Translations under genes and position numbers: made by a program
Origin: Rhizobium rhododendri
GTDB taxonomy: Bacteria > Pseudomonadota > Alphaproteobacteria > Rhizobiales > Rhizobiaceae
Assembly (NCBI RefSeq): GCF_007000325.2
Contig: NZ_CP117267.1
Location: 2,356,001 to 2,420,000 of the forward strand
Reading direction: 5' to 3'
Length of the DNA stretch: 64,000 nt
Notes under the pieces: generated by a model
Database searches by the model: none
Told to the model about the DNA's origin: nothing
The model's input: only the letters and a program-made list of their open reading frames with translations
Part shown: positions 1 to 64,000 of the stretch, in pieces
Layout: every line of letters starts with the position of its first letter
Position numbering within the stretch: the stretch's first letter is position 1

Positions 1-1
1 T

Positions 2-1366
2 AGCGTGCCGCACGGGCTGGAGCAGTATACCGGCGCCGCCTGGGGTACGCGCGATGCCTGCCAGGGGCCGATCGAATTCCTGCTCTCCTACGAGCACGAT
101 GCGGAAGCCAAGCAGGTCCTGAAGATCATCTTCGGCGAACAGTTCCGCGACCGGGGCGACTGGCCGCAATGGTTCATGTTCGAGCCCTACGCCAATATCC
201 GCTCGAGCGAAGCCCATGGCGATATCGTCGTCTGGCCGCTGAAGGCGCTCTGCGACTATATCGAGGCCACCGGCGACCTCGGGTTCCTTAACGAGACCAC
301 GGCCTGGCGCGATGATGGCAGCATGGAGCGGACGCCGGAGAAGGCATCGATCGCCGACCATGTCGAAAAACTGCTGGCGACAATCCGCACCCGCTTCATC
401 CCCGGCACCAGCCTGATCCGCTATGGCGAAGGCGACTGGAACGATTCGCTTCAGCCGGCCGATCCGCACCTGCGCGACTGGATGGTCAGCAGCTGGACCG
501 TGGCCCTTCTCTACGAGCAGATCGTCCGCTACGGCGCGATCATGGAAAGCATCGGCAAGATCGCCGAGGCAAGGCGGCTGAGGACCAGCGCAGCGGCGAT
601 GCGCAGCGATTTCAACCGGCTGCTGATCCGCGATGGCATCGTCGCGGGCTATGCCATCTTCGATCCCGCCCACGACGGTGTCGAGCTACTGCTGCATCCG
701 GAAGACCAGCGCACCGGCCTGCATTATTCGCTGATCTCCATGACCCAGCCGATGCTCGGCGGCCTGTTCACCGCAGACCAGCGCCACGATCACAAGGCTC
801 TCATCCGCGACCACCTGCTGTTTCCGGACGGCACCCGCCTGATGGAAAAACCCGCCACCTATTCTGGGGGTCCCGAGACGCTCTTCCGCCGCGCCGAATC
901 GTCGTCCTTCTTCGGACGTGAGATCGGCCTGATGTATGTGCACGCCCATCTGCGCTACTGCGAGACCCTGGTGCTCGACGAAGATGCCGATGGTCTCTGG
1001 CTGGCTCTGGCGCTCGCCAACCCGATTGCCGTCACCGACCGTCTTGCGCACGCATCCCTGCGCCAGCGTAACACCTATTTCAGCAGCAGCGATGCCGCAT
1101 TCCATGACCGCTACAGCGCAGCGCGCGAATGGGATGAGGTGAAGGCGGGCTCCATTGCCGTCGATGGCGGCTGGCGCATCTATTCGAGCGGCCCGGGCCT
1201 CTACACCAAAGGCCTGCTGCAAAACGTCTTCGGCTTTCAACGGAAAGCGGGCAAGCGTCTCGCGAAGCCGTTGATCTCGTCATCGATCAACGTCTCCCGT
1301 ATGACCCGGGAAGATATGCCATCGGATAGCGCCACTCAGGGTATCGAGACCTCAAAGCCGATATAA
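2..1366 (+). CDS. GH94-like glycoside phosphorylase / glucan-processing protein, C-terminal part (partial)
   Basis: The reading frame is open to the left edge of the window, so this is the 3' part of a longer gene; the GTG at base 5 is probably an internal valine. The 454 visible residues look like the (alpha/alpha)6 catalytic domain of GH94 (former GT36) cellobiose/chitobiose phosphorylases and of the C-terminal part of cyclic beta-1,2-glucan synthases. The stretch GEGDWNDSLQ, around residue 145, matches the family motif whose Asp is the general acid, and W-G-T-R-D-A-C-Q-G near the start is also typical. I infer a role in cleaving or sizing beta-glucans. Whether it is a stand-alone phosphorylase or the tail of a much larger synthase cannot be decided here. 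It converges on glmM and shares the intervening hairpin. Confidence 0.7.
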   Translation, partial: SVPHGLEQYTGAAWGTRDACQGPIEFLLSYEHDAEAKQVLKIIFGEQFRDRGDWPQWFMFEPYANIRSSEAHGDIVVWPLKALCDYIEATGDLGFLNETTAWRDDGSMERTPEKASIADHVEKLLATIRTRFIPGTSLIRYGEGDWNDSLQPADPHLRDWMVSSWTVALLYEQIVRYGAIMESIGKIAEARRLRTSAAAMRSDFNRLLIRDGIVAGYAIFDPAHDGVELLLHPEDQRTGLHYSLISMTQPMLGGLFTADQRHDHKALIRDHLLFPDGTRLMEKPATYSGGPETLFRRAESSSFFGREIGLMYVHAHLRYCETLVLDEDADGLWLALALANPIAVTDRLAHASLRQRNTYFSSSDAAFHDRYSAAREWDEVKAGSIAVDGGWRIYSSGPGLYTKGLLQNVFGFQRKAGKRLAKPLISSSINVSRMTREDMPSDSATQGIETSKPI

Positions 1367-1368
1367 TG

Positions 1369-1404
1369 AAAAAAGGTCCCGCCGGGAGAACTCGGCGGGA
1401 CCTT
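1369..1404 (-). terminator. Rho-independent terminator of glmM
   Basis: A perfect 12-bp inverted repeat (1373-1384 with 1393-1404, 8-base loop) lies 12 bases past the glmM stop. Read on the minus strand it is followed by six T. It may also stop the convergent GH94-like gene. Confidence 0.9.
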
Positions 1405-1415
1405 GGTCTGCAACG

Positions 1416-2768
1416 TCAAGCGGCAGTCCGAACGTTCGAAATCACGCCGATCAGGTCGTTGACGATGCGCTCGACCTGAACGCGGTCGTCGCCCTCGGCC
1501 ATCACCCGGATCAGCGGTTCGGTTCCTGACGGGCGGATGACGAGGCGACCGTTGCGGGAAAGCTCGCTCTCCGCATCGGCAATCGCCTGCTTGACCTCGA
1601 TATTTTCCAACGGCCGGCCGCCGGTGATGCGCACGTTGCGCAGCAGCTGCGGCACAGGTTCGAAGCGGCGGCAGACTTCGCTGACCGGCTTGCCGGAACG
1701 CTTGGCACAGGCAAGGATCTGCAGAGCCGCGACCAGGCCATCGCCCGTCGTGCCATAATCCGACAGCACGATATGGCCCGACTGCTCGCCGCCGACGTTG
1801 AAGTCGTGCTGGCGCATGTGCTCGACGACATAGCGGTCGCCGACCTGCGTGCGGGCCAGCTCAAGACCCTTGTCGCCAAGGAAGCGCTCGAGCCCGAGGT
1901 TGGACATGACGGTGGCGACGATGCCTTTGCCGCGCAGGCGCTGGGTATCGGCCCAGCTCTCGGCAATGACAGCCATCAGCTGGTCGCCGTCGATGACCGA
2001 ACCGTTCTCGTCGACGATGATGACGCGGTCGGCATCGCCATCGAGGGCAATGCCGATATCGGCACGCACCTCGTCCACCTTCTTCTGCAGCGCCATCGGG
2101 CTGGTGGATCCGCAATTGAGGTTGATATTGATGCCATCGGGCTCGTTGCCGATCGTCACGACCTCGGCGCCAAGCTCCCAGAGCACGGCCGGCGCTACCT
2201 TGTAGGCGGCACCGTTGGCGCAATCGATGGCGATGCGCAGGCCCTGCAGCGTCACGTCGCGCGGCAGGGTGCGCTTGGCGTTCTCGATGTAGCGGTCATG
2301 GACGCCGTCGATGCGCTTGGCGCGGCCGATGTCGTCCGATTTCGCCAGCTGAAGGCTCAGGTCCTGGTCGAGCAGGTCCTCGATCTGCATTTCGATATCG
2401 TCGGAGAGCTTGTAGCCATCGGGGCCGAACAGCTTGATGCCGTTGTCCTTGTAGGGATTGTGGGAGGCGGAGATCATCACGCCGATATCGGCACGCAGCG
2501 AGCGGGTCAGCATGGCGACGGCAGGCGTCGGGATGGGGCCGAGAACGAAGGCATCGATACCGGCAGCCGTGAAGCCTGCCACGAGCGCGTTCTCGAGCAT
2601 GTAGCCGGACAGCCGCGTATCCTTGCCGATCACGACGCGATGGCGATGATTGCCACGGCGGAAGATCGTGCCGACTGCGATGCCGACCCGCATGGCAAGA
2701 TCGGGCGTCATGGGGAAGACGTTGGACTGCCCACGGATTCCGTCCGTGCCGAAATAGCGACGCTTCAT
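1416..2768 (-). CDS. glmM: Phosphoglucosamine mutase GlmM
   Basis: Converts glucosamine-6-phosphate to glucosamine-1-phosphate, on the way to UDP-GlcNAc for peptidoglycan and LPS; cytoplasmic. The 450 residues match the usual family length. Visible motifs are the N-terminal [11 protein letters not shown], the phosphoserine loop ISASHNP (Ser102, the same number as in E. coli GlmM), the Mg-binding DGDADR near residue 243, the sugar-binding GEQSGH and the C-terminal phosphate loop RPSGTEP. The frame stays open 23 codons upstream, but ATG 2768 is chosen because GGGAG lies just ahead and homologues begin with this sequence. It follows ftsH in the same orientation, but a terminator separates them, so it probably also has its own promoter in 2769-2976. 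Confidence 0.96.
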
Positions 2769-2917
2769 AGTGTCTCCCGCAAATTTAAGCGCCTCCCCCA
2801 CGGAGGCGCGTCCCGACTTGGTTGATGTCCGGGTCATCGAATGCGACGCTCATGCCACAGATCGCCGTCTTCATCACGTCAATTAACGCAAAGAACTATC
2901 ACATGTCGTGACCGACG

Positions 2918-2951
2918 AAAAAGGCCGGCTCCCGCATGACGGGAACCGGCC
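2918..2951 (-). terminator. Rho-independent terminator of ftsH
   Basis: A 12-bp stem (2923-2934 with 2940-2951, one G-U pair) with a 5-base loop is followed on the minus strand by five T. It starts about 25 bases after the ftsH stop. Confidence 0.85.
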
Positions 2952-2976
2952 TGATGTTATGAACGCTATTTTGAGA

Positions 2977-4920
<1,944 letters not shown>

Positions 4921-5047
4921 TGAACTCCCCAGGGACTGAAACAGCCCGGCCTTTTGGCGACTGCATTACTTGGCTGCTAACATAGGGTTACGCCGGGCCC
5001 TTGCCAAGGCAGTCAGCGCAACCACATGCGATTTCCGTCAATAACTC

Positions 5048-6352
5048 TTAAAACGGAGGTGACACATAGGCTGACCGACCGAAAGCATTCGCCAGCCGAT
5101 CCGCGAGAGTGAGATCGAATCGTGTCAAAAAGCGGTCGAATGGCGCCAGATGCGGTGCAAAACGGACCGGAGAGTGCTCGTAACGCGGGTCTTCATCGTC
5201 GAAACGGATTGTTGGCGCCGACGCCGCTGCGCGCATCGCCGCACCTTTTGGGGTGCTCGCAGCGAAAGCCATCCGCGAAGTTGCGCCGGCTGCGACAATT
5301 TGCACCCCGCCATGGCCGTCATTGAAAACCTCGAAACGGCCATCCCAGATGCCCCTCGCTCCCGGGGCAAGATGCAGAGCGTCGATGTTGCGGCTTTCGC
5401 GCATGAGGAAGAGACCGTTGCGCCTGAGGTCGAAGACCACTCCGCCCGCCGTTCGCCGACCGGGCTCGCCGGTGCCGATAAACCCAAGGATACGCTCCAT
5501 CCTTTCCTGCCCAAGTCCATAAGGCTGGCCGCCGAAGATGGCTGCAAGGCAGGAGAGCCCGTAGGCAAACTCGGGCGCTGCAGCATCGATGCCCTCGGGA
5601 GAGATGCGGCAGAGCAAACCGCCTTCTATCACGACAGACTGTTCCACCCAGCGCGCCGCTGCCGATGACAGATCGGCCTTAGCGCTCCCGCCGCCATCCG
5701 ATGCCATGAGGTTGCCGGTGGCGAGACCCGCCCGGACACGGACGCGCTCGTAGTGAAGGTCGAGATTGCTCGGGTCGTCGATCCAGCCGATATTTCGTTC
5801 GGTGAGAAAAGCCCGAATGTCATTGCGCAGGCAGGACAGAAACGGGCGTACCACCCAGATGCGCCGATCGAACAGCACCGCATCGGCAATACCGGTCGCA
5901 GAAACCCGCCCTGCCCGCACACGCGCAGTGCGCATCGCCAGCGTCTCCTGCTGGTCGTCAAGCGTATGGCCGGTGACGATCATGTCGGCTCTGACCTCGG
6001 CCGCAACGTCGGCCAGCAGGTCGTAACGGGCCTCGCGCGCGGCGGCCATGATGCCGGTCGCAGGCTTCTCACCAAGCCAGCGACGCGTGCTGTGGGCGAT
6101 CCCCAGTTTTAGGCAGAGATTGGCCACGGATTTCGCCTCGTCGGTCGAACCGGGGCGCAGGTCGTGATCGACGGTGGCAGCGGAAAGCCGGTGCGAGGGG
6201 TGGCTGGCACGGATCGCATCGGCAAGAGCTATCAACAACCCGGTCGAATCGCTGCCGCCAGAGATAGCGACCAGGATGTGCGAGGGCTGGCGAAGCGATG
6301 CCAGCAGGCGGGCTGCAGCGGCCTGGGGTGAAGAGACCGGACCGCCGGCCAT
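5048..6352 (-). CDS. tilS: tRNA(Ile)-lysidine synthase TilS
   Basis: ATP-dependent ligation of lysine to C34 of the CAU-anticodon tRNA-Ile, so that it reads AUA. The N-type ATP-pyrophosphatase P-loop SGGSDS is at residues 31-36, in the context ILVAISGGSDSTGLL, and the second conserved block MIVTGHTLDDQQET follows. Length is 434 residues. The C-terminal half is poorly conserved, as is normal in alphaproteobacterial TilS. Only 11 bp separate its start from the cpoB stop, so it is probably co-transcribed with cpoB, and ftsH follows. Confidence 0.95.
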   Translation of the reverse strand: MAGGPVSSPQAAAARLLASLRQPSHILVAISGGSDSTGLLIALADAIRASHPSHRLSAATVDHDLRPGSTDEAKSVANLCLKLGIAHSTRRWLGEKPATGIMAAAREARYDLLADVAAEVRADMIVTGHTLDDQQETLAMRTARVRAGRVSATGIADAVLFDRRIWVVRPFLSCLRNDIRAFLTERNIGWIDDPSNLDLHYERVRVRAGLATGNLMASDGGGSAKADLSSAAARWVEQSVVIEGGLLCRISPEGIDAAAPEFAYGLSCLAAIFGGQPYGLGQERMERILGFIGTGEPGRRTAGGVVFDLRRNGLFLMRESRNIDALHLAPGARGIWDGRFEVFNDGHGGVQIVAAGATSRMAFAASTPKGAAMRAAASAPTIRFDDEDPRYEHSPVRFAPHLAPFDRFLTRFDLTLADRLANAFGRSAYVSPPF

Positions 6353-6363
6353 GACCTTGCCGC

Positions 6364-7365
6364 TCAGCAGGCGAGACGTTTTTCTTCGCTGGCGACCTTG
6401 GCCACGACGGGCTTGGAAGCCTTTGGATATTTCTTGGTCACTTCATGCAGCGTCGCGCAGGCCGTGTCCTTCTTGTCGAGGGCAGCGAGCGACATGCCAA
6501 GCTTCAGCAACATTTCCGGCGCCTTCTCGGAGGTTCCGTATTTTTTGTAGGCATTGACGAAAGTCGTCGCCGCATCGTTGTATTTGCCCTGCGAGTACAA
6601 GGCTTCGCCCAGCCAGAAATTGGCATCCGGCGAGCGTGCGCTTTCCGGATAGGTACCGAGATACTGGCGGAATTCTTTTTCGGCGATGGAGTAATCACCC
6701 GACAGCACATGGCCATAGGCAGCCTTGTAGGTATCGCCCTCGTTGCCGAGCGACGCAGTCTTGTCGCCGACGGCAGGCGCCGGGCCAGACCCAACGTCAT
6801 CCGTATTGACATTGCCGCCGACCGGCTGGCCGTTCTGGTCGAACTGGATCGAGCCGAGCTGTGCAGGCGGTGGCGCGAGAGTGCTGCCCGCAGCGCGGTT
6901 GGCATCGGCACCCTGGGGTGTCTCGATCACCTTGGCGACATCGTCGGACTGGCCTGCGCCTGATGTATCCGCTTCGCTCTTCTTGATCGGCGCGCCCGCG
7001 GCCGGTGCGACACCCGTGGCGCCACCCTTCTTTTCCAGCATCTGGAAGCGAATTTCGTTGTCGGCCTGCGCCTTGCGGATGGTCTCCTGCATCTGCAGAA
7101 GCTGATAGCTCATTTCCTCGATGCGACCGTTCAGCTGCCGCATCTGGTCTTCCGCCTGCTGGAGGCGGATTTCCGCGTCGCCGCTCTGAACCATGATCGG
7201 CTGCTGCGGCTGCTCGCGCTGCTGCGAGAGCGGCGCCGGCGGAACCTGGTCGGACGAACTGCGGTCGCCGAGGTGAAGGCCGAACAGGTTCATCGAATAA
7301 GCTTCACGTTCCGTGCCGGACAAGGCCACCAGACAAACCATGCCTGCGACGACGAGTTTTCTCAT
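6364..7365 (-). CDS. cpoB: Cell division coordinator CpoB (YbgF), TPR protein
   Basis: Periplasmic partner of TolA/Pal that links outer-membrane constriction to septal peptidoglycan synthesis. The chosen ATG gives 333 residues starting with a short Sec signal peptide (MRKLVVAGMVCLVALSGT). Then come a coiled coil (about 60-110, ending LLQMQETIRKAQADNEIRF), a Pro/Gly-rich linker, and tandem TPR units in the last 120 residues (YKAAYGHVLSGDYSIAEKEF, SPDANFWLGEALYSQGKYNDAA). The frame stays open 21 codons further upstream, but that extension would bury the signal peptide. It is the next gene after pal on the same strand, as in most Tol-Pal loci. Confidence 0.93.
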   Translation of the reverse strand: MRKLVVAGMVCLVALSGTEREAYSMNLFGLHLGDRSSSDQVPPAPLSQQREQPQQPIMVQSGDAEIRLQQAEDQMRQLNGRIEEMSYQLLQMQETIRKAQADNEIRFQMLEKKGGATGVAPAAGAPIKKSEADTSGAGQSDDVAKVIETPQGADANRAAGSTLAPPPAQLGSIQFDQNGQPVGGNVNTDDVGSGPAPAVGDKTASLGNEGDTYKAAYGHVLSGDYSIAEKEFRQYLGTYPESARSPDANFWLGEALYSQGKYNDAATTFVNAYKKYGTSEKAPEMLLKLGMSLAALDKKDTACATLHEVTKKYPKASKPVVAKVASEEKRLAC

Positions 7366-7496
7366 AGGTTCGATCCCGTCTCTTTTTGATTCTTGTGCCC
7401 AACGGCACCAGCCGGGGATTTTTAACAATTGCCGTCAAAAAGCAACGGAGTTCGGCCAAAGTGTGGTTGAAAATACAAACCCGCGTTGAAAACGAA

Positions 7497-7520
7497 GAAG
7501 GCGACCTCTCGGCCGCCTTC
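7497..7520 (-). terminator. Weak terminator-like hairpin after pal
   Basis: A 7-bp inverted repeat (7497-7503 with 7514-7520) lies 24 bases past the pal stop. On the minus strand it is followed by TTCGTTTT, an interrupted U-tract, so read-through into cpoB is likely. Confidence 0.45.
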
Positions 7521-7543
7521 AAAATCAAGTGATATCGAAGATA

Positions 7544-8083
7544 TCAGGAGCCGGCGCCGTTGAGAACGGTAACTGCGCGGCGGTTCTGCGACCAGCACGA
7601 GATGTCGTCGCAAACGGCGACCGGACGTTCCTTGCCGTAGGAAATCGTCTTCATGCGACGTGCGGGCACGCCCTTTGAAATCAGATAGTCCTTCGTCGAG
7701 GCGGCGCGGCGCGCACCGAGAGCAAGGTTGTATTCGCGGGTGCCGCGTTCGTCGGCATGGCCTTCGACGGTGATGGCGTAGTTCGGATAGCGGGCAAGCC
7801 ACTGTGCCTGACGATCGAGCGTCTGGGCAGCATCGGCGCGGATCGACGTCGAATCGGTGTCGAAGAAGATGCGGTCGCCGACATTGACGGTGAAGTCCTG
7901 AGCCGAACCCGGGGTTGCCGAGCCGCCATTGGCACCGTTGAGGCCAAGATCGCCTGCGTTGTTCGGCAGGTTCTTCTTGGATGCGCAGCCCGCCAAGGAC
8001 AGGCCCAGGAAGAGGGCAAGCATCATCGGGTTGCGGGCGAAGCTCTGCATGCGGCTTGTGGCCGAATTGTCAATACGGCTCAT
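7544..8083 (-). CDS. pal: Peptidoglycan-associated lipoprotein Pal
   Basis: Outer-membrane lipoprotein that binds peptidoglycan and the TolB/TolA system during constriction. The 179 residues contain a lipoprotein signal ending in LAGC (Cys33 as lipidation site) and a C-terminal OmpA-like domain with TVEGHADERGTREYNLALG and ARRA, the diaminopimelate-binding signature. Two cysteines near the C terminus (VCDDISCW) are typical of rhizobial Pal. The first ATG matches the usual start of rhizobial homologues; ATG 8050 would also leave the lipobox intact. It lies 156 bp downstream of tolB, with a hairpin and a possible promoter in the gap. Confidence 0.96.
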   Translation of the reverse strand: MSRIDNSATSRMQSFARNPMMLALFLGLSLAGCASKKNLPNNAGDLGLNGANGGSATPGSAQDFTVNVGDRIFFDTDSTSIRADAAQTLDRQAQWLARYPNYAITVEGHADERGTREYNLALGARRAASTKDYLISKGVPARRMKTISYGKERPVAVCDDISCWSQNRRAVTVLNGAGS

Positions 8084-8172
8084 GGCCGGTCTCTCCTTAC
8101 GACATTATCACGGTTGCCAGACTGTAACCGCACGCGGTTAATGCTGTTTCAACGGTTATGGTTAATTTTTTC

Positions 8173-8200
8173 TTATAGCGTCCCGCCGCATGAAGTCACA
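8173..8200 (-). promoter_or_regulatory. Candidate pal promoter
   Basis: On the minus strand TGTGAC (8195-8200) and CTATAA (8173-8178) are 16 bases apart, close to the rhizobial CTTGAC/CTATAT pattern. The -35 overlaps an 8-bp inverted repeat (8182-8189 with 8210-8217) that may mark the end of tolB transcripts; that hairpin has no U-tract. Confidence 0.4.
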
Positions 8201-8239
8201 GAACTTTTTGCGGCGGGAAGTTGCAGGCGTATTTACCAA

Positions 8240-9568
8240 CTATTCCATCAGCGGCGACCAGGCCGGGTCCGAGGCGAAGGACGGGGTCTTGATCTTCTGC
8301 TCATTATAGCCGGTCAGGTCGATCGAGTAGAGTTGCGGGCCGCTCGATCCGGCCGGCTCGCGGAAGAACATGATGACACGGCCATTCGGTGCCCATGTCG
8401 GGCCTTCATTGTGGAAGCCGGACGTCAGCAGGCGGTCGCCCGAACCATCCGGCTTCATGACGCCGATACCGAAAGTTCCGCCCGACTGCTTCGTGTAGGC
8501 AATCAGGTCGCCGCGTGGCGACCAGACCGGCGTCGAATAGGAGCCGTCGCCGAAGGAAATGCGGTGCTGGTTGGAGCCATCTGCATTCATCACGTAGATC
8601 TGCTGCTTGCCGCCGCGGTCGCTTTCAAAAGCGATCTGGGTGCCATCCGGCGAATAGGACGGCGACGTGTCGATGGCAGCCGTCGAGGTCAGCCGGGTCG
8701 TCGTGCGCGAGCGCAGGTCCATCGTATAGATGTTGGCATTGCCTTCCTGCTGCAGCGACAGCACGACGCGCTGGCCATCCGGCGAGAAGCGCGGCGCAAA
8801 GGTCATGCCCGGAAAATTACCGACAACCTCGCGCTGACCGGTGGCGATATTGAGCAGGTAGACCCGCGGCTGCTGGTTGGCAAACGACATGTAGGTCACT
8901 TCCTGCTTGTTCGGCGAGAAGCGCGGCGTCAGCACGAGGTCGCTGCCGTCTGTCAGCATACGGGCGTTGAAGCCGTCCTGGTCCATGATGGCCAGCTGGT
9001 TCTTGCGGGCAGTCTTTGGTCCGCTTTCGGACACGAACACGACGCGCGTGTCGAAATAGCCCTTTTCACCGGTGATCTTCTCGTAGATCGCGTCGGCGAT
9101 GATGTGGGCAACGCGGCGCCAGTTTTCCGGCTGGGTGTAGAACTGCTGGCCGGTCATCTGCGTTCCGGCAAACGAGTCCCAGAGGCGGAACTCGGCGCGC
9201 AGGCGACCATCGGGCTGCTGCGTCACGCGGCCGGTGACCAGCGCCTGGGCATTGATCGACTTCCAGGACGCAAACTGCGGCGCTGCATCAGGATTGGTGA
9301 TCTTCTCGATGAACGCGGCTTTGTCGATCGGCGCGAAAAGCCCCGAACGCTTCAGGTCGGCGGCGATAACGCCGGAGATCTGGGCTCCGAGGTCGCCGTT
9401 CGAGATGAAATCGGTGATGGCAATCGGCAGGGGCTGAACATTGCCCTTGTTGATGTTGATTTCCACCAAGGCGTAGGCCGGCGAGATGTAGGTCGCCATC
9501 AGGCCACCCATCACCAGCATCAGACGAACGAGAGAACGCATTTTCATGTGTACACAGCCTTTCAGCAT
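8240..9568 (-). CDS. tolB: Tol-Pal system beta-propeller protein TolB
   Basis: Periplasmic protein that binds Pal and is released by energised TolA. The 442 residues have a signal peptide (hydrophobic [19 protein letters not shown]), an N-terminal anticodon-binding-like domain, and a six-bladed propeller with repeated units such as [30 protein letters not shown] and [12 protein letters not shown]. The ATG at 9568 directly follows the tolA stop (TAA-ATG), is preceded by GGGA, and matches the usual MLK beginning. An in-frame ATG at 9547 preceded by AAAGG is an alternative. Confidence 0.95.
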
Positions 9569-10756
9569 TTATAGTCCCAGGTCACTGGGGTCGAAATTGA
9601 CGATAACTTCGTTCCAGGCGTCGTATTTGTCGCGCGGTAGGTTCTTGAAGGGCGAGGACATCATCACCGCCCGGGTGGCACTGCCTGACAGGGCCTGTTG
9701 AGCCGACTCGGAGCCGCCCGTCACCTGCACGTCCGGCATTCCGACGATGGTGCCGGATTCGTCGAGCTTCATGTGTACCCGGATCACCATGCCCTCGACG
9801 CCCGACATGCCCGCCGGAACATTCCAGTTGTTCTGGATCTGGCTGCGCAGGGCATCGATCTCGCTCTGGCTCAGCTTTGCGCCGTTCGCGGGCTTGTCGG
9901 TACCGAGGGCTGCCTGCTGCTGCTGGCGCTTGGCGCCGCCGCCGGTGGCCTGCTGCTTGTTCAACAACGCTGAGATCTCGTCGGCGTCGAAGTCGCTTTC
10001 CTTGGAGGACGCGGCCTTGGCCATCTCGCGCTTCTTGTCGTCCTTTTTCTTGTCGGTATCGGACGACTTGTCCGCCGTCTGCACAGGCTTTTCGGCCGGC
10101 TTTGTTTCCGGCTTCTTCTCCGGCGGCTTTTCAACCGGCTTTTCGGCAACCTTCGGCGGCGCCGGCGGCTGCGGCTTGATTTGCGGCACGGGAACGTTGT
10201 CGGGCGTCGCCTGGTCGCTGGGCGCCAGTTCGGCCTTGTCCTGCGTCGGCACGGGCGTTGGCGGCGGTGGAGTCGGGGTCGGGATTGGGGGCGGTGTGGG
10301 GGTTGGCACCGGTGTCGGCGTCGGCGGCTTCGGAGCCTCCGTCGGGGTCGGCGGCGGCGGCGCGACGTCGGTCTCTTCCTTTTCGACGGACTTCACGTCG
10401 TTCGGGGTCGGATCGACCTTCGGCGTCGGCGCCTCGACTTTTTTCGGCGCACCCGTGGACTGGTTTTCGGTAGGTTTGGGAACCGGCTTCGGCGCGGATT
10501 TCAGGTCGACATCGTTCTCGCCGGCATTCTGCGCATTGGCAATTTCGGTCTGCTTTGTCGTCGGCTTGGGCGCCGCCTTGTCCTTCTGCGGGGCCTTCTT
10601 GTCACCGGTCTGCGTCATCGACACGTCAGTCACGATCTCGACCGGCGTCGATTCGTCAGGCTGTACCTCGAAGGATTTGGGAGCGCCAATAGTCACCAGC
10701 GCCCAGACGAGGACCAGGCCGTGAACAACCGCCGATGTGACAATGCTGGCCTTCAT
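9569..10756 (-). CDS. tolA: TolA, inner-membrane to periplasm energy transducer
   Basis: Spans the periplasm and couples the TolQR proton channel to TolB/Pal. The 395 residues have one N-terminal membrane helix (about 8-24), then a long low-complexity middle very rich in Pro, Thr, Lys and Glu (repeats such as TPTPVPTPTPPP), then a charged Lys/Glu/Asp helix region, and a C-terminal TonB/TolA-like domain (QIQNNWNVPAGM, VIRVHMKLDESG). The Pro-Thr linker in place of the Ala/Lys helix of enteric TolA is usual in rhizobia. Start spacing to tolR is 9 bp. Confidence 0.93.
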   Translation of the reverse strand: MKASIVTSAVVHGLVLVWALVTIGAPKSFEVQPDESTPVEIVTDVSMTQTGDKKAPQKDKAAPKPTTKQTEIANAQNAGENDVDLKSAPKPVPKPTENQSTGAPKKVEAPTPKVDPTPNDVKSVEKEETDVAPPPPTPTEAPKPPTPTPVPTPTPPPIPTPTPPPPTPVPTQDKAELAPSDQATPDNVPVPQIKPQPPAPPKVAEKPVEKPPEKKPETKPAEKPVQTADKSSDTDKKKDDKKREMAKAASSKESDFDADEISALLNKQQATGGGAKRQQQQAALGTDKPANGAKLSQSEIDALRSQIQNNWNVPAGMSGVEGMVIRVHMKLDESGTIVGMPDVQVTGGSESAQQALSGSATRAVMMSSPFKNLPRDKYDAWNEVIVNFDPSDLGL

Positions 10757-10765
10757 TGAATGGGT

Positions 10766-11230
10766 TTACTTCGTCTTTTCTTGCTGGGTTACCAGACCGA
10801 TGTTCTTAAAGCCTGCAGACGATATCCGCGCCATCACCTTCATGACGGTGCCATAGCCGGCGGCACTGTCGCCGCGCACATAGATCCGCTCGTTGTAGCC
10901 GGTCTTGGCGATAGCCTGTAGCTTCGGGACGATCTCATCGAGCGCGATCGGCGATTCCTGCATGAAGATGTCGCCGGCCGGATTGACCGACACGGTGATC
11001 GGCTGCGTGTCCGAATTCATTTCCTTGGCGGCCGTTTCCGGCAGGTCGATCGGCACGCCGACCGTCAGCATCGGTGCAGCGACCATGAAGATGATCAACA
11101 GCACGAGCATGACGTCGACCAGCGGCGTCACGTTGATTTCCGATATAGGTCCACCGCGGCCATGACCGCCACGACGGCTGCCGCGACGACCACCGCCGCC
11201 ACCGCTACCGCCTCCACCTGACATTCCCAT
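10766..11230 (-). CDS. tolR: TolR, proton-channel subunit of the Tol-Pal system
   Basis: ExbD/TolR family; with TolQ it uses proton-motive force to energise TolA. The 154 residues begin with a striking Gly/Arg-rich cytoplasmic tail (about 27 residues), followed by SEINVTPLVDVMLVLLIIFMV, in which Asp39 is the conserved proton-conducting residue of the single membrane helix. The periplasmic part carries the family pattern (LPETAAKEM, YVRGDSAAGYGTVMKVM). It lies 21 bp after tolQ. Confidence 0.96.
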   Translation of the reverse strand: MGMSGGGGSGGGGGRRGSRRGGHGRGGPISEINVTPLVDVMLVLLIIFMVAAPMLTVGVPIDLPETAAKEMNSDTQPITVSVNPAGDIFMQESPIALDEIVPKLQAIAKTGYNERIYVRGDSAAGYGTVMKVMARISSAGFKNIGLVTQQEKTK

Positions 11231-11251
11231 AAGCTTACTCCGGTTCTGTCG

Positions 11252-11971
11252 TTACTGCGCGGCCGCGCGGGGCTGCAGCTTCTCATCGATCTGGCGCGAA
11301 AGAATGGCGGAGAACTCATCCGCAAAACCTTCCATGCGGCCAGACAACTTGCCGGCATCTGCGGAAAACTTGTTGTAGGCGATAACCGCAGGGATAGCCG
11401 CGACAAGGCCGATGGCTGTCGCGAGCAGCGCTTCCGCAATACCGGGTGCAACGACCGCGAGATTGGTGGACTTCGATCCGGCAATAGCCTGGAACGAGGT
11501 CATGATACCGACGACCGTACCGAACAGGCCGATGAACGGGCCAGCCGAACCGATGGTAGCCAAAGAACCGAGACGGGCACCGAGATGTTCCGATTCCCGC
11601 GCCAGCGTCACGTCCATGGCGCGGTCGATACGCATCTGCAGGCCAATCGGCGAGCGTGCGCCGCGCTCAAAGGACTTTTTCCACTCGCGCATGGCGGAGA
11701 CGAAAATCGCTGCGAGCCCGGTATTGGTGCGCTCGGACAGCGTCCGGTAAAGCTCTTCCAGCGACTGGCCGGACCAGAATACCTGCTCGAACTGGTCGAA
11801 CTGCCGGCGAGCACGGCTGAAGCTCAGATATTTGTCGATGACGATTGCCCAGGTCCACACGGATGCCGCTATCAGTCCGAGCATCACCAGCTTGACGACA
11901 AGGCCAGCCTCCATGAAGAGAGACAGAAGCGTCACGTCACTTGTCGCTGCAGCCAATCCAACTTGTTCCAT
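11252..11971 (-). CDS. tolQ: TolQ, proton-channel subunit of the Tol-Pal system
   Basis: MotA/TolQ/ExbB family inner-membrane protein of 239 residues. It shows three membrane segments: about 18-40 (LVVKLVMLGLIAASVWTWAI), then the pair around SLATIGSAGPFIGLFGTVVGIMTSF and AEALLATAIGLVAAIPAVIAYN, with the conserved Thr and Pro/Gly positions of the channel. The chosen ATG begins MEQVGLAA as in relatives. The frame stays open 22 codons further upstream without support. It is the first gene of tolQRAB. Confidence 0.96.
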   Translation of the reverse strand: MEQVGLAAATSDVTLLSLFMEAGLVVKLVMLGLIAASVWTWAIVIDKYLSFSRARRQFDQFEQVFWSGQSLEELYRTLSERTNTGLAAIFVSAMREWKKSFERGARSPIGLQMRIDRAMDVTLARESEHLGARLGSLATIGSAGPFIGLFGTVVGIMTSFQAIAGSKSTNLAVVAPGIAEALLATAIGLVAAIPAVIAYNKFSADAGKLSGRMEGFADEFSAILSRQIDEKLQPRAAAQ

Positions 11972-12346
11972 TTGATCCAAATTCCCCGAATCCAAACGCC
12001 CGGTGCAGGACCGGGCGGCAAAAAAATGATCGCACAAGAAATGTCTGGCAGCTGCCGCTGAACGCCGTCGTCAGGCTTCCAAGTCTACATCTGCCTTCTT
12101 GCCGTCAAATTTGGTCAAAGGAAGGCGTGCACCGCACAATCTCTGACCATAATATTAAGACACTATTATGGTTAAGAGATCGTTAGTGTCCGCGTGATCG
12201 GTAATTTTTCTTGCACGCGGATACACGTTGTAGAGAAACACAAGGCGTAAGCAGCAGCGAACGAGAACTTCCCGCACACCGCGGAAATTCCTTCTCACGC
12301 CAGTCATGTTTTAACAAGACACGTTTTCAGGCATCTGCCCCGCGTT
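11972..12346. promoter_or_regulatory. Non-coding region between ybgC and tolQ
   Basis: About 375 bases with no convincing gene. It holds three inverted repeats: 11998-12004/12012-12018 (CGCCCGG), 12147-12153/12165-12171 (CCATAAT/ATTATGG) and 12190-12196/12214-12220 (CCGCGTG/CACGCGG). None has a U-tract. The region must carry the tolQRAB promoter unless ybgC reads through; the AT-rich palindrome at 12147-12171 is the best operator candidate. Confidence 0.4.
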
Positions 12347-12823
12347 TCAGGCAACCGCACCTGATGCATCGACCGACCCTGAAGCCTGCAGCAGCTGAGC
12401 CGCCAGCGCTTCCGGCAACCGGCGGGGACGGCCGCTGGCATTGATGACGGCAATGATCACCCTTGCAGCGATCAGCAGCGCACCGTCACGACGTATCTCC
12501 TGCGTCAGCACCATTTTGGCACCACCGGCCTTTTCGGTCACCGTCTGAATAGTAAGCACATCGTCCATGCGGGCCGGTCCCTTGAAGTCGATCTCCATGC
12601 GATGGACGACGAACACCAGACCTTCCTCATCGGCGGTAATTAGCTCACGCTGCTCCACGCCGAGGCAGCGCAGATAATCTGTGCGGCCGCGTTCGAGGAA
12701 ATGCAGGTAGCGGGCGTGATAGACCAGCCCTGAAAAATCCGTATCCTCGTAATAAACACGCTGCAGCAGCCGGTGGCTGCCTTCGATCAGTTCCCCGGCA
12801 ATCAAAAAGGGACCATTCGTCAT
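12347..12823 (-). CDS. ybgC: YbgC-family acyl-CoA thioesterase of the Tol-Pal locus
   Basis: Hot-dog-fold thioesterase of 158 residues with the 4-hydroxybenzoyl-CoA/YbgC signature YYEDTDFSGLVYHARYLHF; the second Asp of EDTD (residue 29) corresponds to the catalytic Asp18 of E. coli YbgC. It acts on acyl-CoA or acyl-ACP in the cytoplasm and is thought to serve phospholipid metabolism at the division site. ATG 12823 is preceded by GGAG at good spacing; a TTG four codons upstream is less likely. It sits upstream of tolQ, but with a 375-bp gap. Confidence 0.93.
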   Translation of the reverse strand: MTNGPFLIAGELIEGSHRLLQRVYYEDTDFSGLVYHARYLHFLERGRTDYLRCLGVEQRELITADEEGLVFVVHRMEIDFKGPARMDDVLTIQTVTEKAGGAKMVLTQEIRRDGALLIAARVIIAVINASGRPRRLPEALAAQLLQASGSVDASGAVA

Positions 12824-12882
12824 CAAAAGCTCCAAAACCTGTGGAGAGCCTGTTTGGCCGAAGTCGGTTTGGCAGGCAAGTA

Positions 12883-12910
12883 TTGAACAATTGTCATACT
12901 GCCTAATTAT
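12883..12910 (+). promoter_or_regulatory. Candidate sqdBDC promoter
   Basis: TTGAAC (12883-12888) and AATTAT (12905-12910) are 16 bases apart, in an AT-rich patch 45 bases before sqdB. Confidence 0.4.
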
Positions 12911-12954
12911 TTGAAAACAAGCGGTCGGCGACCGGCCAGCAAGGAGACGATGTG

Positions 12955-14175
12955 ATGAAAATTGCGATCATGGGCGGCGATGGATTTATCGGATGGCCAA
13001 CATCGCTGCATCTGTCCGATGCCGGTCACGACGTTCATATCCTCGATAACCTCTCCCGCCGCTGGATCGACACAGAGCTCGGCGTACAGTCCCTGACCCC
13101 TATGGACAGCATCCAGGAACGCACCCGGATCTGGCACGCAGAGACAGGTCGCCGCATTCACTTCAACCTGATCGACCTTGCCAAGGACTACGAGCTTTTA
13201 AAGAACTGGCTCGCCGAGCACCGCCCGGATGCCATCGTGCATTTCGCCGAGCAGCGTGCCGCCCCCTACTCGATGAAGAGCGACCGGCACAAGAACTACA
13301 CCGTCAACAACAATGTCAGCGCTACCCACAATCTCCTGAACGCGCTGACGGAGCTGAACCTCGACACCCACCTCGTGCACTTGGGCACGATGGGAGTCTA
13401 CGGCTATTCAACGGTCGGCGCCGCTATTCCGGAAGGCTACCTGCCGGTCGGCATCGAGACGGTCGACGGCCGTACAGTCAGCCAGGAAATTCTCTACCCG
13501 GCCAATCCGGGCTCAATCTACCACATGACAAAGTGCCTGGATCAGCTGCTGTTCCAGTTCTACGCCAAGAACGACGGCCTGAGGATCACCGACCTCCACC
13601 AAGGCATCGTCTGGGGCACGCACACGGAGCAGACACGGCGGCACGAGCAGCTGATCAACCGCTTCGACTATGACGGCGACTACGGCACCGTGCTCAACCG
13701 CTTCCTCATCCAGGCGGCGATCGGCTACCCCCTGACGGTGCATGGTACCGGCGGCCAGACGCGCGCCTTCATCCACATCCAGGATTCGGTCCGCTGCATC
13801 GAGATCGCCTTGAAAAACCCGCCGTCGCGCAATTCCAAGGTGGAGATCTTCAACCAGATGACCGAGACGCACCGCGTCCGCGACCTTGCCGAGATGATTG
13901 CCGGCATGACCGGGGCCGAGATCGCCTGGCTGCCCAATCCGCGCAAGGAAGCGCCCGAGAACGACCTCGTCGTCAGGAACGAGAAATTCCTCGGTCTCGG
14001 CCTCGAGCCAACAACCTTGAAAACCGGCCTGCTCGGCGAGATCGTCGATGTTGCCCGCAAATACGCCTACCGCGTCGACCGCGCTCGGGTGCCGGCTGTT
14101 TCGGCATGGACAAAGGACCTTGCGGCCAAGCTCAACCACGATCCGGAAGGCAAGCGGCTGAAGTCGGTTTCGTGA
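12955..14175 (+). CDS. sqdB: UDP-sulfoquinovose synthase SqdB
   Basis: Makes UDP-sulfoquinovose from UDP-glucose and sulfite, the committed step of sulfolipid (SQDG) synthesis. The 406-residue extended short-chain dehydrogenase shows the NAD-binding loop GGDGFIG (7-13), Thr145 in LGTMGVYG and the catalytic pair Tyr189/Lys193 (YHMTK). SqdB-specific traits are DNLSRRWIDTELG and AEQRAAPYSM. AAGGAG lies 8 bases before ATG 12955; a GTG one codon earlier is the alternative. It heads sqdB-sqdD-sqdC, the order reported for the sqdBDC operon of Sinorhizobium meliloti. Confidence 0.95.
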   Translation: MKIAIMGGDGFIGWPTSLHLSDAGHDVHILDNLSRRWIDTELGVQSLTPMDSIQERTRIWHAETGRRIHFNLIDLAKDYELLKNWLAEHRPDAIVHFAEQRAAPYSMKSDRHKNYTVNNNVSATHNLLNALTELNLDTHLVHLGTMGVYGYSTVGAAIPEGYLPVGIETVDGRTVSQEILYPANPGSIYHMTKCLDQLLFQFYAKNDGLRITDLHQGIVWGTHTEQTRRHEQLINRFDYDGDYGTVLNRFLIQAAIGYPLTVHGTGGQTRAFIHIQDSVRCIEIALKNPPSRNSKVEIFNQMTETHRVRDLAEMIAGMTGAEIAWLPNPRKEAPENDLVVRNEKFLGLGLEPTTLKTGLLGEIVDVARKYAYRVDRARVPAVSAWTKDLAAKLNHDPEGKRLKSVS

Positions 14176-15002
14176 ACGCCTCCCCCCGCGCGACGAGAGC
14201 CTACGTCACGCTCGTCACCAATGCCGATTACGCCATGGGCGCGGCGGCACTCGTCCGCTCTATAAGGCGAACCGGCACGAAAGCCGACATCGTCGTGCTG
14301 CACACCGCCGGAGCCAGCTCCGACGATCTTGCGCCGTTAGTGTCGCTCGGATGCCGGCTGGTACCCGTGGACCATCTGCCGCTCTCCGACGCGTTCAATG
14401 CGCGCCATGGCCGCACCGCCCTGCATTCGGCCGCTCCCTTTACCAAGGGTCGCAAGCCGTCCTTCCACTCACCGCTCGACAATTTCTGCAAGCTGCGACT
14501 TTGGCAGCTGGTGGAATACGAAGCTTGCGTCTTCATCGATGCCGATGCCCTAGTGCTAAAGCCGATCGACAAGCTGTTCGATTACCCGGAATTCTCCGCT
14601 GCGCCGAATGTCTACGAGGGACTGGCAGACTTTCAAAGGCTGAATTCGGGCGTCTTCGTTGCCAGGCCGTCGCTGCAAACCTTCGATGCGATGATCGATA
14701 GTCTCGACCAGCCGGAGGTCTTCTGGAAGCGCACCGACCAGACCTTCCTCGAGACCTTTTTCCCGGATTGGCACGGCCTGCCCGTTTATATGAACATGCT
14801 GCAATATGTGTGGTTTACCATGCCCTTGCTTTGGGACTGGAAGAGTATTTCGATCCTGCACTACCAATATGAAAAGCCCTGGGAGACGAATCATCCCAAG
14901 GCTGACAGACTGGCACCGCTGATCGATCTCTGGCAGCGATTCCATCAGGATCTGGACATTCCGGACATTGCTGCGCTGGCAAACCCGAAAGTGACGACAT
15001 GA
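14172..15002 (+). CDS. sqdD: Glycogenin-like glycosyltransferase SqdD (sulfolipid synthesis)
   Basis: GT8-family protein, expected to transfer sulfoquinovose from UDP-sulfoquinovose to diacylglycerol. The 276 residues carry the donor/metal motif DAD at 123-125 in CVFIDADALVL, a substrate loop FNSGVF-like segment (RLNSGVFVARPS), and a C-terminal region with HYQYEKPWE as in glycogenins. I place the start at GTG 14172, which overlaps the sqdB stop (GTGA); an upstream in-frame ATG (14106) lies deep inside sqdB. Stop and next start also overlap (ATGA), so the three genes are translationally coupled. Confidence 0.88.
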   Translation: MNASPRATRAYVTLVTNADYAMGAAALVRSIRRTGTKADIVVLHTAGASSDDLAPLVSLGCRLVPVDHLPLSDAFNARHGRTALHSAAPFTKGRKPSFHSPLDNFCKLRLWQLVEYEACVFIDADALVLKPIDKLFDYPEFSAAPNVYEGLADFQRLNSGVFVARPSLQTFDAMIDSLDQPEVFWKRTDQTFLETFFPDWHGLPVYMNMLQYVWFTMPLLWDWKSISILHYQYEKPWETNHPKADRLAPLIDLWQRFHQDLDIPDIAALANPKVTT

Positions 15003-15928
15003 AAGTTTTGGTAGCGGGTGGGACGGGCCTCGTCGGTCGCTATATCGTCGAGGATCTTCTTTCCCATGGCTATTCGGTCGCTGTCGGCGGCCGGCATCAG
15101 CCGGAGCCCGGCCTGTTTTCAAAGCCCGTCAGCTTCGTTCCGCTGCGGCTCGATCCGAACGCAGACCAGGGTCACGCCTTCGACGACGCCTATTTCTTCG
15201 TCCACGCCGGCTTCCATCATGTCGCTGGCCGTTATCGTGGTGGTGAAGGCGACGACCCCGCAGCCTTCCAGAGGCTCAATCTCGATGGAAGCGTCAAACT
15301 GTTCGAGACTGCCCAGCGCGCCGGAATCCGCCGCTGTGTCTTCCTGTCGACGCGCGCCGTCTATGGCGATCGCTCCGCCAGCGAGGTGCTTTTTGAAACC
15401 TCGGAGGCCAACCCGAATACGCTCTATGGCCGCGTCAAGCTGAATGCCGAGCGCGCGCTTTCCGCGATCAATGCCCCCGGCTTTGCCGCCGCAAGCCTCC
15501 GCCTGACCGGCGTCTATGGCGATCTCCGGCCCAACAAGTGGACCGACATCTTCAGCAACTACCTCGCCGGCAAGCCTGTCCCGTCGCGCGCTGGTACCGA
15601 GGTTCACGGACGCGACGTCGGACAGGCTGTCCGTCTCATGCTCGAAACCGACACCGCCCGCATTGCCAATGAAGTCTTCAATGTCTCCGACGTCCTGACG
15701 GAAACCCACGAGATCCTCGCCATTCTCCAGCGCGTCACCGGCAGCCCTCACCCGCTGCCGGCCCGAGCACCGGGCAACATCATCAGCGAGATGGACACAT
15801 CCAAGATCGCAGCACTGGGCTGGCGCGGCGGCGGCAGGGCCCTGCTGGAAAAGACGGTTGCCTCGCTGGCGCAGGGACTGCCGCATGCCACCGAGGCGGT
15901 TCCGGCCACGGTGTCCAAGCGGGGATAG
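14999..15928 (+). CDS. sqdC: SqdC, NAD-dependent epimerase/dehydratase-like protein of the sulfolipid operon
   Basis: Extended short-chain dehydrogenase fold of 309 residues with GGTGLVG (7-13), STRAVYGD and the YGRVK pair Tyr143/Lys147. Position as third gene after sqdB and sqdD, with a 4-base overlap, supports SqdC. Its biochemical role in SQDG formation is not settled in the literature I know; a reductase affecting the sulfosugar has been suggested for Rhodobacter. It could alternatively be a general sugar-nucleotide epimerase that has joined the operon. No terminator with a U-tract follows. Confidence 0.82.
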   Translation: MKVLVAGGTGLVGRYIVEDLLSHGYSVAVGGRHQPEPGLFSKPVSFVPLRLDPNADQGHAFDDAYFFVHAGFHHVAGRYRGGEGDDPAAFQRLNLDGSVKLFETAQRAGIRRCVFLSTRAVYGDRSASEVLFETSEANPNTLYGRVKLNAERALSAINAPGFAAASLRLTGVYGDLRPNKWTDIFSNYLAGKPVPSRAGTEVHGRDVGQAVRLMLETDTARIANEVFNVSDVLTETHEILAILQRVTGSPHPLPARAPGNIISEMDTSKIAALGWRGGGRALLEKTVASLAQGLPHATEAVPATVSKRG

Positions 15929-15966
15929 TCGTTTCGTCAGCGGCGCAGGCTTGTAGCCGTCCGATC

Positions 15967-16185
15967 TCAGGAAGCAGCCTTGATTTCGGAGTGGCTTTTC
16001 AGGACACGCCCGCCGTCTTCCTGTTCGATGAGATAAGCTGGCTCTTCGGCGCTGGCCTTGCGCTTGATCACCGACCCCTCGATAGTTTTCTCCACATCGT
16101 CGGTGAAACTCTCCGTCACCTTGCCGGTGCCCGTTCCCTTGCCCCACTTCCACTCGACCTTGGACCCCACGCGAAATTTGTGCAT
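15967..16185 (-). CDS. Small DUF2945 / hypervirulence-associated Tudor-like protein
   Basis: A 72-residue protein starting MHKFRVGSKVEWKWGKGTG, the pattern of DUF2945 proteins, with a small beta-barrel resembling a Tudor domain. Their role is unknown. GAGGAG lies 7 bases before the ATG; nine further upstream codons are open but unsupported. It lies 64 bp downstream of the ruvB stop on the same strand and converges with sqdC. Confidence 0.85.
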   Translation of the reverse strand: MHKFRVGSKVEWKWGKGTGTGKVTESFTDDVEKTIEGSVIKRKASAEEPAYLIEQEDGGRVLKSHSEIKAAS

Positions 16186-16249
16186 TGCGATGCTCCTCTC
16201 GAAGCCTCCCAAATGCAGATGCCGGGCTCGTTGTTCCCTGAACGGGCGA

Positions 16250-17290
16250 TCACTCCTCTTCCTGGAACAGCCGGAACTGCGCCGCTTCCAGGTCTTTCGG
16301 CGGCTGCAGATCCAGATGCCGCCAGGCGGTCGGTGTCAGCACGCGGCCACGGGGCGTGCGCTGGATGAAACCCTGCTGGATCATGTAGGGCTCAATGATA
16401 TCCTCGATGGCATCGCGCGGCTCGGACAAGCCGGCTGCGATGGTCTCGATACCCACCGGTCCGCCACCGAAGTTAACGGCGATCATGTTGAGGTAGCGCT
16501 TGTCGAGCTGATCGAGCCCGAGATTATCGACGAGCAGCCGCGTCAGCGCCTCGTCGGCAATCTGCCGCGTGACTGATTCCGCCCGCGCCACCTCGGCGAA
16601 ATCGCGAACGCGGCGCAAAAGCCGGCCTGCGATACGCGGTGTCCCGCGCGCGCGGCGGGCAATCTCCCGCGCACCGTCATCGGCAATCGGCAGACCCATC
16701 AGCCTTGCGCCACGCCGGACGATCAGTTCCAGCTCCTCGACCGTGTAGAAGTTGAGCCGCACGGGGATGCCAAACCGGTCGCGCAACGGTGTCGTCAGCA
16801 GACCGAGCCGAGTGGTGGCGGCGACCAGCGTGAATTTTGCCAGGTCGATTTTCACGGAACGCGCCGCTGGGCCCTCGCCGATGATCAGGTCCAGCTGGAA
16901 ATCCTCCATCGCCGGATAGAGGATTTCCTCGACTGCAGGGCTCAGCCTGTGAATTTCGTCGATGAACAGGACATCGCGGTCCTCGAGATTGGTCAGAAGT
17001 GCTGCCAGGTCGCCGGCCTTGGCAATGACCGGCCCTGAAGTCGAGCGGAAATTGACGCCGAGCTCCTTGGCCATGATCTGCGCCAGCGTCGTCTTGCCGA
17101 GACCGGGCGGACCGACGAACAGCACGTGATCCAGCGCCTCGCCCCGGTTCTTCGCCGCCTCGATGAAAACTTTCAGGTTGGCGCGGGCATCCGCCTGGCC
17201 CGTGAACTCGTCGAGCGACTGCGGCCGCAGCGTCGTATCCAGGTCTTCGCCACGCTTCTCGGGCGTGATCAGGCGGGCGGGTTCGGTCAT
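16250..17290 (-). CDS. ruvB: Holliday junction branch migration ATPase RuvB
   Basis: AAA+ motor that, with RuvA, drives branch migration. The 346 residues have Walker A GPPGLGKT at 60-67, Walker [10 protein letters not shown], sensor ATTRLG, arginine finger region LRDRFG and a C-terminal winged helix ([15 protein letters not shown]). Its ATG overlaps the stop of the PIN toxin gene by 4 bases (ATGA), so its translation is probably coupled to the inserted toxin gene rather than to ruvA. A GGA lies about 8 bases before the ATG, giving a modest site of its own. Confidence 0.97.
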
Positions 17291-17685
17291 GCGAGCAGTT
17301 CCATTCCCTCGATCGTCTTGGCGGCGCGCTCGTCGAATGTGAAGGTTGCGCTACACCCGGCATTGCGATTGCGGACGGCAATGAACGCGTCTGCAAATTC
17401 AGCCTGCGAGCGGCTCATTACGTCAAGAACCTCTTCGACAGCTTCTTCGTCTTCCAGAATTATGTCTTCCGAATCCAGCAGATCCGCAATTCCGTCAGCG
17501 ATCTGCTCTCTCGTGAGCTTGATACGCTGTCGCAAAAACCAAGCGAATTCCATAAGCGTGATACAGCTTATATATCCGGGACCTATTTCACCGAGACGCG
17601 CAAACAGTTCAGCGACCTTAGCGCTTTGCGCCACATCGTCTTTCAAGAAGACGCGAAGCAAGATGTTTGTATCCAGACCGATCAT
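17287..17685 (-). CDS. PIN-domain RNase toxin (VapC-like)
   Basis: The 132-residue PIN domain carries the four acidic residues of the Mg2+ site: Asp5 (MIGLDTN), Glu46 (LMEF), Asp99 (FADAFI) and Asp118 (TFDERAA). Known VapC toxins cleave tRNA or rRNA. It follows its antitoxin gene with a 4-base ATGA overlap and runs into ruvB with another. Base use is poorer in G+C than the flanking ruv genes (two 60-base blocks counted by hand: 52% each; a ruvB block: 60%), which fits acquisition by transfer. Activity is inferred from the intact catalytic set. Confidence 0.9.
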
Positions 17686-17942
17686 TGCGTTCCAACAATA
17701 TGGTCGAAAATAGCCTCGCCAACGGCACGTTTCATTTCGTCCACGGGGATCGGAAGCCGATCCGGGTCGTAGAACTTGCCCAGAAGATCGACAGCACGTT
17801 TGTTTTTAGCCTTGATAAAGATTTTGCCATCCTGGTGGACATAGCGAATTTTGTCCCCGGGCTTCAAATTCAGTATGTCACGAACTTCTGATGGCACGGT
17901 AGTTTGCCCCTTTGATGTTATCGTTCCATAGTAAATCTTCAT
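17682..17942 (-). CDS. AbrB/MazE/SpoVT-family antitoxin
   Basis: An 86-residue protein with an N-terminal swapped-hairpin AbrB domain (TITSKGQTTVPSEVRDIL, LKPGDKIRY) and a C-terminal helix expected to occupy the toxin (DPDRLPIPVDEMKRAV). Such antitoxins bind DNA and repress their own operon. I choose ATG 17942 because AAGGAG is 9 bases upstream; an ATG 3 codons earlier touches that site directly. A long open frame extends upstream but runs antisense-like through ruvA in another frame and is not used. It forms a module with the PIN toxin, wedged between ruvA and ruvB. Confidence 0.88.
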   Translation of the reverse strand: MKIYYGTITSKGQTTVPSEVRDILNLKPGDKIRYVHQDGKIFIKAKNKRAVDLLGKFYDPDRLPIPVDEMKRAVGEAIFDHIVGTQ

Positions 17943-17966
17943 TGGCAGCATCTCCTTACTTTCCAG

Positions 17967-17995
17967 CGATAGCAAGGAGTTTCGGGGGCCGCAAG
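17967..17995 (-). promoter_or_regulatory. Candidate internal promoter of the toxin-antitoxin pair
   Basis: On the minus strand CTTGCG (17990-17995) and CTATCG (17967-17972) are exactly 17 bases apart, near the rhizobial CTTGAC-N17-CTATAT pattern. It lies between the ruvA stop and the antitoxin start and could also serve ruvB. Confidence 0.45.
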
Positions 17996-18001
17996 GAATT
18001 C

Positions 18002-18616
18002 TCACTTCGACAACTCCCTCAGCCCCAGCCTGATGAGCTTGGCGCTGTCGGCACCCTCGCCCGCCGTCTTCATGGCGGCGGCAACGGCGTTGGCGGCCTG
18101 GTCGCGCGAGTAACCGAGATTGGTAAGGGCCGACACGGCATCCGACACAGGCGCTGCAGCAACGCCCTCGCCGATCTCCTGCTTGAGGCCCATGTTCAGC
18201 GCCTCGCCTGCAAACGCCGGAGCCTTGTTCTTCAATTCCAGTACCATCCGCATTGCAACCTTCGGGCCGACACCGGGTGCTCGCGAAATGACGGTCTTGT
18301 CCTGCAGGGCAATGGCGTTGGCAAGCTCCGAGGTCGTCAGCGTCGACAGCACCGCCAGCGCCACCTTCGCCCCGACGCCCTGGACGCTCTGCAGCAGAAT
18401 GAACCACTCCCGCTCCAGCACTGTGAGGAAACCAAACAGCTTCAGCTGGTCTTCGCGCACATAGGTTTCGATGAACAGCACGCAGGCCTCGCCGACGCCG
18501 CCTAACCTTGCCAGCGTCCGGCTGGAGCAATAGGCGACATAGCAAACGCCGTGAACATCGACGAGCGCGTAGTCCTCGCCGATTTCCTCGATGGTGCCTT
18601 TGAGTTTGCCGATCAT
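18002..18616 (-). CDS. ruvA: Holliday junction DNA helicase subunit RuvA
   Basis: Binds four-way junctions and loads RuvB. The 204 residues show the OB-fold N terminus ([26 protein letters not shown] cut at its usual borders), two helix-hairpin-helix stretches ([18 protein letters not shown] and [16 protein letters not shown]) and the C-terminal RuvB-binding UBA-like domain ([16 protein letters not shown]). The stop lies 59 bp before the inserted antitoxin gene. ruvC is 42 bp upstream in the same direction. Confidence 0.97.
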
Positions 18617-18658
18617 GGGATATCCGTCAGGTTTTGGTGGTGGTGACGTATCAAAACG

Positions 18659-19174
18659 CTATCCGGCGGCCAGCAAGGCCTGTCGCATGCGGTTGCCACC
18701 ACGATTATGCGCATGGCATATGGCGATGGCCAGCGCATCGGCGGCATCGTTGCCCTTGAACTCCGCCTTCGGCATCAGGATCTTCAGCATCATGTGGATC
18801 TGCTGCTTTTCGCCGTGGCCGACCCCGATGACCGCTTTCTTGACCGCGTTCGGAGCATATTCGGCGACCGCGAGCCCCGCCCGTGCCGGCACCAGCATGG
18901 CGATGCCGCGTGCCTGGCCGAGCTTGAGCGTTGCGACAGCATCCTTGTTAACGAAAGTCTGCTCCACCGCGGCTTCATGCGGCTGGTGAGTGTGCACCAC
19001 ATCAGACAGCCCGTCATGCAGCTGGCAGAGCCGCGACGCCAGGTCCATGTCGCCATCGGACAGCACTGTGCCCGATGCGACAAACCGCAGGGAGTTTCCG
19101 AGCACGTCGATGATGCCCCAGCCCATGCGGCGCAGGCCTGGATCTATGCCGATGATACGAATCGTGTTCTGCAT
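18659..19174 (-). CDS. ruvC: Crossover junction endodeoxyribonuclease RuvC
   Basis: Dimeric resolvase cutting Holliday junctions. The 171 residues have the RNase H-like acidic set: Asp11 (IIGIDPGL), Glu71 (AAVEQTFV), and Asp143/Asp146 in [13 protein letters not shown]. The start [13 protein letters not shown] agrees with homologues; 26 upstream open codons are unlikely to be translated. It is the first gene of the ruvC-ruvA-(toxin-antitoxin)-ruvB cluster; yebC, often just upstream, lies about 2.7 kb away beyond the chemoreceptor gene. Confidence 0.96.
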
Positions 19175-19409
19175 GGTCGTCAACCTACCGTTCATGGCAA
19201 CCATGTGCCAGAAAAATGTGAACAAAGCGAAAACATCAAGATAATTCATCACGCGTCTTTACGTGCGATTAAGCCATTTTGCCGACTCTTCCCGGATATT
19301 GCCTTCGCAGGTGGTTCGGCTGCGGCCGCACCCCAGTTTACATCTTGACAACTTTTTCGCTGCACATCGTTTCGCGCTATCGACGAAACGAGAGTCTAGA
19401 GGTTACGCC

Positions 19410-21725
19410 ATGTCTCGCCGGTTCCAGTCGCTGTCCTTCAAGGTGATCGCCACCTTCCTGCTGCTGACGCTCCTCTCCGTCGCCGTTCTAGACGGCCTCG
19501 CCTATATCGCCAGCAACAGGCTTTCGGACGATCAGGCGCTCGAGGCAAAGAAGAGCGTCCTGGTTTTCCGCGGCGACATGCTGCAGGACCAGTTGCAGCA
19601 GATCGGCACCCAGGCGGATTCGATTGCCCGCATCGAGGCGGTACAGATGACAATCACCAGCCTTAGAAGCGGCTGGAAAACCATCGAGAAGACCTCCGGC
19701 GACGCGCGTGCGGAATTACAGAGAGTATTCGTCAGCCAGAACCCCAATCCGGCCGACCAGCGTGAAAAGCTTCTGAAGCCCGTCGGCCCCAGCGGGTTCT
19801 ATTACTCCAGCCACGAGACTGCCCAGACGGAAATCGGCCGCGACCTCCAGGGCTCGCCTTTCAGCGACCTGCTGATTGCCGACATGGATGGCGCGGTGAT
19901 CTATTCCTACAAGAAGGGCCCCGCCTTCGCAGAAAACCTCAAGAGCCCGGCCTGGGTCGCATCGAGCCTCGGGAAAACCTACGCAGATGCTGTCGCAAAC
20001 GTCGCCAAGGCAACCAACGACACCGCCCCGAGCGCCTTTTCCGGCCTGCGTGTAGACCCCGCGACCCAGAAGGGCGCCGTCTACTTTGCCGTCCCCATCC
20101 TCAAGCTTGGCGCACCCAAGGGCGTGATGATTTTCCAGGTGCGCGACGATATCCTCGCCTCCATCCTGTCCAAGGGCAACCCGGCCACGAGCACGGCGAG
20201 GTCGGTCGTCGTTTCGGAAGACGGTTCGGTTATCGGCGTCGACGAAGCCGGACACCTCGTAGCTGTCGATGGCGCCGCTTATGGTTTTGCTGCCGAGGCA
20301 TTGGCCGGCAACGATATCAACGTTGCTGACCTCATGCGTCCCGATGGTGAGGCGCGCGCCTATGCCCGCCCGATCGCGTTTGGCGGCAAGCATTTCCTGA
20401 TTGTCGAGAGCCTTCTGAAAAGCGAACTCAATGCCGGCTCGATCGCGATTGCCAAGTTGTTGACACTCATCGGCCTCGGCGTACTCATCCTCGTGGCGCT
20501 GGCAACCGGCCTTGTGATGAAGCTTCTCTTTGCGCCGCTGGCCCGTCTGGCCGCGGTTACTCGCGATGTCGCGGATGGCAAGCTGGACAACGAGATCGGC
20601 AGTCAGGATCGCAACGACGAGATCGGCACGATGGCGAAGGCCCTTGCACGCTTCCGCCAGTCGCTCATTGACCAGCGCCTGCTGGAGGCTGCCAGCGCCG
20701 AGGCTCAGAAAAATGCGGCAGCCGAGCGCCAGGCAAGGCTGACGGAGCGCGAGGCGGAAGCCCGCGTGCTGCAGGATGTCGTCGAAAACCTGGACGAGGG
20801 TCTGCATCATCTGGCTGCCGGCGATCTCGCCTACCGCTTCGATACCGCCTTCCCCGCCGAACTCGAAGGCCTGCGCGTCAATTTCAACAAGGCCCTGGCA
20901 ACGCTCAGCGACACCATGACGGCGATCGGCGGCAACTCCATGGCCGTCCATTCCGGCTCTGAGGAAATGCGCGGCGGCGCAACCGAACTTGCGGGCCGCA
21001 CAGAACGCCAGGCGGCCTCGATCACCGAGACCGCAAGTGCAGTCGGCGCCATCACCGATGCCGTCCGTGTGCAGATCACCCGTGCGGAGCAGGCCGAGCG
21101 CATAGCACGCGACGCACAGGCCGAAACGCAAGGGTCGGGTCGCATCATGCGCGAGACGATCGCCGCCATGGAAGCCATCCAGGGCTCGTCGCGACAGATG
21201 AACCAGATCATCAGCGTCATCGATGGCATTGCCTTCCAGACCAATCTTCTGGCGCTCAATGCCGGCGTCGAAGCGGCTCGTGCGGGTGAAGCTGGCAAAG
21301 GCTTTGCAGTCGTCGCCCACGAAGTGCGGGAACTGGCACAGCGCTCGTCCAGCGCCGCCAAGGAAATTGCCGGCCTGCTGGCGAAATCGACCGGGGAAGT
21401 CGAAAACGGCGTAGCGCTGGTCGAACGCGCCGGCGTCGCACTCGACGGCATCAGCACCCATGTCGAGAACATCAACGTTCAGATCCGCGAAATCATGCGC
21501 TCGACACACGAGGAAGCGGAGACACTTCGGCAGATCAACCTTGCCGTCACCGATCTCGACGCCATGACACAGCAGAACGCCGCCATGGTGGAAGAAACGA
21601 CCGCCGCAATCCATCGCCTCGCCTCCGAGGCGGGCGAGATGGACAACAGGCTGGGCAATTTCACGCTGACAGATCCGGTGCGACGCAAGACCGCCGAGAT
21701 CCACATCCTGCACCGCCGCCGCTGA
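19410..21725 (+). CDS. Methyl-accepting chemotaxis protein (transmembrane receptor)
   Basis: Receptor of 771 residues: membrane helix 1 at about 9-34, a large periplasmic sensing region (35-342, Cache-like by length and pattern), membrane helix 2 at about 343-372, a HAMP domain, a second HAMP-like unit ([20 protein letters not shown]), and a signalling hairpin whose tip reads [20 protein letters not shown] near 610-628. The tip identifies it as a CheA/CheW-coupled receptor. ATG 19410 has AGAGG 8 bases upstream and opens directly on the membrane helix; 49 open upstream codons are ignored. It lies alone between ruvC (divergent) and yebC, far from the che operon, and lacks an obvious C-terminal CheR-docking pentapeptide. 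Confidence 0.93.
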
Positions 21726-21793
21726 GGCTGCGGGCATGGACGACGGTTTGGCCACTTCTCCAGCTTGCCACAACGGACCTGGCCTCAAAACAG

Positions 21794-21829
21794 AAACACC
21801 CACCTTCCGCAGAAGCGGGTGGTGGGTGT
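21794..21829 (-). terminator. Terminator between yebC and the chemoreceptor gene
   Basis: A 9-bp inverted repeat (21796-21804 with 21821-21829) with a small inner stem (CCGC/GCGG). On the minus strand it is followed by TTCTGTTTT, serving yebC; it may also end the convergent receptor transcript. Confidence 0.6.
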
Positions 21830-21854
21830 ATCAACTCGGTAGCCCGCTAAAACG

Positions 21855-22601
21855 TCAGGCCGACAGCTTGGCCATGACCTCGTCGGAAACCTCGAAGTTC
21901 GAATAGACGGACTGGACGTCGTCGTCGTCCTCGAGGCTGTCGATCAGTTTCATCACCGAAACTGCCTTTTCCTCGTCGACCGGCACTGTGTTTTGCGCCT
22001 TCCAGACGATCTTGACAGTTTCCGCCTCGCCCAGCGTTGCTTCCAGCGCCTTGGAGACCTCGTTCAGCGCTTCGAAGCCGCAGATGATCGTGTGGCCTTC
22101 ATCATCGGTAGTCACGTCGTCGGCGCCGGCCTCGATTGCCGCTTCCATCACCTTGTCTGCATCGCCGACCGCGAGCTTGTAGGTGATTTCGCCAACGTGG
22201 TCGAAGGAGAAGGAAACCGAGCCTGTTTCGCCAAGCGTACCGCCGGCCTTGGTGAAGGTCGAGCGAACGTTCGAGGCGGTGCGGTTGCGGTTGTCGGTCA
22301 ACGCTTCGACGATCACTGCAGTGCCGCCGGGGCCGTAACCTTCGTAGCGGATCTGCTCGTAGTTTTCGCCTTCGCTACCCGATGCCTTCTTGATCGCACG
22401 GTCGATGTTGTCCTTCGGCATCGACTGCGCCTTGGCGTTCTGGATAGCGAGACGCAGGGCGGCGTTCATCGTCGGGTCGGGCAGTCCGGCCTTGGCGGCG
22501 ACGGTGATTTCGCGCGCCAGCTTGGAGAACATTTTCGACCGCACGGAATCCTGGCGACCCTTGCGATGCATGATGTTTTTAAACTGTGAATGGCCAGCCA
22601 T
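21855..22601 (-). CDS. YebC/PmpR-family protein
   Basis: A 248-residue member of the YebC/PmpR family, recognised by [17 protein letters not shown] at the N terminus, the acidic central domain and the stretch [19 protein letters not shown]. Members were described as transcriptional regulators (PmpR) and more recently as ribosome-associated factors that relieve stalling, so function should be taken as family-level only. Its place near ruvCAB is the classic yebC-ruvC neighbourhood, here split by a chemoreceptor gene on the other strand. Confidence 0.95.
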
Positions 22602-22758
22602 GGCACCCCTGCTCAGTCTTTTGATATGAATGGCGCCTTATAGGTGCGAAGCCACCGGCATTCAAGCGAAAAGCCCTGCCACGCCGGAGGTTGACTGAAG
22701 GAACAAAGGTGGCCCACCTCACGTTTCAGGACGCATTATCAAATCGAAAGGATTGGCC

Positions 22759-23262
22759 ATGGCCAGCTTCAGCGAAGCACAGGAACATCCGGCAAAGCAG
22801 TTGTGGGAGCAGATCGATGCGGTGCACGCCGGCATGCTGGGTATCGACGGCATCGACATGCACATGCAGCCAATGGCGCCGCACGCCGATCCGACGACAA
22901 ACACCATCTGGTTCTACACCAAGACGGATGCAGATATCGTCAAGAGCATCAAGACCGGCGCACGCGCCCGCTTCTGCGTGGTCGGCAAGGATCACGACTA
23001 CCATGCCAGCCTCGCCGGCAAGATCGAGGTCCGCGCCGACCAGGCGAAGATCGACGAGTACTGGAGTTCGGTGACCGCCGCCTGGTATCACGACGGCAAG
23101 AAGGACCCGACCCTGACGATGCTTGCGATGCATGTCGAAGACGCGGAACTGTGGATCTCGACCGGCAGCAAGCTGAAATTCGGCTGGGAGATCGCCAAGG
23201 CCAATCTCGACGACGACAAGATGCCGGACGTCGGCGTCAAGCGCCACCTGACGTTTGCCTGA
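22759..23262 (+). CDS. Pyridoxamine 5'-phosphate oxidase-fold general stress protein
   Basis: A 167-residue protein with a split-barrel flavin-binding fold, of the type annotated as general stress protein 26: it opens with EHPAKQLWEQIDAV, then TIWFYTKTDADIVKSI, and ends GWEIAKANL. Members bind FMN or FAD; a substrate is not known. ATG 22759 is preceded by AAAGGA at 6 bases; a TTG two codons earlier is possible. It is a single gene diverging from yebC and converging with the YmdB gene. Confidence 0.85.
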   Translation: MASFSEAQEHPAKQLWEQIDAVHAGMLGIDGIDMHMQPMAPHADPTTNTIWFYTKTDADIVKSIKTGARARFCVVGKDHDYHASLAGKIEVRADQAKIDEYWSSVTAAWYHDGKKDPTLTMLAMHVEDAELWISTGSKLKFGWEIAKANLDDDKMPDVGVKRHLTFA

Positions 23263-23269
23263 ACGAGAA

Positions 23270-23301
23270 TAGCCCGGGCCGTCAACGGACAGCCCGGGCT
23301 A
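23270..23301. terminator. Hairpin between convergent genes
   Basis: A perfect 9-bp inverted repeat TAGCCCGGG/CCCGGGCTA (23270-23278 with 23293-23301), directly after the stress-protein stop. Neither side has a clear U-tract, so its strength as terminator is uncertain. Confidence 0.5.
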
Positions 23302-23319
23302 CTTCAAAATCTGTTTGGG

Positions 23320-24144
23320 TCAGTTCCAGAACGAGGGAACGGTCTCAGCCAGGCGAGGCCCGATCCGCAGCGGCGCTATATTTTCCGCCAGCCCGGTCGA
23401 ATCGGAGATTTCCACGCCGACCCCACATATCGTCGCCGGCCCGGATGCGGCCTCGAAGCGGCCTTTCGGCATCTTCGAAATGAACCGGTTGAGCGGTTCT
23501 TCCTTTTCCATGCCCAGCGAGGAATCATAGTCGCCACACATGCCAGCATCGGACATGTAGGCGGTTCCGCCGTTGAGGATCTGCGCATCGGCTGTCGGCA
23601 CATGGGTGTGGGTCCCGACGACGAAGCTCGCGCGGCCATCGACGAAATGGCCGAAGCATTGCTTTTCGCTGGTAGCCTCCGCATGGAAGTCGAAGACGAT
23701 CGCGTCGGCCTGCTCCTTCAGGGGGCAGGCAGCCAGGATGGCCTCGGCCGACTTGAAGGGATCGTCGAGTTCGGGATGCATGAACACGCGGCCCATGATG
23801 TTGGCGACCAGCACGCGGGCGCCATTGCGCGCATAGTAGAGGCCGGAGCCGCGTCCGGGCGTTCCGGCCGGATAATTGGCCGGGCGCAGGAACTGGTCAT
23901 GTCGGCCTGCAAAGGAAACCGCTTCCTTCTGGTCCCACACATGATTGCCCGTCGTCACCACGTCGGCGCCGGCATTGATGGTTTCCAGGAAGATTTCTTC
24001 GGTGATGCCGAAACCGCCGGCCGCATTCTCGCCGTTGACGATGACAAAATCGAGCTTGAGATCGGACACCAGCCCCGGCAGGCGGTTCCAGACACTCACG
24101 CGCCCGGTCTTGCCAACCATGTCACCCAGAAATAGCAGTCTCAT
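23320..24144 (-). CDS. YmdB-family metallophosphodiesterase
   Basis: A 274-residue calcineurin-like phosphoesterase of the YmdB (TIGR00282) group. Metal ligands are visible as GDMVGKTGR near the start, NGENAAGG, TGNHVWDQKE, DFHAEATSEK and GTHTHVPTAD. Bacillus YmdB and a Deinococcus relative hydrolyse cyclic nucleotides in vitro; the physiological substrate in rhizobia is unknown. It lies 17 bp downstream of the 5-formyl-THF cyclo-ligase gene, so the two are probably one transcript. Confidence 0.93.
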   Translation of the reverse strand: MRLLFLGDMVGKTGRVSVWNRLPGLVSDLKLDFVIVNGENAAGGFGITEEIFLETINAGADVVTTGNHVWDQKEAVSFAGRHDQFLRPANYPAGTPGRGSGLYYARNGARVLVANIMGRVFMHPELDDPFKSAEAILAACPLKEQADAIVFDFHAEATSEKQCFGHFVDGRASFVVGTHTHVPTADAQILNGGTAYMSDAGMCGDYDSSLGMEKEEPLNRFISKMPKGRFEAASGPATICGVGVEISDSTGLAENIAPLRIGPRLAETVPSFWN

Positions 24145-24161
24145 TCCACGTCGGTCTCCGG

Positions 24162-24734
24162 TCAGAAAATGCGAAGGCCGCTTTCGGTCAGAATGGCGTC
24201 AAGGGGAACGTCGTGCGGCTCGGCGGGTACTGATGGCACTTCTTGGCAATCGAATGCAATGCCGATCAGGCGCCGCGCGAGGCCTTTCCGTCGTAAAAGC
24301 GCAATCGCCCTGTCATAATAGCCGCCACCATAGCCAATCCGCCGTCCGCTAGCGTCGAACGCCGATAGCGGCACCAGCAGGATATCGGGTTCCAGCAGCG
24401 CTGCGGTCTCGTCAGGTCCGAGGGTACCGAAGGCACCGGGAACAAGCGAACGGGCATCTGCCAGTTCGCGAAAGACGATCGTTTGCCTGTCGATGACGAC
24501 GGGCAGGCAAACGCGCGCGCCCCGCGATCGCAATTGATCGAGCAACGGCCGGATGTCCGCCTCGGAGCGGATGGGCAGGAAGCCGGCGATAACCGCTCCC
24601 GGCTCGAAGCGGATTTCCGCATCACCACACCGCACCATGGTGGCGCTTTTTTGCGCCCGCAAATCCGCCGGCAGCGCGTCGCGAGCCGCCAGCCGTTGCT
24701 TGCGAACCTGTGCTTTCATCTCACTCGAAGCCAT
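24162..24734 (-). CDS. 5-formyltetrahydrofolate cyclo-ligase
   Basis: Converts 5-formyl-THF to 5,10-methenyl-THF with ATP (the YgfA/Fau family). The protein of about 190 residues has the Lys/Arg-rich opening KAQVRKQRLAARDALP and the ATP/folate motif GYGGGYYDRAIALL. Start choice: ATG 24734 has GGGA 8 bases ahead; ATG 24743 and 24719 are alternatives, and a much longer upstream frame overlaps the HAD gene and is rejected. In enteric bacteria the order is zapA-6S RNA-ygfA; here zapA and the 6S-like RNA lie 5 kb upstream on the same strand, with lpiA, atvA and the HAD gene in between. Confidence 0.92.
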   Translation of the reverse strand: MASSEMKAQVRKQRLAARDALPADLRAQKSATMVRCGDAEIRFEPGAVIAGFLPIRSEADIRPLLDQLRSRGARVCLPVVIDRQTIVFRELADARSLVPGAFGTLGPDETAALLEPDILLVPLSAFDASGRRIGYGGGYYDRAIALLRRKGLARRLIGIAFDCQEVPSVPAEPHDVPLDAILTESGLRIF

Positions 24735-24777
24735 GTCGTCCATCCCGCAAGCCAACGCCCGGGCGTGGCTGCGCCCC

Positions 24778-25449
24778 TCAGGCGCGCACCACCGACAGCT
24801 TTCCGTTGGCGCCGATACGGGCGCGGACGCTATCATAATTGGGGATCGTCGTGTGCGGTGTCTGCATCGGGTGGCCATGCGTCGCGGTGATGACCATGAC
24901 GTCGGCGCCTGCCGCCTCGCCAGCCTTGATACCAGCCGGCACGTCCTCGAACACCAGGCATTCGGTGACGCTCACGCCCAGCCGTTCGGCACCCAGAATG
25001 TAGCACTGCGGATTGGGCTTGCCGACCTTGACGTCCTCGGCAGTCACGATGAAACGCGGCATCGGGATTCCCGCCTCCGCCAGCCGCGCCTTGGCAAGCG
25101 CAATCGGCGACGAGGTAACGATGGCCCAGCGGTCGGCAGGCAGCGAGGCCAGAAAATCGATGGCACCGGAAATCGGCACGACGCCGGCGACATCGGCGAT
25201 CTCGTCCCTCTCGATTGCAGCGGCTTCGACAGCAGGATCTACGCCGGGAAGATTGAGGTTGCGGATCGTATCGATACCGCGGGCGCCGTGCATGGTGGGC
25301 ATGAATTTCTCGACATCCAGACCCTGGCGCGCAGCCCAGGCGCCCCAGACCCGTTCTGCGGAGGCGATCGAGTTCATGATCGTCCCGTCCATGTCGAACA
25401 GGAAGGCGGCGTAGCTTTTATCGAAGACGGAAACGTTATCAGCGGACAA
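24778..25449 (-). CDS. HAD-superfamily phosphatase (sugar-phosphate phosphatase-like)
   Basis: A 223-residue HAD hydrolase with motif I FDMDGT (nucleophile Asp19, acid Asp21), motif II VTSSP, motif III Lys in KVGKPNPQCY and motif IV FEDVPAGIKAG. The helical cap between motifs I and II resembles that of beta-phosphoglucomutase and of 2-deoxyglucose-6-phosphate phosphatases. The exact substrate cannot be told. It lies 43 bp upstream of the cyclo-ligase gene and 152 bp downstream of atvA. Confidence 0.88.
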   Translation of the reverse strand: MSADNVSVFDKSYAAFLFDMDGTIMNSIASAERVWGAWAARQGLDVEKFMPTMHGARGIDTIRNLNLPGVDPAVEAAAIERDEIADVAGVVPISGAIDFLASLPADRWAIVTSSPIALAKARLAEAGIPMPRFIVTAEDVKVGKPNPQCYILGAERLGVSVTECLVFEDVPAGIKAGEAAGADVMVITATHGHPMQTPHTTIPNYDSVRARIGANGKLSVVRA

Positions 25450-25601
25450 GGAGTATCTCTTTCGGTTGGCAGATGATCGACCGGGCCGACGCAGGCGTCG
25501 CAGGTCGAAGATTGCCCCAGATACCGTCAGCCGCAGTCAGATGCAAAGCTAGATAGTCTTGCCGGGGCACTGCGACAAGCAACGACCCGGCGGGATGTTC
25601 C

Positions 25602-26981
25602 CTATTCGCCGAGACGGCTTTTGACGCCGGCGATGATCGTCTTCGACAATGTCTCGTAATCGTCGTCGAAATGGTGACCGCCGGCCATGGCGACGACTTC
25701 GGCGCCGGTGCCCTTCAGATCGGGGCAGGCAACGTCCTCGTCGTCATCCGTGCCATAGACGCACTGCACGATCTTCGGGTTGATCTTCTTAAGGTCCTTG
25801 AGCGGATCGCCGCCCTTGCCCTCGCTGGAAGCGCCGAGCCAGCCCATTACCGAGATGACATAGTCGACCTTGCGCGACAGCGACAGCAGCGACATCTGCA
25901 CCACCTGGCTGCGTTCCTTCGGCTTCAGCAGATTGTAGCTGGCCGGGATGACGTCGGCACCGAACGAGTAACCGATCAGCACGACGTGCTGCACATTGAA
26001 GTGCTTGGTGTAGTAATCGATGATGCGGCCCAGATCGTCTGCAGTTTCCTGTGGCTTACGCTCCGACCAGAAATAATGCAGCGTATCGACGCCGACCACC
26101 GGAATGCCCTGATCCTGCAGGTAGGAGCCGACTTCCTTGTCGATGTCGCGCCATCCGCCGTCGCCGGAATAGATGATCGCCAGCGTGTCCTCGGTCGGCT
26201 TGGTTTCAAGCACGTTGATGGGAAGGCCAAGCGGCGACTTTTCGGCGCTCAGCGACTTTACCAGATCGACCAGGGTGTTGCTGAGGGTCGTCGTGGCGTC
26301 GTCCGTGGAATCGCGGATTTCGATTTCCGGATGATCCTTCTGCATCGCCTCGACATGGTCGCGGCCATCCTTGGGCGCTGCCGGGGTGAAGCTGGCAATG
26401 ATCGGGTTTGGCAGCACGCCGTCCATCAGTCCGATGACGACGTTGTCGCCGGTCTTGACCTTTTCGGCAGGCGTGCAGAGATCCTTGGTGAGGGCGATGC
26501 CTGCGGCAGGATCGACGGCCAGCGTCTGTGACACAGTGGCGTCCGGTGTCTGCGCGGCAATTGCCAGCGCCATGGTGCCACCAGCACCAACACCGGCGAT
26601 GATCGGCAGCTCGTAGGCGCTGTCGGCGACAGACCGCTGTACCTGCTGGCTCAGCGACTCGATGTCGGAAACCATGTAGATGCAGCCATCGTTCTGGCTG
26701 ACATCGTAATTGTTGAGTGCCTTCAGGAAGGAAGGATAGTCGATCCCGATGACCATCGAGCCCTTCGCCAGCAGCGTCTGTGCAACGGCGTTTTCCTTAT
26801 CGCCCCAGCCACCGATATCCGAGATCAGCACGACTTCGCCAACTACCTTGCCCGTCGGCACAAGGATGTGCGGCGACGGGATGATGCCGGTGTCGTATTT
26901 CTTATTGACCTCGTCCGCGTGGGCGACACCCAGCGTGAGCAAGGCCGCCATTGCGAAGGAAGCTGCGTATTTCAAGATCAT
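25602..26981 (-). CDS. atvA: AcvB/VirJ-family lysyl-phosphatidylglycerol hydrolase
   Basis: Periplasmic protein of 459 residues: signal peptide (about 1-22, ending VAHA), an N-terminal alpha/beta-hydrolase-like half, and a C-terminal VirJ-like half. The C-terminal half has the serine-hydrolase elbow GYSFG (Ser339) and late Asp and His candidates (YGTDDDED, AGGHHFDDDY). In the N-terminal half the elbow reads GVGAG, without a serine. Homologues are AtvA of Rhizobium tropici (acid tolerance) and AcvB of Agrobacterium, shown to hydrolyse lysyl-PG. Its ATG overlaps the lpiA stop (ATGA), so synthesis and hydrolysis of the lipid are coupled. Confidence 0.93.
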   Translation of the reverse strand: MILKYAASFAMAALLTLGVAHADEVNKKYDTGIIPSPHILVPTGKVVGEVVLISDIGGWGDKENAVAQTLLAKGSMVIGIDYPSFLKALNNYDVSQNDGCIYMVSDIESLSQQVQRSVADSAYELPIIAGVGAGGTMALAIAAQTPDATVSQTLAVDPAAGIALTKDLCTPAEKVKTGDNVVIGLMDGVLPNPIIASFTPAAPKDGRDHVEAMQKDHPEIEIRDSTDDATTTLSNTLVDLVKSLSAEKSPLGLPINVLETKPTEDTLAIIYSGDGGWRDIDKEVGSYLQDQGIPVVGVDTLHYFWSERKPQETADDLGRIIDYYTKHFNVQHVVLIGYSFGADVIPASYNLLKPKERSQVVQMSLLSLSRKVDYVISVMGWLGASSEGKGGDPLKDLKKINPKIVQCVYGTDDDEDVACPDLKGTGAEVVAMAGGHHFDDDYETLSKTIIAGVKSRLGE

Positions 26982-29587
26982 TTCCTGACGACTCCTCTTA
27001 GTCCGCCGCCGATCAGGAACGTCGCGTCCATCAGCGCAATCATCGGACTGACCCCGCCTGAAACCGCGAGATAGCGCGGCTGCCAGTCGGGATGAAATTT
27101 TGCTTTGAAGGCTCTTAGCCCTTTGAAGTTATAAAACCGTTCACCGTGTTCGAAAACCGTGCCGCCGATCCGGTCCCAGACCGGCGCCGATTCACGCTTC
27201 GACATTCCGGATAGAGGTGCCATCCCGAGGTTAAAGCGCTGAAATCCGGCATTCCTAAGATGCTCGAGGATCTGGACGAAGAGAAAGTCCATGGAACCCT
27301 TCGGTGCGTCGGGCGAAAAGCGCATCAGGTCGATCGAGCCCTCTTCGTGGGTCGACGTCACGAGTATGTTTGCAAAGGCAACGATGCGGCCGTCCTTCCT
27401 GAGAACGCCGACCGGCTGCGACAGGATATAGTCGGGATCGAAGGCGCCGAGGGAGAAGCCCTTTTCCTTGGCGTTGTGGTCTTCCAGCCAGGCGTTCGAG
27501 ACTGCCGCGAGTTCGTCCAGCACCTCGCCTACGTCCTGCGGCTCGATGACCGCGAATTCAAGCCCGTCGCGCACCGCACGGCTTGCCGTCTGGCGGAGAT
27601 TGGCCCACTTGCCGCCCTTCAGCTCGAAGGTATTGAGATTGACGACGGCGAGTTCGCCGAGCTTGTAGGCCCGCATGCCGGCATCGGCGCAGTGCGACAG
27701 GAGCCCTGGCGAGATCTGGTAGAATACCGACCGACAGCCCGCCGTACGCGCGGATTCGACAAACCGCCAGACGAGATCGGCCAGCGCGTGCCGCGGTCCG
27801 ATCGGGTCGAACAGGGCGATCCAGGAGCGACCGCGCTTGCCGTACATGATGAAGGCATCGCCCTTTTCGGAGAACATTATGCTCTTGTCGCGCATCCGCA
27901 CAAGATTGGCGTCGGCGATGCCGTGCGCTTCGACAATGGCAACGGCCCGCTCGACATCGTCGTCCGAGACCGGCAGCAGTCGCGAGGTCGCCGGACGGAG
28001 CAGGCTGAACGCGGCAATACCGGAGGCAACGATGCAAAGGCCGAGCACGGCACGCAGGCCACGCGGCGCCTCGTCGGCAAACTCGAACTGCCACCAGAGC
28101 TGGTTGCTGTAGGCGACGTCGCGATAGACGAAGAACAGGATGACAATGGCGCAGATGCAGATGACCGCAATAGCCATCAGCCATCCGGCTGTCAGCGCCT
28201 GGTTGACGAGCGAAGCCGGGCGGTTGAACAGCTTTCGGCTGACGAACAGGCCGAAAATGAAAAACAGCAGGAACGACGCCTCGACGAGCGCGATCGCCTT
28301 CAGCAGCGACAGCGTTACCGCTGCAACCGCGCAGCCCACCGAAACCCACCAGGCGCCATCGAGGCGCTGGCCAAGGCCACGGGCTGCGACGACCATGGCA
28401 AGGCCGACGAGGCTCGACAGGAAATGTGCACCTTCGACCACAGGCAGGGCAAGATAATCCGACAGGAACTCGAGGTTTTCATCCGGCGTCGGCGTGACGC
28501 TCGAAAAGATCAGCATGACGCCCAGCAATAGCGCGAAGGTCGACAGCAACTGCGGCATAAGGCGCCCGCCGACACGCCGCACACTGGAAGCAGCGGGATG
28601 GTCGACGAAGCGGCGCAGTTCGGTCACCGCAACGACCATGATCGCAAGCAGCAGCGGGATCACATGGTAGATCACCCGGTAGAGTACCAGCGAGCCCAGC
28701 ACCGCATCGACGTTGACGGCGCTGCCAAGCGACGCGACGATCACGGTCTCGAAGACACCAAGGCCGGCCGGGACATGGCTGAGGACGCCGAGGCCGACGG
28801 CGATGGCATAGACCGCGAGGAATGTCGGCCAGCCGATCGACGATTCCGGCAGCAGCACGTAGAGAACAGTCGCTGACGCCGCGATATCGAAGGCGGTGAC
28901 CAGGAACTGGCGCGACCAGGTGCGCGAATCCGGCAGACGCAGCGTGAAGCTGCCGATGGAAATCACCCGCCCGCCGCGGCCCATGTAAAGCAAGACCGCC
29001 AGTAGGCCCAGGATGACACCGGCGACGCCGCGCAGCACGAGGCTGTCGACATTGATCAACGGCCCCATTTCATCGGCAATAATCATCAGCGCGATCGAAC
29101 CGACGGCGGCAAGGCCAAGGCCGAACGACAGCGTCACGAAGGCGACGATGCGCCCGATGTCTTCCGGTGTCAGCCCCATGCGCGAATAGGCGCGGTAACG
29201 GATCGCGCCTGCGCTCAATGCGCCGAAACCGGCAGTGTTGCCGACGGCGTATGCACTGAACGCCGTCAGCGCCACATGCGGAAACGGCACCTTCTTGTCT
29301 ATGAATTCAAGCGCATTGGTATCGTAGAAGATCAGCGCGAAGAAGCTGAGGCCGGTAAACAGCAGCGCAAGCAGGATCGCACGGGCAGAGGTGTCGCTCA
29401 AAGCGAGCACGATATCGTCGTACCGGACTTCTGTCGTCAGGTGGAAAATCGCGTAGGCGACCATGCCGAAGACGACGACGCTGCCCAGCGCCAGCAGCTG
29501 CGTGCGATAGCGGCGCAACATCGTGACCAGCCAGCCGCGCTCCTCGAGGTCGTCTTCGGCTGGTTCCAGATCGATCGGGCTCGACAT
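26978..29587 (-). CDS. lpiA: Lysyl-phosphatidylglycerol synthase/flippase LpiA (MprF)
   Basis: Transfers lysine from Lys-tRNA to phosphatidylglycerol and flips the product to the outer leaflet, lowering the negative surface charge. The 869 residues have about 13-14 membrane helices in the first 540, including the flippase domain (HVPAGLGVFETVIVASLGSA). The cytoplasmic synthase domain (DUF2156) occupies the last 320 residues (KGDAFIMYGKRGRSWIALFD, SMDFLFVQILEHLRNAGF, FNLGMAPLSGM). Length is typical of MprF. The acid-inducible lpiA-atvA operon of R. tropici has this organisation. AGG lies 7 bases before the ATG. Confidence 0.95.
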   Translation of the reverse strand: MSSPIDLEPAEDDLEERGWLVTMLRRYRTQLLALGSVVVFGMVAYAIFHLTTEVRYDDIVLALSDTSARAILLALLFTGLSFFALIFYDTNALEFIDKKVPFPHVALTAFSAYAVGNTAGFGALSAGAIRYRAYSRMGLTPEDIGRIVAFVTLSFGLGLAAVGSIALMIIADEMGPLINVDSLVLRGVAGVILGLLAVLLYMGRGGRVISIGSFTLRLPDSRTWSRQFLVTAFDIAASATVLYVLLPESSIGWPTFLAVYAIAVGLGVLSHVPAGLGVFETVIVASLGSAVNVDAVLGSLVLYRVIYHVIPLLLAIMVVAVTELRRFVDHPAASSVRRVGGRLMPQLLSTFALLLGVMLIFSSVTPTPDENLEFLSDYLALPVVEGAHFLSSLVGLAMVVAARGLGQRLDGAWWVSVGCAVAAVTLSLLKAIALVEASFLLFFIFGLFVSRKLFNRPASLVNQALTAGWLMAIAVICICAIVILFFVYRDVAYSNQLWWQFEFADEAPRGLRAVLGLCIVASGIAAFSLLRPATSRLLPVSDDDVERAVAIVEAHGIADANLVRMRDKSIMFSEKGDAFIMYGKRGRSWIALFDPIGPRHALADLVWRFVESARTAGCRSVFYQISPGLLSHCADAGMRAYKLGELAVVNLNTFELKGGKWANLRQTASRAVRDGLEFAVIEPQDVGEVLDELAAVSNAWLEDHNAKEKGFSLGAFDPDYILSQPVGVLRKDGRIVAFANILVTSTHEEGSIDLMRFSPDAPKGSMDFLFVQILEHLRNAGFQRFNLGMAPLSGMSKRESAPVWDRIGGTVFEHGERFYNFKGLRAFKAKFHPDWQPRYLAVSGGVSPMIALMDATFLIGGGLRGVVRK

Positions 29588-29847
29588 ACTTTACCTGTTT
29601 GAATGGGTCACTTCTGCGCCCCGCTTAGCAGATGTACGTCAACGCGAATATTTCTATTCGGCGGTTGTACGCAGATTCTTTCAAGGCGACGACATGTCGC
29701 CGTCACATCTCTCTGAATTCAGGCATTTTTGGCGCAGCGCCTTGATCGGCGACAATATTCTCTTCAAAAAAGGAAGATTATAGTGGGCGCGACGGGCGCG
29801 GAGACAGAAGTCGCAAGGCAAATTGCGTAAAACCCGCCCGAAGGCGA

Positions 29848-30012
29848 AAGTGCGATCCACGACGACCGGTGGTTTTTTACGATCCTGGGTGCCTACAAAC
29901 GTAGGTGGGCGCCATATGTCCAAGCCCACGGGCCTGGCCAGGGACAGCTCCCTTTGGATCGAGTATGGCCCCAGGGATTGTGGTACCTGCCGGGAAGCGC
30001 AGACCGCAATTC
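29848..30012 (-). ncRNA. ssrS: 6S RNA (RNA polymerase regulator), candidate ssrS
   Basis: Called from position, size and structure. It lies 160 bp downstream of zapA on the same strand, the classic zapA-ssrS arrangement. Read on the minus strand, the ends pair as UGCGGUC (30008-30002) with GAUCGCA (29857-29851). Inside, CCUGGG (near 29972) can pair with CCCAGG (near 29886), enclosing local hairpins GUGGGC/GCCCAC and CCUAC/GUAGG. The overall rod of about 165 bases fits 6S RNA. A TATAT-containing -10-like element lies just upstream (about 30017-30022), and a UUCG hairpin followed by GGTTTT (29829-29847) may end it. No protein frame here is credible. Confidence 0.72.
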
Positions 30013-30170
30013 GACATATAATGCGCTTTGGGTTTGCGCACCAGTGCCATCGGTCGAGAATTAACGCTCGGCGACGTCATCGACGAACGCTACCCTCTAC
30101 GGATTTGCCGTTCAGGGTTTTATCGCCGTCATGTTCAGATGCCAGGGTTCGCAATCGATGCTATCTAAAC

Positions 30171-30548
30171 TCAGTGCGCTTCCGCGCCCGGCTTGGCGAC
30201 CAGTTTTTCGGTGATGCCGCGAATGCTGCTGGCGACTTCGTCCAGAACGCCGGCCAGCGCCTCTTCCGTCTGTGCACTGGCGGCGAGCGCTGTGTCTCGG
30301 TTACCGCGCAAGGCGTCGAGTTCTGCCTCCAGCCCGGATACCTTGCGCGTCAGGTCGGCCACTTCGTCCATGATCATGATGCCGGCCATGACTGTCACCC
30401 GGAGATCGCCGATCTCGCCGAACTGCTCCTTCAGGTGGCTGACATAGCGATCGAACCGTGTGGCGAGATCCGTCAGGTGATCTTCCTGCCCCTCCTCGCA
30501 GGCCATGCGATAGGCCTTGCCGTCGATCGTTACCGTTACCTGCGCCAT
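30171..30548 (-). CDS. zapA: Cell division protein ZapA
   Basis: A 125-residue FtsZ-ring stabiliser. The N-terminal domain shows the family pattern VTVTIDGKAYRMACEEGQE and the tetramerising coiled coil follows (GDLRVTVMAGIMIMDEVADL onward), with a rhizobial C-terminal extension (EEALAGVLDEVASSIRGITE). The start is preceded by AGGACGGAA. It lies 54 bp downstream of the DUF4164 gene and upstream of the 6S-like RNA; the two small genes probably form one operon diverging from tkt. Confidence 0.92.
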   Translation of the reverse strand: MAQVTVTIDGKAYRMACEEGQEDHLTDLATRFDRYVSHLKEQFGEIGDLRVTVMAGIMIMDEVADLTRKVSGLEAELDALRGNRDTALAASAQTEEALAGVLDEVASSIRGITEKLVAKPGAEAH

Positions 30549-30602
30549 GCGATATTCCGTCCTGTCTTGCCCGATACGGCAAAGGTTGTCTGCGACGCTG
30601 CG

Positions 30603-30878
30603 TCAGCGATCGAGTACGGCCCTGATCGTTTCCATGGCGGTGACCAGCCGGCGGGAAACCTCGCGGTTTACCTCCTCCAGCCGGTTGGCGCGAAATTCCG
30701 CCTGGTCGAGTTCCTGTGCCAGCCGTGAACGGTCGGCGTGGGTCCGGCGAACCTCAGCGTCGATCTCGCTTCGCTCGCGCTCCCGTTCGAAACGCACGTC
30801 GACCGCATTATCCAGCGCTGCCAGCGCCTGACGCAGTGACGTGATGGCGGCGTCCACTGTCTTGCCTGTGGGCATCAT
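30603..30878 (-). CDS. DUF4164 coiled-coil protein
   Basis: A 91-residue protein that is almost entirely predicted coiled coil (ALAALDNAVDVRFERERERS, RLAQELDQAEFRANRLEEVN), with no membrane segment. It resembles DUF4164 proteins found upstream of zapA in many Rhizobiales. Function is unknown; the tight link to zapA suggests a role at the division ring, as inference only. Two consecutive ATGs (30878, 30875) follow GGGAAG; either can start it. Confidence 0.85.
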   Translation of the reverse strand: MMPTGKTVDAAITSLRQALAALDNAVDVRFERERERSEIDAEVRRTHADRSRLAQELDQAEFRANRLEEVNREVSRRLVTAMETIRAVLDR

Positions 30879-31123
30879 GTCTTCCCGGTTCCACGCACAA
30901 TGCTCCGAATCGCCATGGTGGCGCATTGCCCTGATCTGTCACAGTATTCAACTCGGCAACTGGCCGTCAATAAAGGCCTGCATGCGGCAAGGCCGCTAAA
31001 CTGTGGATGACATGCGACTTTCCTCAGTTCCGGCAGCCTATCAGGCTCATGTCGTCTTTTGTACAAGACAAAAGGCAAATGTTAAATATTTGCGACGGAG
31101 GCCGGGTTTGGCCGCCGGATTTA

Positions 31124-31151
31124 TTGACTTGCTCGCCCCAACTGCTATGTC
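31124..31151 (+). promoter_or_regulatory. Candidate tkt promoter
   Basis: TTGACT (31124-31129) and TATGTC (31146-31151) are 16 bases apart, about 120 bases before the tkt ATG. The 390-base region 30879-31269 between the divergent DUF4164 and tkt genes holds no other credible gene. Confidence 0.55.
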
Positions 31152-31269
31152 TCAGCCGCCTGAGGCAGACTGCGATCCAGGGTTCCAAGCATCCCTCCCT
31201 CGCTGTGCCTTCCAACCGGTGGTCCATCCCTCTCGAGACCGAGACCATCCCAAACCTTGCGGAACGACC

Positions 31270-33252
31270 ATGATCTCTCGCGAAAAACACGACCGGATGG
31301 CAAACGCGATCCGTTTCCTTGCCATGGATGCCGTTGAGAAGGCCAATTCCGGCCATCCCGGCCTGCCGATGGGCATGGCTGACGTCGCCACCGTACTCTT
31401 CTCCAAATACCTGAAATTCGATCCGAAATCGCCCCATTGGGCAAACCGCGACCGCTTCGTGCTGTCGGCCGGCCACGGCTCGATGCTGCTATACTCGCTT
31501 CTGTATCTGACCGGCTATGAAGACATGTCGATCGAGGATCTGAAGAACTTCCGCCAGCTGGGCTCAAAGACTGCCGGCCACCCGGAATACGGTCACGCCA
31601 CCGGCATCGAAACCACGACCGGTCCGCTCGGCCAGGGCATTGCCAACGCCGTCGGCATGGCGATTGCAGAACGCAAGCTCGCCGTCGAGTTCGGCTCCGA
31701 GCTGCAGGATCACCACACCTACGTGATGTGCGGCGACGGCTGCCTGATGGAAGGCATCAGCCACGAGGCAATCGCGCTCGCCGGGCACCTGAAGCTCAAC
31801 AAGCTCATCCTGTTCTGGGACAACAACTCGATCACCATCGACGGCGCCGTTTCGCTGTCGGACTCGACCGACCAGATTGCCCGCTTCAAGGCTGTTCACT
31901 GGAACACCATCGAAGTCGACGGCCATGAGCCGGACCAGATCTCTGCCGCGATCGAGGCAGCCCAGAAGTCCGACCGTCCGACCCTGATCGCCTGCAAGAC
32001 GATCATCGGCTTCGGCGCTCCGCACAAGCAGGGCACCCACAAGGTCCACGGTTCGCCGCTCGGCGCCGAGGAAATTGCGGCTACCCGCAAGGCTCTCAAC
32101 TGGGATGCCGAGCCCTTCGTCATTCCTGCCGACGTGCTCGACGCCTGGCGCGAAGCCGGCAAGCGTGCCGTTCCCGATATGAAGGACTGGCAGTCGCGCC
32201 TCGCTGCAGCCGATGAAGCCAAGAAGGCCGAGTTCAACCGCCGCTTCGCCGGCGACCTGCCGGCTGGCTTCGACGCCGCCATCAGCGACTACAAGAAGAA
32301 GCTGGCCGAGACGAAGCCGACCGTTGCGACCCGCAAGGCGTCGGAAGACGTGCTCGAGGTCATCAACGGCTTCCTGCCTGAAACGCTCGGCGGCTCCGCC
32401 GACCTGACGCCATCGAACAACACCAAGACCAGCCAGATGGTGTCGATCACGCCGACGGATTTCGCCGGCCGCTACATGCACTGGGGCATCCGCGAACACG
32501 GGATGGCGTCTGCCATGAACGGTATCGCTCTGCACGGGGGCCTGATCCCTTACGGCGGCGGCTTCATGATCTTCTCGGACTATTGCCGTCCGCCGATCCG
32601 CCTGGCGTCGCTGATGGGCATTCGCGTTATCCACGTTTTGACGCATGACTCGATCGGCGTCGGCGAAGACGGCCCGACCCACCAGCCGGTGGAACAGATG
32701 GCCTCGCTGCGCGCCATCCCGAACCTGATGATGTTCCGCCCGGCCGATGCCACGGAAACGGCCGAGTGCTGGCAGATTGCGCTGAAGACCAAGGACCGTC
32801 CGTCGGGTCTGGCCCTCACCCGCCAGAACATGGTTGCCGCTCGCCTGGAATACAGCGAGAAAAACCTCTGCGAACTCGGCGCCTACAATCTGGCCGGTTC
32901 TGCCGATGCCAAGGTGACGATCTTCGCTTCTGGATCTGAAGTCGAAATCGCCGTTGCCGCCCGCACCGCGCTTGAAGCCAAGGGCATCACGGTCCGCGTC
33001 GTCTCGGTTCCCTCGACGGAATTGTTCTTCGAACAGCCCGAAGCCTACAAGGCGGAAATCCTCGGCAACTCGCCAGTCAAGATCGCCGTCGAAGCCGGCG
33101 TCCGCGAAGGCTGGGATGCCTTCATCGGACCGGAAGGCACGTTCATCGGCATGAAGGGCTTTGGCGCTTCCGGCCCGGCCAAGGAAGTCTACAAGCATTT
33201 TGGTATCACGGCGGAAGCCGTCGTTGCCGCTGCGGAAGCTAAGCTTTCCTGA
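31270..33252 (+). CDS. tkt: Transketolase
   Basis: Thiamine-diphosphate enzyme of the pentose phosphate (and, where present, Calvin) pathway. The 660 residues are of standard length. Motifs are the substrate loop [14 protein letters not shown], the ThDP/Mg motif GDGCLMEG through DNNSITIDG, the catalytic His region [17 protein letters not shown], and the pyrimidine-domain Glu region [14 protein letters not shown] followed by [20 protein letters not shown] 31270 is chosen because relatives begin [20 protein letters not shown]; the frame is open 89 codons further upstream through the promoter. gap follows 73 bp downstream. Confidence 0.97.
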
Positions 33253-33260
33253 TCCCAATA

Positions 33261-33280
33261 CAGGGCGCCACGGCGCCCTG
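33261..33280 (+). other. Intergenic hairpin between tkt and gap
   Basis: A perfect 8-bp stem CAGGGCGC/GCGCCCTG with a CACG loop, 8 bases after the tkt stop. There is no U-tract, so it may be a processing site or mRNA-stability element within a tkt-gap transcript, or a poor terminator. Confidence 0.45.
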
Positions 33281-33325
33281 CTTCCATCAAATAGAAAAGT
33301 CCTGTCCGATTTGGGAGTGTCCACC

Positions 33326-34336
33326 ATGACTGTAAAAGTTGCCATCAACGGCTTCGGCCGCATCGGCCGCAACATCCTGCGCGCCATCGTCGAATCCGGC
33401 CGCACCGACATCGAAGTCGTTGCCATCAACGACCTCGGCCCGGTCGAAACCAATGCCCACCTGCTGCGCTACGATTCCATCCACGGCAAGTTCCCGGCCT
33501 CGGTCAAGGTCGAAGGCGACACGATCATCGTCGGCAACGGCAAGCCGATCAAGGTCACCGCGATCAAGGATCCGGCAGCCCTGCCGCATGGCGAACTCGG
33601 CGTCGATATCGCCATGGAATGCACCGGCATCTTCACATCGCGTGAAAAGGCCGCCCTGCATCTGACCGCCGGCGCCAAGCGCGTTATCGTCTCGGCCCCT
33701 GCCGACGGTGCCGACCTTACCGTCGTCTTCGGCGTCAACGACGACCAGCTGACCAAGGAACACCTGGTCATCTCCAACGCGTCGTGCACCACCAACTGCC
33801 TGGTTCCCGTCGTCAAGGTCCTGAACGATGCCATCGGCATCGACCACGGCTTCATGACCACCATCCACTCCTACACCGGCGACCAGCCGACGCTGGACAC
33901 GATGCACAAGGACCTGTACCGCGCCCGCGCCGCAGCCCTGTCCATGATCCCGACCTCGACCGGCGCCGCAAAGGCCGTCGGCCTCGTGCTGCCGGAACTG
34001 AAGGGCAAGCTCGACGGCACGTCGATCCGCGTTCCGACACCGAACGTTTCCGTCGTCGACTTCAAGTTCGTCGCCAAGCGCAACACCACGGTTGAAGAGA
34101 TCAACCAGGTGATCAAGTCTGCCTCCGACGGCAAGCTGAAGGGCATCCTCGGCTACACCGACGAGCCGCTGGTTTCGCGCGACTTCACCCACGACAGCCA
34201 CTCGTCGATCTTCGCCTTCGACCAGACCAAGGTCCTGGAAGGCAATTTCGTCCGCGTGCTCTCCTGGTACGACAACGAATGGGGCTTCTCCAGCCGCATG
34301 TCCGACACAGCCGTCGCCTTCGCCAAGACCATCTGA
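33326..34336 (+). CDS. gap: Glyceraldehyde-3-phosphate dehydrogenase (type I)
   Basis: NAD-dependent glycolytic/gluconeogenic enzyme of 336 residues. It has the Rossmann start [16 protein letters not shown], Asp36 in AINDLGP (adenosine-ribose binding), the catalytic Cys154 in [10 protein letters not shown] and the active-site region [10 protein letters not shown] and [14 protein letters not shown] 33326 has GGGAG 8 bases upstream; an earlier in-frame start would overlap tkt. The strong terminator after it separates it from the antiporter gene. Confidence 0.98.
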
Positions 34337-34358
34337 GCGACTGCACCGCCACGTTAGA

Positions 34359-34388
34359 AAAACGGCTCGGGAAACCGGGCCGTTTTTT
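34359..34388 (+). terminator. Rho-independent terminator of gap
   Basis: A 10-bp stem (34361-34370 with 34375-34384, one mismatch or wobble) with a GAAA loop, followed by TTTTTT. Confidence 0.92.
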
Positions 34389-34603
34389 GTTTAGACACTT
34401 GATATTCCACATTTCGCCCAGCTATCGACCAGATTGATCATTAAGCCTTTGAGAGCAAATCTGGATGGCCTACAATCGGCGGGCAATCATTTGCGCTGGG
34501 GGATTCGGCGTCGGGGACGGGAGCGCAGGGAGGGCTCGCGTCGCGGCTACGGGCTGACGTGGGGCGTCCGGCACTGGCCGGATGCGAGAAAAGGGAAGTG
34601 TCC

Positions 34604-36442
34604 GTGGAAGCATTTTATGTCGTCGTCCTGGTCTGCACCGTCCTGATCCTCATTGCCGCCTTCTCCAGCCTTCTCGCATTCCGCTTCGGCGCGCCCCTGC
34701 TACTGCTGTTTCTCGTCATCGGCCTGCTGGCCGGCCAGGATGGGCTCGGCATCGCCTTCAGCAACAATTACCTCGCCTATATCCTCGGCTCGATCGCGCT
34801 GGCCGTCATTCTTTTCGATTCCGGCTTTGGCACCTCGCTGTCCTCCTTCAAGGCGGCTGCCGTCCCGGCTCTGACGATAGCCTCGCTCGGGGTCATCATT
34901 ACCGCCTCCATTTTCGGGCTGGCCGCATCCTGGCTTCTCGGTTTCAGCTGGATGGAAGGCCTGCTTCTCGGCTCGATCGTCGCCTCGACGGATGCCGCCG
35001 CCGTCTTCTTCCTGCTACGCATCGGCGGCATCAATATCCGCGACAAGGTGCGCTCGACGCTCGAAGTCGAATCCGGCACCAACGACCCGATGGCGATCTT
35101 CCTGACCATTGCGCTGGTACAGGCGATCGGCAGCGGCGAAGGCGTCGGCGGCGTCAATATCGCCATGCTGGCCATGTTCGTCCAGCAGATGGGCCTCGGC
35201 GTCATCCTCGGCTTGCTCGGCGGCATGATGATCGTGCTGGTCGCCGGCAAGCTCGAAACCGACCGCGGCCTGACGCCGATCTTCGTGCTGGCGCTGGCGC
35301 TGCTGGTGTTCTCGTTCACCGGCGCCGTCGGCGGCAGCGGCTTTCTTGCGGTCTATGTCGCGGGCATCTACGCCGGCAACCACAAGATGCCGGCCTCTGC
35401 GACCATCAAGCGCTTCCAGGACGGCATGACCTGGCTCGCCCAGATCATCATGTTCCTGGTCCTCGGCCTGCTTGCCTCCCCGTCGGAGTTTCCAGCCATC
35501 GCCGTGCCGGCCGTACTGCTGGCGCTGGTGCTGATCTTCGTCGCCCGACCGGTTGCCGTCTGGCTCTGTCTGCTGCCGTTCGACTATACCCAGCGCGAGA
35601 CAGGCTTCCTCGCCTGGGTCGGTTTGCGCGGCGCCGTCTCCATACTGCTTGCCATCATGCCTATCCTCGGCAATCTCGATTTCGGCCAGACATATTTCAA
35701 CGTCGCCTTCATCATCGTGCTCGTCTCGCTGATGCTGCAGGGCTGGACGATCAAGCCGGTGGCCAAGAAGCTCGGGCTCATCATTCCGCCGCGCATCGGC
35801 GCCGTTCACAAGGTCGAGGTCGATCTGCCCGGCGCTGCCAACCACGAACTGCTCTCCTACCGCGTTGTCAAGGACAGCCCTGTGCTATTGGGAGAGCGGA
35901 TCCCGCGCTGGGCCATGCCATCGCTGGTGGTGCGCGACGGCAAGTCGATGCGCTATCAATATGCCGGACGGCTGCGGGAAAACGATCTGGTCTACCTGTT
36001 CATCGCGCCAAGCTTTTCGCGGCTGCTCGACAGGCTTTTCGCCACCCGCGCACCGGTCGATCCGGAAGATACCGAGTTCTTCGGCGCCTTCTCCATTTCG
36101 CCGCAGCGGCAGGCAGCGGATCTCGATGCTGCCTATGGCCCGGGCCTCCTGCACGAAAACGAGAAGAACCTGACGATTTCCGAACTGATGCGCCAGCGCT
36201 TGGGCGGCAAGGCGGACTATGCGGACCGGGTGCGTCTCGGATCGCTCATATTGATCGTTCGCGACCTCGACGAGAACGACCATATCAAGGCTGTCGGCAT
36301 GTCACTCGAAGTGGTCGATTCCACCGATGCGCTGCCGCTGTTCATCAACATGCGCGAAATCGCCCACCGCATTCGCGATGCCCTCAGGCGGCGCCGCGCA
36401 CGGGCCGCGAAGGCGAATTCAAACGATTCGAGTAGCGACTAA
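34604..36442 (+). CDS. CPA1-family potassium/proton antiporter with C-terminal regulatory domains
   Basis: Cation:proton antiporter of about 612 residues, NhaP2/CvrA-like. The first 400 residues hold 12-13 membrane helices, with the ion-site motif [10 protein letters not shown] (Asn-Asp pair) and STDAAAVF. Residues from about 410 include a TrkA-C-like domain ([20 protein letters not shown]) and a CorC/HlyC-like tail typical of K+/H+ antiporters. I place the start at GTG 34604 because AAGGG lies 8 bases upstream; the frame is open 15 codons earlier. A second long open frame overlaps in another phase and is a codon-bias shadow. The gene has its own promoter, as it follows the gap terminator. 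Confidence 0.9.
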
Positions 36443-36467
36443 AACCCAGGCCGACAGCCTTGCGTCT

Positions 36468-36490
36468 CCGACCATCCGTAGTATGGTCGG
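36468..36490 (+). promoter_or_regulatory. Hairpin and repeated half-site before pgk
   Basis: CCGACCAT (36468-36475) pairs with ATGGTCGG (36483-36490) across 7 bases; the half-site recurs as CCGACCAT at about 36499. It could end the antiporter message or bind a regulator of pgk. Confidence 0.35.
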
Positions 36491-36527
36491 CGCATCTTCC
36501 GACCATATCAATTTGCGGATCTTTCCC

Positions 36528-37736
36528 ATGCCAAGCTTCAAGACCCTCGACGATCTCACCGAAATTGTCGGCAAGCGCGTGCTTGTCCGCGTCGATCTCA
36601 ACGTGCCGATGAAGGACGGGAATGTCAGTGACACCACGCGCATCGAGCGTGTTGCCCCAACCATCCTCGAACTGTCGGCCAAGGGCGCCAAGGTCATCCT
36701 GATGGCACATTTCGGTCGCCCCAAGGACGGCCCGACACCGGAATTTTCGCTGTCGCAGATCGTCTCCTCGGTGAAGTCGGTGCTCGGCCACGACGTCCTT
36801 TTCGCCTCCGATGCCATCGGCGCACCCGCCACGGAAGCGATCGCCAAGATGAAGGATGGCGACATCCTGCTGCTCGAGAACACCCGCTTCCACAAGGGCG
36901 AGGAAAAGAACGACCCTGCCTTCACCCAGTCGCTGGCAGACAACGGCGACATCTACATCAACGACGCCTTCTCGGCTGCCCATCGCGCCCATGCCTCGAC
37001 CGAAGGTCTGGCAAAGCTGCTGCCGGCCTACGCCGGGCGGACGATGCAGGCTGAACTTGAAGCCCTCGAAAAAGGCCTGGGCAATCCCGTCCGCCCGGTA
37101 GTTGCGATCGTCGGTGGCGCCAAGGTGTCGAGCAAGATCGATCTGCTGATGAACCTCGTCAAGAAGGTCGATGCACTGGTCATCGGTGGCGGCATGGCCA
37201 ACACCTTCATCGCCGCCCGTGGCACCGAAGTCGGCAAGTCGCTCTGCGAACACGACCTTGCAGATACGGCACGCCAGATCATGCTTGAGGCAGCCCAGTC
37301 CGGCTGCTCCATCGTGCTGCCGGAAGACGGTGTGGTTGCCCGCGAATTCAAGGCCGGCGCTGCGAACGAAGTCGTCATCATCGACAGCATTCCAGCCGAC
37401 GCCATGGTCCTCGATGTCGGCCCGAAAACGGTCGAGCAGATCAAGGCCTGGGTCGGCCGCGCCGAAACGCTGGTCTGGAACGGCCCGCTCGGCGCCTTCG
37501 AGATCACGCCTTTCGATGCAGCAACCGTGGCTGTCGCCAAGTTTGCCGCCGAATGCACCAAGTCGGGCAAGCTGACATCGGTTGCCGGCGGTGGCGACAC
37601 GGTTTCGGCGCTCAACCACGCCGGCGTTTCCGACGACTTTACCTACGTCTCCACCGCCGGCGGCGCCTTCCTGGAATGGATGGAAGGCAAGGTCCTGCCG
37701 GGCGTTGCAGCGCTGGAAGCTCAAGCCAAGGCGTGA
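36528..37736 (+). CDS. pgk: Phosphoglycerate kinase
   Basis: Interconverts 1,3-bisphosphoglycerate and 3-phosphoglycerate with ADP/ATP. The 402 residues are standard for the family, with [15 protein letters not shown] near the start, the substrate loops AHFGRPKDG and [12 protein letters not shown], the hinge [13 protein letters not shown] and the nucleotide loop [17 protein letters not shown] 36528 is supported by the conserved start [10 protein letters not shown]; earlier open codons overlap the antiporter gene. It is 85 bp after the antiporter stop and is followed by a terminator, so it may be single or co-transcribed with the antiporter. Confidence 0.97.
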
Positions 37737-37777
37737 GTTGCATAATGGCGGTTCGCCCGTCCAGTTGAAGTTTTGAT

Positions 37778-37810
37778 GACCGTGAAAGCGAAAGCTTTCG
37801 CGGTCTTTTC
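37778..37810 (+). terminator. Rho-independent terminator of pgk
   Basis: A 12-bp stem (37778-37789 with 37794-37805, one wobble) with a GAAA loop, followed by TTTT. Confidence 0.88.
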
Positions 37811-37839
37811 GTTGGTGCTAGTGTAGCCGCAGACATTAC

Positions 37840-37866
37840 AAACGATTGAATTCATTTCAATCGTTT
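37840..37866. promoter_or_regulatory. Perfect 11-bp inverted repeat upstream of fbaB (operator candidate)
   Basis: AAACGATTGAA (37840-37850) and TTCAATCGTTT (37856-37866) form a perfect palindrome around 5 bases. It sits directly upstream of a promoter-like pair and about 200 bases before the aldolase start. A two-fold symmetric site of this size fits a dimeric repressor or activator. Confidence 0.6.
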
Positions 37867-37872
37867 CAGTAG

Positions 37873-37899
37873 CTTAACCTAGGATTTTCCTTTTAAAAT
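37873..37899 (+). promoter_or_regulatory. Candidate fbaB promoter
   Basis: CTTAAC (37873-37878) and TAAAAT (37894-37899), 15 bases apart, immediately follow the inverted repeat. The predicted leader is about 160 bases and holds no credible gene. Confidence 0.4.
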
Positions 37900-38066
37900 T
37901 CTTCTGGTATCGCAGGTCCGGCAGTGTTGGGAGAGCATGAAAGGACCGAACGTCTTGGAGATGCAGATCCATTAGTTTGATCGATAGAGGCGTTGCCGGT
38001 CGGTCGTGAAATGAAACAACATCCGTGCGTGCGCAATGCGCCGCTTCGAGGGATAGGGAGTGAACT

Positions 38067-38963
38067 ATGGTAGACGCGAAGATGTTGGACAAGATGAGCT
38101 CTGCACCGGGATTCATTGCGGCGCTGGACCAGAGCGGTGGTTCGACGCCCGGTGCGTTGCGTCTCTACGGCATTTCCGAGACCGACTACCAGGGCGACGA
38201 TGAAATGTATCGCCTGATGCACGCCATGCGCGTCCGCATCATGAGCGCGCCTGCCTTTACCGGTGACAAGATTATCGCCGCCATCCTTTTCGAGCGGACC
38301 ATGGACGGCGACGTCGACGGCCAGCCAGTTCCCTCATTTCTTTGGGAAAAGCGCGGCGTCGTGCCTCTCCTCAAGGTCGACAAGGGATTGCTTGCCGAAG
38401 AAAATGGCGTCCAGTTGATGAAGCCGATGCCGGAGTTGGACGCCCTCCTGAAGCGCGGCCGCGAAAAGGGAATTTTCGGCACCAAGATGCGCTCGGTGAT
38501 TGGCAATGCCGACAAGGCCGGGATTGCCGCCGTCGTCAAGCAGCAGTTCGAGGTTGCCCGCCAGATCATCAGTCACGGCCTGATGCCGATTATTGAGCCT
38601 GAAGTCTCCATCAAAAGCGCAACGAAGACAGAGGCCGAAGCCATTCTTCGCGACGAAATCGCAAAGCAGCTCGATCTGCTGCCTGCATCCGAAACCGTGA
38701 TGCTGAAGCTGACGATCCCGACGGTCGCCGATTTCTACGCTCCGCTCATTTCTCACAAGTCGGTCGTCCGGGTCGTAGCCCTTTCCGGTGGCTACAGCCG
38801 CACGGATGCATGCGAGAAGCTCAGCCATAACCATGGCATGATCGCCAGCTTCTCGCGCGCGCTGACAGAAAACCTGCGCGTCACGATGAGCGACGCCGAA
38901 TTCGACGCCAACCTGGCCGAAACGATCGATGAGATCTACTCAGCCAGCGTCAACAAGGCCTGA
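38067..38963 (+). CDS. fbaB: Class I fructose-bisphosphate aldolase
   Basis: Schiff-base aldolase of 298 residues, of the bacterial FDA class I type (COG3588) rather than the DhnA type. Recognisable stretches are APGFIAALDQSGGSTPGALR, LLKVDKGL, PIIEPEVSI and MLKLTIPT; Lys214 in the last is the candidate Schiff-base lysine. GGGAG lies ahead of the ATG. It completes tkt-gap-pgk-fbaB in one direction; its upstream palindrome suggests regulation separate from pgk. Confidence 0.95.
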   Translation: MVDAKMLDKMSSAPGFIAALDQSGGSTPGALRLYGISETDYQGDDEMYRLMHAMRVRIMSAPAFTGDKIIAAILFERTMDGDVDGQPVPSFLWEKRGVVPLLKVDKGLLAEENGVQLMKPMPELDALLKRGREKGIFGTKMRSVIGNADKAGIAAVVKQQFEVARQIISHGLMPIIEPEVSIKSATKTEAEAILRDEIAKQLDLLPASETVMLKLTIPTVADFYAPLISHKSVVRVVALSGGYSRTDACEKLSHNHGMIASFSRALTENLRVTMSDAEFDANLAETIDEIYSASVNKA

Positions 38964-39020
38964 TACTGTCCAGACGCGGCAAGCACTTGAAGGTTGCCTA
39001 ACCGAATGCTCGTAGACTCC

Positions 39021-39053
39021 ATGGCCCGGCTTGCCACAGCCGGGCCATTTCTA
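39021..39053 (+). terminator. Terminator of fbaB
   Basis: A perfect 10-bp stem ATGGCCCGGC/GCCGGGCCAT (39021-39030 with 39039-39048), followed by the interrupted T-tract TTCTATT. Confidence 0.65.
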
Positions 39054-39067
39054 TTGCTACATCAGCA

Positions 39068-39229
39068 TCAGAGCGCTTCGCGAAACACCAGCGCGAACGT
39101 CCAGATGGCGAAGGCCAAAATCGCGATCTTCCAGAAGTCCGCGCGCCGCCGCAGCCCGGGCAGGCCGAGCGGTCGGATCAGATGCACCACCATCGCCAGA
39201 AGCAGCAGCAAGCCTATGAGTTTGGACAT
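39068..39229 (-). CDS. Small hydrophobic membrane protein
   Basis: A 53-residue protein starting MSKLIGLLLLLAMVVHLIRP and ending with a second hydrophobic stretch (FWKIAILAFAIWTFALVF), so two membrane helices joined by an Arg-rich loop (GLRRRADF). AGAGAA precedes the ATG. A longer upstream frame is open but carries no supporting features. No function is known to me; the two-helix pattern resembles uncharacterised small proteins found in other rhizobia. It converges with fbaB and diverges from the MFS gene. Confidence 0.65.
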   Translation of the reverse strand: MSKLIGLLLLLAMVVHLIRPLGLPGLRRRADFWKIAILAFAIWTFALVFREAL

Positions 39230-39362
39230 AAAATTCTCTGTTGTCTGGTCACGGCCACAGACAGGACATTTTTCTCCTCGAAAAACTGGCCTGAACGGGC
39301 CTACCGATGCCTGTCCCCGCCGTCTTATCTGATTTTTAAGCCTGACCAGCGGACAATAGGAT

Positions 39363-40640
39363 ATGAAAAGAAATATTCTGCCCGTCCTCGCGCTCCTGTT
39401 CGGAACCCTGTTCCTGTTCATGGGCAACGGCCTTCACAGCCTGCTGCTACCCGTTCGCGGCACGGCCGAGGGCTATGCAACGACGACGCTCGGCCTGCTC
39501 GGAACGACATGGGCAACGGGCTTCGTGCTGGGTTGCCTGACGGCGCCCAAGCTCGTCCGTCGAGTCGGTCATGTCCGCGCCTTTTCGGGCTTCATCGCCG
39601 TCATCGCCATCATCGCCCTGCTGACCGGCCTGATCGTCGATTCCGCCTGGTGGGTGGCGCTGCGAGCCGTCACCGGCTTCTGCACCGCCGGCACCTCGAT
39701 GATCATCGAGAGCTGGCTGAACGAGCGCGCCACCAACGAAAGCCGGGGCGCGATCTTTTCGCTGTACATCGGCATCACCCTGATAGGCGCCGTCGGCGGC
39801 CAGATGATGATCCCGTTCGGCGACATCCATACGCCGATGCTCTTCATGGTCTGCGGCATCTGCTACTGCGTAGCCATGCTGCCGACGACGCTGTCCAACG
39901 CCGCCTCGCCGCAGCCCCTGAAGGCCATCAAGCTCGACCTCCCGGCCATCTACAGAAACTCACCCGTCTCGTGCATCGGCATCCTGCTCGTCGGCATCGC
40001 CAACGGTGCCTATGGCACGCTCGGTGCTGTCTTCGGCGCCCGTGCTGGCCTTGACGAAGGCAACATTGCCATCATGATGAGTTCGACCATCTTTGCCGGC
40101 GCGATGATGCAACTGCCGGCGGGCCGGCTCTCCGACCGTATCGACCGCCGCTACGTGCTGGCCATCATGGCCGCGATTGCTGCCGTCGATGGGCTGCTGT
40201 TGTTTATCTTCCAGCCCAGCACGCCCTATCTGCTGATCAGCCTCGTTATCGTCTACGGCGCTGCGGCCAACACGCTCTATCCGATCACCGTCGCCCATGC
40301 GAACGACTTCGCCTCGCCGGAGGAATATGTGAAGGTGTCGGGCGGCCTGCTGCTGCTCTATGGGATAGGCACCATCATCGGACCGACCATGAGCGGCCCG
40401 ATTATGTCTGCCATTGGCCCCTACTCACTGTTCCTCATCACCGCGATCGCCCATCTGGCGATCAGCGGCTATTCCATCTTCCGCAGCCGCCAGCGCGCCG
40501 CCATTCCAGCCGGAGAGCGCGATGCCTACACGAACATGCCGTCTGCCAACAACCAGATGATCACGCCGGAAAGCATGTCGATGGCCAACCCCATGGACAC
40601 GCCGACCGAAACGGACGATCCTGCCGTCAAATACGGATGA
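39363..40640 (+). CDS. Major facilitator superfamily transporter
   Basis: A 425-residue MFS protein with about 12 hydrophobic segments. The second half carries the family signature near GRLSDRIDRRYVLAIM, between helices 8 and 9, and the first half has an altered version (GFVLGCLTAPKLVRRVGHVRAF). It resembles the YcaD-like group, whose substrates are mostly unknown. The C-terminal tail (about 40 residues, Met/Asn/Pro-rich) is cytoplasmic. The start is preceded by AGGAT. The DUF1192 gene follows after 13 bp, so the two are one transcript. Confidence 0.9.
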   Translation: MKRNILPVLALLFGTLFLFMGNGLHSLLLPVRGTAEGYATTTLGLLGTTWATGFVLGCLTAPKLVRRVGHVRAFSGFIAVIAIIALLTGLIVDSAWWVALRAVTGFCTAGTSMIIESWLNERATNESRGAIFSLYIGITLIGAVGGQMMIPFGDIHTPMLFMVCGICYCVAMLPTTLSNAASPQPLKAIKLDLPAIYRNSPVSCIGILLVGIANGAYGTLGAVFGARAGLDEGNIAIMMSSTIFAGAMMQLPAGRLSDRIDRRYVLAIMAAIAAVDGLLLFIFQPSTPYLLISLVIVYGAAANTLYPITVAHANDFASPEEYVKVSGGLLLLYGIGTIIGPTMSGPIMSAIGPYSLFLITAIAHLAISGYSIFRSRQRAAIPAGERDAYTNMPSANNQMITPESMSMANPMDTPTETDDPAVKYG

Positions 40641-40653
40641 AGGAGAAACCGCG

Positions 40654-40845
40654 ATGAGCCTGTTTGACGACGACCGTCCGAAAAAGCCGGGTATCCACGA
40701 GATCGGTAGCGATATCACCCTGCTGTCGGTCGATGAGCTGAAGGAGCGTATCTCTCGTCTTCACGAGGAAATCGCGCGTCTCGAACTTGCCTGCAACGAA
40801 AAGGCCTCCGGTCGGAGGGCAGCCGAGAGCCTTTTCCGTTCCTGA
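40654..40845 (+). CDS. DUF1192 small protein
   Basis: A 63-residue protein with the DUF1192 pattern: DDDRPKKPGIHEIG, then LSVDELKERISRLHEEIARL and a short charged tail. One amphipathic helix with heptad character dominates. Common in alphaproteobacteria next to the RcdA gene; function unknown. It follows the MFS gene closely. Confidence 0.88.
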   Translation: MSLFDDDRPKKPGIHEIGSDITLLSVDELKERISRLHEEIARLELACNEKASGRRAAESLFRS

Positions 40846-40901
40846 AATTTACCCGCCGCCTCGGCAATCTGCATAGCAGCAAGTACAATTTCGGGGCGTC
40901 T

Positions 40902-40916
40902 TTAACTAAAAATTAA
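40902..40916 (+). promoter_or_regulatory. CtrA-type box 1 (TTAA-N7-TTAA)
   Basis: TTAA at 40902-40905 and 40913-40916 are separated by exactly 7 bases, the full CtrA consensus spacing. It lies 57 bases past the DUF1192 stop and upstream of the orphan terminator at 41018-41045. Confidence 0.65.
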
Positions 40917-40934
40917 GCTTTATCATTCATTACT

Positions 40935-41045
40935 GTGAACATCCGGATTTTGTCTGGACTCAGACAGTTTTTCACCATTTGGCGAATTGGTCTGATTTTT
41001 CTCCCTGTTTCACCTTCAGAGCCGCTTTTTGCGGCTCTTTTTTTG
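40935..41045 (+). ncRNA. Candidate small RNA upstream of rcdA
   Basis: Between CtrA-type box 1 and box 2 there is a strong terminator 170 bases after the nearest upstream stop. A hairpin GTCTG-GACT-CAGAC followed by a T-rich single strand precedes it. This is the layout of an Hfq-type small RNA of about 110 bases; the 5' end is a guess from the box position. It could instead be a long 3' UTR of the MFS-DUF1192 message. Confidence 0.45.
41018..41045 (+). terminator. Strong Rho-independent terminator
   Basis: Stem AGAGCCGC/GCGGCTCT (41018-41025 with 41031-41038), T5 loop, then seven T. Confidence 0.9.
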
Positions 41046-41083
41046 TCTTTGCCTGCCGGCGCAGGCCAAGGAAACTGTGGAGA

Positions 41084-41098
41084 TTAACCTTCTATTAA
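41084..41098 (+). promoter_or_regulatory. CtrA-type box 2 in the rcdA promoter region
   Basis: TTAA at 41084-41087 and 41095-41098 with exactly 7 bases between. It lies 128 bases upstream of the rcdA ATG, with a CTTGCA -35-like element just after it (about 41105-41110). Confidence 0.7.
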
Positions 41099-41225
41099 GA
41101 ATCGACTTGCAGATCTGGGGTAAAACTACCATCTTGAAGTCAATCAGCGCCGCCTAATCGAAACCTTTTGCGACCTGCCGGCGTTACATAAGCAAAACTG
41201 ACTGTCTGCAACAGGGACTACTCTG

Positions 41226-41738
41226 ATGTCTGAACTTGGATTGAACACCGTTAGCTTTGCAGGTCGTGCCGCCTCGTCGTCGCAATTCAAGGCGCTGTAT
41301 GCAGAGGGTATGTCCCTCGTGGAAGAGACAGCGGCTTACCTCGATGGTAATGGTCGTGCTGCTTCCAAGGTCCTGCCGCGCATGGCATCGGTGCTTTACG
41401 CAGCGGAATCCATGCGCCTGACCACACGTCTGATGCAGATGGCTTCTTGGCTCCTGCTGCAGCGTGCCGTCAACAACGGCGAGATGTCGCGCGACCAGGT
41501 CCTCACCGAAAAGAATAAGGTCCGCCTGGACGGTTTCAACGTCGACAAGACGGCGCCTGGCTGGGGTGATCTTCCGGAATCCTTCCGCGACCTCGTAGAG
41601 CGCTCCCTTCGCTTGCAGAACCGCGTAGCAATTCTCGATCGCGAGATCTATCGCCCTTCAGAGACCATCGTTCCGGACAACCAGAACAGCGTCAAGGCGC
41701 AGCTTAGCCTGCTCCAGACCGCTTTCGGCATGAACTGA
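41226..41738 (+). CDS. rcdA: RcdA-family protein (DUF1465), regulator of CtrA degradation
   Basis: A 170-residue all-helical protein matching DUF1465/RcdA (FAGRAASSSQFKALYAEGMS, LVEETAAYLDGNGRAASKVL, ESMRLTTRLMQMASWLLLQR). In Caulobacter RcdA is an adaptor that delivers CtrA and other substrates to ClpXP; in S. meliloti it is needed for CtrA turnover. The disordered C-terminal tail of the family is present (DNQNSVKAQLSLLQTAF). A perfect CtrA-type box upstream suggests that CtrA controls its own degradation factor. The gene stands alone, with a terminator 28 bases after the stop. Confidence 0.9.
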   Translation: MSELGLNTVSFAGRAASSSQFKALYAEGMSLVEETAAYLDGNGRAASKVLPRMASVLYAAESMRLTTRLMQMASWLLLQRAVNNGEMSRDQVLTEKNKVRLDGFNVDKTAPGWGDLPESFRDLVERSLRLQNRVAILDREIYRPSETIVPDNQNSVKAQLSLLQTAFGMN

Positions 41739-41765
41739 TCCGATCAAACCTCTCTTTCTTGGAAA

Positions 41766-41796
41766 GCCGGCCCGCTCATCGCGCGGCCGGTTTTTT
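41766..41796 (+). terminator. Rho-independent terminator of rcdA
   Basis: Stem CCGGCC/GGCCGG (41767-41772 with 41785-41790), extended by CGC/GCG over one bulge, then TTTTTT. Confidence 0.88.
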
Positions 41797-41825
41797 GTTG
41801 TCAACCGCCTGGCGGCAGGACAAAG

Positions 41826-41846
41826 AAAAGCCCGGCAAAACCGGGC
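41826..41846 (-). terminator. Rho-independent terminator of rpmE
   Basis: Stem GCCCGG/CCGGGC (41841-41846 with 41830-41835), 5-base loop; on the minus strand followed by TTTTCTTT, 30 bases after the rpmE stop. Confidence 0.75.
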
Positions 41847-41876
41847 CCCTCAGAAACATAACGATAAAGCGGCGTA

Positions 41877-42098
41877 TTAGACGCCGAGACCGCCGAAACG
41901 CTTGTTGAACTTTGAGATACGGCCGCCGCGGTCCATCATCTGCTGATTGCCGCCGGTCCATGCCGGGTGCGACTTGGAGTCGATTTCGAGGTTCATCGTG
42001 GCGCCTTCAGAACCCCAGGTGGAGCGGGTTTCATATTCGGTGCCATCGGTCATGACGACCTTGATGGTGTGGTATTCGGGATGGATGTTTGCCTTCAT
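41877..42098 (-). CDS. rpmE: 50S ribosomal protein L31
   Basis: A 73-residue L31 with [19 protein letters not shown] and the C-terminal block [20 protein letters not shown]. The Cys residues of zinc-binding L31 are absent, so this is the zinc-independent (C-minus) form, usual in rhizobia. It converges with rcdA and diverges from the ABC exporter gene. Confidence 0.97.
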
Positions 42099-42290
42099 AA
42101 CAATATTCCTGCCATGCCAGGGTCCATTTGTCGCAAGCCATTGCAGCGACCGACCCGATTGAATAAATGAAGCCGCAGCAGATGGCGGCCACGGCTTCCA
42201 ATTACGATGCGGTGCCTATACAGCAAGGCCACGCAGATAACAAGGGCCGATCAGGGCCCAAAGCCTGGCTTTACAGGGATAGGAGACGAC

Positions 42291-44093
<1,803 letters not shown>

Positions 44094-44261
44094 CACCCCG
44101 GGCGACTGCACGGAGGCTGAACCCTCCGCCCAAGGCAGCTCTCGCCCTGCAGCTTGCATTTTGCCGCCCGCTCCATCTTGACAGACCTCCATCTTTCAGG
44201 CGGCATTGCCAAGCGCTGCAAGCAGCCGAAAGACGAACGTCCAGACAGGGAGACGAGCACC

Positions 44262-44450
44262 ATGTACAAATTTGAAGTCTACAAGGACAAAGCCGGCGAA
44301 TTTCGTTTCCGGTTCAAGGCATCGAACGGCGAAACGATGTTCTCGTCGGAAGGCTACAAGGCAAAGGCCTCGGCCATGCATGCTATCGAATCGATCAAGA
44401 AGAACACACCCGGCGCCGACATAGACGACCAGACGAGCGCCACGGTCTGA
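44262..44450 (+). CDS. YegP-family (DUF1508) small protein
   Basis: A 62-residue single YegP repeat: MYKFEVYKDKAGEFRFRFKA, then SEGYKAKASAMHAIESIKKN. These small alpha/beta proteins occur in one or two copies and their function is unknown. AGGGAG lies 10 bases before the ATG. The 168-base gap after the ABC gene suggests a separate transcript. Confidence 0.92.
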   Translation: MYKFEVYKDKAGEFRFRFKASNGETMFSSEGYKAKASAMHAIESIKKNTPGADIDDQTSATV

Positions 44451-44476
44451 GGCCGGACTGTAGCCTTCCCAAATCA

Positions 44477-44506
44477 GCAAAGCCGACGCCCGCGCGCCGG
44501 CTTTGC
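44477..44506. terminator. Hairpin between convergent genes
   Basis: Inverted repeat GCAAAGCCG/CGGCTTTGC (44477-44485 with 44498-44506), between the YegP-like gene and the convergent OmpA-like gene. No clear U-tract on either side. Confidence 0.5.
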
Positions 44507-44544
44507 TTGATCATCGGGTTGGTCAGGGAACCAGATCGTGCCGA

Positions 44545-45576
44545 TTACTTCTCGGTCAACTTGAGCTCGATGCGCCGGTTGGTGGCGCGAGCCTCCGGCG
44601 TATCCCCCGGCGCAATGGGCTGGAATTCGCCAAAACCTGCCGCTACCAGCCGGTCCGCAGGAACACCTTGCGAGATCAGGTATTTGACGACCGCGATGGC
44701 GCGGGCGGACGACAGGGCCCAGTTGTCGGCATACTTGCCGGTCCCGGACAGCGGCACATTGTCGGTATGACCGTCGACACGCAGCACCCAGTTGATCTCC
44801 GGCGGGATTTCCTTGGCGACGTCGATCAGCGCCTTTGCGAGCTTGGTCATTTCGGTCAAGCCCTGCGGGTTGAGATCTGCCCCGCCTGACGGAAACAGGA
44901 CTTCCGACTGGAATACGAAGCGGTCGCCGACGATGCGGATATTGTCGCGGTCGGACAGGATTTCGCGCAGGCGCCCGAAAAAGTCCGAACGGTAGCGGTT
45001 GAGCTCCTGAACCTTCTGGGCGAGAGCGACATTCAGCCGCCGGCCGAGATCGGCAATCTTTACCTGTGAAGAATCGTCTTTGGCTTCCGATGCCTGCAGG
45101 GCCGCCTCGACCGCCGCGATCTGGTTGCGCAGCGCGGCAATCTGCTGGTTCAGCAAGTCGACCTGGCTGAGGGCACGGCTGCTCGCCTGCTTCTGGTCGT
45201 CGAGCTGCTGCGTCAGGCTGCCAATCCTCGCCTGCGAGGCCTCAGTGCTGCCGGAGCCAGCAGCCAGCAACGTCTGCAGCCGGGACTTCTCGCTTTGCGC
45301 CGAGGCCAGCGACGCCTGCAGGTTGGCAACGGAATCCTCGAGATCCTGCTTGCCGCTCTTTTCCAGCGCCAGCAGTTGCGTCAGTTCGTTGATCTGGCCG
45401 TTCAGCCGGGCAAGCACCTCGTCGCGACCGCTGAGCTGCCGGCTGAGGATGAACTGGCCGATGACGAATACCGTCAGCAAGAACATGATCGCCATCAGCA
45501 GAGTCGACAGCGCGTCGACGAAGCCGGGCCAATAGTCGATCGTCCGCTGGGTCCGGCGGTTGCGCGAGAGCGCCAT
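44545..45576 (-). CDS. MotB/OmpA-like partner of a proton-channel pair
   Basis: A 343-residue protein with one N-terminal membrane helix (about 17-41) that carries an acidic residue in the MotB position (YWPGFVDALSTLLMAIMFLL, Asp21). A long coiled coil follows (about 45-190), then a C-terminal OmpA peptidoglycan-binding domain (LRVDGHTDNVPLSGTG, ATNRRIELKL). It starts 2 bp after the ExbB/MotA-like gene stop. By analogy the pair uses proton flow to do mechanical work on the cell wall, but it is not the flagellar MotAB. Similar pairs are widespread in rhizobia without known function. Confidence 0.9.
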   Translation of the reverse strand: MALSRNRRTQRTIDYWPGFVDALSTLLMAIMFLLTVFVIGQFILSRQLSGRDEVLARLNGQINELTQLLALEKSGKQDLEDSVANLQASLASAQSEKSRLQTLLAAGSGSTEASQARIGSLTQQLDDQKQASSRALSQVDLLNQQIAALRNQIAAVEAALQASEAKDDSSQVKIADLGRRLNVALAQKVQELNRYRSDFFGRLREILSDRDNIRIVGDRFVFQSEVLFPSGGADLNPQGLTEMTKLAKALIDVAKEIPPEINWVLRVDGHTDNVPLSGTGKYADNWALSSARAIAVVKYLISQGVPADRLVAAGFGEFQPIAPGDTPEARATNRRIELKLTEK

Positions 45577-45578
45577 GG

Positions 45579-46619
45579 CTACTTGCTCCCGGTCTTTTCG
45601 ATACTTCCGATACGATCCGACAGCCGGTCCAGCGTCCGGCGCATCGACTTCGCTTCTTCCTGCTGCGCTTCGATCCAGTCCCGCAGCATCTGCTGCTCGT
45701 TGCGCATGTTCTTGACCAGTCCCTGGATGCCGTCGGCAAGGTTGGCCATGGCCGCGACCGATCGCTGGCCGCTGCCGCCTTCTTCAGCGATCTGGCGCAT
45801 CTGTTCAGACAAGGCGCGGACATCATCCGCAGAGGCTCCATTAGTAGCGTCGGGCACGGACGACATGTCGGAACCGACATCGGTGACCGATGACAGCCAG
45901 TTTTCCAGTTCCGTGTAGAAACGGCTCTGCGCCCGCCCGGCCTGCAGGTCGAGGAAACCGAGGATCAGTGAACCGGAAAGACCGAGCAGTGAAGACGAAA
46001 ACGCCGTACCCATGCCGACCAGCGGCGCGGCGAGACTTTCCTTCAGCGTGCCCAGGATGTCGCCACCCTCGGCCACATCGAGCGACTGGATGACCTTGTT
46101 GATCGATCCGATCGTGCCGATCAGGCCCCAGAAGGTGCCGAGCAGGCCGAGGAAGACCAACAGTCCGATCAGATAGCGCGATATATCCCGGGATTCGTCG
46201 AGCCGCGAGGCAATCGAATCGAGGATGGAGCGCAGTGTTGCAGTCGAAAGCGACATCGACTTGCGGCTGCCGAGAAGAGCGCGCATCGGCGCCAGCAGTT
46301 TTGGATTGAGGTCGACCTTGTCGGCATCGCCAACAACGCGGAAGGAGTTGAACCAGCGGACTTCCGGCCTGAGGGAAAGCACATGGTTGAAAACAAGGAT
46401 GATGCCGACGACGAGAACGCCGAGGATCAGGCCGTTCAGGCCCGGATTGTGCATGAAGGCTTCCTGCCCCTGGCGGAACAGGATGGCGGCGATAAAGCCG
46501 ACAATGATGAGAAACAGGATCATCGTCCAGAAAAAGGCCATCGGGCTCGATAGCCTGTACGCGCGGCTCTGCATCGGATCGTCAGTCGACCCAAGATCCG
46601 ACAATTTCACATTTTTCAT
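45579..46619 (-). CDS. MotA/TolQ/ExbB-like channel protein
   Basis: A 346-residue inner-membrane protein with four hydrophobic segments (about 26-48, 60-80, 150-175, 195-225). The third and fourth have the channel pattern GLLGTFWGLIGTIGSI and APLVGMGTAFSSSLLGLSGS. A C-terminal cytoplasmic helix of about 70 residues (NEQQMLRDWIEAQQEEAKSM) is unusual for ExbB and resembles the tails seen in ZorA-type proteins, but shorter. GAGG precedes ATG 46619; 26 upstream codons are ignored. It forms an operon with the OmpA-like gene. Confidence 0.88.
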   Translation of the reverse strand: MKNVKLSDLGSTDDPMQSRAYRLSSPMAFFWTMILFLIIVGFIAAILFRQGQEAFMHNPGLNGLILGVLVVGIILVFNHVLSLRPEVRWFNSFRVVGDADKVDLNPKLLAPMRALLGSRKSMSLSTATLRSILDSIASRLDESRDISRYLIGLLVFLGLLGTFWGLIGTIGSINKVIQSLDVAEGGDILGTLKESLAAPLVGMGTAFSSSLLGLSGSLILGFLDLQAGRAQSRFYTELENWLSSVTDVGSDMSSVPDATNGASADDVRALSEQMRQIAEEGGSGQRSVAAMANLADGIQGLVKNMRNEQQMLRDWIEAQQEEAKSMRRTLDRLSDRIGSIEKTGSK

Positions 46620-46754
46620 GAATACCTCAGCCACCGCAGATTTTCCGCCTGCGAAGACTAGAGCATCATTGCGCCGAATTGAAGAGTATCGGCCCACAAA
46701 ACATGTGCGTTGCGGTAGGCTATCCGACTGGCCTAAGCTGCGTGTTTGCTTGGC

Positions 46755-47555
46755 TTAACGGGTCGGGATCGGACGCTTGACGACTTCCAACAGCGCCTTC
46801 TGGATGTACTCGTTGCCGCAGATGATCGAGCCTTTCGCAAGCATCTCGGTGCCACCGTCGAAATCGGACAGGAAGCCGCCGGCTTCGCGGATCAGCAGCA
46901 CGCCGGCAGCGATATCCCAAGCGTTAAGCCCGGTTTCCCACATGCCGTCGAAGCGACCGGCAGCCACATAGGCCAGATCGAGCGCCGCAGAGCCCAGCCG
47001 GCGAACACCGGAGACTTCGCCCATGACATGGCGCAACTCGACAAGGAACTTGCCGTGGCTGCCGCGACCCAGATGCGGGACGCCGCAGGTGATGACGCAA
47101 TCCGACAGCACACGGCGGCCGGCAACACGCAGGCGACGATCGTTGAGGAAGGCACCGCCGCCACGCTCGGAGGTGTAGAGTTCGTCCGTCGCCGGATTGA
47201 AGATGACGCCGGCGACGATCTCGCCGTTGCGTTCCAGGCCGATCGAAACCGCAAACAGCGGAATGCCGTGCAGGAAGTTCGTCGTACCATCGAGCGGATC
47301 GACGATCCAGCGATGGGCACCGTCGGTGCCGATGATTTCCTGGCTTTCCTCGCCGAGGAAGCCGTAGGTCGGCCGCGCCTTCATCAGCTCTTCGCGGATG
47401 ATTTTTTCAGCCTTGAAATCCGCCTGCGAGACGAAATCGCCGGGGCCCTTGACGGAGACCTGCAGGTTCTGCACCTCGCCGAAATCGCGGCTCAGGGACT
47501 TGCCAGCCTTGAGGGCGGCCTGGACCATGACATTGAGAAGAGCAGAGCGAGCCAT
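46755..47555 (-). CDS. suhB: Inositol monophosphatase family protein (SuhB-like)
   Basis: A 266-residue Mg2+-dependent phosphatase with all family motifs: GEES (metal-binding Glu), WIVDPLDGTTNFLHGIP and WDIAAGVLLIREAGG. SuhB also binds the NusA antitermination complex in E. coli; whether that holds here is unknown. AAGGA lies 8 bases before ATG 47555; 34 open upstream codons are unsupported. It is followed after 135 bp by the ExbB-like gene on the same strand. Confidence 0.93.
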   Translation of the reverse strand: MARSALLNVMVQAALKAGKSLSRDFGEVQNLQVSVKGPGDFVSQADFKAEKIIREELMKARPTYGFLGEESQEIIGTDGAHRWIVDPLDGTTNFLHGIPLFAVSIGLERNGEIVAGVIFNPATDELYTSERGGGAFLNDRRLRVAGRRVLSDCVITCGVPHLGRGSHGKFLVELRHVMGEVSGVRRLGSAALDLAYVAAGRFDGMWETGLNAWDIAAGVLLIREAGGFLSDFDGGTEMLAKGSIICGNEYIQKALLEVVKRPIPTR

Positions 47556-47814
47556 ATGGCAATTCCTTGAAACACGAAAGACGCCATCCGGACCCGGATC
47601 AGGGTCCCGGCGGAGCGGGATCGGCGGCGCGATAAAGATTGGCGGCCTCAAGACCACAAAATCGTGCGCATTTCAAGGGCACAGCCGCATAGCTGCGTTG
47701 CGCCGCTCAAGGATCGTTAATTTAACGAGCCCGATCCCACCGCTTGAGACGATAGCCAAATGCGGATGTCGCCGCCGCTGGAAGCAGCGCAAGGCGGCAA
47801 CCAAGAGCCTGAGC
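47556..47814. other. Non-coding gap between cheB and suhB
   Basis: 260 bases without a credible gene. It holds a 13-base palindrome CGTTAATTTAACG (47715-47727) about 160 bases before suhB, a GC hairpin just past cheB (47771-47798, outer GCCGCC/GGCGGC) without U-tract, and a hairpin GGACCC/GGGTCC near 47592-47608. Confidence 0.4.
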
Positions 47815-48909
47815 CTAGAACTTCTGCTGCGCAATCAGGATTTCGCGGGCCAGCTGGTCGAGCGGCAGGATACGGTCGACGCCGCCATGGGCGATGGCTT
47901 CCTTCGGCATGCCGAAGACCACGCAACTTGCCTCGTCCTGGGCAACCGTATAGGCGCCGGCCTGCTTCATCTCCAGCATGCCGCGCGCACCGTCGTCGCC
48001 CATGCCGGTCATGATGACCCCCATGGCATTCGAGCCGGCAGCCCGTGCGGCCGACCGAAACAGCACGTCGACCGATGGACGGTGGCGGGAGACGAGCGGC
48101 CCCGGCTTTACAGACACCGAGTAGCGGGCACCGTGGCGTTCCAGAAGCATATGCCGGTCGCCGGGCGCAATCAGCACGTGGCCGCGCAGGACCGGATCGC
48201 CGTCGACAGCTTCCTTGACCTCGACCTCGCAGAGGCCATTCAGCCGCTTTGCGAAGGCTGCCGTGAATTTCTCCGGCATGTGCTGGACGATGACCATGCC
48301 CGGCGCGTTCGCAGGCAATGCCTCGAGCAGCGCACGCAGCGCCTCCGTCCCGCCCGTCGAAGCTCCGACGCAAACGACCATCTCAGTGGTCTTTGCCATC
48401 GCCCTGCCGGTTGGCGGTGGCAGCATGACGTCGGCCGTCAGCTTTGCGGCGGGAGCGCCAGCCCGTGCGGCAACTCCCTCGGCCGCCCGCTTGCTGCCCG
48501 GAATTCGAGCATGCGACGCGGCCTTGACGACCTCGCGGATCCGCATCGCTTCTTCGGCCAGATAGTCTGCAGCGCCGATCCGGGGCTTGAGGATGATATC
48601 GACGGCGCCCGCCTCAAGCGCCTGCAGCAAGGTCTCTGAGCCCGCCTCCGTCAGCGACGAGCACATGACGACCGGGATCGGCCGCTGCAGCATCAGCTTG
48701 CGCAGAAAGGTAATGCCATCCATCCGCGGCATCTCGACATCCAGGGTGATGACATCCGGGATTTCCTCCTGGATCTTCCGTGCCGCCGCAAATGGGTCCG
48801 CAGCCACTCCCATGACTTCGATTTCGGGATCGTCGGACAGGATCGCGGTCAAGGTTTGCCGGACACTGGCGGAGTCATCGATAATCAGAACTCGAATTTT
48901 CTTTGGCAT
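47815..48909 (-). CDS. cheB: Chemotaxis response regulator / protein-glutamate methylesterase CheB
   Basis: Demethylates and deamidates receptors when phosphorylated by CheA. The 364 residues have a receiver domain (Asp11/Asp12, phospho-acceptor Asp57 in [12 protein letters not shown]), a linker, and a methylesterase domain with the catalytic triad region: Ser in [11 protein letters not shown], His in [10 protein letters not shown], Asp in [11 protein letters not shown]. Two starts are possible: ATG 48924, directly after the cheR stop, or ATG 48909, beginning [13 protein letters not shown], which has GGAAAAGG ahead. I use the latter. It is the last gene of the che operon. Confidence 0.95.
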
Positions 48910-48924
48910 ACCTTTTCCATGCAT

Positions 48925-49794
48925 TTAGAGGCGCTGAAAGACAGTGTTTGACACCTGCTTCAAGGGCAGGTCGATGCCGGCAAGCGATTCCGAGTGGCCG
49001 ATAAACAGATAGCCGCCCGGAAGCAGGCAGTCGCACAGGCGGCCGATGACATCTGCCTGGGTGGGTTTGTCGAAGTAGATGAGAACGTTGCGGCAGAAGA
49101 TAATGTGCATGGGACCGCCGACACCGTAGGACTTGTCCATCAGGTTCATCCGGCCAAAACCGACATGCGACCGCAAACGCGGCGCGATGCGCACCTCCCG
49201 CCGTTGCTGCTGCTTCGAGCTCATCACATATTTCCGGCGAAGATTGGCAGGCACCGGCTCAACGAGGCTGTCGGCGTAAATCCCGATACGGGCCGCCTCC
49301 AGCACGTCGGTGCTGAGATCTGTTGCAAGCACCGAATAGTCGATACCGGGCACGCGTTCGGCAAACTCTGACAGCACCATCGCCATCGTGTAGGGCTCGG
49401 CGCCTGTCGAGCAGGCAGAACTCCACGCCCGCAGCCGCCGTTCCCCGCGTTTGACGAGATCGGGCAAGGCCACAGCTTCCATGTATTCGAAGTGCTTCGG
49501 CTCACGAAAGAAATCAGTCTTGTTGGTCGTGACCGCATCGATCAGGTGCACCGTCTCGGTTTCGAGCCCGTCGCCGTTGAACAGGAAATCGCAATAGTCG
49601 TCGAAGGAAGTGATCCCCGTTGCCCGGAGGCGCCGGCGCAGGCGGCCCTCGAGCATCGTCAGTTTCGTCGTCGGCATCTTGATGCCGCTATACTCGTAGA
49701 TGAACTGGGCAAGCTTTTCGAAATTGCGCTTGCTGATGTGATCGCCGAAAGCCTGGCTTTCCTGTTGGGCCACTCTCATCCGCTGCCCACTCAC
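48925..49794 (-). CDS. cheR: Chemotaxis protein methyltransferase CheR
   Basis: SAM-dependent receptor methyltransferase of 289 residues: N-terminal helical domain (KLAQFIYEYSGIKM, EGRLRRRLRATG), then the catalytic domain with the SAM loop AWSSACSTGAEPYTMAM and IIFCRNVLIYFDKP. GTG 49794 overlaps the cheW stop (GTGA); ATG 49779 is an alternative start. Translational coupling with cheW is expected. Confidence 0.95.
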   Translation of the reverse strand: MSGQRMRVAQQESQAFGDHISKRNFEKLAQFIYEYSGIKMPTTKLTMLEGRLRRRLRATGITSFDDYCDFLFNGDGLETETVHLIDAVTTNKTDFFREPKHFEYMEAVALPDLVKRGERRLRAWSSACSTGAEPYTMAMVLSEFAERVPGIDYSVLATDLSTDVLEAARIGIYADSLVEPVPANLRRKYVMSSKQQQRREVRIAPRLRSHVGFGRMNLMDKSYGVGGPMHIIFCRNVLIYFDKPTQADVIGRLCDCLLPGGYLFIGHSESLAGIDLPLKQVSNTVFQRL

Positions 49795-50279
49795 GCTGCT
49801 TGGCCGGTGCGCGGGGAGAGCATCGCGGTGTCCTCGCGCGACAGCAATTGCGCTAGGTCGACGATGACGACGAAGCCGTTCTCGCGGCGGACGACGCCGG
49901 CGATGTAGTCGGAACGCCAGCGAATGCCGATATCCGGAGCCGCTTCGATCTGGTCACGCAAGAACGGCGTCACCTCGAAAACCCTGTCTGCAACGAGGCC
50001 AAGCGTCAGAGTTTTCGGACCGATTGGAATGTCGAGAACCAGCACGCGGGTATGCGGTGTCGGGATGGTCTTCGATAGACCGAGCTTCAGCCTGAGATCG
50101 ATGGTGGGTACCCCCTGCCCGCGCACATCGCGCAGGCCGAGCAGGTAATCCGGACCGTTGGGGATCTTGAAAGCCTCGGCATAATCGAGAATTTCGCGAA
50201 CCACTTCGACCGGCACGGCGAAGACTTCCTCGCCGAGGCTGAAGGTGACGAATTGCGATTCGAGAGGTGCTGTGGCCAT
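49791..50279 (-). CDS. cheW: Chemotaxis coupling protein CheW (first copy by position)
   Basis: A 162-residue single CheW domain (VTFSLGEEVFAVPVEVVREI, GLRDVRGQGVPTIDLRLKLG, GLVADRVFEV). It bridges receptors and CheA. It lies 2 bp after the stop of the adjacent receptor gene. A second, clearly different CheW is encoded next to cheA, so the operon has two couplers. Confidence 0.93.
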   Translation of the reverse strand: MATAPLESQFVTFSLGEEVFAVPVEVVREILDYAEAFKIPNGPDYLLGLRDVRGQGVPTIDLRLKLGLSKTIPTPHTRVLVLDIPIGPKTLTLGLVADRVFEVTPFLRDQIEAAPDIGIRWRSDYIAGVVRRENGFVVIVDLAQLLSREDTAMLSPRTGQAA

Positions 50280-50281
50280 GA

Positions 50282-52093
50282 TTATGCGCTTTCCTTGAAG
50301 TCCATGTCGCCATCGTCCGGGCCGCCCATGGAGAGATCGAGTGCGTAGCCCTTCAGCCGTGCCTGCTGGCCTGCGACCGTATTGCTTGCCTTCGAGCCCG
50401 GAGCTTTGCGGGCGGAAGTGACCGGTGTCCGGGCGGTGGTCCGCACGGCAGGGGCACGGGTAGTTTTCTTGGAACCCTGGTCGACCTTGAAGAAGGCGAT
50501 CGACGTCTGCAGCTCTTCGGCCTGGGCAGCCAGTTCTTCCGATGTTGCCGACATCTGCTCCGAGGCACCAGCGTTCTGCTGGGTGACCTTGTCGAGCTGC
50601 TGGATCGCTTCGTTGATCTGCGAGGCACCGATATCCTGCTCGCGGCAGGCGGCACTGATTTCCGAGATCAGCTCGGCAGTCTTGCGGATATCCGGCACCA
50701 AGCGACCGAGCATCTCACCGGCTTCAGCGGCTGCCTTCACCGTATCGCTCGACATCGAGCCGATCTCGGCAGCCGCCGACTGGCTGCGTTCGGCAAGCTT
50801 GCGGACTTCGGAGGCGACGACGGCAAAGCCCTTGCCATGTTCGCCGGCACGTGCGGCTTCGACGGCTGCATTCAGGGCCAGCAAATCGGTCTGACGAGCG
50901 ATTTCCTGGACGATGCCGATCTTCTCGGCGATGGTCCGCATGGCGCTGACGGCGCGGGTAACGGCTTCGCCAGAGGCTTCCGCATCCTTGGCAGACTGAC
51001 GGGCGATCTTTTCCGTCTGGGCGGCGTTGTCGGCGTTCTGCTTGATGTTCGAGGCCATTTCCTCCATCGCCGCAGAGGCTTCCTCGGCGGAGGCCGCCTG
51101 CTCTGTTGCGCCCTGGGAGACCTGCTCGGAGCTGGCCGAGAGTTCCTGGCTACCGGAAGAAACGTTATCGGAAGCGGACAGGGCATCGGCAACGACGCCA
51201 CGAAGGCGGTCGACCATCTGCTCCAGTGCCATGCCGAGCGTATCCTTGTCCGACAGCGGCTTCGGCGCAACCGTAAGGTCGCCGTCCGAGATCTGCGATG
51301 CGATCGTCGCTGTGTTGCGAAGGTTCGCCGTCATCCGGCTCATCGAGGTCACCAGATCGCGGATTTCGTCGTTGCTTTTGTGTTCGATCTCCTGATCGAG
51401 ATCGCCAATGCTGACGGCATCGGCAAGGCTCACCGCGCGCTTCAGGCCGCGAGAGATATTGAGCAGTATCCAGAGCGCGGAAATGGACGCCACGATGATC
51501 AGTCCGATGGTCATCGAGACCAGAAGATTGCGCGAGGTGGCATACTGGTCGTTGGTGGCCGAATCCGTTTCGGCGACGTTGCCGGTGACGGTGCTGCTCA
51601 GCTTGGACAGGACCTGCAAGAGCTGGACGGTAATCTGCTGACCTTCGCCCATCGAGATGTTACCGGCCTGGCTGTTGGATTCGGTAGTATTTTCCTTTGC
51701 GAGGACGATGACGCGATCCTGCAACGGTAGCCATTTGCCATAGAGATCAGCAAACTGGGTTATGCCATTGCGGACATCAGGGTCGGGCGATGTCGAAAGA
51801 CGTTGCACCAGAGTTTTGACCAGTTCGCGCTGCTGCGTGACTTCGTCGACGTAACCATTGATCTTGGATGGATCGGTGTTGATGATAGCGTCCTTCTCCG
51901 AGCGGATAGAACGCAGGACGGCATCCGAAAGCTCTCCGGAATCTCGCAGGTTGGCAACGGGGCCTGCAACCATTTCAGAAATGTCGTTGTTGAGCGAGGA
52001 CAGGTTGTAGATCGACAACCCGGCCATGGCGCAGGTGAGGAGGACAATGAAACCGAACACTAGGCTCAGTTTTAATTTGATCGTGAAACGCAT
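50282..52093 (-). CDS. Methyl-accepting chemotaxis protein, tandem copy 1
   Basis: A 603-residue receptor: [20 protein letters not shown] forms membrane helix 1, a periplasmic four-helix-bundle-type domain (about 32-190) with [18 protein letters not shown], membrane helix 2 near 192-213, a HAMP domain, one further HAMP-like unit ([16 protein letters not shown]), and the signalling hairpin (tip [20 protein letters not shown]). The tail ends [17 protein letters not shown] 52093 has GGAG 7 bases ahead; 55 open upstream codons run through the duplicated leader. It is a close paralogue of the next receptor gene. Confidence 0.94.
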
Positions 52094-52180
52094 GTGGAGG
52101 CTCCAAGCGGGTGGTGTTGTTCGGGACAAGCCTATGACCGGCGGCCACCAAGGCACGCCGGAGGTTGATGATTGAGTGAA

Positions 52181-52250
52181 GAGCTTGACATCTACTCCCG
52201 CGTCGATCGGCTCGGAGCCTTTCACGCATCCAACGGCCACATCCGTTGGC
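52181..52250 (-). repeat. Duplicated receptor leader, copy A
   Basis: This 70-base block matches 54336-54405 at 63 of 70 positions by hand alignment. It contains a hairpin CCAACGG/CCGTTGG (52230-52236 with 52243-52249), identical in both copies. It lies about 90-160 bases upstream of tandem receptor 1. Confidence 0.8.
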
Positions 52251-52300
52251 TCAGGCACGTTCGGGGCCGCGTGGACCCCGTATCGGGATAGCCTCTCGGC

Positions 52301-54250
52301 TTAGGCGCTTTCGCGGAAGTCTTCGTCTTCTGCGTCAGGTCCGCCCATGGACATATCCAGTGCAAAACCCTTGGCACGAGCCTGCTGCGCGGCAATGCTC
52401 TGCGAGGACTTGCCGTAGGTCGGTGCGATGGACTTTCGTGCCTGAAGAGGGGCGGAGACGATTTTCGTCGAAGCCCTCACCGGTGTCTTCTTCGAGGCCG
52501 AAGCCCGCGAGTTCGACGTCTCGACCTTGAAGAAGGCGATCGACGTCTGCAGCTCTTCGGCCTGGGCCGCGAGTTCTTCTGACGTTGCCGACATCTGCTC
52601 GGAAGCACCGGCATTCTGCTGGGTCACCTTGTCGAGTTGCTGGATCGCTTCGTTGATCTGCGAGGCACCGATATCCTGCTCGCGGCAGGCGGCACTGATT
52701 TCCGAGATCAGCTCGGCGGTCTTGCGGATATCCGGAACCAGGCGGCTCAGCATGTCGCCGGCTTCAGCGGCTGCCTTCACCGTATCGCTGGACATCGAGC
52801 CGATTTCGGCGGCAGCCGACTGGCTGCGTTCGGCAAGCTTGCGGACTTCGGAGGCGACGACTGCAAAGCCCTTGCCATGTTCGCCGGCACGGGCCGCTTC
52901 GACGGCTGCGTTCAGGGCCAGCAAATCGGTCTGACGAGCGATTTCCTGGACGATGCCGATCTTCTCGGCGATGGTCCGCATGGCGCTGACGGCGCGGGTA
53001 ACGGCTTCGCCGGAGGCTTCCGCATCCTTGGCCGATTGGCGGGCGATCTTTTCGGTCTGGGCGGCGTTGTCGGCGTTCTGCTTGATGTTCGAGGCCATCT
53101 CTTCCATCGCCGCAGAGGCTTCTTCGGCAGAGGCTGCCTGTTCGGTTGCGCCCTGGGAGACCTGCTCGGAGCTGGCGGACAGTTCCTGGCTACCGGCAGA
53201 CACGTTGTCTGCTGCAGAGATCGCGTCGGCAACGACGCCGCGCAGGCGTTCCACCATCTGCTGCAGCGCGATACCGAGCGTATCTCTCTCCGACAGCGGC
53301 TTTGGCGAAACAGTCAGGTCGCCTTCCGCAATCTGGCCGGCGACATCAGACGTCGTCCGCAGGTTGGTGATCATGCTCTGCATGGCAAAGCCCAGAACGT
53401 CCTTGTCGGACAACGGCTGCGCCATGACCGATAGGTCACCTTCGGCAATCTTGCTTGCCATAGCCGCTGTGCCGCGCAGGTTGACAGCCATCCGGCTCAT
53501 CGAATCGACGAGATCGCGGATTTCGTCGTTGCTCTTGTGCTGGATCTCCTGGTTAAGGTCGCCAAGGCTGACGGCATCGGCAAGGTTCACCGCGCGCTTC
53601 AGGCCACGGGAGATGTTGAGCAGTATCCAGAGCGCCGAAGCCAACGCGATGACGATCAATCCGGCGGTCATCGCCACGAGCAGATTGCGCGAGCTGGCAT
53701 ACTGTTCGTTCGTCGCTGTATCCGTTTCAGTCACGTTGCCCGTGACGGTGTCGCTGAGCTTTGCCAGCACCTGCAGAAGCTGCACGGTGATCTGCTGGCC
53801 CTCGCCCATGGAGATGGACCCGGCCTGGCTGTTGGATTCCGTGGTATTCTGCTTGGCAAGTCCGGTGACACGATCCTGCAACTGCACCCATCTGCCATAA
53901 AGATCGGTGAACTGGGTCATGCCGTTGCGGATATCCGGATCCGGCGAGGCGGAAAGACGTTGTACCAGCGACTTGATCTGATCGCGCTGCTGCGCGATCT
54001 CGTCGATGTAGCCGCCAATCCTCGTCGGATCTGTGTTGATGATGGCATCTTTTTCCGACCGGATGGAGTGCATGACCGCATCCGAGAGTTCACCCGATTC
54101 CCGCAGGTTGGCGACGGGGCCGGCCACCATTTCAGAGATATCGCCGTTGAGCGAAGACAGATTGTAAATCGATAGGCCGGCCATCGCGCAGGTGAGCAGG
54201 ACGATGAAACCGAATACGAGGCTCAGCTTTAACTTGATCGTGAAACGCAT
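52301..54250 (-). CDS. Methyl-accepting chemotaxis protein, tandem copy 2 (extra HAMP unit)
   Basis: A 649-residue receptor nearly identical to copy 1 in membrane helices, sensor framework and signalling hairpin. It has 46 more residues, accounted for by one additional HAMP-like unit before the signalling region ([20 protein letters not shown] then [20 protein letters not shown]). The sensor domain differs at scattered sites ([20 protein letters not shown]), so ligands may differ. The tail ends [14 protein letters not shown]. The start at 54250 follows GGAG. The upstream leader is also duplicated. Confidence 0.94.
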
Positions 54251-54335
54251 GAGGAGACTCCAAGCGGGTGGCATTGATCGGGACAAGCCTGTGACCAAAA
54301 GCCACTCAGGATCGCCAATTTTAGATCGGAGGTAA

Positions 54336-54405
54336 GAGCTTGACATCTACTCTCGCGTCGAACGGCTCTCGGCCCTTCGCGCATCCAACGGCCACATCCG
54401 TTGGC
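54336..54405 (-). repeat. Duplicated receptor leader, copy B
   Basis: Partner of 52181-52250 (63 of 70 bases identical), with hairpin CCAACGG/CCGTTGG at 54385-54391 and 54398-54404. It lies upstream of tandem receptor 2. Confidence 0.8.
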
Positions 54406-54472
54406 TAAGACATTTCAGGACAAGGTAATTTCCTGAATAAAAACGAGCGCATAAATACGTTGGCTCAGTGCG

Positions 54473-54495
54473 CCGGCGGCCTTAGTGGCCGCCGG
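54473..54495 (-). terminator. GC-rich hairpin after the third receptor gene
   Basis: Perfect 9-bp stem CCGGCGGCC/GGCCGCCGG (54473-54481 with 54487-54495), 16 bases past the stop. There is no U-tract, so it may only attenuate transcription into the next receptor gene. Confidence 0.4.
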
Positions 54496-54510
54496 TAACA
54501 TTCGGTCAGA

Positions 54511-56205
54511 TCAAGCGCTTTCGCGAAAATCGTCGTCGTGTGCATCCGGTCCGCCCATCGACAGGTCGAGTGCAAAACCCTTGGCACGGGCCTGCTGGGC
54601 GGCAACGCTGTTCGGCTTGTTGGCGACAGCAGGCCGGCGGGCATTTGCTGCGGCCATTGGCGCCTTGGCGAACGCCCGTACGGCGATCTTCTTGGCGGCC
54701 GGCTTGTGAGCGATGCTGTCGACCTTGAAGAAGGCGATGGATGCCTGCAGCTCTTCGGCCTGGGCGGCGAGTTCTTCTGACGTCGCAGACATCTGTTCCG
54801 AGGCGCCGGCATTCTGCTGGGTCACCTTGTCGAGCTGCTGGATCGCTTCGTTGATCTGCGAAGCGCCGATGTCCTGCTCGCGGCAGGCGGCACTGATTTC
54901 CGAGACCAGTTCCGCAGTCTTGCGGATATCCGGCACCAGGCGACCGAGCATTTCACCGGCTTCGGCCGCTGCCTTGACGGTATCGCTCGACATTGCGCCG
55001 ATCTCGGCAGCCGCCGACTGGCTGCGTTCGGCAAGCTTGCGGACTTCGGAGGCGACGACTGCAAAACCTTTGCCATGTTCACCGGCACGTGCCGCTTCGA
55101 CGGCTGCGTTCAGGGCCAGCAGGTCAGTCTGGCGGGCGATTTCCTGGACGATACCGATCTTCTCGGCAATAGTCCGCATGGCGCTGACGGCGCGGGTAAC
55201 GGCTTCGCCAGAGGCTTCCGCATCCTTGGCCGACTGACGGGCGATCTTTTCAGTCTGGGCAGCATTGTCGGCGTTCTGCTTGATATTGGAAGCCATTTCT
55301 TCCATCGAAGCCGAAGCCTCTTCGGCGGAGGCAGCCTGTTCGGTGGCACCCTGCGATACCTGCTCGGAACTGGCTGAAAGTTCCTGGCTACCGGAAGAGA
55401 CGTTGTCGGAAGCGGACAGCGCATCGCCGACCACGCCGCGCAGGCGTTCGATCATGACGTTGACGTTTCCGAGCATCTCGCCGATTTCGTCGCGGTTGGT
55501 GATTTCAGCGGTCTTTGTGAGGTCGCCTTCTGCAACATCGCGGACCACGGCGTTGGCACGGGCAAGACCCTTGCCGATCGTGCTTGCGATCCAGTAGGCG
55601 GTGATGGCAGCAATCAGCAGCGCCGCGCCGGCGACTGCCAGCATCATCATACGGATATGGGCATACTGAACGTCCGCATCGTCGTCCGCAAACTTCATCT
55701 TGACCTTTTCGTCCTCGAGCTTGTCGTTGAGGCTGGCTCCGATGGAGTTGGCGGCCTTGCGAGCTTCGCCGACAGAAACGGCATAGGCGCCTTCCTTGTC
55801 GCCGGCATTCAGCAGGTCGCGGATCTGGTCATCGGCGCGAACGAACATTTGCGCCATCTTCTCGGTTTCGCCCCACGCTGCGCGGCTATCCGGCGACAGG
55901 ATCTTGTTGAGCGACGCAAAATCGTCTGTCAGGGCCTTGCGGGCTACATCACCGGCAGCAATCGCCGCCTTGCTGTCTTCTGCTGTACGCGCTGCCAGCA
56001 GGTTCTTCTGCTGACGGATGATCTGCAGCTGATCGATATTGATCTGCTGTGTCAGCTCAAGCCGTGCGGCCGGTCCCTCGAGGACGTCGCTGATGGTGTC
56101 GTTGAAATTGCTTAGGCTCATGATGGCGTAACCGGAGGTGCCGATCAGCATGAGTATGATAAAGGCGAAGGCCCCCACCAGTTTGGCCTTGATCGTAAAT
56201 CGCAT
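54511..56205 (-). CDS. Methyl-accepting chemotaxis protein, tandem copy 3 (divergent sensor)
   Basis: A 564-residue receptor. Membrane helix 1 is at about 8-30 and the four-helix-bundle-type periplasmic region ([20 protein letters not shown]) is unlike copies 1 and 2. Membrane helix 2 lies near 193-215, with a single HAMP ([20 protein letters not shown]), and the signalling hairpin is almost the same as in the other two. The tail ends [17 protein letters not shown] 56205 has AGGGG 8 bases upstream. It is 38 bp after the cheW stop, so it belongs to the operon. Confidence 0.94.
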
Positions 56206-56243
56206 AATATTGTCCCCTATATTTGGTCTCATAGCTGCCTTGG

Positions 56244-56741
56244 TCAGGCAGCCAGCGCGTGATCCCGTCGCGTCGCGAAAATGGCCTGCAGGTTTGGAAG
56301 GATGATGAATTCGCCGCCTCGCTTGACGAGGCAGCTGATGTAGTCCGGCCGCCAGCGCATGCCGACGCTCGGAGGCGCTTCGCTGGAGGCTTTCGCCAGC
56401 GTGGTGACTTCATTCACCTTGTCCGTTCGCAACCCGACCAGTGTCGGTTCGTCCTGGATCGTCAGGGAGATGACGACGATGCGGCTGTCGATGGTCGCTG
56501 CTGCCGCTTCCATGCCGAAGGCAAGGCGCAGATCGGCGAGCGGAATGACTTTGCCGCGAAAGTTGATGACGCTGGCAACGAAAGGCTGGCTTCCCGGCAC
56601 CGCAGTTTCCGGCAAGAGATCGAGGATTTCCTGAACCATTGCCGCCTCGAGCGCAAATGTCTCGCCGTTCAGATCGAACGTCAGGACCTCGAGTTCATCG
56701 GTGTCGTTCCAGTGATTATCGTTCTGAAGGGACTGGTTCAT
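56244..56741 (-). CDS. cheW: Chemotaxis coupling protein CheW (copy next to cheA)
   Basis: A 165-residue CheW domain ([39 protein letters not shown]) with little resemblance to the other CheW beyond the fold pattern. It begins within the cheA stop (ATGA overlap). Two couplers in one operon allow different receptors or array types to be served. Confidence 0.93.
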
Positions 56742-58753
56742 CCTGCTGCACGCAACTGCGCCTCCTGTTGCTGACCGGCGGCGACCAGGTGGACGACGTC
56801 GAGAATAAGCGCGACATTGCCGTCGCCGAGAATGGTGGCACCAGAGAATGTCGAGACATCCTGATGCAGCTTGGACATCGACTTGATGACCGTCTGGTGG
56901 TCGCCGATGATCTGGTCGACGACGAGACCAACCCGTTCCGTGCCGGTCGAGATGACCACCACCTTCTGATGCACATCCGGCTTGGTGCCGGTGCGGAACA
57001 GCTCGCGCAACCTGAGGAAAGGCACGAGGCTGTCTCGCAGCGAGATGAAGCTACGACCGCGCGAGCGCAGATCCTCCTCCAGCGACAGTTCGAGGCATTC
57101 CTCGACTGCTGAAAGCGGAATGACATAGCGACCGGTGCCGACCCGCACGAGCAGGCCATCGATGATCGCCAGCGTCAGCGGAATGCGCAAGGACACTTCC
57201 GAGCCCTGCCCGTCATGGCTGGTAACGTCGATGGCGCCGCGCAATGCCTCGACTGTCTTCTTGACTACATCCATCCCGACGCCACGGCCGGAAAGATTGG
57301 TGATCTGCGCCGCAGTGGAAAATCCCGGCGCGAAAATAAGCTGCAGCAGGTCGCTGTCGGACAGCACCTGGCCCGGCTGGATAAGCCCCGAGCTTTCAGC
57401 CTTGGCACGGACTCGCTGGCGATTGATGCCACGGCCGTCATCCTTGATCGAGATGATAACCTCGCCACCCGATTGCCGCGCCGACAGCGTGACTGTGCCG
57501 CCCTCGGATTTGCCGGCGGACAGGCGCTCGGCCGGCGGCTCGAGGCCGTGGTCGATCGAATTGCGCACCAGATGCACCAGCGGATCGGCGAGGCGTTCGA
57601 TGACCGTCTTGTCGACTTCCGTGGTTTCGCCTTCCGTGATCAGCTCGATGACCTTGCCGGTCTCGCGGGCGAGATCATGCGTCAGGCGGCGGAAGCGGCT
57701 GAACAACGTTGCGACCGGCACCATGCGCAGTACCATCATCGTGTCGCGCAACTCGCCGGACAACCGTTCGATTTCTTCCGATACGGAGCGCAGTGCGAGA
57801 TCGGAGCTGGAATTGGCCAACTGGCGCAGGCGTGACTGGGCGATCACGAGTTCACCGACGCGATCCATCAGCTCGTCGAGCCGTTCGGCCGGGACACGGA
57901 CGCTTTCGGATGCCTTGGCCTGACGGGCATCGGTCGGAGCCGCGGCCGATGGCGTCTCGGCCTTGGCAGGAACGGTCTCGGCAGCGGCCGGTGCAGGTGT
58001 CGCGACAGGCAACGACACCACCACGGCAGGCTCTCCGACAACCGCGACGACCGGAGCCGGCGCTGGCGCCTCGCTGAGGGTCTCGACCTCGAGCTGCATG
58101 TCGTCCATAACGAAAATAAACACGTCGTCAATGGCGGAGCGCGGCTGGTCGGAGGTCAAGAGCACCTCCCAGGAGAGGTGCAGTTCCATCGGCACCAGCA
58201 CGTCGAGTGGTGGAATTCCAGACGTATCGGCAACGATCCGGCATTCGCCGAGATCGCGCAATTCGTCCAGCAGACCGAGCGGGTTGGTGCCGTTGATCAT
58301 CGCGTTATGCGGCAGGCTGAAGCGGATGCGCCAACGGTTCAATGGGTCCTTTGCAGCAGCTACGACCGGCTCTGCGGATTTGCCATCGACGGCAGCACGC
58401 AGCAGTTCCAGCAGGCGATCGCCCGCCGCCTGATGATCGCCGTTCGGCGTCTCGACCAGGGCACGCATGTGATCCTGCGCCGCCAACACCGCAGCAACCA
58501 GTTCGGCAGTTGCCGGCACTTCACCCTTGCGGACACGGTCGAAGGCCGTTTCGCAATGATGGGTGAACGCGGCCAGCGCGTCGAAGCCGAACATCGACCC
58601 GGAACCCTTCAGCGTATGTAGTCCGCGGAACACCGCGTCGATCTGCGCCTTGTCGTCGAGCCTGTGGGTAAGGTCGAGGAGGCCGCTTTCGATCTGTTCG
58701 AAAACCTCGGCAGCTTCAATGCGGAAGACGGCAACCGGATCGAGCATGTTCAT
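56738..58753 (-). CDS. cheA: Chemotaxis histidine kinase CheA
   Basis: A 671-residue CheA: an Hpt domain with phospho-acceptor His46 (FRGLHTLKGSGSMFGF), a second domain of about 100 residues (150-235) in the P2 position, an Ala/Pro/Glu-rich linker, a dimerisation domain, the ATPase with HLVRNSIDHGLEPPAERL, DDGRGINRQRV and GRGVGMDVV, and a C-terminal CheW-like domain (LLVRVGTGRYVIPLSAVEEC). Overlaps of 4 bases on both sides couple it to cheY and cheW. Confidence 0.96.
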   Translation of the reverse strand: MNMLDPVAVFRIEAAEVFEQIESGLLDLTHRLDDKAQIDAVFRGLHTLKGSGSMFGFDALAAFTHHCETAFDRVRKGEVPATAELVAAVLAAQDHMRALVETPNGDHQAAGDRLLELLRAAVDGKSAEPVVAAAKDPLNRWRIRFSLPHNAMINGTNPLGLLDELRDLGECRIVADTSGIPPLDVLVPMELHLSWEVLLTSDQPRSAIDDVFIFVMDDMQLEVETLSEAPAPAPVVAVVGEPAVVVSLPVATPAPAAAETVPAKAETPSAAAPTDARQAKASESVRVPAERLDELMDRVGELVIAQSRLRQLANSSSDLALRSVSEEIERLSGELRDTMMVLRMVPVATLFSRFRRLTHDLARETGKVIELITEGETTEVDKTVIERLADPLVHLVRNSIDHGLEPPAERLSAGKSEGGTVTLSARQSGGEVIISIKDDGRGINRQRVRAKAESSGLIQPGQVLSDSDLLQLIFAPGFSTAAQITNLSGRGVGMDVVKKTVEALRGAIDVTSHDGQGSEVSLRIPLTLAIIDGLLVRVGTGRYVIPLSAVEECLELSLEEDLRSRGRSFISLRDSLVPFLRLRELFRTGTKPDVHQKVVVISTGTERVGLVVDQIIGDHQTVIKSMSKLHQDVSTFSGATILGDGNVALILDVVHLVAAGQQQEAQLRAAG

Positions 58754-59118
58754 CGGCCGAGTACCTTGCGGGTTATCTTGATCAGGTTTTCAGGATCGAA
58801 AGGCTTCGTCAGCCAGCCGGTGGCACCGGCAGCCTTGGCGCGGGCCTTCAGGTCGGCATCTGATTCCGTCGTCAGGAAGATGATCGGCACGCCCATGTGC
58901 TCGGGCAGCTTGCGCAGCTCCTCGATCATCGTCAGGCCGTCCATGACAGGCATGTTGAGATCGGTAATGATGAGATCGAATGCCCCACCCTTGGCCTTTG
59001 CCAGTCCGTCCGAACCATCCACCGCTTCGGTCACGGTATAGCCGGCGTTGGAAAGGGAGATCTTGGTCGTCATTCGAATGCTGGCGGAATCGTCGACCGT
59101 TAAAATGTTCGCAGTCAT
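58750..59118 (-). CDS. cheY: Chemotaxis response regulator CheY
   Basis: A 122-residue single receiver domain with Asp9/Asp10, phospho-acceptor Asp53 (LIITDLNMPVMDG), the Thr of FLTTES and Lys of WLTKPF. It starts inside the stop of the STAS gene (ATGA) and ends inside the start of cheA. With no other output domain it acts either on the motor or as a phosphate sink. Confidence 0.95.
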   Translation of the reverse strand: MTANILTVDDSASIRMTTKISLSNAGYTVTEAVDGSDGLAKAKGGAFDLIITDLNMPVMDGLTMIEELRKLPEHMGVPIIFLTTESDADLKARAKAAGATGWLTKPFDPENLIKITRKVLGR

Positions 59119-59444
59119 ACTCGTACCTCTTGATGTAACCAGAATTGCGCGTCTTCCGCCGACTGGGCGTCGGTGAAACCACCGCGCTTCAATACCTTAA
59201 GCACCGACCCTGTCGCAGGAGCGGCCAGCCGCATCGTCTTGCCGGCGGCACGGGCATCCATGCGGGCAGATTCAACCAGCTGGACAAAGCTCAGATCAGC
59301 CTCGGCATCCTCGGGGATCTCAAGCGTAATTTCCGGGCTTTCCGTCAGGCGCATATGAATAATGCCATGCACTTCCGCGATATTCTTTATAACCAAAGAA
59401 TTTGGAAGCTGCACAACGTCCTTATACTTACGATCCGCTGTCAA
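59115..59444 (-). CDS. STAS-domain protein heading the che operon
   Basis: A protein of about 109 residues with a STAS (sulfate transporter/anti-sigma antagonist) fold: LPNSLVIKNIAEVHGIIHMR, LSFVQLVESARMDARAAGKT and APATGSVLKVLKRGGFTDAQ. Members of this type occur as first genes of some che operons; the role is not known to me. I prefer a TTG start at 59444 because AGGAGG sits 5 bases upstream; an ATG at 59471 would place that site inside the gene and add 9 residues. The phosphorylatable Ser/Thr position of anti-sigma antagonists is not obvious here. Confidence 0.8.
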   Translation of the reverse strand: MTADRKYKDVVQLPNSLVIKNIAEVHGIIHMRLTESPEITLEIPEDAEADLSFVQLVESARMDARAAGKTMRLAAPATGSVLKVLKRGGFTDAQSAEDAQFWLHQEVRV

Positions 59445-59795
59445 AATTGCCTCCTGAGTGGACAGATGCATAACCTCTGATAGAGGAATCTCATGACAGC
59501 CTTAACAGGCAGTAAACCCGGGTTGCACCGAAGCACAATTACAGCGAGTCCCCATGGTGCGATTTATTACCTGAAATAAATTGGGATTTAGTTTAAGGAT
59601 TTCAGTAAAATTGAACAATTTCCGTTACTTATGGGATATTGCAATAAAGCTTAGTATAACTGATGAGTGATTGTTAACGATGCTTCGAGATCGATGCCGA
59701 TACAACGTCTGCGAGTCACCGCAATTTACCGGAACTTTCCATCCTTGAGTCTAGTATTGAGCCAGAGAAGACGAGATTCAAGTAAAGGAAGAACA
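59445..59795. promoter_or_regulatory. Divergent promoter region between the che operon and the receptor-like gene
   Basis: 350 bases, AT-rich in the middle, without a credible gene. It contains TTAA-N7-TAAA at 59502-59516, one base off a CtrA full site, a small palindrome CCTCTGATAGAGG near 59474-59486, and several TTAA half-sites (for example in GTTAAC near 59672). It should carry both promoters. Confidence 0.5.
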
Positions 59796-61538
59796 ATGAC
59801 AAGTGGAACAGCTCTGGCGCATCGCCCTTTACAGATGCCGGTCGCCGACGTCCGCGACACATTGGAGTCGGCCCGCAATCAGGTCGAGAAGCGCTTCCTG
59901 GACGGCGGCGCAGTGCTGGTTTCGGTGATGGAGGTCATCAACGAGCTGCTTGCATCCCTGGATCGTCTGACGAAATCACTGGACAGCGATGGCACGAGCG
60001 ACACGGCGGCGGATCTGCTGCAGACCGTGACGACGCTGGTCGACCTGCCCGACCTCGAAGCCAGGCGCCAGGAGAATTTTGCAGTCCTGTCGGCGGCCGG
60101 CGCCGTGCTGAGCACCCATGTCATGGATATGCAGGAAACGATGCGCTACCTGCGGACCTTTGCCATTACCGTGAAGATTACCGGCGCCGGTATTGCCGAA
60201 TTCGGCGGCTTCGCGCAGGAGATACTCGAGCGGATCCAGTCCGGCACCAACGAGGTCAACAGTTTCGCCGACCAGCTGACCACGCTGGAGCGGGACCTCA
60301 AGGTTGCGATGAATGTCGGGGCAACAACGACCAAGGACTATGGCCACACCATTCCGAAAGTCGTCGATGCTCTTGAGAAAGACGTAAAAACCATCGCCAG
60401 CCACCGCAAGGATCTTGCAGCGATTGCCGGCCAGGTCGGCGCCATCGCTCGCGGGGTCCAGGGCAAGGTCGCCTCCACCCTGTCTGCGCTGCAGATCGGC
60501 GACATCACCCGCCAGCGTATCGAACACGTACAGAGCGCCTTCACCTTTCTCGAGGAATTCCTCGAAACCGAGGAAGGCCGCGCACTCGACAACGATGCAC
60601 GCTACCGCCTCGAAAATCTCATTCACCACCTGACGGCGGCGCAAATGCGCGACATGGTTGAAGACTTCCAGCGAGAATCCCGCAATGTCGTCCAGACGAT
60701 CACCAGCTTCAGCCACGATACCCAGGAAATCCTGAAACTGCGCGATGACATGAAGGGCAGCGGCGAGGAAACCGGCGGCAATTTCATGCGCACGCTGGAA
60801 GACAGCGTCTCCACCGCCCTTGGCATCGTCAAGCAAGTGGAGACGGCGCGCACCCAGACAAACCGGATCAGCCAGTCCACCCTCGACACGACATCCAACC
60901 TTTTGAAAAGCATCGCCAATATCCGCGCGGTCAAGACCGACATCCATTATATGGCGTTGAATACCAACCTGCGCTGCAGCCGCATGGGCGAAGAAGGCCG
61001 CTCGATCAACGTCATCACTGCCGAACTGCGCATCTTTGCAGCCAAGCTCGATGATTCAGCAGACTCGCTCGTTACCGGCCTTTGCGATCTCGAGACTGCC
61101 GGCAATGGCGTCGCCTCGACCCATGAGGCCAACGCCCGCCGCCTCGACGAACGGCTTGGCGGCGCTGTCGGCAATATCCGCGCCGGCGCAGACGTCATGG
61201 AAAAGGAACTGGCGATCCTGTCCGAGCGTGGGCGCGAAGTGGCCACCAAGATCAGCCTGTCGCTCAGCAAGCTCGATTTTCAGAACGATCTCGGCGAGAT
61301 CCTCGCCACTTGCGCCGATACGTTGAGCGATATGGCGGGCCCGCAGCAGCCCGACGTCAGCGACCTTGCCGACAGCCTCGGGCCGCTCGCAGCCCGGATC
61401 CTGAAGGTCTACACCATGGCGCAGGAACGCAATGTCCACCACGACATCGTCCCTGCTCAAAGCGGCGCCATCCTGCATGTCGTCGAAACTGCGGCCGCCG
61501 CGAACGACGAGGACTTGTTCGAAGACGCGCTTTTCTAG
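59796..61538 (+). CDS. Soluble, degenerate chemoreceptor-like protein
   Basis: A 580-residue, almost entirely helical protein without membrane segments. Near residue 375-415 it has a sequence that aligns with the receptor hairpin tip: MALNTNLRCSRMGEEGRSIN stands where classic receptors read [20 protein letters not shown], and VITAELRIFAAKL matches [12 protein letters not shown]. The Gln-Thr before the tip and most Ala/Glu contact residues are changed. A second helical domain with DITRQRIEHVQSAFTFLEEF precedes it. AAAGGA lies 7 bases before ATG 59796. It is divergent from the che operon, which suggests a linked role. Confidence 0.8.
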   Translation: MTSGTALAHRPLQMPVADVRDTLESARNQVEKRFLDGGAVLVSVMEVINELLASLDRLTKSLDSDGTSDTAADLLQTVTTLVDLPDLEARRQENFAVLSAAGAVLSTHVMDMQETMRYLRTFAITVKITGAGIAEFGGFAQEILERIQSGTNEVNSFADQLTTLERDLKVAMNVGATTTKDYGHTIPKVVDALEKDVKTIASHRKDLAAIAGQVGAIARGVQGKVASTLSALQIGDITRQRIEHVQSAFTFLEEFLETEEGRALDNDARYRLENLIHHLTAAQMRDMVEDFQRESRNVVQTITSFSHDTQEILKLRDDMKGSGEETGGNFMRTLEDSVSTALGIVKQVETARTQTNRISQSTLDTTSNLLKSIANIRAVKTDIHYMALNTNLRCSRMGEEGRSINVITAELRIFAAKLDDSADSLVTGLCDLETAGNGVASTHEANARRLDERLGGAVGNIRAGADVMEKELAILSERGREVATKISLSLSKLDFQNDLGEILATCADTLSDMAGPQQPDVSDLADSLGPLAARILKVYTMAQERNVHHDIVPAQSGAILHVVETAAAANDEDLFEDALF

Positions 61539-61615
61539 AGCAAGGCCCAGCTGCAAATGACGACGACGTGGGGTATCAAACGCGCGTCTCACACTGCGAG
61601 ACGCCTTGAGCGCAC

Positions 61616-62761
61616 TTAGCGCGCGCTGCGGAATTTGTTGGCCGCGTTGATCGCGGCCTTTTGCTGGTCGTCCTCGATACCGAGATAGAAATCCTCGAGT
61701 TCGGGATCCTTCAGTCCGGCACGGCGCGAAATGACGTACCATTTTGCTGCCTCGACCGCATCCTGCGGCGTTCCGAGGCCATTGATATAGAGGTGCGCCA
61801 GCTTGTTCTGCGCCACCACATTGCCGCGATAAGCCGCGACCTTCATCCACTTGAAGCCTTCTTCGAGCTCGGTCTTGCCACCGACGCCGTTGATCAGCCA
61901 GACCCCCATGTCCAGCTGCGCCGTGTCGAAGCCGGCATTCGCCGCCCGCGCCAGCCACATGCGCGCCTGTGCCTTCTTCTCCGGCGGCACGCTTTCAAGC
62001 GACATATAGAGTTGCGAAACGGCGTATTGTGCATCCGCGATGCCTTGGGCGGCAGACTTTTCGTAATAGGGCAATGCCAGCTCGAGGCCCTTTATACCAG
62101 CGTTGTCGGCAGTCAGGCTCTGTGCCCAGTTGAACTGCGCCGTCGGCTCTCCGGCATCGGCTGCTTTCTTCATCCATTGATCGGCCGACTTGCGGTCACG
62201 CGGGACATCGCGGCCTTCCATCTGCGCCAGGGCAAATTTGAACATCGCGGTAGGATTTCCGCCTTCCGCTGCCTTGCCATACCAGAAGGCGGCGTTCTTG
62301 CTGTCGCGCCGGACGCCCAGTCCCTGCGACAGCAGTTCGGCGATCAGCGTCTGTGCCGCCGGATCACCGAGTTGGGCGCGCGGCAGGGCTTTCTGGAATG
62401 CCGTGAGATAGTAGCCACGCTGAAAGGCACCATAGGCCTCGTCGACCACGCCCGTATAAGGCTTTTCCGGCGGAAGCGCCGGCAGGCCTACGCCCATGCG
62501 ATCGAGAACGCCGATGCCACCCGAAGGCTTGGTTGCCTTGGGATCGGTAGGCACAGGTGCTGCCTCGCCGCCTTTCTTGAAAGGCTGCGGCTTCGGCTCG
62601 TTCGATGGTAAAATGTGCTCGGTCGGAAAAGCCCCGACATTAGGGGAATTCGAGACCCCGTCCGCAGCAGACTGCGCTCTTGCCATAGGGGGAAGAACAG
62701 CAAACCCGGTGAGGAGCGCCAGAAACAGCAAGGGCGGATGATAGCGGTGCGAGATCGACAT
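61616..62761 (-). CDS. Sel1-like repeat (TPR) protein, secreted
   Basis: A 381-residue protein with a Sec signal peptide (about 1-29, ending ARAQS), a Pro/Lys-rich stretch, and about six Sel1-like repeats (LLSQGLGVRRDSKNAAFWYG, LAQMEGRDVPRDRKSADQWM, LYINGLGTPQDAVEAAKWYV). The rhizobial regulator ExoR has the same repeat type, but length and repeats do not identify this as ExoR. It is likely periplasmic. It lies 9 bp downstream of the thiE-like gene on the same strand, so the two are co-transcribed. Confidence 0.88.
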   Translation of the reverse strand: MSISHRYHPPLLFLALLTGFAVLPPMARAQSAADGVSNSPNVGAFPTEHILPSNEPKPQPFKKGGEAAPVPTDPKATKPSGGIGVLDRMGVGLPALPPEKPYTGVVDEAYGAFQRGYYLTAFQKALPRAQLGDPAAQTLIAELLSQGLGVRRDSKNAAFWYGKAAEGGNPTAMFKFALAQMEGRDVPRDRKSADQWMKKAADAGEPTAQFNWAQSLTADNAGIKGLELALPYYEKSAAQGIADAQYAVSQLYMSLESVPPEKKAQARMWLARAANAGFDTAQLDMGVWLINGVGGKTELEEGFKWMKVAAYRGNVVAQNKLAHLYINGLGTPQDAVEAAKWYVISRRAGLKDPELEDFYLGIEDDQQKAAINAANKFRSAR

Positions 62762-62770
62762 GAACTGCTA

Positions 62771-63424
62771 TCAATCTTCAAACCGTGGCGCTTTTTCGTC
62801 CAGCAAGGCATTCACGGCAGAAACAACAGACGATGCCTGTGCGGCGTCGGCAAACACAGCGGATCTCAACGCCACGAACTCCACTCCGGCGAGCGCCACA
62901 TCGAGCGCGGAGTTCGGGTCGGTGCCGCCCATGACGATGCAGGGGATCTCGATCATCGATGCCCACCATTCGCCGAGATCGACGTTTTTCGGATGTGCCT
63001 CGGGCTTGAAGTCGCCGTCGAACTTGCCGAAGAAGATATAGTCCGGCCTCAGTTCACCGATTTCCAGCGCGGTATGCCGATCCTTGGCCGTTCCGCCGCC
63101 GACCATGAAGCTTGCCGTCTGCTTTTCCATCGCCTCGGTGAACTCGGCAATATCGGCAGCGATATGCAGCCCATCCGCCTTGGCGCGCGCCGCGACGCGG
63201 CTGTCGCCGGCAATGAGGGCTGCGGCACCGGCGGCCTGAACGATCGGAACCAGCTTTTCCGCCGATTTCTGGAAATCGAATTCGTTAAGCCCGTATTGCG
63301 GAATGATGACAGAGGCGACGTCGCCGCCCTCCAGCGCCTTTGCCACGAGTGCATGCTGTTCTGCGATGTCGGTCATCTCGGGCACGATGAGAACCAGACG
63401 GCAGCGGCTTGGGGGCAAGGTCAT
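62771..63424 (-). CDS. thiE: Thiamine-phosphate synthase-like protein
   Basis: A 217-residue TIM-barrel of the ThiE/TenI family: it joins HMP-pyrophosphate and thiazole phosphate in true ThiE. Visible are GDSRVAARAKADGLHIAADI, which replaces the usual G-x-H-L-G loop, IFFGKFDGD, and the phosphate-binding MGGTDPNSALDVALAGVEFV. Conservation of the pyrophosphate loop is weak, so a related role is possible. AGGAAG precedes the ATG. No TPP riboswitch was seen upstream. Confidence 0.75.
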   Translation of the reverse strand: MTLPPSRCRLVLIVPEMTDIAEQHALVAKALEGGDVASVIIPQYGLNEFDFQKSAEKLVPIVQAAGAAALIAGDSRVAARAKADGLHIAADIAEFTEAMEKQTASFMVGGGTAKDRHTALEIGELRPDYIFFGKFDGDFKPEAHPKNVDLGEWWASMIEIPCIVMGGTDPNSALDVALAGVEFVALRSAVFADAAQASSVVSAVNALLDEKAPRFED

Positions 63425-63763
63425 GCAGGCTTCCTATTCGGCGCATCCGGCCGGAACACGAAGTCCGGCATTCCGGTCTGTGAGTAAATCCGTTGGGACC
63501 TGCTGACAAGGGGAGCGTCGCGGAAAACCGCAAGGTCCCTATTGCCCGGGAACGCGGGCGAAGCTGCGAGGAGCCCCGTGCCCGCCGCTCTGTCCGTACC
63601 GCTGGCCGCAAGGCACGGAAGCTTTCAGCAACCTCACACAAACAGTTGCGCCAACCCCTGCGTTAAAGGAAGTTGGCGCAAAATTTCGTCAATTCAGTGC
63701 AAAGTCCGCATTTCAGCCGCGACGGAGCAGACTGCCCGATCCGGCCGCAACGCGGCTACGGCA
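63425..63763. other. Region between the YdcH-like gene and thiE, no clear gene
   Basis: 340 bases. It holds a perfect 9-bp inverted repeat TGCGCCAAC/GTTGGCGCA (63647-63655 with 63672-63680), 84 bases after the YdcH-like stop, without a good U-tract. It also holds a 67-codon open frame on the minus strand (63424-63624) that ends in the thiE ATG but has no suitable start codon. Confidence 0.5.
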
Positions 63764-63937
63764 TCAGTGTACCGATGTGGCAATACGCTGGATCTGGTCT
63801 TTGATTTTCAGCTTCATTCGCTTGATGTCCGCGATTTCACGGTCATCCACTGAGGGGGAGGTCATCGCGGAGTGCAATTTCTCTTCGAGGGCGACATGCT
63901 TTTTCTGGAGCGATTCAAGATGAGCCTGAACTGTCAT
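63764..63937 (-). CDS. YdcH-family (DUF465) small protein
   Basis: A 57-residue protein with the DUF465 helical hairpin: HLESLQKKHVALEEKLHSAM and IADIKRMKLKIKDQIQRI. Function is unknown. Two overlapping GGA/AAGG motifs precede ATG 63937. Eleven more codons upstream are open but unlikely to be used. Confidence 0.88.
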   Translation of the reverse strand: MTVQAHLESLQKKHVALEEKLHSAMTSPSVDDREIADIKRMKLKIKDQIQRIATSVH

Positions 63938-64000
63938 TTGACCTTCCTTCTGCTTGCCTTCCCCAGCCATCCATCGCTGGAGTTCTAGGCTTTAACGACA

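Follow-up and report, generated by a model that had tools for sequence, protein, structure and literature searches.

The persistence of chromosomal toxin–antitoxin (TA) modules is a long-standing question, and the ruv operon of Rhizobium rhododendri raises it in a particular form: what keeps a TA pair between ruvA and ruvB, and does ruvB depend on the toxin gene that ends on its start codon? The initial annotation of this DNA had proposed that RuvB is translated by ribosomes leaving the toxin gene, and that the module could be retained because its loss would upset RuvB. The window, by which we mean the whole stretch of 64,000 nucleotides that was analysed, belongs to the same GTDB species as genome G064 and contains the following features.

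18659–19174, minus strand: ruvC, upstream of ruvA and on the same strand (Pfam search)
18002–18616, minus strand: ruvA (Pfam and NCBIfam)
17682–17942, minus strand: AbrB/MazE-type antitoxin gene, 86 aa, start ATG at 17940–17942
17682–17685, minus strand: ATGA, antitoxin stop and toxin start
17287–17685, minus strand: PIN-domain (VapC-type) toxin gene, 132 aa, its stop overlapping the ruvB start
17299–17304, minus strand: ATGGAA, toxin codons 128–129, 9–14 bases before the ruvB ATG, with GGA at 10–12
17287–17290, minus strand: ATGA, toxin stop and ruvB start
16250–17290, minus strand: ruvB (Pfam and NCBIfam)

Pfam, NCBIfam and the open reading frames (ORFs) bear out the annotated arrangement, a VapBC-type pair within the ruv operon with two ATGA overlaps and a PIN toxin that has all four acidic residues (D5, E46, D99 and D118). 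The low G+C content that had been noted was also recovered: in 300-base windows it is 0.477–0.510 (48–51%) inside the module versus 0.58–0.66 (58–66%) inside ruvA and ruvB, a foreign-looking composition. The window toxin matches the Pfam PIN family (PF01850) at 2e-11, and the antitoxin matches MazE_antitoxin (PF04014) at 1.4e-9 and the NCBIfam AbrB domain (TIGR01439) at 8e-10. When the toxin is aligned with 35 homologues, D5, D99 and D118 do not vary and E46 has a conservation of at least 90%; across 76 ORFs from ruvA–ruvB junctions, two of which are not toxins, D5 is present in 67, E46 in 74, D99 in 72 and D118 in 73. In two junction toxins (L087 and L133), the third acidic residue, the Asp of FAD, is replaced by Gly, and these proteins may be inactive. 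An AlphaFold model of the window toxin (mean pLDDT 96.6) has PcrIIC1 and VapC20 as its top fold matches in the PDB, with E values of 1e-4 to 8e-4 and TM scores of only 0.45–0.49, followed by other VapC and PIN proteins. PcrIIC1, whose structure was solved in complex with a Cas9 (8wmm), is also the sole PDB sequence match of the junction toxin profile at E 0.001 (E 4e-7). Neither protein of the pair matches a PADLOC defence family at E 0.01. For type I modules, the median dN/dS is 0.101 for the toxin (37 pairs) and 0.083 for the antitoxin (38 pairs), compared with 0.068 for ruvA and 0.036 for ruvB, values that indicate that both type I proteins are under purifying selection. The window pair probably acts as an ordinary VapBC system, with an RNase toxin and an autoregulating antitoxin. 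A plasmid or phage origin for the window module was rejected: no DNA match was found in 72,556 plasmid records and no protein match in 50,697 phage records. Protein relatives occur in 40 plasmid records, every one below 60% identity.

The distribution of the module was followed through the genus, with one genome per species, and through samples of the family and order. A toxin search matched 81 of the 148 genus genomes, and the best 30 loci, down to 34% identity, all sit between ruvA and ruvB (30/30 of those listed). This placement, together with type I dN/dS values of about 0.1 (toxin) and 0.08 (antitoxin), argues that the module is not there by chance. RuvA and RuvB are present in 147 of the 148 genomes, and subtraction of their coordinates sorted these junctions by gap length. 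Thirty-eight junctions, all of them read, are filled, 36 with a single module and two (G071 and G114) with modules in tandem, and together they hold five toxin types. Three gaps of 231–265 bp (G072, G137 and G138) keep the C-terminal half of the toxin, and 34 gaps of 150–200 bp, a class set by length alone, all keep the toxin tail. The other 72 gaps are shorter; among the 35 of these that were read (37 lie outside the reading), five have a toxin tail and 30 have leaders that lack ATGGAA, which we call native. The toxin is therefore deleted or truncated, with its tail left behind, in 42 of the 147 genus genomes.

The occupation extends to other genera. Of 131 family genomes (109 GTDB genera), 130 yielded RuvB and 129 yielded RuvA. 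Outside the genus, 126 family genomes have both genes, and junctions were fetched for the 60 with a gap of about 180 bp or more; G169, G172 and G270, in which ruvA and ruvB are apart, were left out of the reading. The initial annotation had suggested looking for AbrB–PIN pairs between ruvA and ruvB of other Rhizobiaceae, and such a search found a PIN toxin whose stop overlaps the ruvB start by 4 bases in 36 of the 126 genomes, spanning 34 GTDB genera as counted among the junctions listed. The fetched junctions include 43 with a gap of at least 650 bp, seven of which differ: six (L111, L118, L120, L130, L131 and L143) hold an AbrB–PIN pair that was not called as overlapping ruvB, and the seventh (L129) holds different ORFs. 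Genus and family combined, 81 of the loci read have a gap of at least 650 bp; 74 of these carry a PIN toxin with the 4-base overlap, and the 74 toxins fall into 33 clusters at 60% identity. On a toxin tree built with the tail cut off, in which 27 database proteins were labelled free-standing solely because they lack the tail, five to six changes between ruv and other toxins are needed and strong branches force three. With so few changes, a small number of dockings may account for many of the 33 clusters and for most lineages. In the order sample of 111 genomes, 107 of them outside the family, RuvB was found in 109 and RuvA in 110; ATG-start ORFs of at least 70 aa were tested in 19 of the longer junctions from non-family genomes, and one of these 19 carries the module (L273, toxin ending GMELLA). 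Membrane-protein-like ORFs of about 140–175 aa lie in the ruvA–ruvB junctions of four loci from other genera, three of them with gaps below 650 bp (L104, L136 and L140) and one with a long gap (L129); a Pfam search of the L129 ORF gave no match. Another junction (L285, genome G378) has an AbrB antitoxin ORF of 86 aa alone, with no toxin found behind it.

These surveys bear on whether the pair is ancestral or recent, a choice that the initial annotation had posed, and both parts apply: the site is occupied family-wide, and its content turns over fast, with at least 29 changes of state. Since 30 of the genus genomes read have no toxin tail, ancestral occupation is not extended to those genomes. 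A recent one-off insertion is rejected, the site being filled in many genera.

The turnover can be seen by comparing the window with its sister species G145.

17308–17994, minus strand: tract exchanged between the window and G145, with flanks ~95% identical

Identity is 94.7–94.9% across 19.9 kb of flanks and 100% for RuvB, whereas the alignment breaks at window positions 17307 and 17995 and the toxins are 34% identical. Breakpoints were read in 15 chosen pairs of relatives in different states. In 14 pairs, the ruvA-side break falls between 11 bases before and 9 bases after the ruvA stop; in the remaining pair, which compares a module with a fossil (a toxin remnant), it falls 58 bases after the stop. 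The ruvB-side break lies one base before ruvB where a module or remnant is compared with a native leader, and 14–58 bases before ruvB in module–module or module–fossil comparisons. On a 69-row tree of ruvA plus ruvB, counted by a quick method, a minimum of 29 changes is required to account for the eight junction states (mean of 41.6 after shuffling; lowest conceivable number 7), and one clade interleaves modI, modII and native states. Between the modules of the two tandem loci lie approximately the first 40 bases of ruvB and then approximately the last 16–20 bases of ruvA, the kind of scar that recombination of one occupied ruv allele with another would be expected to leave. In another genus, L120 (G208) has an intact-looking AbrB–PIN pair ending KMELLA followed by a toxin remnant ending GMELLR before ruvB, an arrangement that suggests stacked modules.

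Identical placement in the 34 family genera counted among the junctions listed might instead reflect targeted insertion, in which site-specific integration or transposition puts modules at the ruvB start codon. We regard this as very improbable, because the one-module junctions listed have no room for a recombinase gene, the tandem scar holds the ruvA and ruvB ends that recombination between alleles predicts, and the module-to-module breaks lie 14–58 bases upstream of ruvB, within a shared tail.

That tail is the most constant part of the cassettes. The 76 junction ORFs comprise 74 toxins and two others; 70 of the 76 have an ME[LF]Lx ending, and in 73 the Met codon is followed by GAA or GAG, which places GGA 10–12 bases before ruvB. 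Within one clade, the last 21 bases are 98% identical between toxins that average 38% protein identity, as measured over 48 pairs. ATGGAA is found in all 34 genus genomes with a 150–200 bp gap and in all 42 genus toxin remnants, and is absent from all 30 native leaders read in the genus. Across the 34 fossils, which are related to one another and so do not represent 34 independent events, conservation is 0.96 over the last 23 bases versus 0.72 over the 39 bases before them. The codon after ATGGAA reads Pro or Arg rather than Leu in 27 of these 34, so the toxin protein is not what is being conserved there. As judged from these alignments, it is the last ~23 bases of the toxin gene, rather than the toxin, that are retained. 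The fossils also carry a small ORF, ATG GAA CNN CTG ACA TGA, that ends on the ruvB start, and some native leaders lack one. We considered that this ORF itself might be under selection, which would give the same pattern as conservation of a ribosome-binding segment.

The tail was also sought outside the junction. A MELL ending occurs in none of the 19 toxins recovered from 20 non-ruv loci of the genus, and Glu follows Met in none of the eight plasmid homologues read (of 40 plasmid records). The tail is present in 42 of 76 database homologues, considered as protein sequences alone; at 55% identity or more it occurs in 37 of 41, and below that in 5 of 35. A scan of 84,980 species genomes for GGAATGGAACTNCTNNCATGA returned 101 stretches with 103 matches, of which 92 are at a ruv junction; 88 matches lie exactly at the ruvB start, one lies 3 bases off, two belong to the first modules in tandem loci, one sits at the edge of a stretch and 11 are elsewhere.

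Part of this conservation has a structural basis in intact toxins, given that MEL forms the last β-strand of the predicted toxin fold (AlphaFold model) and that free-standing toxin relatives share a GM-x-L tail. These two points would also suit an ordinary hitch-hiking VapBC system, for which the ruvA–ruvB junction is merely a tolerated insertion place and the tail is kept for the fold, with no functional tie to ruvB; other AbrB–PIN modules of the genus likewise closely precede ORFs resembling ureC, clpS and ilvH. We nevertheless consider hitch-hiking unlikely, because it leaves unexplained why the tail is conserved as DNA in dead remnants in which one codon changes meaning, and why a Glu codon follows Met in nearly every junction ORF but in none of the plasmid homologues read. 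With regard to those other modules, the PIN toxins of L146–L149 (G122, G030, G035 and G011; AbrB match in three of the four) end 7–9 bases upstream of the next ORF, which we take to be that for the urease alpha subunit (ureC). At L152, L161, L162, L165 and L163, PIN genes (AbrB match in four of the five) lie just upstream of another ORF, presumably clpS-like at the first four and ilvH-like at L163.

Does ruvB, then, depend on the toxin? The overlap of its start codon with the toxin stop, present in the window and in the 74 long junctions described above, is what strict translational coupling would require, with RuvB made only by ribosomes that finish the toxin and the module kept because its loss lowers RuvB. 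An independent ribosome site for ruvB was looked for, and a GGA-type Shine–Dalgarno sequence was found in the filled, fossil and native states alike. Its mean duplex energy is −4.56 kcal/mol in 38 filled, −4.68 kcal/mol in 13 fossil and −3.69 kcal/mol in 19 native junctions, the native set including one fossil (L056). Because the Shine–Dalgarno sequence is about equally strong with or without the toxin, the initial proposal, that RuvB translation strictly requires ribosomes coming off the toxin gene, is unsupported. The accompanying proposal, in its strong form, that the module is retained because its loss would upset RuvB, fares no better, as ruvB persists in the 42 genus genomes that have lost the toxin and in the 30 read with native leaders. 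Strict coupling thus seems highly unlikely, whereas some coupling through the overlap is possible. By itself, a 4-base overlap does not set ruvB apart: among 19 non-ruv modules, two (L151 and L156) have a mechanically called ORF (141 and 103 aa, respectively) that begins in such an overlap.

Taken together, the sequence comparisons make it likely that the ruvA–ruvB junction is a family-wide docking site for VapBC-type cassettes, which are swapped by homologous recombination and in which the toxin tail doubles as the ribosome-binding segment of ruvB. The window pair would be the current occupant of this site. The alignments show very different cassettes in one place, mostly with the toxin stop overlapping the ruvB start; between close relatives one cassette takes the place of another, the breaks falling at the ruvA stop and within the final bases of the toxin, and cassettes are also lost by internal deletions that spare the toxin's last ~23 bases. 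Exchange would be driven by homologous recombination in the common ruvA and ruvB flanks and in the toxin tail. The tail, ATGGAA plus eight bases, would serve as the ribosome-binding segment of ruvB, so that each cassette would bring or adopt a compatible plug. Ribosomes ending the toxin may aid initiation on ruvB, and ruvB would survive toxin loss because of its independent Shine–Dalgarno sequence. What was toxin coding sequence appears to have become leader sequence for a core repair gene.

The pair is probably expressed from a promoter of its own and from the ruv promoter, which may be damage-inducible. Two candidate control elements lie in the window.

17952–17979, minus strand: inverted repeat CTCCTTGCT...AGTAAGGAG with one mismatch, in the ruvA–antitoxin leader; candidate operator
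19220–19234, minus strand: GTTTTCGCTTTGTTC, upstream of ruvC, differing at one base from the LexA box GTTC-N7-GTTC

The second arm of the repeat includes the antitoxin Shine–Dalgarno sequence, AAGGAG, nine bases 5′ of its ATG. Inverted repeats of differing sequence, which may be operators, occur near several module leaders, and two of the 14 loci listed have none. A scan of positions 17200–19400 gave two promoter-like sites (0.7 expected) and one terminator-like site (1.9 expected), none of them in the ruvA–antitoxin leader, and Rfam families gave zero matches across window positions 16000–19400. GTTC-N7-GTTC is the LexA box of alphaproteobacteria, and ruvCAB promoters of that class are reported to have putative LexA sites (PMC3323433). 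Upstream of ruvC, the box is exact in none of 35 loci and has one mismatch in 28, which would be compatible with damage induction of the ruv operon.

In gene order, 4-base overlap, four acidic residues and candidate palindromic operator, the window pair resembles known type II VapBC modules with an AbrB/MazE-fold antitoxin and a PIN toxin. It differs from them in its fixed docking inside ruvCAB, the exchange of divergent cassettes and the retention of the toxin tail before ruvB. TA genes also occur in SOS operons; in dinB-yafNOP of Escherichia coli, for example, a TA pair shares an operon with a DNA-repair gene. Here, by contrast, the match to the LexA box is close but imperfect, and the start codon of the repair gene overlaps the toxin stop. 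Among the papers found by our literature searches for a TA pair in ruvCAB, one was seen to describe such a pair (PMC11406972): in Rhizobium leguminosarum 3841, the vapBC pair RL3987–RL3988 lies immediately upstream of ruvA (RL3989), with ruvB as RL3990, and all four genes were scored by insertion sequencing as required for root attachment. That pair is likewise an AbrB–PIN pair beside ruv genes, but by gene order it fits the ruvC–ruvA module rather than the ruvA–ruvB one. In the text of PMC11406972 that was examined, the word 'polar' occurs only in other senses and swapping is not treated; phenotypes of vapBC insertions beside ruvAB, such as those reported there, may reflect polar effects on RuvAB. 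The ruvCAB operon of Vibrio is interrupted by one or two extra genes, which the portion of PMC3323433 consulted does not describe as TA modules. Docking in ruvCAB, cassette exchange and a retained tail were not described in the literature found by these searches. The site presents many natural states in close relatives, namely five module types in one genus, tandem, truncated, tail-only and native, and so allows hitch-hiking, operon dependence and selection on the module to be separated.

The other junction of the operon lies between ruvC and ruvA.

18617–18658, minus strand: short ruvC–ruvA gap, ending CCTGACGGATATCCC, which weakly resembles the leader after the second-module toxin

By subtraction of RuvC coordinates, this gap is of module length in 109 of the 147 genus genomes, intermediate in 3 and short in 35. 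Among loci with ORFs listed, the long gaps mostly hold another AbrB–PIN pair (Pfam was run on two of these toxins and two antitoxins), decayed in L045 and L047. The window has no second module in this position, and across the genus the two ruv junctions are occupied independently (Fisher p = 0.52). A broader and more tentative reading, which we hold to be possible but doubtful, is that both ruvCAB junctions are standing ports for interchangeable TA cassettes, in which the toxin's last codons form a plug that now belongs to the host operon, diversifying pressure drives turnover and the plug outlasts the toxin; such pressure could come from phages that attack recombination or from a need to guard Holliday-junction processing. 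Short ruvC–ruvA gaps in four loci (L061, L066, L069 and L075) retain end pieces of the second-module toxin, such as GAAACCCATCCCTGACGGAC, and the pattern of a tail left behind thus appears at this junction too.
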